Below, one piece after another: positions 1 through 64,000 of a stretch of DNA of 64,000 bases. Source of the stretch: Gallionella sp. (GTDB taxonomy: Bacteria; Pseudomonadota; Gammaproteobacteria; Burkholderiales; Gallionellaceae). Numbering within the stretch: position 1 is the stretch's first letter; every line of letters starts with the position of its first letter. The stretch lies in contig JAHFRA010000009.1 in assembly GCA_023259035.1 (NCBI GenBank), forward strand, positions 28,889 to 92,888, given 5' to 3'. Position numbers and translations under genes: made by a program. Under the pieces are notes generated by a model, which worked only from the letters and a program-made list of their open reading frames with translations, ran no database searches and was not told the origin of the DNA.

Positions 1-1
1 A

Positions 2-853
2 GACATCGAAGCGATTCGCGCCGGTTGTATCAAAAAGATACTTGGATTGCTCGAAGACTTGGCGGCGAATGACCAGGAGAAATACGCCAAGTTTTGGGGT
101 GAATTTGGTTTGGTTTTGAAAGAAGGAGCAGGGGAGGATTTTGTCAATAAGGAAAAAATCGCTGCTCTGCTGCGCTTCGCCTCGACCCATGCGGATACTG
201 ATGCGGAAACCGTTTCCTTGCCCGATTACATCGGGCGCATGAAGGAGGGGCAGGACAAGATTTATTACATCACCGCCGAAACTTTCAATGCCGCCAAGAA
301 CAGCCCGCATCTGGAAGTGTTCCGCAAGAAGGGTATCGAGGTGCTGCTGCTTTCTGAGCGTGTAGACGAATGGGTGGTGGGTTCGTTGACCGAGTTCGAC
401 GGCAAATCGCTGGTCTCCGTCGCCAAAGGCGGTCTTGATCTGGGCAAGCTTGAAGATGAAGCCGAGAAGCAGGAACAGGAAAAACAGGCCAGTGACCACA
501 AAGACCTGACCGAAAAAATAAAAAACAGTCTCGCAGAACGCGTCAAGGAAGTCAGGGTGACCCACCGCCTGACTGATTCACCCGCCTGTCTGGTGGCCGA
601 CAAACATGATATTGGCGGAAACATGGCGCGTATGCTCAAGGCCGCCGGGCAGAAGGCACCCGTTACACGACCTATCCTGGAGATTAACCCGAACCATCCG
701 GTGGTGAAGCGTTTGAAGGAAGAAGAAAAGCATTTTGACGACTGGGCGGCTGTACTGTTTGATCAGGCATTGCTGGCGGAAGGCGGACAATTGGACGATC
801 CGGCCGGTTTTGTCAAACGGGTCAACCATCTGATGCTCGAAATGCGTGGCTGA
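2..853 (+). CDS. htpG: Molecular chaperone HtpG (Hsp90), C-terminal part; 5' end lies outside the window
   Basis: Frame is open from base 2 ([42 protein letters not shown]) and contains typical HtpG C-terminal motifs ([23 protein letters not shown]). Confidence 0.95.
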
Positions 854-916
854 TAAATCTGTCCGCTAAGCCGGGCTCCGGACAATTTTCAGGGGCTGGT
901 TCACAGGGGGTAGGTA

Positions 917-2125
917 ATGCAACGATCGAGAATGTCCGTGGGGGTAGACACTCCATCGCTTGAGGCACGACACCAGCCGTCCGGGTTGAATACCGGATTC
1001 AACGGCAGCGGACTGACGTTTGCGGATTACGTGGCACACACCCGCGACATGCTTGCCAAGGCACACGCCAAAACTGCTGCGGCTGACCTCGCCAAAATAA
1101 TCGACGGCAACGCGCCGTTCGAACTGAAGCCGGTCGCCGGCGCTTCTGCCGGACGTAAAAAAACCTTCCGGCGCGGCGTGCTGCTCACCCACGGGCTGAC
1201 CGACTCCCCTTATTTCATGCGCCCTCTGGCCGAGTTGTTCCGGCACAACGGCTTCCGTGTCATGGCGGTTCTGTTGCCGGGACACGGCACGCAACCCGGC
1301 GATCTGCTCGATGTGCGCTGGCGGGATTGGGCCGAGGCGGTGGCCTACGGCACCGACCGGCTGGCGGAAGAAGTCGACGAAGTTTATCTGGCCGGTCTCT
1401 CCGCCGGAGCCGCGTTGAGCATCTGCCAGAGCCTGCGCGACGACCGCGTACAAGGCCTGTTTTTGTTTTCACCCGCACTTAAAATATCGCCACGGGCGAA
1501 GTGGGCCAACTTGCACAAATTTTATAGCTGGCTGATCCCATCGGCGAAGTGGGTCAACATCATGCCCGACCGCGACATCTACAAATACGAATCCTTGCCG
1601 AAGAATGCCGCCGCGCAGATGCATGCGCTGACCGAAGAACTGCGCACCAGATTGCAGACGCATGGGCTGAATATCCCGGTATTCGCCGCCGCCAGCGCAG
1701 ACGATGCGACCGTCGACATAGCGGCAACCGTGGAATTCATGGCGCGCACGCAGCATCCCTCCAGCAGGCTAGTGCTGTACTCCACAGAACCGGACAAAGC
1801 ACTGCCCGGCATTCCCGCCGAAAAACTGGAGCGGGTGAATAGCGTGCTACCCGCACAGAAAATATTAAGCTCCGCACACACCGCCATCGTGCTGCCTGCC
1901 GATGATGCGCACTATGGCGCGGCGGGAGAGTATGCCAATTGTGCGCATTATTATCCCGGTGATATGAAAAAATATTCGGCTTGCGTTAAGCATCCCGAGC
2001 AAACTTGGCAAGGGGAAATCACCGAGAAAAACCTTAAGGCCGCTATTCTGCGCCGCCTGATGTACAACCCGAATTTTGCGGCGCTTGAAATTTCGCTGCG
2101 GCGGTTTATTGAGAATTTGCCATGA
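917..2125 (+). CDS. Alpha/beta hydrolase / carboxylesterase-like protein
   Basis: GVLLTHGLTDSPYFMRPLAELF, GLSAGAALS nucleophile elbow, late Asp/His region DDAHYGAAGEY. Confidence 0.8.
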   Translation: MQRSRMSVGVDTPSLEARHQPSGLNTGFNGSGLTFADYVAHTRDMLAKAHAKTAAADLAKIIDGNAPFELKPVAGASAGRKKTFRRGVLLTHGLTDSPYFMRPLAELFRHNGFRVMAVLLPGHGTQPGDLLDVRWRDWAEAVAYGTDRLAEEVDEVYLAGLSAGAALSICQSLRDDRVQGLFLFSPALKISPRAKWANLHKFYSWLIPSAKWVNIMPDRDIYKYESLPKNAAAQMHALTEELRTRLQTHGLNIPVFAAASADDATVDIAATVEFMARTQHPSSRLVLYSTEPDKALPGIPAEKLERVNSVLPAQKILSSAHTAIVLPADDAHYGAAGEYANCAHYYPGDMKKYSACVKHPEQTWQGEITEKNLKAAILRRLMYNPNFAALEISLRRFIENLP

Positions 2126-2211
2126 TCAGGCTTGGTGGCGGTGTTACGCAAAACTTCTGGACGGATGCCGACGAGACTCGTATGATGTAACTACTCGTGT
2201 AACCACTTCAC

Positions 2212-2580
2212 ATGACTAACATGACTAACATGACTAATTCAACTCAATCACACTCGGAACAATATGGCGGGAAAGTCACGCCGGTTGGCAACTCCAAAGG
2301 CATTCGGCTTGATGCTGCTTTCTTCAAAGCGCATCCCGAGTTCAACGGCGAGGTGCGCGCTACCGTGCTGGCGGACGGTCAAGTCCTGCTCTCCGCCAAA
2401 TCCGCTGCTCGCCGCCCGGCCAAGGATGCCGATGCCGATCCGCTCATGCTCGGGTTCCTGCAATTCCTTGAAAAACAGATGGCAGAACACCCCAGCCTGA
2501 TTGAGCCGGTAGATCACGCCCAGCTTGCCCGCATCGGCAAACTGGTCAAGGATGTTAAAGCCGACGATCCGCCTCACTGA
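2212..2580 (+). CDS. AbrB/PrlF-like antitoxin of a YhaV-type TA module
   Basis: YGGKVTPVGNSKGIRLDAAFF...GEVRATVLADGQVLL resembles a SpoVT/AbrB-type antitoxin fold; sits directly upstream of a YhaV-like toxin. Confidence 0.7.
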   Translation: MTNMTNMTNSTQSHSEQYGGKVTPVGNSKGIRLDAAFFKAHPEFNGEVRATVLADGQVLLSAKSAARRPAKDADADPLMLGFLQFLEKQMAEHPSLIEPVDHAQLARIGKLVKDVKADDPPH

Positions 2581-2592
2581 GCCGGGCGCATC

Positions 2593-3123
2593 ATGGCTTC
2601 AAAACGGAGCGAAGCGGAGTTTCAGAGCAGGCTAACGCCCGCTCGAGCGGGCGTTACGCCGAAACTAAAAGCAACTCATGCTACCTGGCAACTGTTCTAC
2701 TTCAAATTATTCAAGGCCGCACTGGACGAGCTTGAGCAGACCGTCACCCAGCTCGCCCGGCAGCATCCCACCACCTACACATCGCATCCCAAAACGAGAC
2801 TACTGGCATCGGTGTACAAAAGCATCACCCAGCTTGTACCAGCCAACCCGGATCATCCCGATTTCCGGCTGGGCAAAACACTGGGTGCCGGATACGCCAA
2901 CTGGCGGCGCGTAAAAAAGGGCATGCCCGACCGTTACCGCCTGTTCTTTCGTTTTGCCTCCAGCCCGGTTCAGTTGATCGTGTACGTCTGGTTTAACGAT
3001 GAAGACACGTTGCGCAAGGCAGGCTCCAAGACCGATGTGTATGAGGTATTCAAGCGCATGCTGATGCGCGGTGAAGTGCCGACTTCTATCAATGCTCTGC
3101 TGACCGAAAGCCGGAAGGCATAA
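2593..3123 (+). CDS. yhaV: YhaV-family type II toxin (RNase)
   Basis: FRLGKTLGAGYANWRRVKKGMPDRYRLFFRF...WFNDEDTLRKAGSKTDVYEVFKRMLMRGEVP closely matches the E. coli YhaV pattern; about 27 extra N-terminal residues including a palindrome-encoded stretch. Confidence 0.85.
   Translation: MASKRSEAEFQSRLTPARAGVTPKLKATHATWQLFYFKLFKAALDELEQTVTQLARQHPTTYTSHPKTRLLASVYKSITQLVPANPDHPDFRLGKTLGAGYANWRRVKKGMPDRYRLFFRFASSPVQLIVYVWFNDEDTLRKAGSKTDVYEVFKRMLMRGEVPTSINALLTESRKA
2633..2656. repeat. 24-bp perfect palindrome inside the toxin ORF
   Basis: taacgcccgctcgagcgggcgtta equals its own reverse complement; flanked by agtttc/gaaact outer arms. Confidence 0.9.
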
Positions 3124-3124
3124 C

Positions 3125-3227
3125 GAACAAGCCTGGCAAGGGGAAATAACCGACTGCGCCGCCTGATGTACAACCCGAATTTTGCCGCGCTTGAGGTTTC
3201 GATGCGGCGGTTTATTAAGCAGCTGTA
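3125..3227 (+). pseudogene. Duplicated 3'-end fragment of the upstream esterase gene
   Basis: gaacaagcctggcaaggggaaataaccgactgcgccgcctgatgtacaacccgaattttgccgcgcttgaggtttcgatgcggcggtttatt matches 1997-2123 with scattered substitutions and one deletion of about 22-24 nt. Confidence 0.85.
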
Positions 3228-3271
3228 GTGGTTGAGATTTGGTCTGACAGGTATCATCAAACCATTGGTTC

Positions 3272-3377
3272 GTGTAGGGTGCAATAAGCCTGTCCTGAGC
3301 ACAGTCGAAGGGCGTAGCGCATTGCACCGGATGAAAATACATACGGCGCAATGCCCGTTGGTTATTGCGCCCTACAC
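3272..3377. repeat. Palindromic interspersed element with terminal inverted arms
   Basis: Arm gtgtagggtgcaataa (3272-3287) pairs with ttattgcgccctacac (3362-3377), one mismatch; interior contains cctgtcctgagcacagtcgaaggg. Confidence 0.8.
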
Positions 3378-3442
3378 TGGCTATTTTCAATAGCACTGAC
3401 CGCTTGGTCAGCCTAATAACTATTAGCCTTTTTGAGCGCAGC

Positions 3443-4165
3443 ATGACAGAACCAAGTACCCCACCAGAGATCAAGAATATGGACGAACTTTTCCGCCAAG
3501 CTCGACGCGACCGTCCACAGCCAAGCGAACTAGATGCGCGTTTTCTCGCGCTTAGAGATGTTTCCGAATTACGACGTATGGTTGAAGCGTCTGCTTCTGA
3601 AACAGACCTTGATCACTTCATTCGAGGAGAACCAAACCTACTGTCTTCACTGCTTCATTTCGTAAGCACTGGCCATCACGGTGGCAAAGTTTATCCTCAA
3701 CAGACGATTAGACCAAGTGTTGCCGGTGAGCAGAGAGGCCTTATACCTGACTACCTAATCAGCGGTCAAAGCTCGGAAGGCACAACATGGTGGGTGCTGG
3801 AACTGAAGGGGCCAAGTGAAAAACTCTTTTCGGGTACTGGGCAAAAAATCCGCCTTAGTGATACTGCAAACAAAGGTCTCGTGCAAATTCACCAGTACGT
3901 TGAATTCTGCAATGAACATCAATCCTCGCTTCGTGAGGCATTACAACTAAAGGATTTTTCCATACCGATGGGCATCCTCTTGATGGGTCGTGAAAGCGAG
4001 CTCGTGGATCCTCACCGCAGGAAAATGAAAAAGGCTCTTGGCGGCCCAATGTCACCGATACGGATTCGAACTTGGGATTCTTTACTCCGTTCGCTAGAGC
4101 ATAAGCTTGCCTTTTATGGGCACATTGGGCATGACCCACTACAAGGCCGCCAACTCGAAGATTGA
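3443..4165 (+). CDS. Shedu-like (DUF4263) putative anti-phage nuclease
   Basis: IPDYLISGQSSEGTTWWVLELKGPSEKLFSGTGQKIRLSDTANKGLVQIHQYVEFC...GILLMGR: PD-(D/E)xK-like D...ExK plus downstream Q and GR pattern typical of Shedu proteins. Start 3443 chosen because the longer ORF begins inside a repeat. Confidence 0.7.
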   Translation: MTEPSTPPEIKNMDELFRQARRDRPQPSELDARFLALRDVSELRRMVEASASETDLDHFIRGEPNLLSSLLHFVSTGHHGGKVYPQQTIRPSVAGEQRGLIPDYLISGQSSEGTTWWVLELKGPSEKLFSGTGQKIRLSDTANKGLVQIHQYVEFCNEHQSSLREALQLKDFSIPMGILLMGRESELVDPHRRKMKKALGGPMSPIRIRTWDSLLRSLEHKLAFYGHIGHDPLQGRQLED

Positions 4166-4278
4166 CCAAGCGATGGAAATGCATAGCTCTGCACCCAAGT
4201 GGGCAAAAGTGCGCAGAAAGCAGAAGTTGAGCCGGATATTTCCTGTTAATAAAATCTGGATTAATACAACGAACCACC

Positions 4279-5100
4279 ATGACCCAATCCCTGATCTTCG
4301 CCCATCGCGGCGCCAATAACGAAGCGGCGGAAAACACCCGCGCCGCGTTCGACAAGGCGCTCACATACGCCATCGACGGCATCGAAACGGACGTGCAGCT
4401 CAGCCGCGATGATGTGGCGGTGCTGTGGCACGACCGCTTCCTGAACAAGGTCGGTTTGCCCGGCAAGCACATCGACGATTTCGATTATGCGCAGTTGCAG
4501 ACGATGGATTTCGCCGCGCATTTTTCTCCGGGAACGGAACCGCACTGCATCATGACCTTGCAGGAATTTATCGATGCCTACCGCAAGCGCTGCCGCCTGT
4601 TGCTCGAAATAAAGAACCGCGACTGGGAGACTCCCGCACGTCATGCAATAAAGGTCAGGCAAACCATGGACATGGTCGGCGTGGTGATCGACGACGCCAT
4701 CATGGTTTCCTCGTTCAACCTCGCCAGCCTGATCTATGCCAACCAATACCGTCCTGGCTTCCCGCTGGTTTACAATTTCGAGCCCGAGCAGACGCTGGAA
4801 GATGCGCGGCGCGTGCTGGCCGAGCAGTCGTTCCTGCACGGGCTGTGCCTGCCGATCGAATCGCTCGACGACGCGATGGTCAAGCTGCTGCGCGGCCACG
4901 GCAAAGGCATCGCGGTTTACACCTGCAACAGCGCTGCGGAGATCAATAAGGCACTGGAATTGGGCGTGGATATTTTGATCAGCGATGTGCCGGAGAGGGC
5001 GTTGCAGATACGCGCGAACATCCAAACTTCTTGCAACCCACCGTCTTCACTCCCCTCTCACACTTGTGGGAGAGGTGCTGGGGGAGAGGGAGGTGTGTAG
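4279..5100 (+). CDS. Glycerophosphodiester phosphodiesterase
   Basis: IFAHRGANNEAAENTRAAFDKAL...DGIETDVQLSRDDVAVLWHD is a GDPD signature. Confidence 0.93.
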   Translation: MTQSLIFAHRGANNEAAENTRAAFDKALTYAIDGIETDVQLSRDDVAVLWHDRFLNKVGLPGKHIDDFDYAQLQTMDFAAHFSPGTEPHCIMTLQEFIDAYRKRCRLLLEIKNRDWETPARHAIKVRQTMDMVGVVIDDAIMVSSFNLASLIYANQYRPGFPLVYNFEPEQTLEDARRVLAEQSFLHGLCLPIESLDDAMVKLLRGHGKGIAVYTCNSAAEINKALELGVDILISDVPERALQIRANIQTSCNPPSSLPSHTCGRGAGGEGGV

Positions 5101-5163
5101 AAAAATGTGCCTTCCTCAACGACTCACCCTCTCCCTAACCCTCTCCCGCAAGCGGGCGAGGTG
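5050..5163. repeat. Dispersed CCCTCTCCC/GGGAGAGGG palindromic repeat
   Basis: tcccctctcacacttgtgggagaggtgctgggggagaggg ... caccctctccctaaccctctcccgcaagcgggcgagg; similar sequences at about 41651-41722 and 62465-62572. Confidence 0.75.
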
Positions 5164-5186
5164 ATTCTCCTAAAAATGAGAGAAAT

Positions 5187-6752
5187 ATGAAACGCGACTT
5201 CTCATTACTCGGCAACAAGCAATTCGACTTGCTGGTGTGCGGCGGCGGCATCTATGGCGCGTGGACGGCTTATGACGCGGCGTTGCGCGGCTTGAGCGTC
5301 GCACTGGTGGAACAGGGCGACTGGGCGAGCGCGACTTCTTCCGCGTCCACCAAACTGATCCACGGCGGACTGCGCTATCTGGAGTCGCTCGATTTCAAGC
5401 TGGTCAAGAAGGCGCTGGCGGAACGGCAGATGCTGTTGTCGGTTGCGCCGCACCGTGTCTGGCCGCTGCGCTTCGGCGTGCCGGTGTATGCGGACAGCCG
5501 CGTCGGCACACTCCAGTTGAAGGCGGGGTTGTCGATGTACGATTTCCTCGCGGACAATCCCGGCCCGGACATGGTGCATCACCACTTCGATGACAAAGCC
5601 TTTGCCGGGCGCTTTCCGTTTCTCGGCAGCGATGGGCTGAAAGGCGGCTTTACCTATGCCGATGCGCAGACCGACGATGCGCGGCTGGTGCTGGAACTGG
5701 TCTCCGGCGCGCTGGCCGCCGGGGCGGTGTGCGTGAATTATTGCAAGCTGACCGGCATGATCGAAACGGACGGGCGGGTCAGCGGCGCAACGGTTCAGGA
5801 TCAACTCGGCCACACCAGCGCGAAAGTTTCCGCGAAGCAAATCGTCAACACCACCGGACAGTGGACTGCCGCATCGGAGCAGGGGCGCGGCTGGTGCCAA
5901 CTGGACAAGGGCGTGCATCTGGTGATGCCCGCGCTGCCGACCGACGAGGCTTTGCTGCTGACCGCCAAGTCCGATGGCCGGGTGTTTTTCATGATCCCCT
6001 GGTATGGCATGACGCTGCTCGGCACCACCGATGCGGATTACAGCGGCGACCTCGACCATGTCGTGGTCGAACCAAAAGAAATTGCCTATCTGCTGGGCGA
6101 AGCCAACCACTACCTCAAGACCGCGTGGACGGAACAGGATGTGGTCGGGAGCTACGCCGGTTTGCGCGTGATGAAGCACAGCGACAAGGCGTTGCCGTCC
6201 TCGGTCAGTCGCGACTGGGAGCTGAAAACTGCCGACAACGGCGCGCATTATTCCATCGGTGGAAAGATCACCTCGGCGCGCGAAGATGCGGCGTGCATCG
6301 TCAATACGGTGTGCGCACAACTGGGTGTCGCTACACTTTGCGCCACCAAAAACCGCACCTTTCCGTGGGCGCCGGAGGCCGACTATGCGCGGTGGTTCGT
6401 CGCCGCCAGCACCCAGGCAACACAGCTCGGTATCGACCTGGACAGCGCCAAATGGCTGATACGCCGCCACGGAAAAAAGATCGGCGAGGTGTTCCGCATC
6501 ATCGAGAATGATCCGCGTTCCGCCGAACGCATCGTGCCCGCGCTGCCGTTCATATACGCTGATTTGCTGCTGTGCGCCCGCAACGAAATGGCCGTGCATC
6601 TCGACGACCTGTTGCGCCGCCGCATGCCGCTGCTGATTCTGGCCAAGCTGGAGGAAAGCACCTTGCGCCGTCTCGCCGAAACGGTTGCGGCGGCGATGGG
6701 ATGGAATGAGGCTGATGTGAATCGGGAAATAGAAACTTGTAGGATGCGGTGA
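5187..6752 (+). CDS. glpD: Aerobic glycerol-3-phosphate dehydrogenase
   Basis: FAD-binding DLLVCGGGIYGAWTAYDAALRGLSVALVEQGDWASATSSASTKLIHGGLRYLE; GlpD-like throughout. Confidence 0.95.
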   Translation: MKRDFSLLGNKQFDLLVCGGGIYGAWTAYDAALRGLSVALVEQGDWASATSSASTKLIHGGLRYLESLDFKLVKKALAERQMLLSVAPHRVWPLRFGVPVYADSRVGTLQLKAGLSMYDFLADNPGPDMVHHHFDDKAFAGRFPFLGSDGLKGGFTYADAQTDDARLVLELVSGALAAGAVCVNYCKLTGMIETDGRVSGATVQDQLGHTSAKVSAKQIVNTTGQWTAASEQGRGWCQLDKGVHLVMPALPTDEALLLTAKSDGRVFFMIPWYGMTLLGTTDADYSGDLDHVVVEPKEIAYLLGEANHYLKTAWTEQDVVGSYAGLRVMKHSDKALPSSVSRDWELKTADNGAHYSIGGKITSAREDAACIVNTVCAQLGVATLCATKNRTFPWAPEADYARWFVAASTQATQLGIDLDSAKWLIRRHGKKIGEVFRIIENDPRSAERIVPALPFIYADLLLCARNEMAVHLDDLLRRRMPLLILAKLEESTLRRLAETVAAAMGWNEADVNREIETCRMR

Positions 6753-6802
6753 TAACCGCATCGTTCGCGATTGATGCGGTTCGTGCCTCACCACATCCTA
6801 CA
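6738..6802. repeat. Short palindromic repeat overlapping the glpD stop codon
   Basis: tgtaggatgcggtga...tcaccacatcctaca terminal arms plus internal gataaccgcatc/gatgcggttc pairing. Confidence 0.8.
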
Positions 6803-6828
6803 GCACTGTACATAATGGTAAATATAAA

Positions 6829-8214
6829 ATGATTTCCGCCATCGCGCTCGACCTCGGCACCACGTCGGTCAAGGCTGGTCTGCTTGACCACAAAGGTGCG
6901 CTCGGCCACATCGTCGCAAAACCCGCGCCAAGAATTACCGTCAGCGATGGGCATTACGAGAGCGATGCGCTGGCTTACGCGGCGGCAGCCGAACAGGTGC
7001 TGAGTGAGTGCATCACGCAGGCCGGTGATTGCAAGGCGCTCGGCCTGTGCAGCCAGCGCTCGTCGTTTCTGGTCTGGGAGCGTGCCAGCGGCCAGCCGCT
7101 CACGCCACTGATTTCCTGGCAGGACAATCGCGGCGCGGCGAGCTGTGATGCGTTGCGCGCGCATGAAAATTTGATCCGCGATCTCACCGGCCTGCCGCTG
7201 ACGCCGTATTATTTCGCGCCGAAGCTGCGCGTTATGTTGCTGGAAAATCCGGTGTGGCAGGCAAGGCTGGAGCGCGGCGAATTGCTGGCAGGCACGCTGG
7301 ATACGTTCCTGATCTGGCGCTGGAGCAGCGGCAGGCATTTCTTCATGACCGATGCGTCGATGGCCGCGCGCACTTTGCTGATGGACATCCGGCAGCGGCA
7401 ATGGTCGCCGCGACTGTGCGAGCTGTTCGGTATCCCGCCAAGCATACTGCCGGAGATCAAACCATCCGCAGGACTGGATTTTAAATTGGGCAACGGCCTG
7501 ATCCTGCAAGCCAGTGTCGGCGACCAGTCCGCCGCGCTCGTCGCCAGCGTCAGCGAAGAGCGCGCCGAGGCCTTGGTCAATCTCGGCACCGGCTGTTTTG
7601 TGGTGCGTTATCTGCCTGATGAAAAATCCACATTGGATGGCTACTTGCGCACGCTGGTGTATCTGGACAGCGCACAGCACACCCATCTCGCTATCGAAGG
7701 CACGCTCAACTCCACCGCCGCCGCGCTTGCCCCCTACCCCGTCGGCGAATGCCGGGTAGAAGACTTTTTCACAGGCGATATTTTCTGTCTCGCCGAACCC
7801 AGCGGGCTCGGCGCACCCTACTTCAGAAACGATATCGGCCTTCGCTTTTCCCGCCCGGTCGAGCACCTGACACAGCGCCAGATCGCCGCGCTGCTGCTGG
7901 AAGGCGTCATCTTCCGCGTGGCGCGCATACTGGAAGATTTCCACCGCGAGGCCGCCATCGAACGCGTGTATCTTTCCGGCGGGTTGTCCGAACTGGCCTG
8001 CTTGCAGCAGGGCATCGCCCGGTGCGTGCCGTTCGATGTCTACCGCCTAGCGCAGGCCGAATCCAGCCTGCAAGGCGCCGCGCTGCTCGCCGCCGGGATG
8101 GCTCCGGCATTCCATAGGGAAGCAGAAAAAATATCTTCAGCACAAAAAGCCCAAGCGCTACCGGAAAAATACCAGCGCTGGAAGGAATGGTTCGACGCTT
8201 TGTTGGACTGCTGA
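6829..8214 (+). CDS. FGGY-family carbohydrate kinase (glycerol kinase-like)
   Basis: AIALDLGTTSVKAGLLDHKG, LISWQDNRG, VSVGDQSAALVASVSEERAEALVNLGTG; adjacent to glpD. Confidence 0.85.
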   Translation: MISAIALDLGTTSVKAGLLDHKGALGHIVAKPAPRITVSDGHYESDALAYAAAAEQVLSECITQAGDCKALGLCSQRSSFLVWERASGQPLTPLISWQDNRGAASCDALRAHENLIRDLTGLPLTPYYFAPKLRVMLLENPVWQARLERGELLAGTLDTFLIWRWSSGRHFFMTDASMAARTLLMDIRQRQWSPRLCELFGIPPSILPEIKPSAGLDFKLGNGLILQASVGDQSAALVASVSEERAEALVNLGTGCFVVRYLPDEKSTLDGYLRTLVYLDSAQHTHLAIEGTLNSTAAALAPYPVGECRVEDFFTGDIFCLAEPSGLGAPYFRNDIGLRFSRPVEHLTQRQIAALLLEGVIFRVARILEDFHREAAIERVYLSGGLSELACLQQGIARCVPFDVYRLAQAESSLQGAALLAAGMAPAFHREAEKISSAQKAQALPEKYQRWKEWFDALLDC

Positions 8215-8354
8215 CTAATGGCGTCACAAGACGCAGATTGCTGTGCGTATCAAAAAACATTCGCGGTATAATGTCAAATTGAGAGGTAAGAAAAAACTGC
8301 ATCGCGGGATACAAATACCCGACAATTCGGTTCTGGGCATTGCCCAATAAACCC

Positions 8355-8446
8355 GCCCGGGTGGTGAAATTGGTAGACACAACGGACTTAAAATCCGTCG
8401 CAACCGTAAAACGTGCGTACCGGTTCGATTCCGGTTCCGGGCACCA
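8355..8446 (+). tRNA. tRNA-Leu (UAA), CCA encoded
   Basis: gcccgggtggtgaaattggtagacac...cggacttaaaatccg (anticodon TAA)...ggttcgattccggttccgggcacca; long variable arm. Confidence 0.95.
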
Positions 8447-8619
8447 TCCATGCGGCTTTTGAGCCATTCAGCGATCATGCTTTTTCACTACCTGTTTCGC
8501 TGACTGTAGCCGAAATGCAACCCACATCGACAGATTCTAATCTTGCTGCCGCTTGTGCTAGACGGCCTGGTGCTACATGAGCGGAAAAATTAATACAGCC
8601 ATGATGTTTTTATAAAAGA

Positions 8620-10731
8620 ATGCAAGACATGACTTCATCTCTGCTATGGTTTCGCCGCATAGGCTTCTGGCTGATGCTCGCCCTGAGCTTCAGTGCTGTT
8701 GCGGCCTTCGCTCAAACCGAACGCAACCCGGTTCATAACGTACGTCTTGGCGAACCAGCCGATGCGGCACGCGTTATCGTCAAGTTCAAGCAGGGCTCCG
8801 CGCTGCTACGCAAACACGCGCTGTCATCCACGGCGAGCGCGAGCGAAACGCTCGACGCGGTAACGGCGCGTGCCAATTCTCTGGGTGCGCGTCTGGGCGT
8901 GAGCTTGCGCGCTGGTCGCGCACTCAACGTGCATACGCAGGTCGTCAGCGCGGGCGGAATCAGTAGCGCCGCACTGGCAGAACGCCTGGCTGCAGAGGCC
9001 GATGTCGAATACGCGGTCGTCGACCAGCGCCGCACGCACTTCGCGGTACCAAACGATCCTTTGTATACGCAGGGACCGCCAATCAGCGGCAGCACGGGAG
9101 GCCCCGCTGTCGGCCAGTGGTATCTGCGCGCTCCTGCGGGTGAGGTTGTATCCAGTATCAACGCAACCAGTGCCTGGGATCTGACCACCGGCAGCTCGAA
9201 CATCGTTGTTGCGGTGCTTGATACGGGAGTACGTCCGGAACACCCGGATCTTGCCAACAGGCTATTGGCTGGCTATGACATGGTGAGCGACATACCGACG
9301 GCTAGTGACGGCAATGGCCGCGAAGCGGATGCCTCTGACCCGGGTGACTGGATAACGGCGAGCGAGTCCAATAACCAGTCGGGCCCGTTCTACCAGTGCG
9401 GAGCGGGGGACAGCTCATGGCACGGTACCAAGACAGCTAGCCTGATAGGGGCGTCGACCAACAATGGCGTCGGAATGGCGGGTGTGGCGGGGGGTATAAA
9501 ATTGCTGCCGGTGCGAGTGCTCGGCAAATGCGGTGGTTTTGATTCCGACATCATTGCCGGCATGAACTGGGCTGTTGGTTTGCCCGTGCCGGGTGTGCCG
9601 TCTAACCCCACCCCGGCGCGGGTCATTAACATGAGTCTGGGCGGCAGTGGTGCATGTCCCCGGAGTTATTTTGATGCGGTCAACGCGATTATCAGCAAGC
9701 AAAATCCCGCAGTTGTCGTGGCGGCGGCCGGCAATAGCACCGGTCACGCGGTCAGCGTACCCGCCAACTGTCCGGGAGTGATTGGCGTGGCGGGTTTGCG
9801 CCACATCGGAACCAAGGTCGGCTTTTCTGACCTGGGGCCGGAAATCAGCATCAGCGCACCCGGTGGCAATTGCGTTAACACAACTTCAGGCGCGCCGTGC
9901 CTGTACCCGATCCTCGCGGCAACCAACACGGGCATTACCACACCGGCAGCCTCTTCCTACACTGACGGCTTCAACGCCAGCGTTGGCACCAGCTTTTCGG
10001 CGCCGCTCGTGGCCGGAACCGTGGCCTTGATGTTGTCAGTCCACCCGTGGCTGACACCGACCGAGGTCAAAGCGGCGCTGCAAAGTTCGGCGCGTGCCTT
10101 TCCGCCCCGTATCGCCGGCATTTCTCAAACCGGAGCGATCCCGGACTGTCACGCGCCCGACAACAGCGACCAATTGGAGTGTTTCTGCACCACGTCGACT
10201 TGCGGGGCAGGTATGCTCGATGCTGCTGCGGCAGTGGCTTCTGTAACGCCAACCGGCAACGTTGTCGAATTCTACAATACCAACCTTGACCACTACTTCA
10301 TTTCCGCTGATTCAAACGAAGCAATGGCCATCGACGGCGGCAGCGCGGGGCCGGGCTGGATACGCACCGGCAATAGCTTCAAGTCAGGCGGCAGCGCGCC
10401 CGTCTGTCGCTTCTACGGTAGCATGTCACCCGGCCCAAACTCGCATTTCTATACTGTGGATGCCGGCGAGTGCGACTACCTCAAGCGATTACAGGCAAGC
10501 ACGCCATCCAAACAAAAACGCTGGAATTTCGAGAGCCTGGATTTTTCCTCGACACTGCCGACCAACGCCTCCTGTCCCAGCTGGACCGTGCCGGTCTACC
10601 GCGCCTATAACAATGGATTCGCCAGAGGTATCGATAGCAATCACCGCATCACCAGCAGTACGACTGCGATACAGGAGGTGGTGAACCGCGGCTGGAGCAA
10701 CGAGGGTGTGGTGATGTGCGCGCCGAATTGA
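8620..10731 (+). CDS. Secreted subtilisin-like serine protease (S8) with C-terminal DUF5648-like module
   Basis: Triad regions VAVLDTGVRPEHPDL, SSWHGTKTASLIGA, VGTSFSAPLVAGTVALML; N-terminal hydrophobic signal; C-term VVEFYNTNLDHYFISADSNEA...VYRAYNNGF. Confidence 0.92.
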   Translation: MQDMTSSLLWFRRIGFWLMLALSFSAVAAFAQTERNPVHNVRLGEPADAARVIVKFKQGSALLRKHALSSTASASETLDAVTARANSLGARLGVSLRAGRALNVHTQVVSAGGISSAALAERLAAEADVEYAVVDQRRTHFAVPNDPLYTQGPPISGSTGGPAVGQWYLRAPAGEVVSSINATSAWDLTTGSSNIVVAVLDTGVRPEHPDLANRLLAGYDMVSDIPTASDGNGREADASDPGDWITASESNNQSGPFYQCGAGDSSWHGTKTASLIGASTNNGVGMAGVAGGIKLLPVRVLGKCGGFDSDIIAGMNWAVGLPVPGVPSNPTPARVINMSLGGSGACPRSYFDAVNAIISKQNPAVVVAAAGNSTGHAVSVPANCPGVIGVAGLRHIGTKVGFSDLGPEISISAPGGNCVNTTSGAPCLYPILAATNTGITTPAASSYTDGFNASVGTSFSAPLVAGTVALMLSVHPWLTPTEVKAALQSSARAFPPRIAGISQTGAIPDCHAPDNSDQLECFCTTSTCGAGMLDAAAAVASVTPTGNVVEFYNTNLDHYFISADSNEAMAIDGGSAGPGWIRTGNSFKSGGSAPVCRFYGSMSPGPNSHFYTVDAGECDYLKRLQASTPSKQKRWNFESLDFSSTLPTNASCPSWTVPVYRAYNNGFARGIDSNHRITSSTTAIQEVVNRGWSNEGVVMCAPN

Positions 10732-10822
10732 CCCGGCAGTTTATAGCGGTGCGCATGAGGACAATCCCCCCTCCCTGGCCATTCATTGAACTCCTGTTTC
10801 GGAAAAGATTGACCAATTATTC

Positions 10823-12352
10823 ATGATAAATAACCGATTACTATTCGCAGCGCGGGATGTCAGGGACATGATCGTGGCTTCACGCTTGCTGAGAAGCATG
10901 GGGCTGATGTTTGTCGCAACTATTGCATGGCTTGGCGGGCTTTCAACGCCTGTGGTTTTTGGAGCCATTGATGATGTCGTGTATCAGAACAGCTTCCCGG
11001 TCTCTACGGCCTCAAGTTTGACCCCAGCAAATCTGATCATCAACGGAGAATCCAGGGCCTTGCTGATATACCGGCCTTCAGGTAGCCAGTCTCAGCCGCT
11101 TCTGATCTTCTATAGCGGCACAGGCGGAACCCTGGAATACAACATAGCAGATGAAATTGGGCGCGATACTCTGCGCAATTTTGCGGACAGAGAAAATGTA
11201 ATAGTTGCAATCCCGATTCAACGTGTAATGTCGTATGGCGACTGGGATAATCATTCTGCCGGAACCCCATACTGGGAAACCTCTGTGGGGGAAGCAACTT
11301 CAAGCGCTGCCAGCAGCAACCCTGATACCAATCCTGACCTTCTCTTTACCCGTGCCATAATAAAGGAAGCCTCTGTTGCTTACGGCGCTGACCTTGCTCG
11401 GGTCTATGTAAACGGTTTTTCCAACGGAGCTTTCTTTTCGTATTTTGTTGCTGCAACACTGAGCAACAGGATTGCGGCCTTTGCCGAGACAGGAGGGGGA
11501 TTGGTGATGAGCCAGACTACAGCCGGTGAGCCAACTCCATGCACCCCAACCGCCTTGCCTGCTGCGCCAAACGCAGTACGCAGCTGCGCAGAAGCAGGCT
11601 GGAGTATCGGCTTATGTTCCACTCCCGGCGCAATGGCGCGTCCGATAGCACCGGGTGCTGTTGTCATGGTGCCTCCAGGGTTCATGGAGGCTAATGACGA
11701 TGATAATAGCGTACCGTTTGCGCATACCTGTAACCTCGCAAATGCCCTGCCTGTTTCAACCGCCTACCAGGTCAGGATCGCTCACAGCGGCATCGGGCAT
11801 GCCATGAATGGAGATTATCTCGACAACTCATGGAGTTTTATGAAGAACTTTCGCACTGCTACTTCAACGGTCATCGAGTTCTTCAATACCAACCTCGACA
11901 ACTACTTCATCACCGCCGACTCAAACGAAGCGGCGCAGATCGACGGCGGCGCGGCGGGACCGGGCTGGAGCCGCACCGGCTATACATTCAAGTCGGGCGG
12001 CACTACTTCTGTTTGCCGTTTCTACGGCAGCTATTCGCCCGGCCCGAACTCGCATTTTTACACGGTCGATCCGGCGGAATGCCAAGGGCTGAAAGACCAG
12101 CAAATCCCCGCAGGCGATCCGCGCAAACTCACTGTAAAGAGCTGGAATTTCGAGAGCCTTGATTTCGTCTCGACTCCGGCGACAAACCAAACTTGCCCCA
12201 CCGGCACCGCGCCGGTCTACCGCGCCTATAACAATGGATTCGCACGGGGCGTCGATTCCAACCACCGCATCACCAGCAGTACAACCGCGATACAGGAGGT
12301 CGTGACGCGCGGCTGGAGCAACGAGGGCGTGGTGATGTGCGCGCCGAATTGA
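10823..12352 (+). CDS. Secreted alpha/beta hydrolase (PHB depolymerase/LpqC-like esterase) with the same C-terminal module
   Basis: VYVNGFSNGAFFSYFVAATLSNRIAAFAETGG nucleophile region, SGIGHAMNG His region; C-terminal approx 160 aa nearly identical to the preceding gene. Confidence 0.82.
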   Translation: MINNRLLFAARDVRDMIVASRLLRSMGLMFVATIAWLGGLSTPVVFGAIDDVVYQNSFPVSTASSLTPANLIINGESRALLIYRPSGSQSQPLLIFYSGTGGTLEYNIADEIGRDTLRNFADRENVIVAIPIQRVMSYGDWDNHSAGTPYWETSVGEATSSAASSNPDTNPDLLFTRAIIKEASVAYGADLARVYVNGFSNGAFFSYFVAATLSNRIAAFAETGGGLVMSQTTAGEPTPCTPTALPAAPNAVRSCAEAGWSIGLCSTPGAMARPIAPGAVVMVPPGFMEANDDDNSVPFAHTCNLANALPVSTAYQVRIAHSGIGHAMNGDYLDNSWSFMKNFRTATSTVIEFFNTNLDNYFITADSNEAAQIDGGAAGPGWSRTGYTFKSGGTTSVCRFYGSYSPGPNSHFYTVDPAECQGLKDQQIPAGDPRKLTVKSWNFESLDFVSTPATNQTCPTGTAPVYRAYNNGFARGVDSNHRITSSTTAIQEVVTRGWSNEGVVMCAPN

Positions 12353-12562
12353 TAGGGCAAGATGCGGCGCGCTTAACCCGGATATTTCGCCGGATCGCGG
12401 AAGGCCTGCGCTACAAACCGGATTTCACTCTTGTTGGCTTGCACCCCTGTATTCATGCCGCTTCCCATTGATTTTAGGGCCGCTCCGGGTTAAGTGACGA
12501 AGCTCTATGCATACATCCGTGCCGCACTCGCCAAGCCTGCACTTCAACCGCCAATCAACAAA

Positions 12563-13135
12563 TCAAAACAGTTCGATATCGTCGGCATGATCTTTCATTT
12601 GGGTCATGAATTTTTCGAGAGCTTCTTTTACCGGTATGCCGCCCAATACTGCCTCAAACATTTCTGTTTCTTCGCGCATCGTGTATTTGGAACGGATTTT
12701 TTCTTGTAATGCGGCCCATTCATAAGGGCTGTATATTCGTGAGTCGTCGTTGACCAAAGCGGAAAGTGAAGCCAAGCTGTGATTTACGTGAGAGAGACGC
12801 TGCACCAATTTGTCGTAAAACTGGAAAGCGATGATCGCTTTACGCACCATGCCGGAGACGTTTTCAGTGGTGCTAAGCAAATTGGCTTTGGTATCGCCAG
12901 ATTCGCCCCCGTCGGGAAGTGTTGCAATCGTATCGTTGATCATGCGCATATAGCCAGCCATCGTAGTAAATACATCGGTTAACACTTCGACCGAGCTGTT
13001 GCTGTCTTTCATTGCGGCCTCAATCTGTCCAGCGGACAGTTCAATCATCAACACCGTTTCCCGTACCTGACTCCAATCGAGATCCGGCGCACGTGTTTGA
13101 GTGTCATGTGGATTATCTGTTGCCTTTGTCATCAT
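12563..13135 (-). CDS. CheZ-like protein (putative second phosphatase)
   Basis: Helical protein with AFQFYDKLVQRLSHV (D-x3-Q as in CheZ) and acidic-hydrophobic C-terminus DDIELF. Confidence 0.5.
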   Translation of the reverse strand: MMTKATDNPHDTQTRAPDLDWSQVRETVLMIELSAGQIEAAMKDSNSSVEVLTDVFTTMAGYMRMINDTIATLPDGGESGDTKANLLSTTENVSGMVRKAIIAFQFYDKLVQRLSHVNHSLASLSALVNDDSRIYSPYEWAALQEKIRSKYTMREETEMFEAVLGGIPVKEALEKFMTQMKDHADDIELF

Positions 13136-13212
13136 GTGATCCTCTTAAGAAATGCATCCCGCCGCAAAATACGGGCTATTCGGTAGCGCAGGTCAATTGA
13201 TCCGGAAACTGG

Positions 13213-13833
13213 TCAGAATCCCATGGAGGCAAGCAAATCATCCACTTCGTCTTGCCCGCTGATGTTGTCCGATTCGGCTTTAACTGCGGGACCTGACGTC
13301 AGCCCTTCGTTTGATATGAGGGAGTCTTTGTGGTTCGGAGCATATTCACGCAGAATATCGAGCAGGATCACTTCGATCTCTTCCGCAGCGCCCAGAATCT
13401 TATTGACCATTTGACCGGCAACATCACGAAATTCCTGCGCTTCCATAATCAGCATCAGGTTATGGTGTATGGCTTCTTCTGCAGAGGCTATCTCTCCCAG
13501 GCGAGAGATGGCTTTCTGAATCAGCGCATGGTGTGACAGGTCTTCTGCTTTTGATAATTGTTTGGCCAGGCGGGCGCAGGATTTGCGTGTGGCATCGGTG
13601 AGTGGCAATGAGTTTTCCACGGCGCTGAGGGTTTTTTCCGAGGCCTCATGCATCGTTTGATCGATAAAGCTTAACCGTGCACGCGCATCCGGCATGGTGG
13701 ATGCGCTTCGCTCCAGCCCTTTGACATGGCCGAGCTCTTTGAGCAAGCGATGGAGCCGGGCAGCGGCACGGCCGATATCTTCGACCTTGGTTTGCGAGAG
13801 GTTGGGAGGTGTTTTGCGCGTAGCCATCATCAA
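13213..13833 (-). CDS. cheZ: Protein phosphatase CheZ
   Basis: MEAQEFRDVAGQMVNKILGAAEEIE (CheZ active-site helix) and C-terminal DEVDDLLASMGF (CheY-binding tail). Confidence 0.85.
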   Translation of the reverse strand: MMMATRKTPPNLSQTKVEDIGRAAARLHRLLKELGHVKGLERSASTMPDARARLSFIDQTMHEASEKTLSAVENSLPLTDATRKSCARLAKQLSKAEDLSHHALIQKAISRLGEIASAEEAIHHNLMLIMEAQEFRDVAGQMVNKILGAAEEIEVILLDILREYAPNHKDSLISNEGLTSGPAVKAESDNISGQDEVDDLLASMGF

Positions 13834-13951
13834 TTTCCCCGAGTGCTTTGCGGGAATGATAACAAAATCAGCTCGGGATAGGTAATGCCTGATGAATATT
13901 CAGGGTTGATGTGACCCCGGTGCGACCGGATGACGGATCACCATGGATATT

Positions 13952-16372
13952 TCATGGCTGCTTGAATTGATGCATCCAGTAACGGCGATGCGTTTTGCGG
14001 TAACGCTCCACCTGCACGCCCTGCACGTTCATTTCGGCCAGGATTGCGCCGTCTTTATCCGAGCGCAGCAGTTCCGCGCCGCTGTCGGTGTAGCGTTGCA
14101 GCACCTCCGGTTTTGGATGGCCGAAATGGTTGCGATAGCCTACGGTGAATACCGCGTAGTCGGGCAGGGTGGTTGCAACAAATTCGACAGTGGACGAGGT
14201 CTTGCTGCCGTGGTGCGGCACAACCAGCAAGGTGGCGGACAATTTGTCGGCGTGTTCCTTGATCAGCCGCTGCTCGGATTCTTTTTCAATATCTGCAGCC
14301 AGCAGAATGTGTTGTTGGCCTATACTGATGCGCAGCACACAGCCCCGGTTGTTTTTGCTGATTTTTTCTTGTGCATAGCTTTCAGGCGACGGGTGTAACA
14401 GCTCGAAATGCACGCCATCCCAATCCCAGCTCTGTCCATCGGCGCAACGCTTCAGGTTATGTGACTGCTGCAGAATGGGGCTTTGCTCGGGCAGTGAAGA
14501 AGACAGCCAATCGACAGGCATGGCCTGCATCACGGAAAGCGCGCCGCCGGTGTGGTCGGTGTCGTCGTGCGTGAGCATCAAGCCGTCGAGTTGCGCGATG
14601 CCGAGTGCGCGCAAGCCGGGAATCAGGATACGGTTGCCGCTGTCTGCATCGCCGCTGAAATCCGGCCCGGTGTCGTAGAGCAGTGCGTGATGTCGGGTTT
14701 GTGCGGCGACGGCCATGCCTTGCCCGACATCAAAAACAATCAAACGCAGTGTGCCTTGTGCGGGTGGTTCGGGTGAGTTCAGGAACATCGGCAGCATCAG
14801 TGGCAGACCGAGCCAGCGTGCCGGGAAGCCGCGTGGCAGCAATATCCACAACGCGCCCAGCATACCCGCCGCAATGCTCCATGCAGGCGGCGCATGTTGT
14901 GTCCACACCGCTTGCGGCAAGGCGCTCAGCCATCCCAGCAAAACCATCGTCCAGTCCATCACGATGTGTGCCAGCCACAGTGGCACATCCAGAGGCAGCA
15001 TAGCGCCGAGCAGGGTGAGCGGCACGACGACCAGGCTCACCAGTGGAATGGCGAAGACGTTGGCGATCGGCGAGACCAGCGATACTTGCTGAAAAAGCGC
15101 CAGCAGCATCGGAATCAGGCCGACGGTCATCGCCCATTGCACCGTGATGTATTCGTCCAGTACCCACAAGAAGCGAGCGGACGGATGCCCGGCAATTTCG
15201 CCGTCGCCTTTTCTCGGTCGGTGGCTGTTATTGATGCGATGCGCGGTGACGTAAAGGATGATCGCCACCGCGCCGAACGACAGCCAGAAACCGGGCGACA
15301 TCACCGCCCACGGGTCGGGAATCAGCACGCCGAGCAAGGCGATGCTGAGGATTTGCCCGAGCGAAAAATTGCGGTTCAGCCACAACGCGGCGGCGACCGC
15401 ACCGACCATGTACACGGTGCGCTGCGCCGGGACGGCGAAACCGGACAGCAGTGCGTAGCCCAACGCCACCAGCAACGCCAACAATGCGGCGGCTTTGCGC
15501 GCGGGTAACAACAAGGTGAGCCGCGTGCTGCGCCGCCACAGCCAGTAGGCAAGCGCGAAGCCAAAGCTGGCGAGCATGGTGATGTGCAGGCCGGAGATGC
15601 TCATCAGGTGATTTACGCCGGTACGCGTGAATATCTGCCACTGTGCCGATGGGATGCGGCTCTGGTCGCCGATAGCCAGCGCGCTCAATACGCCGGAGTA
15701 GGGCGCGCTGCCGAGCGTGGCGCTGAACTTGTCGCGCACCGTTTCACGCCATGACTCGATGCGATAGAAGCAGCCCTCGGCCAATGCATCCTGGCGTAAA
15801 TTGTTACCACTGTTATGCACATAACCGACTGCGCGCACATTGTTTTCCAGCGCCCACATTTCGAAATCGAAACCGTGAGGGTTGCTGCTGCCATGGGGTT
15901 GCTTGAGGCGCAGCGTAAGCCGCCAGCGTTCTCCGGCACGCAGTGTTGGCGTTGCGGTTTGCTTGTCGAGGTAGGTGCTGAGATATACATGCGGCGGCAC
16001 GCTGACTTGCGGCGTGAGAATTTTTTCGATATTGAAACTGAAACGCTGGCCGCTTTCGTGGTTGCGTGGCAACTCCGCGACTACGCCGATTACCTCGATG
16101 TCGCGCCCCTGCCATTCATCCGGCAGGCTAACAGCGAGGCGCTGTTCGGCTTGCCATGCGGCGTGATAGAAGCCGATACCCGACGCAAAAATGGCGAGCA
16201 GCAGGGGGTGGATAAATCTGGCAAGCAGGCTATTTTTGGGTAGAAAAAACGGGAAAAAAATGAAGGGAGAAAGCGCCAGCAGCCATACCCAGGCAAAGTC
16301 CGGCAACGCGGCCTGCTGTTGCAACAGCCATGCGCCCAAGGCAAAGAAAGCGGTGAAGATAACCATGCGCAT
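13952..16372 (-). CDS. comEC: DNA internalization competence protein ComEC/Rec2
   Basis: HLMSISGLHITMLASFGFALAYWLWRR plus C-terminal metallo-beta-lactamase domain LTHDDTDHTGGA, VVPHHGSKTSS. Confidence 0.95.
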   Translation of the reverse strand: MRMVIFTAFFALGAWLLQQQAALPDFAWVWLLALSPFIFFPFFLPKNSLLARFIHPLLLAIFASGIGFYHAAWQAEQRLAVSLPDEWQGRDIEVIGVVAELPRNHESGQRFSFNIEKILTPQVSVPPHVYLSTYLDKQTATPTLRAGERWRLTLRLKQPHGSSNPHGFDFEMWALENNVRAVGYVHNSGNNLRQDALAEGCFYRIESWRETVRDKFSATLGSAPYSGVLSALAIGDQSRIPSAQWQIFTRTGVNHLMSISGLHITMLASFGFALAYWLWRRSTRLTLLLPARKAAALLALLVALGYALLSGFAVPAQRTVYMVGAVAAALWLNRNFSLGQILSIALLGVLIPDPWAVMSPGFWLSFGAVAIILYVTAHRINNSHRPRKGDGEIAGHPSARFLWVLDEYITVQWAMTVGLIPMLLALFQQVSLVSPIANVFAIPLVSLVVVPLTLLGAMLPLDVPLWLAHIVMDWTMVLLGWLSALPQAVWTQHAPPAWSIAAGMLGALWILLPRGFPARWLGLPLMLPMFLNSPEPPAQGTLRLIVFDVGQGMAVAAQTRHHALLYDTGPDFSGDADSGNRILIPGLRALGIAQLDGLMLTHDDTDHTGGALSVMQAMPVDWLSSSLPEQSPILQQSHNLKRCADGQSWDWDGVHFELLHPSPESYAQEKISKNNRGCVLRISIGQQHILLAADIEKESEQRLIKEHADKLSATLLVVPHHGSKTSSTVEFVATTLPDYAVFTVGYRNHFGHPKPEVLQRYTDSGAELLRSDKDGAILAEMNVQGVQVERYRKTHRRYWMHQFKQP

Positions 16373-16396
16373 AGATTAACCCACTAGAATAGAGTC

Positions 16397-16942
16397 ATGC
16401 GCAAATTCTTCCGCCGAGTCCTGCCACGCCACGAAACGGTGCAAAGTCACCGCTGGCTCAAGCCGTTTGGCGGCTTGCTGTCCCATCACAACCTGTGGCA
16501 TTTGCATCGCCGTTCGGTGGCTGGCGGTGTCGCGATCGGGTTGTTTTGCGGCCTGATTCCGGGCCCGTTACAGATGATTTCCGCTGCGCTGTTGGCGGTG
16601 CTGCTGCGGGTCAATCTGCCGGTGGCGGTGTTCACAACGCTCTATACCAATCCGTTTACCATCGTGCCGCTGTACGTGCTGGCCTATGAACTCGGTGCGT
16701 GGGTGAGCGGCGCGCGTAACGGAGCGACAGTGGCGCAATTGTCATTTCCGGAAATGCATTGGCACAGCTGGCCGAGCGAGATGTGGGAATGGTTGGTCAT
16801 GCTGGGTAAACCGTTTTTGATCGGCTTGCCGCTGCTCGCCATAAGCTTGGCAATCATCGGATATGTTGCGTTGCGAGTGGCGTGGCGGGTTGCGGTGGTA
16901 TGGAAGTGGCGCGCCAGAAGGCGGCGACGCATTGCCACATAG
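16397..16942 (+). CDS. DUF2062 domain membrane protein
   Basis: HRRSVAGGVAIGLFCGLIPGPLQMISAALLAVLLRVNLPVAVFTTLYTNPFTIVPLY. Confidence 0.88.
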   Translation: MRKFFRRVLPRHETVQSHRWLKPFGGLLSHHNLWHLHRRSVAGGVAIGLFCGLIPGPLQMISAALLAVLLRVNLPVAVFTTLYTNPFTIVPLYVLAYELGAWVSGARNGATVAQLSFPEMHWHSWPSEMWEWLVMLGKPFLIGLPLLAISLAIIGYVALRVAWRVAVVWKWRARRRRRIAT

Positions 16943-17072
16943 TTGCTGCCGGGCGTATCGAAAGCAGCAGCGATATTCTTGCTGCACGGGGACATGGCTT
17001 ACGCAGAAGCGAATCTCAATAGCGAACCGCTATTGTTATTTTTTCCATTTTCCAAACAACCCGGAATTGGAA

Positions 17073-17486
17073 TTACTTGCTCTGACCGCCTTGTTCGCCG
17101 AAGATATTTCGCAGCAATAAGTCAGCAGTTTGCGCAAGCAGTGCAACATCCAAGGTGCCAATACATTGTTCGGCCATGTCAATTCCGCTGAGAATAGGGG
17201 GAAGTTCATCCTTGGTTATTTCCCATATGCCGGTTTCATCCCCTTTTTTTCGTACTGCCTGCAGGGTTTCGATGGCCTCATCCAGGGTCTCAATGGCAAG
17301 GGGGATCTTTGTCTGGTTTTGCTCGAGTGCGGAGCGGACAACGGAGATGGCTGCTGCCAGACGGCCAAAAGCAACAACATTAAATTGTCCGAGGCTGGCG
17401 GCCTGATAAGCAAGCCGCATATCCATCGCATATATATCTTTTAGGCCGCGTGTAACCGGAATGCGAAGTTTGCTTATTCTTTTCAT
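17073..17486 (-). CDS. Hypothetical protein
   Basis: 137-aa ORF, no overlapping credible gene, preceded by open spacer; family not recognised. Confidence 0.6.
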   Translation of the reverse strand: MKRISKLRIPVTRGLKDIYAMDMRLAYQAASLGQFNVVAFGRLAAAISVVRSALEQNQTKIPLAIETLDEAIETLQAVRKKGDETGIWEITKDELPPILSGIDMAEQCIGTLDVALLAQTADLLLRNIFGEQGGQSK

Positions 17487-17887
17487 TTTCGATTTTCCGA
17501 CTCAGACGATAGAAGAGAATGCTTCATCCTGCTTGTGGTTTGTTGTCAGTATCATGGTTTAAATACCGGCCTGCGGGGAGCGGAGAATAACGCGTAATTC
17601 CAGCGCGCCACCCAAGTATAACCTATCGTTAGCAAGCATACGGTGGGCAAAATTCAACTGTCTGATAATTCAATTGGTTACACGGTTTGCCGTATCAGCA
17701 AGTCTTAAAGTGCTTGCTGACCTGTAGGAATTTCACTTACTCGATCCTTCTCAAGCCCAATGAAATAGGGCGTTTACCTTGCGTTATTCAACGTTTCACT
17801 TTTTATCCAAGCTGCTATCTTGGCATCGTAGCAATGGGTACAAGTGAGTGCGATACGTCAGCTCGCATAGCATAAGGGGATAACACC

Positions 17888-20800
17888 ATGTCAAAAGCAG
17901 CCTTAGTTCGATTAGTCAGCAACGACAGCGAAGAATATATCGCCGAGTCACAAGCCATCCAGGAAGCGCGCGGGCGCATTGAGGCCGAGGTGCAAGCCGA
18001 TCTTTCCGCCCAGGCACGTGCTCGTGCCGAGGCGCATGCACGGGCGGTAGCACAGGCGCGCGCGCGCGCCGAAGCGGAGCTGACTGCACAGATTGAGGCG
18101 AAATGTCAGGATGAAGCGAGGCTTGCCGACGTGGTTCTAGCCAAGATCGAAGCAGAACAGAAGTTGGCATATGAATTACAGGAAAAGTTGGCCTGTGAAT
18201 TGCGGCTCCAGGAAGAAAACCAGGCAAGGCTGCGTGCTGAACAGCAAGCGCAAGACGAATTGAATCAACGTTTTCAACAGGAACTGATTGCCCGTGCCGC
18301 CGCTGAGAGCAAGACCCGTGCGGAACGCGAATTAATGGCATTGATTGAGCAGCAAAGTAGGGCGGAACATGATGCCCAGTTGCGCGTTGAGGCTGAAATA
18401 CATGCCGTCCAGGCGGCTATTGCCGAGATAATGGCCAGCGCTGAACAGGCCAGCGCGGAGCGTCGCGCAGCCGAGCAAGCGCAAAAGCACCATGCGGAAG
18501 AAAAATTGAAGCTGGAATTACAGTTTCGTGATATGGCGGCACAGCGGGCGGAAAGCGAAGCTGAAGAAGCTCGTGCCGCAAAGAATCGGGCGGATATCGA
18601 ACGGCATGAACTGGAGCAGATAGGTAAACGTGTCGAGGCTGAGCAGCGCGCCGCACAGGCAGCGGAGAACCGCGCAAAGCTCGAACAAGAAACCGCCAAA
18701 TTGGTGCAAGAAAAAGAGTCGACAGATCGGGCCATTGCGCATGCTGTGCAAGAGAAAATTCGCAAAGAACAGGATGCTATAGCATTAAGCAACGCCAAAC
18801 TCATGGCCGAGCAGGTTGCAGTCGAAGCCGTGGATGCGCGCAAGCGTGCCGAAGCGCTTGCGCTGAGTGAAATCGAAGCGCGGCTCGCCGCCGACCGGGA
18901 TGCCGAGCAGGCTGCGCTGGCACGCTCGGCGGCAGACCGGTCCGCTGCAGATTTTGCCGCTCAGCGCAAGCTTTCCGAGGAGCAGGCCAAAATTGATGCC
19001 GAAGAACGTGAACGCAGTGAGCGTCTGGCTTATGAGGCGGCAAAACAACGGGCTGAAGCGGAGGCGATCGCGCGAGTTGGCGTCGAACGTAAACTCAAGG
19101 CCGAGCAGGAGGCTGGAGCGCTATTGTTATCCCAAGCCGATATCAACAGAAAAGCATTGAAGCAACAAGAGGAAACCAATGCTTTGTTGCGTCAGGCTGA
19201 ACATGAGGCAAAAGATCGTTTGGCTACCGAAGCGATGGCCAACCAGGCTGCGGCGCACAAGCTGCAAGCTGAACGCGACTTGACTGTGCTTGCACAACAA
19301 CGCGCCGAGGCGGAATTACAGGCGGCACACGAGGCTGAGCTAAGGCTGCAGGCTGAAGCGCAAGCGATTGCTGTAGCCAATGAGCTTGCCGCTGCTGCGC
19401 AAGAGGCATTGCGCATCGCTCGGAAAAATACCGAATGTAAGAGCGCCTTGCTGCGGATTGAACAGGATCGCGTCGAGGCAGAGCGGCAAGCCGAACAGAT
19501 GTTGCTGGAAAAAACACAAACTGAAAACGCTGCGTTCCAATCTGCGCAGTTGCGCGCCGAAGCTTTATACATTGAACGCTTGGCGATTGAACGGAACATG
19601 GCTGCCGAACAGGCTGAGATTTCAGCGGCGCAACAAAAAGCACGGGCACTCGAAGAAGTTGCCGATGCGGTAATGCAACGTGCAGACAAGGAGAACGAAC
19701 TGCGGCAGGTTGCCGAAGCCCAGATTGAAACCGAGATGCGGGCGATCGCCGAGATCGAAGCGCGAATGGCTGCCGAACTGCGCGTCATCGAGGCAGATAA
19801 CCAGCGCATTGAACTCGAGGTGCGTGCCAGAGAGGTTGCCGAGGCAGCGGAAAAATTGAATGAGCAGGCTGTTCAAGTTGCGCGCGACCAGGAAAAGGCC
19901 GCGGTGCGCGTGCTGAACATGGCCAAGGTTCGTGCGGATGCGGAAATTCTGGCACTCAAAGCGGAGGAAGAAAAGATTCATGCCGAGGCTCTTGCTGCCG
20001 TTGCTTTCCGCAAACAGATTGTCGAGGCGGAACTGGCGCGCGATACCGCAATGGCACGCGCCGAGAACATGGCGAAGCTGCGGGTTGAGGAGGAGCGTAA
20101 AGCCATCGAGGCAGAGCAGGAGCGCGTTCGTTGTGAGGCGCTGGCCACGGTTGCCGCGCGCAAGCGTAGCGAAGCTGCCGAGCTTGCGCGGCAGGAAGCC
20201 ATTCAGCGCGCGCAGATTGAAACCCAATTGCTGGCGCAGCAACAGCATCATTTCGACCAGGAACATGAATTGCTGGCGCAAGCCGAGCAACGCCAAGCCG
20301 CGGCATTGGAAGCGGAACGGGCCATGCAGGCTCGCATTGATGCGGAACGCCTGGCAGTGCAAGCGGAACAGGATATGGTTGCAGCGGAGCAGGCTGCCAT
20401 GAACCGTGCCAGGGAGCTCATTGAAACGTCAAAGCGGTTGCGTGAAGATGCCGAGAGCTTTGTTGTGGAAGCCACCGAACAACGCGTTGCCGAAGATCAA
20501 CGGGCCACGCAGGTAGAGCAGGCGCAACTGCAAGCCGAGCAGTCCGCACTCAAATTTGCGCGCGACAGGGTCGCCATTGCGGAGCAGACCGAAAAAATTG
20601 CGTTGCGTCAGCGGAATGAAGAGCACAAATTACTGGTGCAGCAGCAGGTGAGATTGGAAACCGAACAGCGGGTATTGGCTGAAATCGAGAATCGTGTAAA
20701 GGCCGAAGTACAAGCCAGTGCGGCTGCGGAAGAACGCGAAGTGGCCGAACAGCGCGCCCGTGACACAGCACAAACAAAGGCAATGCTGGAAAATGAAGCA

Positions 20801-21199
20801 AAGCTGGCTGCACAGCAACATGCCGAGTTGGATGAGCGGGAAAATACCCGGCTTCGCGCACAAATAGAACAGTCGCGTGCTGAAGTCGTCGCGCATCAAC
20901 TGATGGCGCGTCTGCGCAACAACAAAAAAATCGGTCGGCTGGTGAAATCTGCCGGGCTGGTTTCGGCTATGGCATTTATCGGATTTTCACTGCCGGTATT
21001 TAATGAACAGCAAGCGGTTTCAGCACAGCTTGCCGCAGTTGGCCAACCGATCCGCTCCGACATGAAACTGGCCATGAATCTGACAGACAAGAAGATGGTT
21101 ACCGTGGCGCTGCCCGAATCAAAAATCGAGCAAGTCGAGCAGTCTGGTTATCCGGCATTGGACAATCTGAAGCTGAGCGATCAGCTTGGGCAAAACTAG
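17888..21199 (+). CDS. Giant Ala/Glu/Arg/Gln-rich coiled-coil protein with single C-terminal transmembrane segment
   Basis: 1103 aa with about 1000 residues of charged, helix-favouring sequence lacking Pro and Gly almost entirely, then GRLVKSAGLVSAMAFIGFSLPVF and a 65-aa tail; RBS-like aagggg upstream of ATG. Confidence 0.88.
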   Translation: MSKAALVRLVSNDSEEYIAESQAIQEARGRIEAEVQADLSAQARARAEAHARAVAQARARAEAELTAQIEAKCQDEARLADVVLAKIEAEQKLAYELQEKLACELRLQEENQARLRAEQQAQDELNQRFQQELIARAAAESKTRAERELMALIEQQSRAEHDAQLRVEAEIHAVQAAIAEIMASAEQASAERRAAEQAQKHHAEEKLKLELQFRDMAAQRAESEAEEARAAKNRADIERHELEQIGKRVEAEQRAAQAAENRAKLEQETAKLVQEKESTDRAIAHAVQEKIRKEQDAIALSNAKLMAEQVAVEAVDARKRAEALALSEIEARLAADRDAEQAALARSAADRSAADFAAQRKLSEEQAKIDAEERERSERLAYEAAKQRAEAEAIARVGVERKLKAEQEAGALLLSQADINRKALKQQEETNALLRQAEHEAKDRLATEAMANQAAAHKLQAERDLTVLAQQRAEAELQAAHEAELRLQAEAQAIAVANELAAAAQEALRIARKNTECKSALLRIEQDRVEAERQAEQMLLEKTQTENAAFQSAQLRAEALYIERLAIERNMAAEQAEISAAQQKARALEEVADAVMQRADKENELRQVAEAQIETEMRAIAEIEARMAAELRVIEADNQRIELEVRAREVAEAAEKLNEQAVQVARDQEKAAVRVLNMAKVRADAEILALKAEEEKIHAEALAAVAFRKQIVEAELARDTAMARAENMAKLRVEEERKAIEAEQERVRCEALATVAARKRSEAAELARQEAIQRAQIETQLLAQQQHHFDQEHELLAQAEQRQAAALEAERAMQARIDAERLAVQAEQDMVAAEQAAMNRARELIETSKRLREDAESFVVEATEQRVAEDQRATQVEQAQLQAEQSALKFARDRVAIAEQTEKIALRQRNEEHKLLVQQQVRLETEQRVLAEIENRVKAEVQASAAAEEREVAEQRARDTAQTKAMLENEAKLAAQQHAELDERENTRLRAQIEQSRAEVVAHQLMARLRNNKKIGRLVKSAGLVSAMAFIGFSLPVFNEQQAVSAQLAAVGQPIRSDMKLAMNLTDKKMVTVALPESKIEQVEQSGYPALDNLKLSDQLGQN

Positions 21200-23838
21200 T
21201 TATTCAGCAACGCGCTGCGCAACGCCTCCGTTTGATCAGGTTCAGCGAGAGCTGCGCCGCTGATCCAGAAAACGTCCTCTGCGCGGCTGCCCAAGGTGTT
21301 GATTTTTGCGCGGTGCAGGCGGATATCGTGGGCGGCCAAAATCAGCGCGATGCGTGCCAGCAAACCGGGGCGGTCTCCGGCAACCAGCGACAGTACATAC
21401 ATTCCTTTGTTGTCCGGTTTTATCTCGACTTCGGTGGTGATCGGGAAGTGCTTGAGTTGCCGGCTGACGCGCCCGGGCGTAGCGAGCACAATCGGCTTGG
21501 CTTGATCAATTTGTTGCGCCAACTCAAATTCGATATAAGTCATGATGTCGCGGTATGCTGTGTCGCCGCGCGCGGCTTCCATGATCTGAAAACTGTCCAG
21601 CGCGTAGCCGTGCTGCGTGGTGTGAATCTTGGCCTCGACAATGGTGTAATTCATGCGCGCGAAAAAATTACAAATGCGTGCAAACAAGCCGCGCTGATCC
21701 GGGCAATACACCATCACCTGCAAACCTTCGCCAGCGCGGCTTAGGCGCGCCTTCACGATAGGCGCGGCGGCGTTGACCTTGAATGCCAGCAACCGGGTAT
21801 GCCAGGCGATTTCCTGGGGCGCATGATCCAGAAAATAGCTGTCGTCGAGCTGTGCCCATAACAACTGGTAGGAATCGGGGGGCAGCGCGTAAAGGTTGAG
21901 CGCGTCGGCCGCCGCACGGCGAATTTCTCCGAGTTGGTCGGCAACCTTGCCGTCGCTCAAATAGCGGCGTGTCAGGTGGAACAGGTCTTCCATCAACCTG
22001 GCTTTCCACGCGCTCCATATTTCCGGGTTGGTGCCGCGCACATCCGCGACGGTCAACAAATACAGCGCGACCAGATAGCGGTCGTTTTTGATCTTTCCGG
22101 CGAAGTCGGCAATCACCTCGGGGTCGGACAGATCCTGCTTCTGTGCGGTGGCCGACAAGGCGAGATGGTGCTCGACCAGCCACATGATCAGGTCGGTGTC
22201 GACGCTGCCGAGTCGATGCTGGATGCAAAATGCGCGCGCATCTTTCTTGCCCAGCTGCGAATGATCGCCGCCGCGCCCCTTGGCAATATCGTGGAACAGC
22301 CCGGCGATATACAGCGCCTCCGGCCGGGCGAATTCGCCCATCAATTTGCTGCATAGCGGAATTTCCTGCGCATGTTCCGGCGCGGCAAAACGGCGCAGGT
22401 TGCGCACCACCATCAGGATATGTTCGTCCACCGTATAGACATGGAACAGGTCGTGCTGCATTTGGCCGACAATGCGCCCGAAAGCCGGGATATAGCGGCC
22501 CAGAATGCCATACTGGTTCATCCTTCGCAGCGCGTGGAGGACTCCCTGTGGCTGGCGCAGGATTTCCAGAAAGCGCGCGTGGTTCAGCGGATTGCGGCGA
22601 AACTTGAAATCGATATTGCGTTGTGCGCGCCACAGCGCGCGTAGCGTTCTGGCGCTCAAATCCGTCAATTCAGGATGCTGCTCCATCAGCAGGAACAACT
22701 CGAAAATCGCTTCTGGAGTGCGTTCGAATAACTGCTCGTCGCGGATATCCAGCAAGGTGCCGATAATCCTGAATCGCCCGTTCAGCGTGCGTTGCGTCGG
22801 CGTTTCATGGAACAAGTAGTCATGCAGGTTCTGCAGCATGATGGTGTTGAACTGGCGCACTGCCAGCCTGGTGCGGTAATAGTGTTGCATCATGTGCTCG
22901 CTCGCGCGGCGGTTGGCCGAGGCATTGATACCCATCTGTTCGGCGAGCAGCGTTTGAAAATCGAACAGCAGGCGATCTTCGTGCCGCTTGGCGAGGTAAT
23001 GCAAACGGATGCGCAGTGTCGCCAACAGGGCGCTGTGGCGCGCGATTTGGCGCGCCTCGGTAGTCGTGAGCAGCCCGATTTGCGCGAGCTCGCTCCAGTG
23101 CGTTCCCAGGCTGGCCGCGCGCGCGATCCAGGTGACGGTCTGCAAATCGCGCAGGCCGCCCGGACTTTCCTTCAGGTTGGGTTCGAGGTTGTAGTCCGAC
23201 TCGGCGTAGCGCGCATGGCGACGCTGCTGCTCTTGCAGCTTGGCAAGATAAAATGCGCGGAGGTCGAGGCGCTGTTGCACGCTGTCGCACAATTCATCGA
23301 ACAGTTCCTTGTTGCCGCAAAGCAGGCGCGCTTCAAGGAGGTTGGTTTGCACGGTGATATCGGCGGACTCCTTCATGCATTGCCCGACGGTGCGGACGCT
23401 GTGGCCGACTTCCAGCCCGATATCCCATAACACCCCGATTAACTGATGCAATTGTTGCTGCAAGGCATCATCAGGCGGGTGTCCGGCCATAACCAGCGGA
23501 TTGGCGAGTGTTGTTTGCTCGCCCAGGCGAATGGCTAGTGGTTCCATCAAGAGTTTTTCGGATTCGGCATCCAGCAGGATCAGCAGATCGATATCCGATC
23601 TGGGGTATAGCTTGCAGCGTCCGTAGCCGCCCACTGCCGCCAGTGCGATGCGTCGAGGCATGGCGAGTTGCCGCCAGACGCGGCGCAGGTAGCGGTCGAT
23701 CAGCCGGGTGTGCGCAGCGAGTAAACGCGCTGCGTTTTTATGTTCCAGAAAACTCTGCTCGAGCGCCGTACGGTCGCCGCGTAACGACTCGCGCAGCGCG
23801 GCTATATCGTCACGGTGCAGGCGGGGGCGGGCAGCCAT
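21196..23838 (-). CDS. glnD: Bifunctional [protein-PII] uridylyltransferase GlnD
   Basis: AVGGYGRCKLYPRSDIDLLIL nucleotidyltransferase, HD domain LFHDIAKGRGGDHS, two ACT-like domains. Confidence 0.96.
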   Translation of the reverse strand: MAARPRLHRDDIAALRESLRGDRTALEQSFLEHKNAARLLAAHTRLIDRYLRRVWRQLAMPRRIALAAVGGYGRCKLYPRSDIDLLILLDAESEKLLMEPLAIRLGEQTTLANPLVMAGHPPDDALQQQLHQLIGVLWDIGLEVGHSVRTVGQCMKESADITVQTNLLEARLLCGNKELFDELCDSVQQRLDLRAFYLAKLQEQQRRHARYAESDYNLEPNLKESPGGLRDLQTVTWIARAASLGTHWSELAQIGLLTTTEARQIARHSALLATLRIRLHYLAKRHEDRLLFDFQTLLAEQMGINASANRRASEHMMQHYYRTRLAVRQFNTIMLQNLHDYLFHETPTQRTLNGRFRIIGTLLDIRDEQLFERTPEAIFELFLLMEQHPELTDLSARTLRALWRAQRNIDFKFRRNPLNHARFLEILRQPQGVLHALRRMNQYGILGRYIPAFGRIVGQMQHDLFHVYTVDEHILMVVRNLRRFAAPEHAQEIPLCSKLMGEFARPEALYIAGLFHDIAKGRGGDHSQLGKKDARAFCIQHRLGSVDTDLIMWLVEHHLALSATAQKQDLSDPEVIADFAGKIKNDRYLVALYLLTVADVRGTNPEIWSAWKARLMEDLFHLTRRYLSDGKVADQLGEIRRAAADALNLYALPPDSYQLLWAQLDDSYFLDHAPQEIAWHTRLLAFKVNAAAPIVKARLSRAGEGLQVMVYCPDQRGLFARICNFFARMNYTIVEAKIHTTQHGYALDSFQIMEAARGDTAYRDIMTYIEFELAQQIDQAKPIVLATPGRVSRQLKHFPITTEVEIKPDNKGMYVLSLVAGDRPGLLARIALILAAHDIRLHRAKINTLGSRAEDVFWISGAALAEPDQTEALRSALLNN

Positions 23839-24604
23839 CGGAAACGGTCAGAATTTCAAAGCCGGTATCGGTGACGAGTATGGTGTGTTCGTATTGCGCT
23901 GACAGGCTGTGGTCCTTGGTGACCACCGTCCAGCCGTCGCCGAGATGCTTGATGGCTGCTTTGCCGACATTGATCATCGGCTCGATGGTGAAGGTCATGC
24001 CGGCTTCCAGTTTTAACCCGGTTTTCGGGCGGCCGTAGTGCAATATTTGCGGCTCTTCATGAAAACGCCGGCCGATGCCATGCCCGCAGAATTCGCGCAC
24101 CACGCTATAGCCGAGCGGTTCGACAAAACTCTGGATGGCATGGCCGATGTCGCCCAGATACGCGCCTGGCTTGACCGCACGGATGCCGCGCCATAGCGAT
24201 TGATAGGTGATCTCACATAACCGCCTGGCCTGAATCGACGGCTCGCCGACACAAAACATCCGGCTGCTGTCGCCATGGTAGCCGTCCTTGATAACGGTGA
24301 TGTCCAGATTGACGATGTCGCCATTTTTGAGCGCTTTGTTGCTTGGCACACCATGGCATACCTGATGGTTGATCGAGGTGCAGATGGATTTCGGGTACGG
24401 CTTATGTCCGTCGGGAGCGTAGTTAAGCGGTGCAGGTATCCCGTGTTGCTTATCGACAATCAAGTTGTGGCACAGCATGTTCAGCTCATCGGTCGTTACC
24501 CCCGGCTTGACGAACGGGGTTATGTAATCGAGCACTTCACTGGTCAGGCGACCGGCGACTCGCATTTTTTCAATTTCTTGCGGGGTCTTGATGGAAACGG
24601 GCAT
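23810..24604 (-). CDS. map: Methionine aminopeptidase type I
   Basis: MPVSIKTPQEIEKMRVAGRLTSEVLDYI, INHQVCHGVPS, FCGHGIGRRFHEEPQILHYG, MTFTIEPMI. Start 24604 preferred over the longer ORF. Confidence 0.96.
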   Translation of the reverse strand: MPVSIKTPQEIEKMRVAGRLTSEVLDYITPFVKPGVTTDELNMLCHNLIVDKQHGIPAPLNYAPDGHKPYPKSICTSINHQVCHGVPSNKALKNGDIVNLDITVIKDGYHGDSSRMFCVGEPSIQARRLCEITYQSLWRGIRAVKPGAYLGDIGHAIQSFVEPLGYSVVREFCGHGIGRRFHEEPQILHYGRPKTGLKLEAGMTFTIEPMINVGKAAIKHLGDGWTVVTKDHSLSAQYEHTILVTDTGFEILTVSDGCPPPPAP

Positions 24605-24909
24605 ATGATTTGTGCTTCTTTCGGAGGAGCCACTTTCAGGATAGTCGAGAATATCATGCGATTTAAACTCACGCCATTCTTTGACCAAACAACCTGAATC
24701 CGGCAATCAGGCCGGACATCGAACAGTGAAACCCAGCATTCCCGGTTCTTTCGTCGGTGGGAATCTCGATGACGGATTCATCACTCGTCAAGGTGAAACG
24801 CTGGCAGCATAAATCCTGTTCGTTGAAAGACTAAAGGCCGAGGAAACCTCGCCAAAATCTGCCGTTCAGATTTGAATCCGCCTATGTATAATCCGCATCG
24901 TCGAAATAA

Positions 24910-25371
24910 ATGAATGACACGATGAGCAGTACTGACGACAATTCTCTTGAGGCGTTAAACGCTTTGGACGATATATCGCCGATCAGGTCGTCGCCACCGA
25001 AAGGCACCAAGGAGCACCGCAAGGAAACCCGTTACAGGGCTTCTTGGGGAGTTGCCATCGCCGTCGAAGGCCATGACTTGCATGAGGGGAAAATCAAGGA
25101 CATTTCCCTGCATGGGACGGCAACCATTCTGAACGGGCGCAACCTTAAATCCGGCATCAGCGTAAAGCTGCACATTTGCATACCGCCATTGATCGGCCCT
25201 GGCGCGCCGAAGATTCTGATAGTTGATGGCAAGACGTCTTACGCAATCCATGATGCGGATGATCTGCGTTTCAGAGTTGGTGTTACTTTTGTTAAATTCG
25301 AGTTGGCATCAGACCGCGCCTTTCTGGAAGCGCGTCTTACCAACCACCATACGCAGGTGCAAGCCGGTTGA
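24910..25371 (+). CDS. PilZ domain protein
   Basis: HRKETRYRASWGVAIAVEGHDLHEGKIKDISLHGTATIL (RxxxR...D/NxSxxG-type c-di-GMP motif). Confidence 0.75.
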   Translation: MNDTMSSTDDNSLEALNALDDISPIRSSPPKGTKEHRKETRYRASWGVAIAVEGHDLHEGKIKDISLHGTATILNGRNLKSGISVKLHICIPPLIGPGAPKILIVDGKTSYAIHDADDLRFRVGVTFVKFELASDRAFLEARLTNHHTQVQAG

Positions 25372-25421
25372 TGGCGGAACACAGAGCGTACTGACAACTT
25401 AAATATAAAGCGCAAAAAGTT

Positions 25422-26813
25422 ATGACTATTCGCACTCGTTTCGCTCCCAGCCCCACCGGTTATCTGCATATCGGCGGCGCACGCACCGCTTTGTTCTCCT
25501 GGGCATACGCCCGTAAGCTGGCTGGCACTTTCATTTTGCGTATCGAAGATACCGATCTGGAGCGTTCCACGCAGGAGTCGGTGCAGGCGATTCTGGACGG
25601 GATGTCCTGGCTGAATCTGGATTACGACGAGGGGCCGTTCTACCAGATGCAGCGCATGGATCGCTACAAGGCGGTGATTCAGCAGATGCTCGACGAGGGC
25701 ACGGCTTATTACTGCTATACCGCGCCGGAAGAATTGGATGCACTACGCGAAGCGCAACGCGCGCGCGGCGAGAAGCCGCGTTATGACGGACGCTGGCGGC
25801 CCGAACAGGGCAAGGTTCTGCCTGCACCGCCGGAGGACATCAGGCCGGTGGTGCGTTTCAAGAATCCGCTGCACGGCGTGGCAGCGTGGGACGATTTGGT
25901 TAAAGGCAAGATCGTGTTCGAGAACAGCGAGCTGGATGATCTGATCATCGCCCGCGCCGACGGCACGCCGACTTACAATTTCTGCGTGGTGGTGGACGAT
26001 CTGGATATGGGTATCACACAGGTCATCCGCGGCGACGACCATGTCAACAACACGCCGCGCCAGATCAATATCCTCAAGGCATTGGGCGCGACGCTGCCGC
26101 AATATGCGCATGTGCCGATGATCCTCGGCAGCGACGGCGAACGGCTGTCCAAGCGACATGGCGCGGTCAGCGTGATGCAATATGCCGAGGAAGGTTTCCT
26201 GCCGGAGGCGCTGATCAATTATCTGGCGCGCCTGGGCTGGTCGCACGGCGACGAGGAGATCTTCTCCATACAACAACTCGTCGAATGGTTCGACTTGCGC
26301 CACATCAGCAAATCGGCGGCGCAGTTCGACCCGGACAAGCTGCGCTGGCTGAACCAGCACTACATCAAGCTGGCCGACAACACGCGTTTGGCCAAACTGG
26401 TGCGCAAACATCTGGCCGAGCGCGGCGTGCAGGCAAGCAACGCGCCGCAACTGGAAGCGGTGATCGCATTGTATAAAGAACGCGCCGCGACGCTGCTCGA
26501 ATTGGCGGACGAAGCGGAAGTCTTTTATGTTGAAATACACCCGGCGCAGGAACTGCTGGATGCGCATCTTGTACCCGAAGTCATTCCCGCGTTGCGCGAA
26601 CTCGCCGAACGTTTTGCCGATGTCGCATGGGAAGCTCCCGCGCTGGGCGCGCTGGTAAAAGAATTGCTGGCTAAACATAACTTGAAAATGCCCAGGCTTG
26701 CAATGCCGTTGCGCGTGATGCTGGTCGGGCAGACGCACACCCCGTCGGTAGATGCCGTGTTGGCATTGTTCCCACGCGAGACTGTGCTGGCGCGCATAAA
26801 GAGATACCTGTAA
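25422..26813 (+). CDS. gltX: Glutamyl-tRNA synthetase
   Basis: [22 protein letters not shown] (HIGH) and [13 protein letters not shown] (KMSKS). Confidence 0.97.
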
Positions 26814-26839
26814 TTAATCTCTAGAAAATCGTGTTTCGT

Positions 26840-26992
26840 GTCGCCATTCCGGCCTTGAGCCGGAATCCATGCAAGTCAAAAACTGGATGCCGGATCAAGT
26901 TCCGCATGACGAAGTTTATAGAGGAACCCTAAAACCTGGATGCTGGCTCCCGGATCAAGTCCGGGGTGACGTAGTCCGGCATGACGGATTTT
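26840..26992. repeat. Dispersed palindromic repeat with a partial tandem copy
   Basis: cattccggccttgagccggaatcca...ctggatgccggatcaagttccgcatgacg...ctggatgctggctcccggatcaagtccggggtgacgtagtccggcatgacgg. Confidence 0.7.
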
Positions 26993-27068
26993 TTTGGGAG
27001 AGCCAGAGTTTTTAGAGGTTCCGTAAAGGAAGCCTCCAGAGTCAGTTGACTGCGCGCGTCAGATGAAG

Positions 27069-27097
27069 TTGAGCGAAGTGCAGCTTAGTGCTAGAAT
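27069..27097 (+). promoter_or_regulatory. Candidate sigma70 promoter of rpsB
   Basis: TTGAGC-N17-TAGAAT followed by about 125-nt leader before rpsB ATG. Confidence 0.5.
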
Positions 27098-27221
27098 GCG
27101 CGCCGCTTCGGGATAGTCCCAATAATTATCTGGAGCAAATTCCCCCGCTCGCGCAAGTTGGGGTGCTCGAAAGAGTCAGGCTGGCGAGCGGTAGTTTATA
27201 ACCCTTACGATTGGAGTTTTC

Positions 27222-27953
27222 ATGGCTGTAACTATGCGTCAAATGCTGGAGGCCGGTGTTCATTTCGGCCACCAAACCCGTTTCTGGAATCCCAAGATGG
27301 CACCATTTATCTTTGGCCACCGCAACAAGATTCACATTATTAATCTGGAAAAGACCGTCACGCTGTTTGCCGAAGCGGAAAATTTCGTGCGCAAGCTGTC
27401 GGCGAAGAAGGGCACCATCCTGTTTGTGGCGACCAAGCGCCAGGCGCGCGATATCCTGCAAGAGGAAGCCGTGCGCGCGGGTTCGCCGTTCGTGAACCAT
27501 CGCTGGCTGGGCGGTATGCTGACCAACTACAAGACCGTGCAACAATCCATCAAACGTCTGCGGGATCTGGAGCAGATGACTCTCGATGGCACGAATGAAA
27601 AAATTTCCAAGAAAGAAGCGTTGATGATGAAGCGCGAATTGGAAAAGCTGGATCGCAGCCTGGGCGGCATCAAGGATATGCCAGGTTTGCCGACCGCACT
27701 GTTCGTGATTGATGTTGGCTACCAGAAGGGCGCCATCGTTGAAGCACAAAAACTGGGCATCCCGGTAATCGGCATCGTTGACACCAACAATTCACCGCTC
27801 GGTGTGGACTTCATCATTCCGGGCAACGACGACTCCACGCAAGCGATTCGTCTGTATGCCCGCGGTATTGCCGATGCGGTGCTGGAAGGTCGTGCGCAAG
27901 CCTTGAACGAATTGGTCGAACAAGTGGCAGCAACAGAAGAACAAGCCGCCTAG
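27222..27953 (+). CDS. rpsB: 30S ribosomal protein S2
   Basis: [42 protein letters not shown]. Confidence 0.98.
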
Positions 27954-27970
27954 TCTTTACCACGACGCAT

Positions 27971-27994
27971 AAAGGGGCGCGAGCCCCTTTTTTT
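27971..27994 (+). terminator. Rho-independent terminator/attenuator between rpsB and tsf
   Basis: aaaggggc-gcga-gcccctttttttt: GC-rich stem, GNRA-type loop, U tract. Confidence 0.85.
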
Positions 27995-28017
27995 ATAAGT
28001 ATTTTACGGAGTTTGAG

Positions 28018-28932
28018 ATGGCAGAAATTACTGCAAGCATGGTGAAGGAACTGCGCGAGGCAACCGGCCTCGGCATGATGGAATGCAAAAAGGCGCTGGT
28101 CGAATCCAACGGCGATTTCAAAATGGCTGAAGAGCAAATGCGCATCAAGAGCGGAGCCAAGGCTAGCAAGGCATCTTCCCGCGTAGCCGCTGAAGGCGTG
28201 GTCAGCACATTTATTTCCGTGGACGGCAAGACCGGCGCGGTGGCGGAGGTGAACTGCGAAACCGACTTTGTCGCGAAGAACGATGATTTTGTGGCATTTG
28301 CAAAAAACGTTGCCGAGACCGTGGCGAAAAACAACCCGGCCGATATTGCCGCATTGTCCGATATGGCGCTTGCCAACGGTTCGGGTAGTGTAAGTTCGGG
28401 CAGCGTGGAAGAAACCCGCAAGGCATTGGTGATGAAGCTCGGCGAGAACGTCAGCATCCGCCGCTTCGAGCGCTATGCGACCACTACGGGCAAATTGTCC
28501 AGCTATCTGCACGGCAGCAAAATCGGCGTGTTGCTGGATTACACCGGCGGCGACGAGGCACTTGGTCGAGACCTTTCCATGCATATCGCGGCGAGCAAGC
28601 CGAAGTCGATCGACGCATCCGGCGTGAATCCGGAAGAGATCGCCACCGAACGCCGCATCGCCATCGAGAAGGCGCGTGAAGCCGGCAAACCAGACGCGAT
28701 GCTGGAAAAAATCGCCGAGGGCACGGTGCAGAAATTCCTCAAGGAGGTGACGTTGTTGGGGCAGGTGTTTGTCAAGGCGGAAGACGGCAAGCAGACCATC
28801 GAACAATTGCTGAAGGTCAAGGGTGCATCGGTAACTGCATTCCAGATGTTTGTGGTGGGCGAGGGCATCGAGAAGAAGGTTGAAGATTACGCGGCGGAAG
28901 TGGCGGCAACGATAGCAGCGGCCAAGAGTTGA
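28018..28932 (+). CDS. tsf: Elongation factor Ts
   Basis: [39 protein letters not shown]. Confidence 0.98.
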
Positions 28933-28937
28933 CCACC

Positions 28938-29657
28938 ATGAGTTCGCCCGCCTATAAACGCATTCTGCTCAAGCTCAGCGGCGAAGCCCTGATGGGCGAT
29001 GACAGCTACGGCATCAATCGCGAGGTGATTGAACGCATTGTGGCCGAGATTGCGGAAGTGGTCGGACTGGGTGTGCAAGTGGCGATTGTGATCGGCGGCG
29101 GCAATATTTTCCGTGGCGTGGCTCCGGCTGCGGCGGGGATGGACCGGGCAACCGCCGATTACATGGGCATGCTGGCCACGGTGATGAATGCGATGGCGTT
29201 GCAGGATGCGATGAAACACGCCGGGCTGGATTGCCGCGTACAGTCAGCATTGAACCTGGAACAAGTTGCGGAACCGTTTATCCGCAACAAGGCCCTGCGT
29301 TATCTGGAAGACGGCAAGGTGGTGATTTTTGCGGCCGGCATCGGCAGCCCGTTCTTTACCACCGATACCGCCGCCGCCTTGCGCGGTGTGGAAATGTCCG
29401 CCGAGGTGGTGATCAAGGCTACCAAAGTCGATGGCGTTTATACCGCTGACCCCAAAAAAGACTCCAGTGCGACCCGCTATCAAAGCCTGTGCTTTGACGA
29501 AGCAATCAGCAAGAATCTCAAGGTGATGGATGCGACGGCGCTGACGCTGTGCCGCGACCAGAAGTTGCCGATTATCGTATTCAGTATTTTCAAGCCGGGC
29601 GCGCTGAAGCGCGTGGTGATGGGTGAAGGCGAAGGCACATTAGTACGCTGTGATTGA
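28938..29657 (+). CDS. pyrH: UMP kinase
   Basis: [41 protein letters not shown]. Confidence 0.97.
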
Positions 29658-29672
29658 TTTCGGAGATATGCC

Positions 29673-30230
29673 ATGATTACGGACCTCAAAAAAAACACCG
29701 AGCAAAAAATGCAAAAGTCGCTGGATGCGCTGAAAGCTGACTTGGGCAAAGTACGTACCGGGCGGGCGCACACCGGTTTGCTGGATCATGTGATGGTGGA
29801 TTACTACGGCAACCCGACACTGGTGACACAAGTCGCCAACATCACACTGGTTGACTCGCGCACCATCGGTGTGCAGCCTTGGGAAAAGAACATGGTCGGC
29901 CCGGTCGAGCGCGCGATCCGTGATGCGGACTTGGGCCTGAATCCGGCGACCAACGGCGACCTGATTCGTGTGCCGATGCCGATGCTCACCGAAGAGCGTC
30001 GCCGCGATCTGATCAAGGTGATCAAATCCGAGGGCGAAAACGCCAAAATTGCGGTGCGCAATATTCGCCGCGATGCCAATCATTCGCTCAAGGAGGCTCT
30101 CAAGAATAAAGAGATTGCGGAAGATGTAGAGCGGCGCTTGCAGGATGAAGTGCAAAAGTTGACCGATCGCTTTGTGGCAGAAATCGACAAGGCATTGGCA
30201 GCGAAAGAATCCGACCTGATGGCCGTTTGA
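29673..30230 (+). CDS. frr: Ribosome recycling factor
   Basis: [37 protein letters not shown]-type motif. Confidence 0.97.
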
Positions 30231-30356
30231 TATCAGAAGACAGATGACAGAAGACAGAAGACAGAATATTGTGTGGCTTCGCCACGACTTTATTAATACA
30301 AAACTGCGCAGCAGACAAAGTTCTGCCCTCTGTCTTCTGTCATCTGTCTTCTGATA
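30231..30356. repeat. 126-bp inverted-repeat element between frr and uppS
   Basis: Arm tatcagaagacagatgacagaagacaga at 30231 is the exact reverse complement of tctgtcttctgtcatctgtcttctgata ending at 30356. Confidence 0.9.
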
Positions 30357-31151
30357 ATGGTAAATCTTCCACCCAGTTCCACCCGCATCATCCCTGACAT
30401 AACCAGCGTCCCGCGCCATATCGCCGTCATTATGGATGGCAATGGACGCTGGGCGAAACAGCGTTTCATGCCGCGTGTGGCCGGGCATCAGCGCGGGGTG
30501 GAAGCGTTGCGCGAAGTGGTGATCGCCTGTCGCGAGCTGGGTGTGGAGTATCTGACCGTGTTTGCCTTCAGCAGCGAAAATTGGCGGCGCCCTGCCGACG
30601 AAGTTTCTTTCCTGATGTCGCTGTTCCTGAAGATGCTGGAACGCGAAGTCGCCAAATTGCACAAAAACAGCATCCGCCTGAAGATCATCGGCGACCGCAG
30701 CCGCTTTGATGACAAGCTCCGGCAGACCATGCTGGATGCCGAGCAACTCACCGCCAATAACACCGCATTGACGCTGACCATCGCCGCCAATTACGGCGGA
30801 CGCTGGGATGTGATGCATGCGGTGCAAGCCATGCTCAAGGAGCACCCGCAACTCGCGCAAACCTTTACCGAGGCAGATTTGCAACCCTACCTGTCGATGA
30901 GCGACGCGCCCGAGCCGGATTTGTTCATCCGCACCGGCGGCGAGCAGCGCATCAGCAATTTCATGCTGTGGCAACTGGCCTACACCGAATTGTATTTCAC
31001 CGATACTTTGTGGCCGACATTTGGCCGTAAGGAGCTGGAGGCGGCGATTGCTTCTTATCAAAAACGTGAACGGCGCTTTGGCCGCACCAGCGAACAGGTG
31101 AATGACAAACGGTTGCCGGTTGAACAGCCGCAGGCGAAAGCCGATGCTTAA
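30357..31151 (+). CDS. uppS: Undecaprenyl diphosphate synthase (isoprenyl transferase)
   Basis: [60 protein letters not shown]. Confidence 0.96.
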
Positions 31152-31968
31152 ATCGCGGGTGATTACCGCTGCCATTTTATTGGCGTTATTGTTGACGGCA
31201 TTGTTTGCGCTGCCGCCCGCCGCGTGGGCAGTTCTGATTGTCGTGATGGTCATGCAGGGAGCCGTCGAGTGGTCGCGCCTGTCAGGTTTTGTCGGCAGGA
31301 AGGCGGGCCTTTACTGGGGGATGACCTTGCTGCTGATGGCCGGGTTGTTATGGATGGATGCAGGCGCAACCGAAGCACAACATGTTTACACCCGTTTGCT
31401 GGTTTATGCTGCATCAGCCCTGCTGTGGCTGATCATCGTACCGACTTGGTTGATGGCCGGTTGGAAGGTCAGGCAACCGGTCTTAATGGCACTGGTCGGT
31501 TGGGCGGTGCTGCTCCCGACCGGTTTGGCGATGCTGGATTTGCGCGCTGCCAGCCCGTGGATACTGTTGTTCGTGATGTGCCTGGTGTGGGTTGCGGACA
31601 TTGCGGCTTTTTTTGCCGGGCGCAAATTCGGCAAAAACAAACTTGCCCCCAGCATCAGCCCGGGCAAGACCTGGGAAGGCGTGGCTGGCGCGCTGCTCGG
31701 CGTATCGGTTTATGTGGTTCTGGTGTGGAGCTTCAGCCCTGATTTTGCCTATCGTGAAATATTGCCGATTTTGCTGCTGGCTTCGTGGTGGTGGGTGGGG
31801 TTGGCGGTAATCGGCGATCTGTTCGAGTCTGCGGTCAAGCGCCAGGCTGGTGTCAAGGACAGCGGCGCGTTGCTGCCGGGGCACGGCGGGTTGCTGGATC
31901 GTATCGATGCACTGACCTCGACTCTGCCGCTCGCCGCACTGGCGCTGTTGCTACAGAAACTTGGCTAA
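31144..31968 (+). CDS. cdsA: Phosphatidate cytidylyltransferase
   Basis: [37 protein letters not shown]. Start 31144 chosen. Confidence 0.95.
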
Positions 31969-33148
31969 CGACATGCAAAATCTGGTTATTCTCGGCTCCA
32001 CCGGCAGCATCGGCACCAGTACCTTGGATGTAGTGGCACGCCATCCCGATAAATTCAGGGTCGTTGCGCTGACGGCAAACAGCCAGATCGACTTGATGTT
32101 CATGCAATGCATGCAGTTCAAGCCGCGCTATGCGGTAATGCTGGATGAGGGTATTGCTACGCGGTTGCGCCAGCGCCTGCGCGAAGCGGGGCAGGCTATC
32201 GAGGTGTTGAGCGGCGCGGCAGCATTGGAACAGGTTTCCGTCCTGCCCGAGACAGATACGGTAATGGCCGCCATCGTCGGCGCGGCAGGCCTGCAGCCAA
32301 CACTGGCGGCGGCGCGTGCCGGCAAGAAAATCCTGCTGGCGAACAAGGAGACGCTGGTGATGGCGGGCAACGTGTTCATGGATGCGGTGCGCGCCAGCGG
32401 CTCGGTATTGTTGCCCATCGACAGCGAGCACAACGCGATTTTCCAGGCGCTGCCGCGCGGCTACAACGGCGACCTGGCGGGCAACGGCGTGCGGCGCATC
32501 CTGCTTACCGCATCCGGCGGGCCGTTCCGCAATACGCCGCTCGACGAACTGCAAAACGTCACGCCGGAACAAGCCTGCGCGCACCCCAACTGGGTGATGG
32601 GGCGCAAGATTTCGGTGGACTCGGCGAGCATGATGAACAAGGGGCTGGAGGTCATCGAGGCGCACTGGCTGTTCAATGCGGGCGCCGACGACATTCAGGT
32701 GGTGGTGCATCCGCAGAGCGTGATTCACTCGCTGGTCGAATATGTGGACGGCTCGGTATTGGCGCAACTCGGCAACCCCGACATGCGCACGCCGATCGCT
32801 TACGGCTTGGCCTATCCCGAGCGCATCGATGCCGGGGTGGCGCCGCTGGATCTGTTCAAGGTGGCGACGATGAATTTTACCGCACCCGACCTCGGACGCT
32901 TCCCCTGCCTGGCATTGGCCTATCGCGCCTTGCGCGCGGCAGGCACGGCTCCGGCAATATTGAATGCGGCGAACGAGGTGGCGGTGGCTGCCTTCCTCGA
33001 TAAGCGGATTTCTTTCTTGTCGATACCGCGTGTCATCGAAGCGGTGCTGGATGCGCTGCCGGTAAATGCGGTCGGCAGCCTGGACGATGTGCTGGGTGCG
33101 GACGGCGAGGCGCGCCGGGCCGCGCAACAACAAATCAGGCAATTATGA
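31961..33148 (+). CDS. dxr: 1-deoxy-D-xylulose 5-phosphate reductoisomerase
   Basis: [25 protein letters not shown]-type [24 protein letters not shown] at 31961 or ATG at 31973 as start. Confidence 0.97.
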
Positions 33149-33179
33149 ACCCACACTTTGCAATTCGTGAGCAGGTTTC

Positions 33180-33236
33180 TGTAGGTCGAGTTTCAGTCCG
33201 ATACGAGAGTAGCGCCGGGCTTCAGCCCGACCTACA
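33180..33236. repeat. Palindromic repeat between dxr and rseP
   Basis: tgtaggtcg (33180-33188) and cgacctaca (33228-33236) arms, internal gggcttcagccc hairpin. Confidence 0.75.
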
Positions 33237-33245
33237 ACTACAGCC

Positions 33246-34637
33246 ATGATTACCTTGTTCGCATTTGTCGGTGCAATCGCGCTTCTGGTGATATTCCATG
33301 AACTCGGTCACTATTGGGTGGCACGTCGCTGCGGTATAAGAGTGCTGCGTTTTTCTGTGGGCTTTGGCAAAGTGATTTTCAGCAAGCGCTTTGCCAACAA
33401 AGCCGCTTCGACAAGCTCAGGACAGGCTCAGGGCGTGGGCACCGAGTGGGTTATTTCGGCAGTTCCGCTGGGCGGCTACGTCAAGATGCTCGACGAGCAC
33501 GAGGGAGAGGTTGCTCCGGAAGACCTGAAATATGCTTTCAACCGTAAGCCGGTGTTGCAGCGTATGGCTGTTGTGGTCGCTGGGCCGATAGCGAATTTTA
33601 TGCTGGCTATTTTGTTGTATTGGATTTTGTTTATGCACGGTGTGCAAGGGTTAAAGCCTGCTCTAGGCGAGGTGCCGCCAGGCTCTCCGGCTGCTACCGC
33701 ACAGATGCAATCCGGCGAAACCATTCTCAGCATCAATGGCGAGGCAATTCCGAGCTGGCAGGAACTACGCTGGACGCTGCTGGAGCTGGCCCTTCGACAA
33801 AGCGAGGTCAAGATCGAAGCGCGCAGTGTGCAAGGCGAGCAACTTTTTCATCTGCTCGACATGAGCGGCCTGGAGGCAAAAGATCTGGACGGCGAATTTC
33901 TCGATAAACTTGGGCTGCATCTTTATCAACCAATCATCCAGCCCGTCATCGGCAAAGTTGCCGAAAACAGTGTCGCACAGCGCGCCGGATTGCAGGAGGG
34001 AGACCACGTCCTGCGGGCCAATGGCATAACGATGCTGCGTTGGCTCGAGGTAGTGGAAATGGTGCGCACGCATCCCGGGCAAACTGTGCAGCTTGATATA
34101 CGGCGCGGGGAAAAAACCCTGAGCATAGCGGTGGTGCCGCAAGCCGTGACCGAAGCCGGCAAGACCACGGGTAAAATTGGAGCCGCCCCGCAAGTTGATA
34201 ATGCAGCATGGCAGGCGATGTTGACCGAGGTAACTTATGGCCCATATGAAGCGCTTGCCCGGTCTTTGCGCAAGACGTGGGAAACTTCTGCCATCAGTCT
34301 GAAAATGATGGGCAAGATGTTGATGGGTGAGATTTCGATAAAAAATCTGAGCGGCCCGATTACTATTGCTGACTATGCTGGACAGTCCGCCGAAATGGGC
34401 GTGGCGGCTTACTTGGGCTTTTTGGCTTTGATTAGTATTAGTCTCGGGGTGTTGAATTTGCTGCCTATTCCCTTATTGGATGGGGGGCACTTGCTGTATT
34501 ATGTCGCCGAATTAGTCAAGGGCAGTCCAATCTCCGAACAAGCTTGGGAAATTGGCCAGAAGATCGGTATCGCGCTACTCGGTACTTTGATGGTTTTTGC
34601 CATGTACAACGATATTAATCGCCTTATTTCAGGTTAG
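33246..34637 (+). CDS. rseP: Regulator of sigma-E protease RseP (site-2 protease)
   Basis: VIFHELGHYWVARRCGIRVLRFSVGFG, two PDZ-like regions, NLLPIPLLDGGHLLYY. Confidence 0.96.
   Translation: MITLFAFVGAIALLVIFHELGHYWVARRCGIRVLRFSVGFGKVIFSKRFANKAASTSSGQAQGVGTEWVISAVPLGGYVKMLDEHEGEVAPEDLKYAFNRKPVLQRMAVVVAGPIANFMLAILLYWILFMHGVQGLKPALGEVPPGSPAATAQMQSGETILSINGEAIPSWQELRWTLLELALRQSEVKIEARSVQGEQLFHLLDMSGLEAKDLDGEFLDKLGLHLYQPIIQPVIGKVAENSVAQRAGLQEGDHVLRANGITMLRWLEVVEMVRTHPGQTVQLDIRRGEKTLSIAVVPQAVTEAGKTTGKIGAAPQVDNAAWQAMLTEVTYGPYEALARSLRKTWETSAISLKMMGKMLMGEISIKNLSGPITIADYAGQSAEMGVAAYLGFLALISISLGVLNLLPIPLLDGGHLLYYVAELVKGSPISEQAWEIGQKIGIALLGTLMVFAMYNDINRLISG
33405..33434. repeat. Dispersed TTCGACAAGCTCAGGACAGG-type element inside rseP
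   Basis: gcttcgacaagctcaggacaggctcagggc encodes an inserted ASTSSGQAQG stretch; same motif in reverse at 3289-3312 and 39039-39066. Confidence 0.8.
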
Positions 34638-34640
34638 AAA

Positions 34641-36914
34641 ATGAAATTGAAGAAATTGGTGGGATTGATTTCCCTGCTTTGCATGTCTCCCGCTTGGGCC
34701 ATTGAGCCGTTCATCGTCAAGGATATTCGCGTCGAGGGCATTCAGCGCACGGAAGCCGGTACGGTGTTCAGTTATCTGCCCATCAAGGTCGGCGACACGA
34801 TGGATGACGAACAGGCCGCAGCAGCGATTCGCGCCTTGTACGCTACCGGGTTTTTTAAGGACGTGCGTCTGGAAGTCGAGCAGGGGGTGCTGATCGTGCT
34901 GGTGCGCGAACGCCCTTCGATAGCCAGTATCGAAGTCAATGGCGTGAAGGATTTCCCCAAGGATCAACTCAAGGACAATATGAAATATGCGGGCTTGGCA
35001 GAAGCGCGCATATTCGATAAAGGCGCGCTGGACAAGGCTACCCAGGAGCTGAAACGCCAGTATGTGGCGCGCGGCAAATATGCTGTGAGCGTGACAGCCG
35101 CCATCACAGAATTGGAGCGCAATCGCGTCGGCATTGTGTTTAATGTAGTGGAAGGCGAAGTTTCCAAAATCAAGCAAATCAATATGGTTGGCAACCAGGC
35201 CTATAAAGAAGATGAGTTGCTGGATATGATGAAACTCAGCACGCCGGACTGGATGAGTTGGCTCAACAAGAATGATCAGTATTCCAAGCAAAAACTGACT
35301 GCCGACATGGAGACCATGCGTTCTTTCTATATGGATAACGGCTATCTGGAATTCAACATTGATTCCACGCAAGTTTCCATCACGCCGGACAAGAAGGATA
35401 TTTACATCACCATTAATATAACCGAAGGCGCGAAATACACTGTATCCAAGGTGGGTGTATCCGGTAATGCCTTGATCGCCAAGCAGGAGATTGAAAAACT
35501 TATTCAGGTGAAAGCGGGCGATACCTTCTCGCGCAAGGCGTTGACCGAGACCAGCAAGAAAATCGGCGAGCGTTTGGGGCAGGAGGGTTACGCCTTTGCC
35601 AACGTCAGTGCGACTCCAGAGGTGGATAAGGAGAAGCATGAAGTGGCTTTCAATTTTGTGGTTGATCCCGGTCAGCGCGTATACATACGCCGTATTAATA
35701 TCGGGGGCAATGACAAAACGCGGGACGAGGTCATCCGCCGCGAGTTCCGCCAGGTTGAGGGCGCGTGGTTCGATGTGGAGAAAATCAAGAAATCCAAGCA
35801 GCGCGTGGACAAGCTGGATTTTTTTGCTGAAGTCAATGCGGAAACACCTCCTGTGCAGGGCAGCACGGATCAGATGGACGTGAACGTCTCAATCAAAGAA
35901 AAGTCTACGGGAAATATTTCGGTAGGCGCAGGCTTTTCCCAAGGCGAAGGGTTGACGCTGACTGCCGGGGTCACGCAGGCCAACTTGTTCGGCAGCGGCA
36001 ACCATCTTTCCACACAAATAAACACCAGCAAGGTCAACCAGATTTATTCGCTTTCTTATACCAACCCATATTTTACCGATGACGGTGTGAGCCGCGGGTT
36101 CGATATTTACAAACGTAATACCGATTCGAGCAGCACTGCGGTGAGCCAATATTCATCACATACTTTTGGGGGCGGCGTGCGTTTCGCCGTGCCGATAGCG
36201 GAGGATGAGTCGATCAATTACGGTCTGGCATTTGAAAACACCAAATTGGGTTTGCTGACAAATCCTTCAGCGCGCTTGATAGAGTATGTCAATACTTTTG
36301 GTGCATCCAACAGTAATTTGTTGGGAACAATCGGCTGGGGCAGGGATAGCCGTGATAGCGCAATTTACACTACCGAGGGTACTGTGCAGCGCGCCTTTGC
36401 GGAAATTGCGCTGCCGGTGTTCGACATTCGCTATTACAAGCTGAATTACCAGCACCAGTGGTTCTATCCGGTGAGCGGCGATGTAACCCTGCTATTGAAC
36501 GGCGAGGCCGGTATGGGGGGCGGTTACGCGGGCAAGCCAATGCCGTTCTTCAAGAATTTTTATGCCGGCGGCACCGGCTCGGTGCGGGGGTATGATTCCA
36601 ATTCGCTGGGTCCGCGTGATTCGACAGATGCGGTATTGGGCGGCACAAAGCGCGTGGTCGGCAACGTGGAGTTGCTGGTGCCGTTTCCGGGAATCAAGGA
36701 AAAATCAGTGCGCTTGAGCGGCTTCTTTGATGCGGGCGCTGTTTATGGTTCCGGTGATCTGCCGGGCACCGCAGGATTACGCTATTCTACGGGTGCTGCT
36801 ATTACCTGGATTTCCCCGATGGGGCCGATTAAATTCAGTTATGCCGTGCCACTTAACAAGCAGTCGGTGGACAAGTTGCAGAAATTCCAGTTTAGTCTGG
36901 GTTCGATGTTCTGA
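34641..36914 (+). CDS. bamA: Outer membrane protein assembly factor BamA
   Basis: POTRA domains (FIVKDIRVEGIQRTEAGTVFSYLPIKVGD) and beta-barrel with FYAGGTGSVRGYDSNSLGPRD, ending KFQFSLGSMF. Confidence 0.97.
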   Translation: MKLKKLVGLISLLCMSPAWAIEPFIVKDIRVEGIQRTEAGTVFSYLPIKVGDTMDDEQAAAAIRALYATGFFKDVRLEVEQGVLIVLVRERPSIASIEVNGVKDFPKDQLKDNMKYAGLAEARIFDKGALDKATQELKRQYVARGKYAVSVTAAITELERNRVGIVFNVVEGEVSKIKQINMVGNQAYKEDELLDMMKLSTPDWMSWLNKNDQYSKQKLTADMETMRSFYMDNGYLEFNIDSTQVSITPDKKDIYITINITEGAKYTVSKVGVSGNALIAKQEIEKLIQVKAGDTFSRKALTETSKKIGERLGQEGYAFANVSATPEVDKEKHEVAFNFVVDPGQRVYIRRINIGGNDKTRDEVIRREFRQVEGAWFDVEKIKKSKQRVDKLDFFAEVNAETPPVQGSTDQMDVNVSIKEKSTGNISVGAGFSQGEGLTLTAGVTQANLFGSGNHLSTQINTSKVNQIYSLSYTNPYFTDDGVSRGFDIYKRNTDSSSTAVSQYSSHTFGGGVRFAVPIAEDESINYGLAFENTKLGLLTNPSARLIEYVNTFGASNSNLLGTIGWGRDSRDSAIYTTEGTVQRAFAEIALPVFDIRYYKLNYQHQWFYPVSGDVTLLLNGEAGMGGGYAGKPMPFFKNFYAGGTGSVRGYDSNSLGPRDSTDAVLGGTKRVVGNVELLVPFPGIKEKSVRLSGFFDAGAVYGSGDLPGTAGLRYSTGAAITWISPMGPIKFSYAVPLNKQSVDKLQKFQFSLGSMF

Positions 36915-37011
36915 TGCAACTACTAGCCATATATGTTGTAGTTGCACCAATCACCCCTACGGGTGAGCGATACCGATCAGGTGGCAGGTCATGATGCGTA
37001 AGGAGCAAAAA

Positions 37012-37536
37012 ATGAAAACGATGATTAAAGCAGGCCTATTGGTTGTATTGCTGAGTGCGTGGCCGGTGCTGGCAGGAGATTTCAGGGTGGGCGTGGTGGA
37101 CACCGAACGCGTGTTACGCGAGTCCGCGCCGGCAGTGAAGGCGGAAAAAAAGATTGAAAAGGAATTTTCCGGGCGCGATCAGGAAATCAAGAAGCTGATG
37201 AAACAGGCGAAAGAGTTGCAGGCATTGCTGGAAAAGGATGGAGGCACGCTGCCAGATGCCGATCATCGCAATAAAGAGCGCGAGTTGACCGGCATGAATG
37301 TCAATTTACAGCGCATGCAACGCGAGTTCCGCGAAGATTTGAATTTGCGCAAAAACGAAGAGCTGGCCATTGTGCTGGAGCAGGCCAACAAGGCAATCCA
37401 AACAATTGCCGAAACGGAGAAATACGACCTGATCTTGCAGGAAGCGGTATATCGCAATCCCAAAATAGACATCACCGACAGGGTGATCAAGTATCTTGGC
37501 GGCGATAAAGTTGACAGCAGCAAGGACAGCAAATAA
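37012..37536 (+). CDS. skp: OmpH/Skp periplasmic chaperone
   Basis: Signal peptide then DFRVGVVDTERVLRESAPAVKAEKKIEKEF; located between bamA and lpxD; RBS aaggagc before 37012. Confidence 0.93.
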   Translation: MKTMIKAGLLVVLLSAWPVLAGDFRVGVVDTERVLRESAPAVKAEKKIEKEFSGRDQEIKKLMKQAKELQALLEKDGGTLPDADHRNKERELTGMNVNLQRMQREFREDLNLRKNEELAIVLEQANKAIQTIAETEKYDLILQEAVYRNPKIDITDRVIKYLGGDKVDSSKDSK

Positions 37537-37548
37537 GCGCTACGCAGG

Positions 37549-38601
37549 ATGAATATTTCTTATCGGTTGGCTGACATCGCGGCACAATTTGGCGGGCGCG
37601 TGCTGGGGGATGCCGGGGTGCTCATCGCACAAATTGCCACACTGGAAAAAGCGCAGTCGAATCACATCAGCTTTCTAACCAACAGCAAATATCGCGCACA
37701 ACTTGCCGGCACGCGGGCAGGCGCGGTGATTCTTGGCGAGGCGGATGCGGAGGCAACCGATCTGCCGCGCATTGTTTCGGATAACCCCTACGCCTATTTC
37801 GCCAAGGTTTCGGCCTTGCTCAACCCCTTGCCGGAAGCCAAGCCGGGAGTGCATCCCAGTGCAATAGTCGGCACGGGCGCGCAGATCGCCCCGACTGCCA
37901 GCATCGCCGCGACGGCGGTAATAGGGGATGGCGCAACAATCGGCGCGCACAGCGTGATCGGCGAGGGCTGCTGCATCGGCGCGAATACGGTGATCGGCAA
38001 TCATGCCAGGCTGTACCCGCGCGTGGTGGTTTATCATGGCTGCATTATTGGCGACAACCTGATTGCGCATTCCGGCGCGGTGATCGGTTCGGACGGTTTT
38101 GGCATCGCGATGGATGACGGACGCTGGATCAAGATTCCGCAAATTGGCCGGGTGGTAATCGGCAACGATGTCGAGATCGGCGCGAACACTACCATTGATC
38201 GCGGCGCGCTGAACGACACGGTAATCGAAGACGGCGTGAAGCTGGACAACCAGATACAGGTCGCGCATAACGTGCGCATCGGCGCGCATACCGCCATTGC
38301 CGGATGTGCCGGCATCGCCGGCAGTGCGGTGATTGGGCGCTATTGCATGATCGGCGGTGGCGCGCGAATTCTGGGGCATCTGGAACTGGCCGACCACGTC
38401 GAAATTGCCGCCCATACGCTGGTCGGAAAATCCATTCGCGAAGCCGGCTCTTACGCGGCCATTTTTCCATTCAGCAAGATTGATGACTGGCGCAAGAATG
38501 CTGTGCATCTGCGGCATTTAGACGATCTGGCAAAGCGCATCAAAACATTGGAACAGGAACTTAAATCATTAAATTCGGAATCATTGAAAGGGCAAAACTG
38601 A
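37549..38601 (+). CDS. lpxD: UDP-3-O-acylglucosamine N-acyltransferase
   Basis: Hexapeptide repeats, [43 protein letters not shown]. Confidence 0.97.
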
Positions 38602-39074
38602 TGAGCACGCAAATGGATATCCACGCAATTCTCGAACACTTGCCGCACCGCTATCCGTTCCTGTTGGTGGATCGCGTATTGTCGATCGAACCGGGCAAGG
38701 ATATCGTCGCGTTGAAGAACGTCACCATCAACGAACCATTTTTTCCCGGCCACTATCCGCACCATCCGGTGATGCCCGGCGTGCTGATCATCGAGGCGAT
38801 GGCGCAGGTCGCCGCGCTGCTGTCATTTAAATCCATGGGCAATAAACCGGACGACAAGTCGTTGTATTACTTTGCCGGCATCGATGGCGCGCGCTTCAAG
38901 CGCCCGGTCACTCCCGGCGATCAACTGATTATCAAGGTAACGCTGGTGCGCAGCATGCGCGGGGTGTTCAAGTTCAGCGCCAAAGCGGAGGTCGATGGGC
39001 AACTGGCTGCCGAGGCGGAATTGATGTGTGCCGTGAAACCTGTCCTGAGCCATGTCGAAGGACAGGTGGCGTGA
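38601..39074 (+). CDS. fabZ: 3-hydroxyacyl-ACP dehydratase FabZ, C-terminus extended by a repeat
   Basis: [43 protein letters not shown]; tail [11 protein letters not shown] encoded by repeat. Confidence 0.97.
39039..39066. repeat. Inverted repeat at 3' end of fabZ
   Basis: cctgtcct gagccatgtcga aggacagg, 8-bp perfect arms; related to elements at 3289 and 33405. Confidence 0.85.
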
Positions 39075-39096
39075 TTTTGTATTTCAAGAGGTATTC

Positions 39097-39867
39097 ATGA
39101 TTCACCAGACCGCCATCGTCCATCCGGACGCGAAGCTTGCCGATGATGTCGAAGTGGGCGCGTATTCCATTATTGGCGAGCATGTCGAAATCGGCGCCGG
39201 TACGGTGATCGGCCCGCATGTGGTAATCAACGGGCGCACGCGCATCGGCCAGCACAACCGTATTTTCCAATTCTGTTCGCTGGGTGAAGTCCCGCAGGAC
39301 AAAAAGTACGCCGGTGAGCCGACGCGCCTGGAAATCGGCGACCACAACACCATCCGCGAATTCTGCACTTTCAATCTCGGCACCGCGCAGGATGTCGGCG
39401 TGACGCGTGTCGGCAACCACAACTGGATCATGGCCTACGTGCATCTGGCGCACGATTGCCAGGTGGGCAACCACACCATCTTCGCCAACAACGCGCAGTT
39501 GGCCGGGCACGTGGAGGTCGGCGATTACGCGATACTGGGCGGCTTTACCGTGGTGCATCAGTTCGTCAAAATCGGCGCGCACATCATTACCGGCATGGGC
39601 ACGATCCTGTTGCAGGACTTGCCGCCTTACGTGCTGGCTTCCGGCAACCCTTCCGCACCTCATGGCATCAATGCCGAAGGGCTGAAGCGGCGCGGTTTTT
39701 CCAGCCCCGCCATTATGGCGATCAAACGTGCCTACAAGGCCCTGTATAAATCCGGTTTGAGCTTGGCGGATGCCAAAGCCGCCATTCAGTTGCAGCTTGC
39801 GGAGCACGCCGAGTTGCAGCCGCTGGTAGATTTCCTCGCCAGTTCGGAACGCGGCATTATTCGCTGA
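39097..39867 (+). CDS. lpxA: UDP-N-acetylglucosamine acyltransferase
   Basis: [43 protein letters not shown] hexapeptides; start 39097 chosen. Confidence 0.97.
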
Positions 39868-39890
39868 CCGGATCATTCAATGGTTTACTC

Positions 39891-41054
39891 ATGCAGCAGA
39901 AAAAAACAGTAATCGGCATCGTCGCTGGCGAAGCCTCCGGTGACCTGCTCGGCAGTCACTTGATGGCAGCTTTGAAGGAAGCGCGCCCCGATGTGCAGTT
40001 CGTTGGCATCGGTGGCCCCAGGATGCAATCCGCCGGAATGGAAGTGTTGTTTCCGATGGAAAAACTGGCGGTGCGCGGCTACGTCGAAGTGCTGCGCCAC
40101 TATCGCGAGATAGTCGGCATTCGCCGCAAACTGAAAAAATACTTTTTAGCCCATCGCCCGGACATCTTCATCGCGGTGGACGCGCCGGATTTCAATCTCG
40201 ATCTGGAGCTGCTGCTCAAACAGCACGGCATCCCCACCATCCATTACGTCAGCCCGTCGATCTGGGCGTGGCGCGGCGAGCGCATCAACAAAATCAAGCG
40301 CGCCGTGTCGCATATGCTCGCCGTGTTCCCGCACGAGCCGAAGCTGTACCAGCAGGCTGGTGTGCCGGTGGCTTATGTCGGCCATCCGCTCGCCGACATG
40401 TTGCCGGAGTATCCGAAGCGTGTCGAAATGCGCGAGACGATGCGTATCCCGCTGCAGGCGAAGGTATTCGCACTCCTGCCCGGCAGCCGCCAGAGCGAAG
40501 TCAAACATCTGGCGCACACCTACATCGAGACTGCCAAGCTGGTGCTGCAACAGATGCCCGGCGCACGCTTCCTGGTGCCGCTGGTCAGCCGCGAGACGCG
40601 CGGCATTTTCGAGCAGGCGCTTTATGATTGCGATGCGCAACAATTGCCGATCACACTGCTGTTCGGCCATGCGCAGGACGCGTTGATTGCCGCCGATATT
40701 GCGCTGGTCGCATCCGGTACGGCGACACTGGAGTGCGCCTTGCTCAAGCGCCCGATGGTCATCACTTACAAGATGCCGGCGCTTTCCTGGTGGATGATCA
40801 AGCGCAAACGCTATCAACCTTATTTCGGCCTGCCCAATATTTTGTGTGAACGCTTTGTCGTGCCGGAGCTGATCCAGGAAGATGCCACGCCGGAGAATCT
40901 CACCCAGGCGTTGCTCAATCTGGTCAATGATAAGGATGCTGTGGCGCAGCTCGAAGAAACGTTCCACAAGTTGCACCAGACCCTGCGCCAGAATACTGCA
41001 CAGAAAGCGGCAGCGGCTATCTTGCCGTATCTGCCTGCGCATGAGAACCTCTAA
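39891..41054 (+). CDS. lpxB: Lipid-A-disaccharide synthase
   Basis: [43 protein letters not shown]. Confidence 0.97.
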
Positions 41055-41082
41055 TAATCTGCTGCGCGATTCTTAGAGGTTC
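41045..41082. other. Stem-loop between lpxB and rnhB
   Basis: gaacctcta ... tagaggttc 9-bp perfect arms, overlapping the lpxB stop codon. Confidence 0.7.
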
Positions 41083-41086
41083 ACAT

Positions 41087-41677
41087 ATGACCAATGTTGT
41101 GCTTATCTGCGGCGTGGACGAAGCCGGGCGCGGCCCGCTGGCCGGACCGGTAAGCGCGGCGGCAGTGATCCTCGACGCAAATAATCCCATTGAAGGCTTG
41201 GCCGATTCCAAAAAACTTTCCGAGCGCCAACGTGATCAACTCGCCCCGATTATTCGCGAACGCGCGCTGGCCTGGGCGGTGGCCTATGCCGAAGTCGACG
41301 AAATAGACCGGATCAACATCCTGCAAGCCACGCTGCTGGCGATGCGCCGCGCCGTGCTGGCGCTGAATATACGGCCGCATCAAGTGCTGGTGGATGGCCT
41401 GTATTGCCCGCAGACCGGCATTCCCAGTCAGGCGATAGTGAAGGGCGATAGCAAGGTCGCGGCAATTTCCGCCGCTTCGATTCTGGCGAAAACCGCGCGT
41501 GACGCGCTGATGCTGCAACTGCACGAACAGTATCCGCATTACGGTTTCGCCGATCACAAAGGCTATCCCACCGCTGCGCATCTCGCCGCGTTGCGGGAAC
41601 ATGGCGTTTCGGCAGTGCATCGCAGAAGTTTCAGGCCGGTGCGGGAGCTTTTATCCCCTCTCCCGCTTGCGGGCTAG
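41087..41677 (+). CDS. rnhB: Ribonuclease HII
   Basis: [57 protein letters not shown]. Confidence 0.97.
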
Positions 41678-41722
41678 TAGTTCCATCAGTTGTTTCACTC
41701 AGAGGGGTAGGGGAGAGGGCGG
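41651..41722. repeat. Dispersed CCCCTCTCCCGC/AGGGGAGAGGG repeat, overlapping the rnhB 3' end
   Basis: cccctctcccgcttgcggg ... agaggggtaggggagagggcgg. Confidence 0.7.
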
Positions 41723-41769
41723 TTTTCAGGTATCGTGCTATCCAACCAACAGTCGCCCAATACAAAACC

Positions 41770-42225
41770 ATGACCCTGTTTAAACTCATCCACCTGCTGG
41801 CCGTCCTGATCTGGGTGGGCGGCATGTTCTTCGCCTACGTGGTGTTGCGCCCTGCGGCCATGGACATGCTCCAGCCGCCGGAACGTCTGCGCCTGTGGGA
41901 TAGCGTGTTTCGCCGTTTCTTCAAATGGGTGTGGGTCGCGGTTGGCGCGATACTGGTCACAGGTCTTTACCTGATTTACCTGTACGGCGGCATCGCACAC
42001 GTCGCGCGCCACGTCCATATCATGCTGGCATTGGGGTTGGCGATGATGGCGATTTACGGCTACGTATTTTTTGCCTGCTACGTGCCGCTCAGTTTGCATG
42101 TTGCCAAGCAGCGCTGGAAAGAGGCGGGAGAAATATTGGGCTGGATTCGCAAGCTGGTCGCGCTGAATCTGGCGCTGGGGTTGCTGACCGTGTGCGTGGT
42201 GGTGATTGGTATGTCGCCGGGTTGA
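41770..42225 (+). CDS. CopD family membrane protein
   Basis: LIHLLAVLIWVGGMFFAYVVLRPAAM, four hydrophobic helices. Confidence 0.85.
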   Translation: MTLFKLIHLLAVLIWVGGMFFAYVVLRPAAMDMLQPPERLRLWDSVFRRFFKWVWVAVGAILVTGLYLIYLYGGIAHVARHVHIMLALGLAMMAIYGYVFFACYVPLSLHVAKQRWKEAGEILGWIRKLVALNLALGLLTVCVVVIGMSPG

Positions 42226-42228
42226 GCG

Positions 42229-42819
42229 CTATTCTCCCAAATCCATCCGCCTGATGTAGTGGCAGGTATATCCGCCGCGATGCTTGACCAGATATTTCTG
42301 GTGGTATTCCTCGGCGCGGTAAAACTCCTTGAACGGCACGACTTCGGTGACGACTTTGGCTTTCCATTCGCCGGAGGCATCCACGGTCTTGATGACTTCT
42401 TCGGCGGTGTGTTTCTGTTCTTCGCTGAGATAAAAAATCGCCGAGCGGTATTGCGTGCCGATGTCGTTGCCCTGCTGGTTGCGCGTGGTGGGGTTGTGCA
42501 TGCGGAAAAACTCGAACAGCAGGTGACGGTAGGTCAGTTGCACGGGATCGAACACGATCTTCAGCGATTCGGCATGGCCGGTGCGCCCGGTCTTCACTTG
42601 CTCATAGGTAGCCGCCGGTGTGCCTCCGCCGGTGTAACCGACTTCGGTTGCCAGCACGCCGGGAATCTCCCGCACCAGCTCTTCCATCCCCCAGAAGCAG
42701 CCACCGGAGAGGTAGGCGGTTTGTTTGGTTTCGGTCGTGGTCATGGCGGCTCCTTTCGGTTGGGCGAGGCTGGCGGTTGAGAGTAGCGCCAGCAGGAGGA
42801 AGAGGGGGAGGCGGGGCAT
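42229..42819 (-). CDS. msrA: Peptide-methionine (S)-S-oxide reductase with signal peptide
   Basis: YLSGGCFWGMEELVREIPGVLATEVGYTGG; N-terminal MPRLPLFLLLALLSTASLAQ. Confidence 0.95.
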   Translation of the reverse strand: MPRLPLFLLLALLSTASLAQPKGAAMTTTETKQTAYLSGGCFWGMEELVREIPGVLATEVGYTGGGTPAATYEQVKTGRTGHAESLKIVFDPVQLTYRHLLFEFFRMHNPTTRNQQGNDIGTQYRSAIFYLSEEQKHTAEEVIKTVDASGEWKAKVVTEVVPFKEFYRAEEYHQKYLVKHRGGYTCHYIRRMDLGE

Positions 42820-42843
42820 TTGGGGTTTATGTTTGGTAGCTTT

Positions 42844-43761
42844 TTAACGTGAAGCTAAGGGTTGGGCACGCTGGCGCTGAACATGTTTCGCTAAACTTGG
42901 AATGGAAAGCATCGGATCGGATCGATGAATGATGCGGTGGCAGTTTGAGCAAACAATTGCTAGATCACCTAATTCTGTTTTTACCACTCCATCAGCTTTG
43001 GATAACGGCTGAAGGTGGTGAACCTCACAAAACCCATCGCCGAATTCTCCGTAAACCTCTTTGAAATCGAATCCGCATGCCTCGCAGCGGAGTTTTCCAG
43101 TGGCTCGTAGGGTTGCGTCCTTCTTGGCTTTGATAATCGCCAAATTTCGCTCGCGCCGAAGGTGTGCGACGAGACGAGGGTTACCTTCAAGAATAGACTG
43201 GCTTTGATCGATATCCGGGAGAGTGGGAATAGTGCCTACATTGATATGCGTAATGACGCGGTTCACAATCTCTTGGCTTTCCTCCTTGTCCGCGAACCAA
43301 ACATTGCTTTGGCCAATTCCGCCTTTTACGGCTCTCGGAATCATTAGTTCTCGCTGCTCTACTGGAAGTAGTACCGCTTTATCAGCGGGTGCCTTGATTC
43401 GGTAGCTGCTAACGCCATTCTTTTTTTGAATTGCGCTTGGCTTTGTGATCGTCTGTGCTTCACGATAGACAGTCGCATCCTTGTACCAACCGACGACAAC
43501 TGTTCCCCCACTTTCAGGTCCGGCTGTCCATACGACGGTTACACCGCTTACAAAATCATCCTTCTTACCGGCACCCAGTTTCTCGATCTTAATTTGGCCT
43601 GTTGGCTGGACGTATCCGTAAAGGGTGCCTGCGTTGTTACTGAAGTTGCAGACTTCGTGGCCTATTGAGTGCTGGTTGTATTTGCCGCCTCGTTCGATTT
43701 GGTCACCGTCATTACCGTTGTAGTGATTCATCCATCCGACATTACAAAACATAATTGGCAT
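42844..43761 (-). CDS. HNH endonuclease with uncharacterised N-terminal domain (McrA-like C-terminal nuclease)
   Basis: CEACGFDFKEVYGEFGDGFCEVHHLQPLSKADGVVKTELGDLAIVCSNCHRIIHR is an HNH/zinc-finger nuclease; N-term NVGWMNHYNGNDGDQIERGGKYNQHSIGHEVCNF not assigned. Start 43761 (MPIMFCNVGW) or 43782. Confidence 0.82.
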   Translation of the reverse strand: MPIMFCNVGWMNHYNGNDGDQIERGGKYNQHSIGHEVCNFSNNAGTLYGYVQPTGQIKIEKLGAGKKDDFVSGVTVVWTAGPESGGTVVVGWYKDATVYREAQTITKPSAIQKKNGVSSYRIKAPADKAVLLPVEQRELMIPRAVKGGIGQSNVWFADKEESQEIVNRVITHINVGTIPTLPDIDQSQSILEGNPRLVAHLRRERNLAIIKAKKDATLRATGKLRCEACGFDFKEVYGEFGDGFCEVHHLQPLSKADGVVKTELGDLAIVCSNCHRIIHRSDPMLSIPSLAKHVQRQRAQPLASR

Positions 43762-43978
43762 GGCAACTCCTAAAGTGCCCAACGTAAACTAGACACCCAA
43801 AGTGTCTGATAATCTGGAACCGAATGTCGCATAATTTTGCTGTGCTCAGGTAAGAAGCCTCTAACAACACAAGCCTGAATGCTGCGCTAAAACTACCTCA
43901 AGAACAATATGCCAAACGGCCTATTTGTGTCTCGCGTTTGGCGGCCTGCTTGTGGCTCCGGCCGCCCGCGCTGCTTGG

Positions 43979-44428
43979 CTAGCGGCGCTCTTTCTTCATC
44001 GCCTGTGCGGCTTCACGTTTGGAATCTTTTTCTTTCTCGGTGGCGCGCTTGTCGTGTTGTTTCTTGCCTTTGGCGAGGCCGATTTCCAATTTGACGCGCC
44101 CACCTTTGTAGTGCATGTCCAGCGGCATCAGCGTGTAGCCTGCGCGCTGTACCTTGCCGATGATCCTGTCGATTTCCAGTTTGTGCAGCAGCAGCTTGCG
44201 GGTGCGCACCGGGTCGGGATGGATATGCGTGGAAGCGTTCAGCAACGGGCTGATGTGCGAGCCGAACAGGTACAGCGCGCCGTCTTTTACGGTGACGTAA
44301 GCCTCCTTGAGTTGTGCGCGCCCGGCGCGGATGGCCTTGACTTCCCAGCCTTCCAGCATGATGCCGGCTTCATATTTATCTTCAATGAAGTATTCGTGAA
44401 AGGCCTTTTTGTTTTGTACGATGCTCAT
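43979..44428 (-). CDS. smpB: SsrA-binding protein
   Basis: [40 protein letters not shown]. Confidence 0.97.
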
Positions 44429-44496
44429 TAACAGGTGAGTTTTGCGGTGTGTTCGGCTATTCTACCAGTCTTTGGTTTTGCAACTTTAGACAGTCA

Positions 44497-44934
44497 ATGG
44501 CGTTGGTAGAAAAAACGGTACTGGTTCCGCACAGCGCGGAGCGGATGTTCAATCTGGTGGATCGTGTGGAGGAATACCCGCAGTTCCTGCCTTGGTGCGG
44601 CGGGGCAAGCGTCACCAATCTGGATGAGGCCACGGTGCACGCCACGGTGCATATCGATTATCACCACATCAAGCAGCATTTCACCACCAGGAATGTGCGC
44701 ACGCCGCCGCATCAGATCGACATGAATTTGCAGGATGGGCCGTTTAAGCATCTGGACGGAAATTGGCGATTCATACCGTTGAGCGATTCAGCCTGTAAAA
44801 TAGAGTTCCGCCTGCATTATGAGTTTTCCAGCAAGTTGCTGGAAAAGCTGGTCGGGCCGGTGTTCCACTATATAGCCAGCAGTTTTGTGGATGCTTTCAT
44901 CCATCGTGCAGAAAAGGTTTATCCGAAAACATGA
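44497..44934 (+). CDS. ratA: RatA/Coq10-like START-domain protein
   Basis: KTVLVPHSAERMFNLVDRVEEYPQFLPWCGG; divergent from smpB and followed by rnfH/ratB as usual. Confidence 0.92.
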   Translation: MALVEKTVLVPHSAERMFNLVDRVEEYPQFLPWCGGASVTNLDEATVHATVHIDYHHIKQHFTTRNVRTPPHQIDMNLQDGPFKHLDGNWRFIPLSDSACKIEFRLHYEFSSKLLEKLVGPVFHYIASSFVDAFIHRAEKVYPKT

Positions 44935-45239
44935 GCGGCAAAATCAATATCGAAGTGGTGTATGCCCTGCCCGATGAGCAAATCCTGTTCAAGCAACAAT
45001 TGCCTGAAAGCGCAACGGTTGCGGAAGCCATCAAACTCTGCGGCGTGCTCGACAAGCACCCCGAGATCGATCTGAACGCCAACAAACTGGGCATTTTCGG
45101 CAAGCTGACCAAGATAGATGCCACGCTACGCGACAAGGATCGCGTCGAAATCTATCGCCCGCTGATCGCCGATCCCAAGGAGGTGCGCCGTAAGCGCGCG
45201 GAGGAGGGGAGAGCCATGAAGAAGAGCGGCAAAATCTGA
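44931..45239 (+). CDS. rnfH: RnfH/RatB family protein (UPF0125)
   Basis: INIEVVYALPDEQILFKQQLPESATVAEAI...KLTKIDATLRDKDRVEIYRPLIADPKEVRRKRAEEGR. Confidence 0.93.
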   Translation: MSGKINIEVVYALPDEQILFKQQLPESATVAEAIKLCGVLDKHPEIDLNANKLGIFGKLTKIDATLRDKDRVEIYRPLIADPKEVRRKRAEEGRAMKKSGKI

Positions 45240-46102
45240 TGCTGGATTACGATCTGCATTGCCATTCCAGTATTTCCGACGGCACACTCACTCCAACAGA
45301 ACTGGTGCAGCGCGCTGCCGAACGCGGCGTGAAGGTGCTGGCGCTGACCGATCACGATGATATGGATGGGCTGGATGAGGCGCGCGCCGCTGCCGTACGG
45401 CACGGCATGACTTTCATCAACGGCGTGGAAATTTCCGTGTCGTGGCGCACGCATACTGTGCATATTGTCGGGTTGAACATCGATCCGGAATATCCGCCGT
45501 TGGCGGAAGGATTGCACAGTGTACGCAGCGGGCGCGGCGAGCGCGCCCGGAAAATGGCCGAGGAACTGGCGAAGACCGGCATCGGCGGTACGTTGCAAGG
45601 TGCATACCATTATGCGGGGAACCCGAACATGATCGGACGCGCCCATTTCGCGCGCTATTTGGTCGAGACCGGGCATTGCAAGGACGTGAAGAGCGTGTTT
45701 AACCGTTATTTGGCGAGGGGTAAGCCGGGTTATGTGCCACACCAATGGGCGACTTTGGCTGATACCATCGGCTGGATCTGCGGCAGCGGCGGAGTGGCGG
45801 TGCTGGCGCATCCCGGCCGTTATATGGTCGGGCGCAACAGCATGGGCAAGAAGACCATGCATGAGTTGTTGACCGAGTTCGCCGAATGCGGCGGGCAGGC
45901 GATCGAGGTGGTGAGCGGTAGCCACACGCCGGAACAGTATGCCGAGTTTGCGCGTTATGCCGGGGAATTTAACCTGTTGTGTTCCTGCGGTTCGGATTTT
46001 CACGGTCCGGGCGAGAGCTACCGGGACATGGGGCGGCTGCCGGATTTCCCGCTGGATTGCAAGCCGGTATGGCAACTATGGGAAGCAAGCCAAGCAACAT
46101 GA
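45239..46102 (+). CDS. PHP domain phosphoesterase (YciV/TrpH-like)
   Basis: DYDLHCHSSISDGTLTPTELVQRAAERGVKVLALTDHDDMDGL. Confidence 0.94.
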   Translation: MLDYDLHCHSSISDGTLTPTELVQRAAERGVKVLALTDHDDMDGLDEARAAAVRHGMTFINGVEISVSWRTHTVHIVGLNIDPEYPPLAEGLHSVRSGRGERARKMAEELAKTGIGGTLQGAYHYAGNPNMIGRAHFARYLVETGHCKDVKSVFNRYLARGKPGYVPHQWATLADTIGWICGSGGVAVLAHPGRYMVGRNSMGKKTMHELLTEFAECGGQAIEVVSGSHTPEQYAEFARYAGEFNLLCSCGSDFHGPGESYRDMGRLPDFPLDCKPVWQLWEASQAT

Positions 46103-46131
46103 TAAATAGAGCTTTTGAAAATGGGCGCAGG

Positions 46132-46250
46132 AAAATTCAGAGTTCGCCCAAATGCAAGGCGCGGGAAAAATTTCGCCGCGCCGCATATGGGTTATATGCA
46201 AGCAAGGAATTTTTTCTGCAACGCAGCAGTTGGGATGAAATCTGAGTTTT
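46132..46250. repeat. About 119-bp imperfect palindromic element directly preceding the Sua5/YrdC-family gene
   Basis: aaaattcagagttcgcccaa (46132) pairs imperfectly with ttgggatgaaatctgagtttt (ending 46250); center gcatat...atatgc. Confidence 0.75.
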
Positions 46251-46880
46251 ATGTCGCAATTCTTTACCATTCACCCGGACAACCCCAATCCGCGCCTGAT
46301 CCGCCAGGCGGCGGCTGTGCTGCGCGAGGGCGGCATCGTGGTGTATCCCACCGATTCCTGCTACGCGCTGGGCTGCCATCTGGACGACAGGGATGCCGTC
46401 ACGCGCATCCGCCAGATCCGCCAGTTGGACGAACAGCATCACCTGACGCTGATGTGCCGCGACCTGTCGGAAATCTCGCGTTACGCGCACGTGGACAACA
46501 GCAAATTCCGCTTGCTGAAAAGCAATACGCCGGGCAATTACACCTTCATTCTGGAGGCGACCAAAGAAGTGCCGAAACGCCTGCAGCATCCCAAGCGCAG
46601 CACCATCGGCATCCGCGTTCCAGATCACCCGGTGGCGTTGGCGCTGTTGGAAGAACTGGGTGAGCCGATGTCCAGTTCCACGCTGATCTTGCCGGATGAG
46701 GAATGGCCGCTGAATGATGCCGAACGGATTCGCGAATTGCTGGAAAAGAAGGTTGATGTGGTGATTGATGGCGGAGCGGTAGGTTCGGACTTCACCACCG
46801 TAATTGATTTGACCGGCGCTACACCGATATTGCTGCGCCGGGGTATGGGCGACATCACGCCTTTTGGAATCAAAGAATAA
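46251..46880 (+). CDS. L-threonylcarbamoyladenylate synthase family (Sua5/YciO/YrdC)
   Basis: AAAVLREGGIVVYPTDSCYALGCHLDDRDAVTRIRQIRQLD, KSNTPGNYTFILEATKEVPKRL. Confidence 0.93.
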   Translation: MSQFFTIHPDNPNPRLIRQAAAVLREGGIVVYPTDSCYALGCHLDDRDAVTRIRQIRQLDEQHHLTLMCRDLSEISRYAHVDNSKFRLLKSNTPGNYTFILEATKEVPKRLQHPKRSTIGIRVPDHPVALALLEELGEPMSSSTLILPDEEWPLNDAERIRELLEKKVDVVIDGGAVGSDFTTVIDLTGATPILLRRGMGDITPFGIKE

Positions 46881-46890
46881 TGGGAATCTA

Positions 46891-47538
46891 ATGCAAGCCT
46901 ATCAATTAATTCAAACCGTTTCTCTCGCAGCAATTCCCATCCTGTTTGCCATCACCCTGCACGAAGCGGCGCACGGCTATGTGGCGCGCCATTTTGGCGA
47001 TATGACCGCCTACCAGCAGGGGCGCATCAGCCTGAATCCGCTGCGCCACATCGACCCTGTTGGCACGATCCTGTTTCCGCTGCTTTCCCTGTGGCTGGGG
47101 GGCATCCTGTTCGGCTGGGCAAAGCCGGTGCCGGTCAACTTCGGCGCGTTGCGCCGTCCCAAAAAAGACATGCTGTGGGTAGCGATTGCCGGACCGGCCT
47201 CGAATTTATTTATGACACTGTGCTGGGCATTAATTTATAAAATGGCGATATTGGTACCAGGTAATTATTTTTCCGAGCCGATGATGGGCATGGCCGAATG
47301 GGGGATCAGGATCAATGTCGTGCTGATGGTGTTGAATATGCTGCCGTTGCCGCCGCTGGATGGCGGGCGCGTCGCGGTCAGCCTGCTGCCGCATCGCCAG
47401 GCGTATCAACTGGCAAGGATCGAGCCGTACGGCATGTTCATCCTGATCTTTCTGGCAATCACGCCGGTGTTAAGCTTAGTGCTTTCGCCGCTGGTGAATT
47501 TGACGTTTAAATTGATTTCGTTGTTATTTGGGATTTAA
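46891..47538 (+). CDS. Site-2 protease family protein (M50, YwhC-like)
   Basis: FAITLHEAAHGYVARHFGDMTAYQQGRISLNPLRHIDPVGTI, NMLPLPPLDGGRV. Confidence 0.94.
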   Translation: MQAYQLIQTVSLAAIPILFAITLHEAAHGYVARHFGDMTAYQQGRISLNPLRHIDPVGTILFPLLSLWLGGILFGWAKPVPVNFGALRRPKKDMLWVAIAGPASNLFMTLCWALIYKMAILVPGNYFSEPMMGMAEWGIRINVVLMVLNMLPLPPLDGGRVAVSLLPHRQAYQLARIEPYGMFILIFLAITPVLSLVLSPLVNLTFKLISLLFGI

Positions 47539-47540
47539 GA

Positions 47541-48743
47541 ATGTTTGCTGATCGAGTCTTATCGGGAATGCGCCCCACCGGAAGTTTGCATCTGGGGCAT
47601 TACCACGGGGTGTTGAAAAACTGGGTGCAGATGCAGCACGAACACGAATGCCTGTTTTTCGTGGCTGACTGGCACGCGCTGACCACGCATTACGACACGC
47701 CGCAAATCATCGAACAAAACGTGTGGGACATGGTGGTGGACTGGCTGGCGGCGGGAGTCGACCCCGCGCAAGCCACGCTGTTTATCCAGTCGCGCGTACC
47801 GGAGCATGCCGAGTTGCACCTGCTGCTGTCGATGATCACGCCGTTGGGCTGGCTGGAACGCGTACCGACCTACAAGGATCAGCAGGAAAAACTCTCCGAG
47901 AAAGACTTGAGCACCTACGGCTTTCTCGGCTACCCGTTGCTGCAAAGCGCGGATATTCTGATTTACCGCGCCACACATGTGCCGGTGGGCGAGGATCAAG
48001 TGCCGCATGTCGAATTCACCCGCGAGATTGCGCGCCGCTTCAATCATATCTATGGACGCGAACCCGGCTTTGAGGAAAAGGCCAAAGCGGCGACCAAAAA
48101 ACTCGGTGGAAAAAAGGCCAAGTTGTATGACGAACTGCGCGTTCGTTTTCAGGAACAGGGTGATAGCGAGGCGCTGGAATCCGCAAAATCCCTGCTGGAT
48201 GAACAACAGAGCCTGAGCTATGGCGACCGTGAACGGCTGTTTGGCTACCTTGAAGGAGGCGGTAAAATGATCCTGTCCGAGCCGCAAGCGATGCTCACCG
48301 CAGCCTCGAAAATGCCCGGGCTGGACGGGCAGAAAATGTCCAAGTCTTACAACAACACCATCACGCTGCGCGAGGATGAGGCCAGTGTGACCAAGAAAAT
48401 CCGCACCATGCCGACCGACCCGGCGCGTATCCGCCGCACCGATGTGGGCAATCCGGACAAATGCCCGGTGTGGCAGTTGCATCTGGTGTATTCCGGCGAG
48501 CAGACCAAACAATGGGCCATGCAGGGCTGCAAGAGCGCCGGAATCGGCTGCATCGAATGCAAACAGCCGGTGATCGACGCGGTGCTGGCAGAGCAACGCC
48601 CGATGCGCGAACGCGCGCAACTGTATCTGGACGACCCGTCACTGGTGCGCAACATCATCGCCGACGGCTGCGAAAAGGCGCGCAAGCTGGCCTCGGAGAC
48701 CATGCGCGATGTGCGCGAGGCGATGGGGCTGAGCTACGGCTAA
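47541..48743 (+). CDS. trpS: Tryptophanyl-tRNA synthetase
   Basis: VLSGMRPTGSLHLGHYHGVLKNW (HIGH), DGQKMSKSYNNTI (KMSKS). Confidence 0.97.
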   Translation: MFADRVLSGMRPTGSLHLGHYHGVLKNWVQMQHEHECLFFVADWHALTTHYDTPQIIEQNVWDMVVDWLAAGVDPAQATLFIQSRVPEHAELHLLLSMITPLGWLERVPTYKDQQEKLSEKDLSTYGFLGYPLLQSADILIYRATHVPVGEDQVPHVEFTREIARRFNHIYGREPGFEEKAKAATKKLGGKKAKLYDELRVRFQEQGDSEALESAKSLLDEQQSLSYGDRERLFGYLEGGGKMILSEPQAMLTAASKMPGLDGQKMSKSYNNTITLREDEASVTKKIRTMPTDPARIRRTDVGNPDKCPVWQLHLVYSGEQTKQWAMQGCKSAGIGCIECKQPVIDAVLAEQRPMRERAQLYLDDPSLVRNIIADGCEKARKLASETMRDVREAMGLSYG

Positions 48744-48746
48744 CCG

Positions 48747-49556
48747 ATGATGAGCAATCTGCAGCTGCCACTCAATCCGATCGCGCGCATCCACGGCGAA
48801 CCGCTGCTGGAGCTGCCGCAGGATTTGTATATTCCGCCGGATGCGCTGGAACTGGTGCTGGAGAATTTTCAGGGGCCGCTGGACTTGTTGCTGTACCTGA
48901 TCCGCAAGCACAATCTCGATGTGCTGGATATTCCGATGGCGGAGCTGACCCGGCAATACATGACTTACATCGAGATGATGCGGCAGCATCGCCTGGAGCT
49001 GGCGGCAGAGTACCTGCTGATGGCGGCGGTGCTGATCGAGATCAAGTCGCGCATGTTGCTGCCGCGCCCGCCCAAGGTCAGCGAGGAAGGCGGCGAAGAC
49101 CCGCGCGCCGAGCTGATGCGCCGCCTGCTGGAATACGAGCAGATGAAACTCGCCGCGCAAAAGCTCAACGAGTTGCCGCAGGCCGGGCGCGATTTTGCGA
49201 TCGTGCAGGTGCTGATCGAGCGCACCGTGCAGGAACGCCTGCCGGAAGTCAGCGTGGAAGATTTGCGCCAGGCCTGGCTGGGGCTGCTGGCGCGCGCCAA
49301 GCTCCACACGCATCACAAGGTGCGCCGCGAACAGTTGTCGGTGCGCGAACAGATGACGCATGTGCTGCGCTGTTTGCAGGGCGGCGAGTATGTCGCGTTC
49401 GACAAGCTGTTCGATGTGGAAGGCGGCGTGGCAAAACTGGTGGTTACCTTCATCGCCATCCTCGAACTGGCCAAGGAATATCTGGTGGAAATCCAGCAAA
49501 GTGAAATATTGGGGAGCATTTATGTCAGAACAAGCCGAGCCATTACCGCAGAGTGA
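48747..49556 (+). CDS. scpA: Segregation and condensation protein A
   Basis: [35 protein letters not shown]. Confidence 0.96.
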
Positions 49557-50184
49557 AACGCCACTGCCCGTGGAGACCGGAGCCAGCCATGACGAGGTTT
49601 CGATCCTCACGGATTTGTTTGGCGGGAAGATGAATACCGAGCAATTCAAGCGCGTGCTCGAGGCCGCGCTGCTGACCACCACGGAGCCGCTGCCGGTGTC
49701 GGAGCTGAAGAAACTCAGCGATGTGTCGCTGGACAATCGCCAGATGGAAACGCTGCTCGAAGAACTCGCGCAGGACTGGCAAGGGCGCGGTGTGGAACTG
49801 ACCCGTGTGGCCAGCGGCTGGCGCTTTCGCGCCAAACCGGAAATGCATCAATACCTCGACCGGCTCAACCCGCAAAAACCGCCGCGCTACTCGCGCGCGG
49901 TGCTGGAAACGCTCGCCATCATCGCCTACCACCAGCCGGTCACGCGCGGCGACATCGAGGAAATACGCGGTGTGGCGGTATCCTCGCAGGTATTGAAAAC
50001 TCTCGAAGCGCGCGGCTGGGTGGAAGTGGTCGGTACGCGCGACACGCCGGGCAAACCGGAATTATTCGCCACCACCAAACATATGCTCGACGACCTTAAC
50101 CTGCGCGCCTTGCAGGAACTGCCGTCGCTGGACGAAATCGGTGCATTGCTGGAACAGGAAACAAACGCAGGCGCGCAAGCGTAA
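49522..50184 (+). CDS. scpB: Segregation and condensation protein B
   Basis: [56 protein letters not shown]; start 49522 chosen. Confidence 0.96.
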
Positions 50185-50189
50185 TTTGT

Positions 50190-50292
50190 TTTGTAGGGGC
50201 GCGATTCATCGCGCCCAAGATGCAGTGCCCAAGATGCGCCCAAATTAATAATAACGCGACAAACCGGGCGCGATAAATCTCGCCCCTACGGC
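50190..50292. repeat. REP doublet (BIME-like)
   Basis: tgtaggggcgcgattcatcgcgccc and gggcgcgataaatctcgcccctac in opposite orientation; same family as REPs around the RAYT gene. Confidence 0.85.
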
Positions 50293-50362
50293 ATGTGCAA
50301 TGCATCTCGATTCATCACCCCGATGATCCGATGACCGCCACACCTTTTCGGGAACTGTATTT

Positions 50363-51967
50363 ATGACCGCACCCCGCAAACCCGCAGGCCGCACACTGGC
50401 CGAATTCGAATTACAAGGACTCTCTCTGGCTGAACAGAAGCTGCTGGAGCACTGTCGGCTGGGGACCGTTGCGGACATTTCGGCTGAACGCCCCGAAGCG
50501 GCGACTGACGACAATACCGTGCGTGCCGCCTTCCTGCGCTTTCTCGCGCTGGGTGGGGACGAGCAAGCTCCGGTGCACGAACACGGTGTGCAATTAGTCG
50601 GCGCATGGATTGAGGGCGTATTGGATATGGAGGCGGCAAGAATTCTCTCAGACCTTACTATTAAAGCTTGCTACTTCGATAAGTCCCCTCTGTTTAGTAG
50701 AGCAAGGATTGCAGGGACACTTGATCTCAGTGATTGTGATCTTCTTAACTTTTCCGGGGATTCTCTTGTTTGTGATGGCGACTTGTTGTTGTGTCGCTGT
50801 TTAAGCTCATTCCTTGGAGTGCGACTTATGAACGCACAGATCGGTGGAAATCTCCAATGCAACGGCGCGAAATTTGATGGAGATGGTGGCGTTGCACTAT
50901 TGGCAGATCATGTCGTAATTAAGGGTAGCGTATTTCTGAGCGATGGCTTCTCTGCCACGGGGAAAGTGCGACTGCAAAGCGCACAGATTGCTGGAAACTT
51001 GGTATGCGACGGCGCGAAATTCGACGGCAAGGATGGTGATGCCTTGTCAGCAGATGGCATGATAGTCGAAGGAACTTTCTTTTTTAGAAACTTAGCTCCT
51101 TCGGTTAATGGCGTTTTCCTCGCTGCTAGCCATGTTGGATGTTTGGCAGACGATAAGGATAGTTGGGGCGAACGGCTCGTTCTAGATGGCTTTGTTTACG
51201 GCGGTATTATTGGTGTCGCCTGTAAAGCTCCAACTGACGCAGCTACCCGCCTCGCATGGCTGGATAAGCAAAGACCGGAACACGCCGGGCTCAACGGTGA
51301 TGGCGCAGACTTTAGACCTCAGCCTTGGCGGCAGCTTGCCAAAGTGCTACGGGAAATGGGCCATGCAGAAGATGCACGGCAAGTGGCGATTGCTTTCGAG
51401 CATCGCTTGCGTAGGGCAAGTTTGGTCAGGTATCCGCTTATACATTGGCTATTCGGTATATTTACCGGTTATGGTTATCGCCCCATGCGCCTACTGATTT
51501 CGATAGTTGTCGTATGGCTGTTCTGTGCGATGTTCTATTGGTATGCGGCCGCAGGGCAGGGCGTGTTTGCGCCGTCCAATCCGCTGGTGTTTCAAAATCC
51601 GAACTACGCCGTATGCGCGCCGGGCTATGTTGTGCCCGCCCCACAGGCCGAAAATGCCGCCCCGCCGACCGTGCAAGGTGCAGGCAACTGGTATTTGTGC
51701 GAAAAATTGCCTGAGGAATATTCTGGCTTCAGCCCACTGGCTTATTCGCTGGACGTGATCCTGCCGTTGGTGGATTTGCAGCAGGAAACCAGTTGGTCGC
51801 CGTTGGTTCCGACGCCCAAAGCCGTTTGGTATCAGGAATTATTCTCCTTCTGCGATTGGAAACATTTCACCCGTTTGGTGTTGTGGTTTGAAATCCTGTT
51901 CGGCTGGGTGTCCAGCCTGTTGCTGGTGGCGGTGGTTTCCGGTTTGACCAAGCGGCGCGAAGAATGA
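50363..51967 (+). CDS. Repeat (beta-helix/pentapeptide-like) protein with C-terminal transmembrane region
   Basis: Repeated ARIAGTLDLSDCDL / AQIGGNLQCNGAKFDGDGG / AQIAGNLVCDGAKFDGKDG; hydrophobic LLISIVVVWLFCAMFYWYA and LWFEILFGWVSSLLLVAVVSGL. Confidence 0.75.
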   Translation: MTAPRKPAGRTLAEFELQGLSLAEQKLLEHCRLGTVADISAERPEAATDDNTVRAAFLRFLALGGDEQAPVHEHGVQLVGAWIEGVLDMEAARILSDLTIKACYFDKSPLFSRARIAGTLDLSDCDLLNFSGDSLVCDGDLLLCRCLSSFLGVRLMNAQIGGNLQCNGAKFDGDGGVALLADHVVIKGSVFLSDGFSATGKVRLQSAQIAGNLVCDGAKFDGKDGDALSADGMIVEGTFFFRNLAPSVNGVFLAASHVGCLADDKDSWGERLVLDGFVYGGIIGVACKAPTDAATRLAWLDKQRPEHAGLNGDGADFRPQPWRQLAKVLREMGHAEDARQVAIAFEHRLRRASLVRYPLIHWLFGIFTGYGYRPMRLLISIVVVWLFCAMFYWYAAAGQGVFAPSNPLVFQNPNYAVCAPGYVVPAPQAENAAPPTVQGAGNWYLCEKLPEEYSGFSPLAYSLDVILPLVDLQQETSWSPLVPTPKAVWYQELFSFCDWKHFTRLVLWFEILFGWVSSLLLVAVVSGLTKRREE

Positions 51968-51998
51968 ACGGGCGCGGTGGAACAGGGTGCGAAAACAA

Positions 51999-52062
51999 GG
52001 GCGCGATGAATCGCGCCCCTACGAGATTTCGCACTGTAGGGGCGCAATTTATTGCGCCCGAT
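51999..52062. repeat. REP doublet upstream of RAYT core
   Basis: gggcgcgatgaatcgcgcccctac and gtaggggcgcaatttattgcgccc. Confidence 0.88.
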
Positions 52063-52374
52063 TTGCCGCCAAAATTTATTACATCCGATTCATCACCTGA
52101 CCCATCAACATTCCATCACGACATCCACCATCGCCGTTCCATCCGGCTGCGCTACTATGATTATTCGCAGGCCGGGGCGTATTTCATAACGCTGTGTACG
52201 CAAAAACGGGAATGTCTGTTTGGTGCGGTGGTGGGTGATGATATGCGGTTGAGCGATGCCGGGCGCATGGTGCAGGATATTTGGGATGCGTTGCCCGGTC
52301 ATTATTCCTGCGTTGAATTGGATTGTTTCGTTGTGATGCCTAACCATATCCACGGTATTGTGGTGTTGAACGGT

Positions 52375-52446
52375 GTAGGGGCGCAATTCATTGCGCCCAA
52401 TCATGATGGCGCGACAAACTCGGGGGCGATAAATCGCGCCCCTACG
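52375..52446. repeat. REP doublet inside the RAYT coding frame
   Basis: gtaggggcgcaattcattgcgccc and gggggcgataaatcgcgcccctac. Confidence 0.88.
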
Positions 52447-52647
52447 GTGGGTGAAATCATCCGAGCATTCAAGGCGCGTTGTACGCACAGGATCAATCAA
52501 TTGCGCGATATGCAAGGTGCGTCAATTTGGCAGCGCAATTATTACGAGCACATCATTCGCAGCGAATCCTCGTTGCAAGAAACCCGAGAGTATATTGCCA
52601 ATAACCCGGCACAATGGGCTAATGACCGTGAAAACCCGGATGCCGTA

Positions 52648-52677
52648 GGGGGCGCGATGAATCGCGCCCCCTACGGG
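52648..52677. repeat. REP at the RAYT 3' end
   Basis: gtagggggcgcgatgaatcgcgccccctac, near-perfect palindrome; followed by ggg tga stop. Confidence 0.88.
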
Positions 52678-52693
52678 TGAAAGGCATTAAGGC

Positions 52694-53470
52694 ATGAAGC
52701 ACATCCAGTCGCGCGACAACCCATTCTTCAAGGAACTCGCCAGGCTTGCCGGTTCGGCGCGGCAACGCGGCAAGGTGAAGCAAACCTTGCTGGACGGCGC
52801 GCATCTGCTGGCGGCGTATCTGGATTCTCAAAAACAGCCTCAACATATTCTGCTGAATGCAGCCGCGTTGCATGACGCGGAAATATCGGCTCTGCTCGAG
52901 CGAGCCGCCGCTGTGCCGGTAACGCAACTGGATGACAAGCTGTTCGCGGAACTCAGCGAACTGAAAACACCGAGCGGTATTCTCGCATTGATCGATCTGC
53001 CGCAGCCGTCGGGAACGATAGCCGCTAGTTGCTTCGCGCTGTTGCTGGAGGACATTCAGGATCCCGGCAATCTCGGTTCGATGTTGCGTTCGGCGGCGGC
53101 GGCGGGGTGTGATGCGGCGTTCCTTTCCACGGGCTGCGCCGATGCGTGGTCGCCAAAAGTGCTGCGCGCCGCAATGGGCGGGCATTTCGCGTTGCATATC
53201 CACGAGCGGCAGGATTTGTTGGGTGTGGCGAAGATGTTCTCCGGCGCGCTGCTGGCAGCCAGCCTGCAAGCCACGTGCAGCCTATATGACTGCGACTTGC
53301 GTGGCAGGGTGGCGTTCCTGATCGGCAACGAAGGGGCGGGGCTGTCTGCCGACTTGTTGAATCTTGCCACACGTCAAATTGCCATCCCGATGCCCGGCAA
53401 GATTGAATCGCTGAATGCCGCCGCGGCGGCGGCAGTCTGTTTGTTCGAGGTTGTGCGGCAGCGTAGCTAA
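52694..53470 (+). CDS. TrmH/SpoU family RNA methyltransferase
   Basis: LLEDIQDPGNLGSMLRSAAAAGCDAAFLS, FLIGNEGAGLSADLL, IPMPGKIESLNAAAAAAVCLFE. Confidence 0.95.
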   Translation: MKHIQSRDNPFFKELARLAGSARQRGKVKQTLLDGAHLLAAYLDSQKQPQHILLNAAALHDAEISALLERAAAVPVTQLDDKLFAELSELKTPSGILALIDLPQPSGTIAASCFALLLEDIQDPGNLGSMLRSAAAAGCDAAFLSTGCADAWSPKVLRAAMGGHFALHIHERQDLLGVAKMFSGALLAASLQATCSLYDCDLRGRVAFLIGNEGAGLSADLLNLATRQIAIPMPGKIESLNAAAAAAVCLFEVVRQRS

Positions 53471-53527
53471 TTCCCAGCGGCACTTTGGACGCATGCAGTG
53501 ATGATCGCTTGACTAACTCGATGCACC

Positions 53528-54406
53528 ATGAGAATGTCCCGCATTATGGAATCTAATATTACTGTTGTTGATCTGGTGAAGGGGGTGGGCGGGCTGGTTA
53601 CGCTGCCGAATGTGTTTATCCGTATTAACCAACTGATCGGAAACCCGAATAGCAATACCACCGATATCGCCAAGGCGGTGAGCCAGGATCCTTCGTTTAC
53701 CGTGCGCCTGTTAAAAGTTGCCAATAGCCCGTTTTATGGTTTCTCCTCTACCATTGACACCGTTGCCAAGGCCGTTTCGGTGATTGGTATCAACCAGATA
53801 CGCAATCTGGCGCTGTCGATGTCCGTTGCAAGCTCTTTCGCCGGATTGCCCAACAATCTGGTGTCGATGGACAACTTTTGGCGTCACAGTTTGTATTGCG
53901 CCCTGACAGCACGCATTTTGGCAAGGCAGGCGCGAAAATGCGACCCGGAGGCGGTATTTACCGCAGGGCTGTTGCATGATATCGGCGAGTTGATCATTTT
54001 TAACCGTCTGCCCGAACAGGCCAAGGAATCTTTGCTGCTGGTGCTGGATCAAGTGGACGATTTGCCGATTTATCAAGCCGAGTTGCAGGTCATCGGTTTC
54101 GACCACGCACAAGTGGGAGGGGAGCTGGCGCGCCAGTGGCATCTGCCTCCGTTGCTGGAGGAATGCATCGCCTACCACCACTCCATCGGCGAGGCACAAC
54201 GTTACCCACGGGAAACCGCACTGGTGCATCTTGCCAATATCCTTGCTCAAATGGCGGAGGTAGACACGCTGGACAGCGGCGATGTATCCCCTATTGATCC
54301 CCAGGCCTGGGAAATCACCGGCCTGGATGAAGCCGTCATCGAACTGGTGGTACGCGAGGCACAGGAAGAAATTATCGAAGCCGAAAAATTATTCCTTGGC
54401 AACTAG
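53528..54406 (+). CDS. HDOD domain protein
   Basis: LPNVFIRINQLIGNPNSNTTDIAKAVSQDPSFTVRLLKVANSPFYGFSSTIDTVAKAVSVIG. Confidence 0.92.
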   Translation: MRMSRIMESNITVVDLVKGVGGLVTLPNVFIRINQLIGNPNSNTTDIAKAVSQDPSFTVRLLKVANSPFYGFSSTIDTVAKAVSVIGINQIRNLALSMSVASSFAGLPNNLVSMDNFWRHSLYCALTARILARQARKCDPEAVFTAGLLHDIGELIIFNRLPEQAKESLLLVLDQVDDLPIYQAELQVIGFDHAQVGGELARQWHLPPLLEECIAYHHSIGEAQRYPRETALVHLANILAQMAEVDTLDSGDVSPIDPQAWEITGLDEAVIELVVREAQEEIIEAEKLFLGN

Positions 54407-54447
54407 CCGGTCACGCCTTGCGAACCGCTTTATAGAAAATTGACATT

Positions 54448-55083
54448 ATGGCTATCTCTCCCATTCCGCGCCCCCCCCTCGTTTTGCCGGGCTTCGAGCA
54501 TGTTCGGAGAAACTGGAATAATACTTACGAGACTTATGCTGCACGGCTTCTTCCCGGCGAGTATTACGTCACGATTAACGATGAAGGTGTCTATACCACG
54601 CTGGGTTCGTGCATCTCCGCCTGTATCCGCGACCGGGTTACCGGTGTCGGCGGCATGAATCATTTTATGTTGCCAGCTTCCGCAGATGCGGACGGCTGGA
54701 AATCGACCAGCCTGAGCGCGGCTACGCGTTATGGCAATTTTGCCATGGAGCATCTGATCAACGTTATCCTGAAAAATGGCGGCCAGCGCCAGAATCTGGA
54801 AGTCAAACTTTTCGGCGGCGGGCGTATTTTGCAAAACATGACTGATGTCGGCATGCGCAATATTACCTTTGCCCGTGATTACATTCAGACCGAAGGACTC
54901 AGGGTGGTGGCGGAGGATGTGGGGGATATTTATCCGCGCATGGTGGTTTATTTTCCCGCCACCGGGAGAGTGAAGGTAAAGCGGTTGCGCTCCTTGCACA
55001 ACAACACCATTGTTGAAGAAGAAATTCGTTACATCAGTACCGTTGAAAGCAAGCCGGTGGGAGGCGACATTGAGCTATTCTGA
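54448..55083 (+). CDS. cheD: Chemoreceptor glutamine deamidase CheD
   Basis: VYTTLGSCISACIRDRVTGVGGMNHFMLP, AKLFGGG-like VKLFGGGRIL. Confidence 0.93.
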   Translation: MAISPIPRPPLVLPGFEHVRRNWNNTYETYAARLLPGEYYVTINDEGVYTTLGSCISACIRDRVTGVGGMNHFMLPASADADGWKSTSLSAATRYGNFAMEHLINVILKNGGQRQNLEVKLFGGGRILQNMTDVGMRNITFARDYIQTEGLRVVAEDVGDIYPRMVVYFPATGRVKVKRLRSLHNNTIVEEEIRYISTVESKPVGGDIELF

Positions 55084-55142
55084 CGTTGCTCCATTACGCT
55101 ATTATCGGCAGGGTGCAATTAAAAGTGTCGGTAATTCTATGG

Positions 55143-55201
55143 GTAGCGTGCGCTGTGCGCACGGCAATACGACCGTAAATCGTGCGCACAGCACACGCTA
55201 C
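55143..55201. repeat. Inverted repeat element downstream of cheD
   Basis: gtagcgtgcgctgtgcgcacg and cgtgcgcacagcacacgctac, 21-bp arms, one mismatch. Confidence 0.85.
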
Positions 55202-55283
55202 GAACGAAAGCAATCCTGAAGCTCCAGGAATTGTTATCATGTCCGACCTTAACTTTTAATATTGCAATAAATTAGGATCGCAA

Positions 55284-55439
55284 ATGGCCAAACCAAATTA
55301 CACCTTCGAAAAACGTCAAAAAGAGATCGCCAAAAAAAAGAAGCAGGAAGAAAAACGGCTGAAGAAAACTGCACCACAGGGCGAGCAACCCCAAGATGAT
55401 CTGCCGCAACCTCCCGCTGATCCAGCAATGGCCGTCTGA
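55284..55439 (+). CDS. Small basic protein (51 aa), below the supplied ORF-length cutoff
   Basis: Reads MAKPNYTFEKRQKEIAKKKKQEEKRLKKTAPQGEQPQDDLPQPPADPAMAV*, uninterrupted, with plausible spacing from neighbours. Confidence 0.7.
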   Translation: MAKPNYTFEKRQKEIAKKKKQEEKRLKKTAPQGEQPQDDLPQPPADPAMAV

Positions 55440-55543
55440 TCACTCGGCACGGCACGCTCTGCGCATCGCTACACCCGTGCAAAGAATTTCCTCTCCGCCG
55501 CACAAGCTATTAAACTTGAACCATTCAATTTGGATGGTAAGCC

Positions 55544-57319
55544 ATGACTAAAGAGGGTTTTATCGCCGCACAGCAGGGCCATAAATTGACGCTGGAGTTT
55601 GTTTTGCGCTGGTTGGCGCGGGACGATATGGTTTCGGCGGAGGAGGCGAAGAAGCTCGCCAAGAATCACAAGACCGATCATGCTCATCCGCTGGTGGTAA
55701 TCAGTGAACAAAGCTGGCGCAGCCCATTGCCACCTAACAAGCTACTCAGCGTCGAGTTTCTCACCGAGTGGCTGGCTGCGCATATTGGCATGCCGTATTT
55801 TCATATCGATCCGCTGCAATTGAATTTCGGTGGTATCGCCAATATTGTTTCCAAGTCTTATGCCGAGCGGCTCAAGATTATGCCGGTCAAGGTCGGCGGG
55901 GGCGAAGTGACCATTGCCACCGCCGAGCCGTTTCTCACCGATTGGGTGGCCGAACTGGAGCGTATCCTCAACCTGAAGATCAAGCTGGTATTGGCCAGTC
56001 CGCTCGACATTAGTCACTATCTGCCGGAAATCTACAGCCTCGCCAACTCGGTGCAGCTCGCCAGCAAAGCGAGGGCTGGGCAGGCAGTCGGTGTACAGAA
56101 TTTCGAGCAGTTGGTCGAGTTGGGCAAGAACAAAAACCTGGATGCCAACGAGCAGCACATCGTCACGCTGGTGGACTGGCTGTTCAAGTATGCCTTCGAT
56201 CAGCGCGCCAGCGACATCCATCTGGAGCCGCGCCGCGACATCGGTATCGTGCGTTTTCGCATTGACGGCGTGTTGCACCAGGTCTATCAGCTTCCCGCCA
56301 CCGTTAACAACGCCATCACCAACCGCATCAAGCTGCTCGGGCGCATGGACATGGTGGAGAAACGCAGGCCGCAGGATGGCCGCATCAAGACCGTGAGCGA
56401 CGATGGCGATGAAGTCGAGCTGCGCCTTTCCACGATGCCGACGGCTTTTGGCGAAAAACTGGTGATGCGGATTTTCGATCCGGAAATTCTGGTGAAGAAT
56501 TTTACCGACCTCGGATTCTCACGCGAACAAACTGCGCTGTGGAACGCCTGGACGCGACAACCCAACGGTATCATTCTGGTGACCGGGCCGACCGGCTCCG
56601 GCAAGACCACCACGCTGTATTCCACACTGAAGCAGATTGCCACGCCGGAAGTGAATGTCTGCACGGTAGAAGACCCGATTGAAATGATCGAGCCGGCATT
56701 CAACCAGATGCAGGTGCAGCACAACATCGGGCTGAATTTCGCCGACGGCGTACGCACCCTGCTGCGGCAAGATCCGGACATTATCATGGTCGGCGAAATC
56801 CGCGATGCGGAGACCGCCGAAATGGCGATACAGGCGGCGCTTACCGGACATCTGGTATTGTCGTCGCTGCACACCAACGATGCGCCTTCCGCCGTCACGC
56901 GTCTGCTCGAACTTGGCGTGCCTGCCTATTTGCTCAATTCGACACTGCTGGGGGTAATGGCGCAACGTCTGGCGCGTACCCTGTGCCCGCACTGTAAAAC
57001 CAAAGGCGAAATCAGCGACGAAACCTGGCAAGAACTGGTCAGTCCGTGGAAAGCGGCAAAACCCACGCAGATCTACGTGGCCACCGGCTGTCTCGAATGC
57101 CGCATGACCGGCTATCGCGGTCGCACCGGTATTTACGAGATGCTCTCGCTCAGTGCGGAAATGCAAAAACTGGTGGTCAAGGATGCCGATCTCGCCAAGA
57201 TCAAGGCATTGGCGCAACGCGAGGGCATGAAACCCTTGCGCCTGAGCGGAGCGGAAAAAGTTGCGGCGGGATTGACCACGGCGGAGGAAATCATCAAGGT
57301 CGCGCCGCCTATGGATTAG
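55544..57319 (+). CDS. GspE/PulE (type II secretion / type IV pilus) family ATPase
   Basis: Walker A TGPTGSGKTTTLYSTLKQI, MVGEIRDAETAEMAIQAALTGHLVLSSLHTNDA, Cys motif CPHC...CLEC. Confidence 0.94.
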   Translation: MTKEGFIAAQQGHKLTLEFVLRWLARDDMVSAEEAKKLAKNHKTDHAHPLVVISEQSWRSPLPPNKLLSVEFLTEWLAAHIGMPYFHIDPLQLNFGGIANIVSKSYAERLKIMPVKVGGGEVTIATAEPFLTDWVAELERILNLKIKLVLASPLDISHYLPEIYSLANSVQLASKARAGQAVGVQNFEQLVELGKNKNLDANEQHIVTLVDWLFKYAFDQRASDIHLEPRRDIGIVRFRIDGVLHQVYQLPATVNNAITNRIKLLGRMDMVEKRRPQDGRIKTVSDDGDEVELRLSTMPTAFGEKLVMRIFDPEILVKNFTDLGFSREQTALWNAWTRQPNGIILVTGPTGSGKTTTLYSTLKQIATPEVNVCTVEDPIEMIEPAFNQMQVQHNIGLNFADGVRTLLRQDPDIIMVGEIRDAETAEMAIQAALTGHLVLSSLHTNDAPSAVTRLLELGVPAYLLNSTLLGVMAQRLARTLCPHCKTKGEISDETWQELVSPWKAAKPTQIYVATGCLECRMTGYRGRTGIYEMLSLSAEMQKLVVKDADLAKIKALAQREGMKPLRLSGAEKVAAGLTTAEEIIKVAPPMD

Positions 57320-57376
57320 CGATGTGTTTTTAACGCCCATGCCGACACCTGCAAAACTGTCGCAACAAGTTGTTAT

Positions 57377-57404
57377 TTGGAATTTTGGGCAACTTTGATA
57401 CAAT
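57377..57404 (+). promoter_or_regulatory. Candidate sigma70 promoter of acpP
   Basis: TTGGAA-N16-TACAAT about 40 nt upstream of acpP. Confidence 0.45.
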
Positions 57405-57445
57405 GCCGCAGCTTTTTTGAAACTAAAATAGGGTGGGAGATAAAG

Positions 57446-57679
57446 ATGTCAATTGAACAACGCGTTAAAAAGATCGTTGCCGAGCAACTTGGCGTGAACG
57501 AATCGGAAGTCAAAAACGAATCTTCTTTCGTCAACGATCTGGGTGCAGATTCTCTGGATACAGTCGAACTGGTGATGGCTCTGGAAGAAGAGTTCGAATG
57601 CGAAATCCCCGATGAAGACGCAGAAAAAATTACCACCGTACAACAAGCCATCGACTACGTCCTGGCACACCAGAAATAA
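57446..57679 (+). CDS. acpP: Acyl carrier protein
   Basis: [49 protein letters not shown]. Confidence 0.98.
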
Positions 57680-57730
57680 TCCTTCTTCTTTTCCTGTTTT
57701 CCCCCATCAATTTTATTTGGCGGAGTCAGT

Positions 57731-58963
57731 TTGTCTAAACGCAGAGTTGTCATTACCGGGCTGGGGATCGTATCCCCGGTCGGGATAGGGATTACCACGG
57801 TCTGGCAGAACATCGTCGCGGGTAAGTCCGGCATTGCCAGAATCACGCACTTCGATCCCGGCGCAATGGCAGCGCAGATCGCCGGCGAAGTGAAAGATTT
57901 CGATGTCACGCAATACCTTTCCGCCAAGGATGCGCGCCGCATGGATCGGTTTATCCATTTCGGTCTGGTGGCAGGAATGGAGGCGTTCAAGGATTCCGGC
58001 CTGGAAGTTTCCGAGCAAAATGCCGAGCGCATCGGCGTAAACATCGGCTCGGGTATCGGTGGCCTGCCGATGATCGAGGACACGCACAACGATTATCTGG
58101 CCGCAGGGCCGCGCAAAATATCGCCGTTCTTTATTCCGGGAACCATCATCAACATGATTTCCGGCAATCTGTCCGTGATGTACGGGTTGAAAGGCCCGAA
58201 TCTGGCGATGGTCTCTGCCTGCACCACCGGGACGCATTGCATCGGCGAATCGGCGCGCATCGTCGAATATGGCGATGCGGATGTAATGATTGCCGGAGGC
58301 TCTGAAGCGACTTTATGCGCGTTGGCGGTAGGCGGTTTTTCTGCCGCACGGGCGCTTAGCACGCGCAATGATGATCCGGCCACCGCCAGCCGCCCTTGGG
58401 ACAAAGACCGCGATGGCTTTGTGATGGGCGAGGGCGCGGGGGTGATGGTGCTGGAAGAATACCAACATGCCAAGGCGCGCGGAGCCAGAATTTATGCCGA
58501 ACTGGCGGGTTATGGCATGAGCGGCGACGCCTACCATATCACCTCGCCGAATACCGATGGCCCCAAGCGCAGTATGTTAAACGCGCTACGCAACGCAGGA
58601 TTGAATCCGCAGGATGTTCAGTACGTCAACGCGCACGGCACTTCGACGCCGCTGGGCGACAAGAACGAAAACGATGCTATCAAGCTGGCATTTGGCGATC
58701 ATGCCAAAAAGCTGGTGGTGAACTCCACCAAGTCGATGACCGGCCATCTGTTGGGCGGTGCAGGCGGAATCGAGTCGATATTCTGCGCGCTGGCGGTGCA
58801 TCATCAAATTTCACCACCGACCACCAACATCTTCGAGCAGGATCCGGAGTGTGATCTGGACTATTGCGCGAATGTGGCGCGCGACATGAAGATCGATGTC
58901 GCGGTTAATAACAACTTCGGCTTCGGCGGAACGAACGGTTCTCTAGTGTTCCGCAAGCTATAA
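57731..58963 (+). CDS. fabF: 3-oxoacyl-ACP synthase II
   Basis: RRVVITGLGIVSPVGIG, MVSACTTGTHCIGESARIV, NAHGTSTPLGD; TTG start. Confidence 0.97.
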   Translation: MSKRRVVITGLGIVSPVGIGITTVWQNIVAGKSGIARITHFDPGAMAAQIAGEVKDFDVTQYLSAKDARRMDRFIHFGLVAGMEAFKDSGLEVSEQNAERIGVNIGSGIGGLPMIEDTHNDYLAAGPRKISPFFIPGTIINMISGNLSVMYGLKGPNLAMVSACTTGTHCIGESARIVEYGDADVMIAGGSEATLCALAVGGFSAARALSTRNDDPATASRPWDKDRDGFVMGEGAGVMVLEEYQHAKARGARIYAELAGYGMSGDAYHITSPNTDGPKRSMLNALRNAGLNPQDVQYVNAHGTSTPLGDKNENDAIKLAFGDHAKKLVVNSTKSMTGHLLGGAGGIESIFCALAVHHQISPPTTNIFEQDPECDLDYCANVARDMKIDVAVNNNFGFGGTNGSLVFRKL

Positions 58964-58978
58964 CCCTTTCACTCCGCG

Positions 58979-59803
58979 ATGCTGGTCAACGGTGTACCCG
59001 GCAACTCGATCAGCATCCGCGACCGCGGCCTGCTCTACGGCGACGGGGTATTCCGTACCCTGCGCGCCGACAAGGGCAAGGCGTTGCATTGGCCGTTGCA
59101 TTACCTGAAACTCAAGCGTGACTGCACCGCGCTGGGCATAACCTGTCCTGATGAGGCGTTGCTGTGCGCCGAACTGGATAAAGTGCTCGCGCAACACCCC
59201 GACGGCGTGGTGAAGCTGATCGTCACACGCGGCGCGGGTGCACGGGGTTATACGCCTTCTGCCGATGTGACTCCCACACGCATCTGGGATTTTTCACCTT
59301 TGCCGGACTATCCGCCGGAATGGATGACGCAAGGCATCAAAGCGCGCCTGTGCAACTTGCGCTTGTCCATCCAGCCTCGCTTGGCATGTGTCAAACATCT
59401 CAACCGTCTGGAAAACGTGCTGGCGGCAGCGGAATTGCACGATGCGCAGTCGCATGACCATCAGCTTGCCGAAGGGCTGTTGCTGGATGCAGATGGTCAT
59501 CTGATAGAGGGAATACGCAGCAACCTGTTTCTGGTGTCACAAGGGAAGTTGACCACACCCGATTTGTCGCGCTGCGGCGTGGCGGGGATACAGCGCGGAC
59601 GGGTTATGGCGTGGGCGTTGCAGCATGGCATGGCGCTGCAAGTGCGCGATATCGGCCTGGAGGAGGCGTTGCATGCCGACGAGATATTCATCGTGAACAG
59701 CGTCATCGGGTTGTGGCCGATACGTGAACTGGAACAACGTTACTGGAGCCATTTTCCGGTTGCCGCACAAATCCGCCATGGCCTTGACCGGCAGGACACA
59801 TGA
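58979..59803 (+). CDS. pabC: Aminodeoxychorismate lyase
   Basis: Class IV aminotransferase SIRDRGLLYGDGVFRTLRADKGK; sits between fabF and mltG. Confidence 0.93.
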   Translation: MLVNGVPGNSISIRDRGLLYGDGVFRTLRADKGKALHWPLHYLKLKRDCTALGITCPDEALLCAELDKVLAQHPDGVVKLIVTRGAGARGYTPSADVTPTRIWDFSPLPDYPPEWMTQGIKARLCNLRLSIQPRLACVKHLNRLENVLAAAELHDAQSHDHQLAEGLLLDADGHLIEGIRSNLFLVSQGKLTTPDLSRCGVAGIQRGRVMAWALQHGMALQVRDIGLEEALHADEIFIVNSVIGLWPIRELEQRYWSHFPVAAQIRHGLDRQDT

Positions 59804-60780
59804 TGCAACGGCTATTCACCCTGATCATTATACTGGCGCTGCTCGCCGCAGCCGGGCTGGGCTACTACGCTTACCGCCCATTGCCGTTGCCCACTACGCC
59901 GTTTGAATTTGAATTAAAGCAGGGCAGCAGCTTGAAGAGCATGGCGCGGGATATGCATCAGAATGGCCTACTGGAACAAGACCAGTTGTTTGTCTGGCTG
60001 GGGCGCTTGCTGGGTAAATCGACGCAACTCAAAGCGGGTAATTACGCGCTGGAGCGCCCGGTTACGCCGCTCGAACTGCTGGAAATGTTTACCAAAGGCG
60101 ATGTCAGCCAGAATCAGATGAGCGTAATTGAGGGCTGGACGTTCAAACAGTTACGTGCCGCGCTGAATGCCAGCCAGGACATCGTACATGACACAATAAA
60201 TCTGACCGATGCGGAAATATTGCAGCGCATCGATGCGACAGAAAACCATCCCGAGGGTTTGTTTTTCCCCGATACATATTATTTTGCTGCAGGCAGCAGC
60301 GACCTGGCCATCTTCAAGCGCGCCTACCGGGTCATGCAGCAGCACCTGCAGGAAGCATGGGCAGCGCGTGAAGCGGGCTTACCCCTGCAAACGCCTTATC
60401 AGGCGCTGATTCTGGCTTCTATCGTCGAGAAGGAAACTGGTACACCCGGCGACCGCGCCAAGATTGCCGGAGTGTTCGTAAACCGCTTGCGCAAGGGCAT
60501 GTTGCTGCAAACCGACCCGACCGTGATTTACGGCTTGGGCGACAAGTTCGATGGCAACCTGCACAAACGCGATTTGCTGGCCGACACCGCTTACAATACC
60601 TATACACGCGGCGGGTTAACGCCCACGCCGATTGCGTTGCCGGGCACGGCCGCGTTGCAGGCGACTTTGCACCCGGCACAGACCGACGCGTTATACTTCG
60701 TGGCGCGCGGTGATGGCAGTTCACAATTTTCCAGCAACTTGAATGCGCACAATCGGGCGGTGAATCAATACCAGAAATGA
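59800..60780 (+). CDS. mltG: Endolytic transglycosylase MltG
   Basis: [45 protein letters not shown]. Confidence 0.96.
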
Positions 60781-61400
60781 ATAAATTCATAACATTTGAG
60801 GGTGTCGACGGGGCTGGCAAAAGCACCCATCTGGCGTGGTTTGCCGATGCGCTGCGGCAGCGCGGCCTCGATGTGGTGGTCACGCGCGAACCGGGCGGCA
60901 CGCTGCTCGGCGAGCAACTGCGCGAGATACTGCTGCATCAGCCGATGAACATCGGCACCGAGGCGCTGCTGATGTTTGCGGCGCGCCTGGAACATATCGA
61001 ACAGGTCATCAAGCCCGCATTGAGCGCGGGCAAGTGGGTGATTTCGGACCGTTTCAGCGATGCCAGCTTCGCCTATCAGGGCGGCGGCAGGGGGCTGGAT
61101 TGGAGCAAGTTGAGCCAGCTTGAACAATGGGTGCATCCCGACCTGCAACCCGATCTGACGCTATTTTTTGATCTCCCGGTCGAGGTGGCAAGGCAACGCC
61201 TGAGGTCTCCTGACAAAACAAGGCCGAACAATACTTCACTGGATCGCTTCGAGCAGGAGCAGGCCGATTTTTTCGAGCGGGTGCGTGCCGGATACCATAA
61301 ACGCGTGCGGCAAAATCCGCTACGTTACACGGTCATTGATGCAGCACAGCCTATAGTTTCAATTAAACAAAAACTTGAAGAAATAATTGTATTACTTTGA
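60777..61400 (+). CDS. tmk: Thymidylate kinase
   Basis: [55 protein letters not shown]. Confidence 0.97.
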
Positions 61401-61401
61401 T

Positions 61402-62415
61402 ATGAAAGAAATATATCCATGGCAAGAAAGTGACTGGGCACGTTTGCAAGAGCTGCGTAAACGCCCGCTGCATGGCCTGCTGTTCAAAGGAACCAAGGGC
61501 ATCGGCAAGCTCGACCTGGCGATGAATTTCGCCCAAAGCCTGCTGTGCCAGCATCCGGATGAAGCCGGTTTTGCTTGCGGCAAATGCCCTTCGTGCCACT
61601 GGTTTGGACAAGGTTCGCACCCGGATTTTTGTTTGCTGCAACCGGATGCGTTGAGTCTGGATGGCGAGGAAAGCGATGATATTAAGCCCGCATCCGGCAA
61701 GAAACCCAGCAAGCAGATTTCCGTCGACCAGGTGCGCGGGCTGGCCGACTTCTCCGGGATGTCCGCTCATCAGGGCGGCAGGCGCGTGGTCGTCATCCAC
61801 CCCGCCGAGGCGATGAACACCAACGCCGCGAATGCGCTACTGAAAAACCTCGAAGAACCGCCGCCGGGCTTGCTGTTCATCCTGGTGTCGCACAAGCCGC
61901 AGCAGCTGTTGCCGACCATCCTGAGCCGCTGCCTGTCGTTCGCGCTGCCCGCTCCCGATGCGGAAAGTGCCGCGCGCTGGCTGGCGCAGCAGGGTGTGAA
62001 AACCCCCGCCGAGGCGCTCGCAGCCTCCGGTTTTGCGCCGTTACAAGCGGTTCAACTGGACGAGCAACTGGGCGGCGAAGAGCGTGATAAATTGCTGCGC
62101 GCCGTGCGCCAGCCCGCCGCGCTGGACGTGTTCGCGCTGGCCGAGGCATTGCAGAAAACCGAGCAGGTAGTGGTCGTGCAATGGCTGCAACAATGGAGCT
62201 ATGATTTGAGCGCGATGAAGCTGGCGGGCAGGCTGCGCTACCATCCCGGCGAAGAAGCCGCAGTCAAGAAGCTGGTCGAATCCATCGCGCCGCTAAACCT
62301 GGCGCGGCTGCAAAGCTATCTGCAAGGCGCGAAGCGCGAAGCGCAGCATACGCTCAACCCCAAGCTGTTTCTGGAGTCGCTGCTGTTCTCCTATCGCCAG
62401 CTCATGGTTGAGTAA
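61402..62415 (+). CDS. holB: DNA polymerase III delta' subunit
   Basis: PLHGLLFKGTKGIGKLDLAMNFAQSLLC, Cys4 region, NAANALLKNLEEPPPGLLFILVSHKPQQLLPTILSRC. Confidence 0.95.
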   Translation: MKEIYPWQESDWARLQELRKRPLHGLLFKGTKGIGKLDLAMNFAQSLLCQHPDEAGFACGKCPSCHWFGQGSHPDFCLLQPDALSLDGEESDDIKPASGKKPSKQISVDQVRGLADFSGMSAHQGGRRVVVIHPAEAMNTNAANALLKNLEEPPPGLLFILVSHKPQQLLPTILSRCLSFALPAPDAESAARWLAQQGVKTPAEALAASGFAPLQAVQLDEQLGGEERDKLLRAVRQPAALDVFALAEALQKTEQVVVVQWLQQWSYDLSAMKLAGRLRYHPGEEAAVKKLVESIAPLNLARLQSYLQGAKREAQHTLNPKLFLESLLFSYRQLMVE

Positions 62416-62464
62416 CGTGCATAGAAAGTAGCCACTCTTCATGATGAAACTCCCCATGCCCGTT

Positions 62465-62572
62465 CCCTCTCCTCAATCCTCTCCCGAAGAAAAGCCCCCC
62501 TATCCAACTTTCCCCCGCAAGCGGGAGAAAGGGCAAACGAGAAAGGCAATCTTCAATTCCTGCGGGCGAGGA
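62465..62572. repeat. Dispersed CCTCTCCCG/GCGGGAGAAAGGG repeat between holB and tatD
   Basis: ccctctcctcaatcctctcccg ... cccccgcaagcgggagaaaggg; related to 5050-5163 and 41651-41722. Confidence 0.65.
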
Positions 62573-62607
62573 GGCGGACGAATCGCTACGCGAGTTTTAT
62601 TTTAACC

Positions 62608-63381
62608 ATGCCATTTATCGACTCCCACTGCCATCTTAATTTTCCCGGGCTGGCCGAAAATATGGCCGACGTGCTGGCACAAATGCGGCATAACGACGTG
62701 GACGGCGTGCTGTGCGTCTCGGTTAACTTGGCGGATTTTCCGCAGGTGCTGGCGCTGGCTGAACAGCACCCGAACATCTATGCCTCGGTGGGTGTGCACC
62801 CCGATTACGAAGGAGTTGAGGAGCCGGATGTCGCCCGCCTGGTCGAACTGGCGCAGCATTCCGAGGTGATAGCCATCGGCGAAACCGGCCTGGATTATTT
62901 CCGTCTGAAGGGCGATCTGGAATGGCAGCGCATGCGCTTCCGCACCCACATCCGCGCGGCGCGTGAATGCGGCAAACCGCTCATCATCCATACCCGAGAA
63001 GCGGCGGCGGATACGTTACGCATCATGGCGGAGGAAAATGCCGTCGGGGCGGGCGGGGTGATGCACTGTTTTACCGAAACATGGGAAGTGGCTGAAGCCG
63101 CGCTGGCGATGGGGTTTTACATTTCTTTCTCAGGTATCGTCACCTTCAAGAGCGCCAAACAAATCAAGGAGGTGGCGCAACGCGTGCCGTTGGAGCGCAT
63201 GTTGCTCGAAACCGACGCGCCTTATCTCGCTCCCGTTCCGCATCGCGGCAAGCTCAACCAGCCGGCGTATGTGAAATATGTCGCTGAGGAGATTGCCCTG
63301 TTGCGCGGCATCGGCGTAGATGAAGTAGGGCGGCGTACCACGGAGAATTTTATGCGTTTATTCGGGTCGCGGGCGATTTAA
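62608..63381 (+). CDS. TatD family metal-dependent hydrolase (YcfH-like)
   Basis: FIDSHCHLNFPGLAENM, AIGETGLDYFR, ETDAPYLAPVPHRGKLNQPAYVKYVAEEIA. Confidence 0.96.
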   Translation: MPFIDSHCHLNFPGLAENMADVLAQMRHNDVDGVLCVSVNLADFPQVLALAEQHPNIYASVGVHPDYEGVEEPDVARLVELAQHSEVIAIGETGLDYFRLKGDLEWQRMRFRTHIRAARECGKPLIIHTREAAADTLRIMAEENAVGAGGVMHCFTETWEVAEAALAMGFYISFSGIVTFKSAKQIKEVAQRVPLERMLLETDAPYLAPVPHRGKLNQPAYVKYVAEEIALLRGIGVDEVGRRTTENFMRLFGSRAI

Positions 63382-63406
63382 CAACAAAAATTTCCCGGTA
63401 AAATTA

Positions 63407-63434
63407 TTGACAGGAATTTGAATACCCCTATAAT
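63407..63434 (+). promoter_or_regulatory. Consensus sigma70 promoter of the tRNA-Gly/tRNA-Cys pair
   Basis: TTGACA-N16-TATAAT ending 14 nt before tRNA-Gly. Confidence 0.75.
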
Positions 63435-63448
63435 GCGCCACTCGTTTT

Positions 63449-63524
63449 GCGGGAGTAGCTCAGTTGGTAGAGCGCAACCTTGCCAAGGTTGAGGTCGAGA
63501 GTTCGAGACTCTTCTCCCGCTCCA
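63449..63524 (+). tRNA. tRNA-Gly (GCC), CCA encoded
   Basis: gcgggagtagctcagttggtagagcgcaaccttgccaaggttgaggtcgagagttcgagactcttctcccgctcca; cloverleaf and anticodon GCC. Confidence 0.97.
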
Positions 63525-63584
63525 AATCCAAGGGAAAGCATCCTCGCTTTCCCTTAATCATTTAAAGCCAGTGTTCTGTAGCAC

Positions 63585-63658
63585 GGCGCGATAGCAAAGC
63601 GGTTATGCACCGGATTGCAAATCCGATTAGCCCAGTTCGACTCTGGGTCGCGCCTCCA
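63585..63658 (+). tRNA. tRNA-Cys (GCA), CCA encoded
   Basis: ggcgcgatagcaaagcggttatgcaccggattgcaaatccgattagcccagttcgactctgggtcgcgcctcca; anticodon GCA. Confidence 0.96.
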
Positions 63659-64000
63659 CCAAAAACTCAATAACCACGCCACTTTAGCGGCAATGCGAAA
63701 AGATTCCGGCACGAAGGCGTGCAACAGCATTTGCAGCGCATTAACCAACCATATCGGCGCGCCAACTCTGCAGAGCAAAACCACCAGACGAAGATAGCAA
63801 CCAGCGAAGCCGACTATCAAAATTTCCCTCATAACAGCCTCCTGAAGCAGAACGGGCAGACCGGCAAAATCCCCAAAGTTGTTGGCGCCGAAAGAAATGT
63901 GATCACCTGTACCGATTGAATTCTGACCAGGCAATAGATAGCGTAGCGTACTACGCGGCTGTGGATAAGTCGACCAGACTATGATTGGTATATTGACCTC

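Follow-up and report, generated by a model that had tools for sequence, protein, structure and literature searches.

The DNA analysed here, a 64,000-nt stretch of a Gallionella sp. contig (hereafter the window), carries an ORF for a putative transposase that runs in frame through five of its own REP sequences, which raises the question of how a gene comes to contain such repeats and what keeps it readable through them. All five REPs lie where the first-pass annotation had placed them in the ORF, and none brings in a stop codon. By itself this is weak evidence for anything: each orientation of the REP closes one frame in three, and because two of three frames stay open per orientation, reading through five copies is not unlikely, the chance that five randomly placed REPs all stay open being about 13% ((2/3)^5). 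The features discussed below are collected in Table 1.

Table 1. Features of the RAYT locus (positions in the window; strand as reported).
Feature	Position	Strand	Remarks
Inverted REP pair	50193..50289	.	97 nt; same type as the ORF's REPs; upstream of the 534-aa gene
RAYT / TnpAREP ORF	51964..52680	+	238 aa if read from ATG 51964; position of the true start uncertain
5' flanking REP	51999..52022	-	In-frame reading GAMNRAPT; true start probably lies downstream
5' flanking REP	52036..52059	+	In-frame reading VGAQFIAP; true start probably lies downstream
HUH motif NHIH	52342..52353	+	
Loop REPIN	52375..52445	+	REP (+) 52375-52398, spacer, REP (-) 52422-52445
Conserved tyrosine codon, YIANNP motif	52591..52593	+	
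3' REP	52643..52676	.	'Double foot': perfectly palindromic, ends GTAG and CTAC; runs over the last codons
SpoU-family methylase gene	52694..53470	+	Synteny marker: adjoins RAYT in four further genomes

Judged by its sequence, the ORF is a REP-associated Y1 (HUH) transposase (RAYT/TnpAREP). The tyrosine of its YIANNP motif presumably plays the role known from the Y1 family. Together with NHIH and WQ, this motif fits the pattern NH[IFV]H, then WQ, then YIxNNP that is listed for TnpAREP subclass 2.4 in the main text of Quentin et al. 2018 (PMC6006769). General family models score the protein weakly because of its insert: it reaches 22.7 bits against Pfam PF01797 (Y1_Tnp), below the whole-protein cut-off of 23 bits, and 61.9 bits in two stretches against the NCBIfam equivalog NF047646 (REP_Tyr_transpos), below the cut-off of 80 bits. 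The NF047646 match falls into two parts because the mid-gene REP pair splits it, which bears out the earlier claim that this doublet interrupts the transposase. PF01797, according to the main text of the same study, gives only partial coverage of class 2 proteins. A profile built from relatives (15 rows, the window's own protein among them) matches the window RAYT over its whole length with an E value of 3.4e-79.

The REP-encoded insert is predicted to be disordered. In the AlphaFold2 model the core is confident, and pLDDT drops below 50 at residues 108-122, within the REP-encoded loop. The best PDB matches to the model are 4er8, the E. coli RAYT in complex with a REP hairpin, and IS200/IS605 transposases, as befits an HUH/Y1 core. 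E. coli TnpAREP with its REP (4er8) is the closest solved match, alike in fold and profile; however, it belongs to another subclass (2.2) and, unlike the window RAYT, has no REP-encoded loop. Three more RAYT-like genes, on other contigs of the window's own genome (G000; contigs C17, C18 and C31, loci L011-L013), score well above the NCBIfam cut-off, unlike the window gene.

Among the five REPs, only the mid-gene pair clearly interrupts the protein as judged from the sequence. The N- and C-terminal copies are not supported as part of the interruption: they are flanking REPs of the kind normally seen with such an element, and treating all five as a single interruption was rejected for them on the grounds of frame spread and start position. 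The C-terminal REP trails the RAYT domain. The 5' REPs are probably untranslated, because candidate start codons sit downstream of them or near the core: the sole candidate common to the window and to genomes G132 and G027 is a TTG located 21 codons ahead of the conserved HHRRS and downstream of the 5' REPs (in the window perhaps the TTG near 52063), and in G111 and G036 an ATG lies 8 and 11 codons ahead of HHRRS, respectively. In the segment just past the 5' REPs, nonsynonymous changes are fewer than synonymous ones among the window, G132 and G027. The flanks of the window RAYT also carry the long or double-foot GTAG REPs that mark subclass 2.4.

With a length of 71 nt, the mid-gene pair forms a REPIN, two inverted REPs around a short spacer as defined by Bertels and Rainey 2011 (PMC3116915), placed where the HUH strand leads into helix alpha-C. 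Its size corresponds to that of REPIN copies in G132, G111 and G036, which peak at 71-72 nt. Unlike a typical REPIN, the window copy sits inside the RAYT gene, and the window genome has hardly any dispersed copies. Seven REPs were found in the window, the five within the ORF and the pair at 50193-50289; dinucleotide shuffles yielded none. Across the 2.88-Mb genome there are only ten REP sites (at most 3 mismatches), seven of which are those within this 2.5-kb stretch. A loose pattern counts 11 REPs in G000, 51 in G132 and 106 in G111, and a strict REPIN pattern matches once in G000 versus 19, 27 and 9 times in G132, G111 and G036. Many copies dispersed through the same genome, the other mark of a REPIN, are thus not seen in G000, which retains the enzyme with few dispersed repeats.

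The loop REPIN has a spacer unlike that of most dispersed copies and similar to the G132 3' copy; the idea that the loop copy was the source of dispersed REPINs is unsupported, since the spacers differ. Part of the spacer of the pair at 50193-50289 (CGCGACAAAC) recurs in the loop REPIN. The 534-aa protein encoded at 50363-51967 has no Pfam match and lies next to RAYT only in the window and G027, other orthologous RAYT loci having different upstream genes (ScpA/ScpB-like by eye). This REP pair and the 5' REPs of RAYT enclose its gene, as if it had arrived between REPs. Farther downstream, at 55143-55201, two 21-nt arms separated by 17 nt form an inverted repeat (GTAGCGTGCGCTGTGCGCACG / CGTGCGCACAGCACACGCTAC) that begins with GTAG yet is unlike the REPs of the RAYT element.

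The locus is inherited: four more genomes from the same bacterial family have RAYT adjacent to this SpoU-methylase gene, with a methylase 74-86% identical to the window's, giving an orthologous RAYT locus in five genomes. All four orthologues also keep a REP in this loop. The first-pass annotation had suggested self-insertion, and the in-frame interruption by the element's own REP pair stands, but a recent event does not, since orthologues with core dS of about 0.3 to 3 share the insert; a recent one-off self-insertion was likewise rejected because the insert is common to orthologues and relatives. With dN/dS of 0.04-0.27, the core sequence is under purifying selection, and the window gene, which has the TnpAREP subclass 2.4 motifs, is a RAYT kept by vertical descent.

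Conservation within the loop reaches the nucleotide level. Pooled over ten pairs, synonymous change affected 6 of 75 sites in REP codons against 279 of 859 in the core (Fisher p 1.6e-6), in a test that used REPs still recognisable to the finder and is biased towards conservation. Loop dS among the orthologues is 0.14-0.40 versus core dS of 0.28 to about 3, a comparison with no REP-recognition filter but a short loop segment. All four Watson-Crick types are seen among the stem pairs of loop REPs, although the finder prefers intact hairpins, which inflates stem pairing and conservation figures. As single-stranded DNA, the loop REPIN region folds better than shuffled sequence, only moderately (z -2.26).

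Recognisable REPs occupy the same loop in 34 of 39 distinct related elements. Homologues without loop REPs mostly have shorter loops, with an HUH-to-WQ length of 43-53 residues against 58 in the window, so that the first of the refuting conditions set earlier, the same protein segment in REP-less homologues, does not overturn the interruption. The site tolerates an insert, as had been proposed: the loop is predicted to be disordered and natural relatives without the REP exist, among them the healthy-looking L052, L054, L062, L063 and L091. In two plasmid-borne relatives (Chloroflexota and Bacteroidota), GTAG hairpins occur in the flanks and not in the loop. One element, L084 (core at 1339-1878), has the usual loop REPs and a further in-frame REP in another surface turn (VGARRAVPDLSRRAVPDLGTP between GEIV and MILN).

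Loop and flanking REPs are both present in 28 of the 39 elements, and they are alike in type in 26 of these 28. The tree requires 12 or more switches of loop type, and three changes to account for presence or absence of the loop REP. When each 70%-identity cluster is represented by one element, inner REP similarity between a loop and its own flanks is 0.876 versus 0.389 when permuted (p about 5e-5); at 60% identity, with four clusters left, the result does not hold likewise (p 0.04). The exceptions to loop/flank agreement are L049 and L070. L070 and L069, whose cores are 89% identical, share the loop REP type but not the flanking REPs, a naturally occurring exchange of flanks that left the loop as it was.

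The earlier suggestion that the REP may be shaped to be frame-neutral did not survive. One of three frames is closed per orientation, and a preference for multiples of three, sought among REPINs of three related genomes, is absent: net lengths divide 19 / 22 / 14 over remainders 0 / 1 / 2 in 55 pattern matches, nearly all of them dispersed and a few from RAYT loci or other REP types. Within the loop, 24 of 24 plus-strand REPs are in one frame, although these share ancestry and are not independent, while plus-strand REPs in the flanks spread over the three frames (10/11/8 for 5' REPs and 4/4/3 for 3' REPs). Because loop REPs share one frame, whereas flanking REPs and dispersed REPIN lengths vary, frame conservation in the loop is best seen as the result of selection on a coding loop and not as a property of the REP.

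A single clean present/absent pair of the loop REPIN was found. G502 and G524 hold near-identical syntenic copies whose loops differ by exactly 72 nt, one REPIN, with the frame kept. The indel is bounded by CT dinucleotides, TTCT^[GTAG...GCCCCT]^ACGT, and the TnpAREP enzymes of E. coli and S. maltophilia cut at CT. The left junction of the window loop REPIN is GT, not CT, and the CT rule is therefore not shown in the window. Judging from the tree, loss is the likelier direction of the G502/G524 event than gain, because most relatives, the sister group included, have loop REPs.

We consider it likely that the window RAYT carries, in a loop that tolerates it, a cognate REPIN of ancient origin and that, in a last step that we infer, the enzyme still handles it as DNA. 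In an ancestor, a REPIN made of cognate REPs would have landed in the turn that joins the HUH strand to helix alpha-C; the 20-30 residues it added there would form a disordered loop at low cost. The RAYT itself may still act on the internal copy by cleaving single-stranded DNA at CT, followed by copying or exchange, and internal and flanking REPs would be replaced together when the REP sequence changes. Events that break the frame would be removed by selection. On this account the peptide would be a by-product, and the DNA hairpin would be what is kept. Could the loop instead hold a passive relic, the product of one ancestral insertion left untouched, with REP agreement explained by common descent and slow drift? 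A position and frame common across the family make one ancestral event enough for most cases, and L069 and L070 keep the same loop REP though their flanks differ. Yet loop type has changed at least 12 times, nearly always matching the flanks, and the synonymous sites of loop REPs are conserved where a relic should decay, so that we regard this reading as unlikely.

It is also quite improbable, in our estimate, that the internal REP is functional in its own right, either with RAYT binding the hairpin of its gene or mRNA to limit its own expression or with the loop copy tying the enzyme to the specificity of its repeats. Retention of the REP in most relatives, its nucleotide-level conservation and the better-than-shuffled folding of the region (z -2.26 as single-stranded DNA) would agree with such a role; the healthy-looking elements L052, L054, L062, L063 and L091, which do without a loop REP, speak against it. 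There is a small chance that the internal REPIN serves as a functional self-target through a translated copy of the enzyme's substrate, whether for autoregulation or as a donor that matches enzyme to repeat, in which case co-switching of loop and flanks would be enforced, not merely tolerated. That the gene is a decaying pseudogene, open through REP debris by chance, is highly improbable. Pfam and NCBIfam scores under their cut-offs and the lack of a clear start codon might suggest it, but the weak scores are due to the insert and the relatives' profile matches at E 3.4e-79, the catalytic motifs are kept, frameshifts are not seen in most orthologues, and core dN/dS of 0.04-0.27, on which both decay and the non-expressed pseudogene envisaged earlier were rejected, indicates purifying selection.

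The presence of REPs inside RAYT genes of one branch is already published (Quentin et al. 2018, PMC6006769). In its NHIH, WQ and YIANNP motifs and its flanking GTAG REPs, the double-foot form included, the window RAYT corresponds to TnpAREP subclass 2.4 as described in the main text of that study, with no difference in kind. What is added to subclass 2.4 here is the agreement of loop and flank type, the nucleotide-level conservation, the CT-bounded present/absent pair and the second site in L084; neither a co-switching test nor such a pair was found in the main text of the open papers covered. REPs lie inside many other genes (Di Nocera et al. 2013, PMC3733652), and that work and its references describe REPs and Rickettsia palindromic elements translated in frame within proteins, like the window loop. 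Those cases involve unrelated host genes, whereas in the window the repeat sits in the gene of the very transposase presumed to act on it. For the question of how RAYTs and REPs stay matched while REP sequences change, an internal REP that co-switches with its flanks is a natural record of such changes, with the exact present/absent pair as a testable footprint of REPIN movement.
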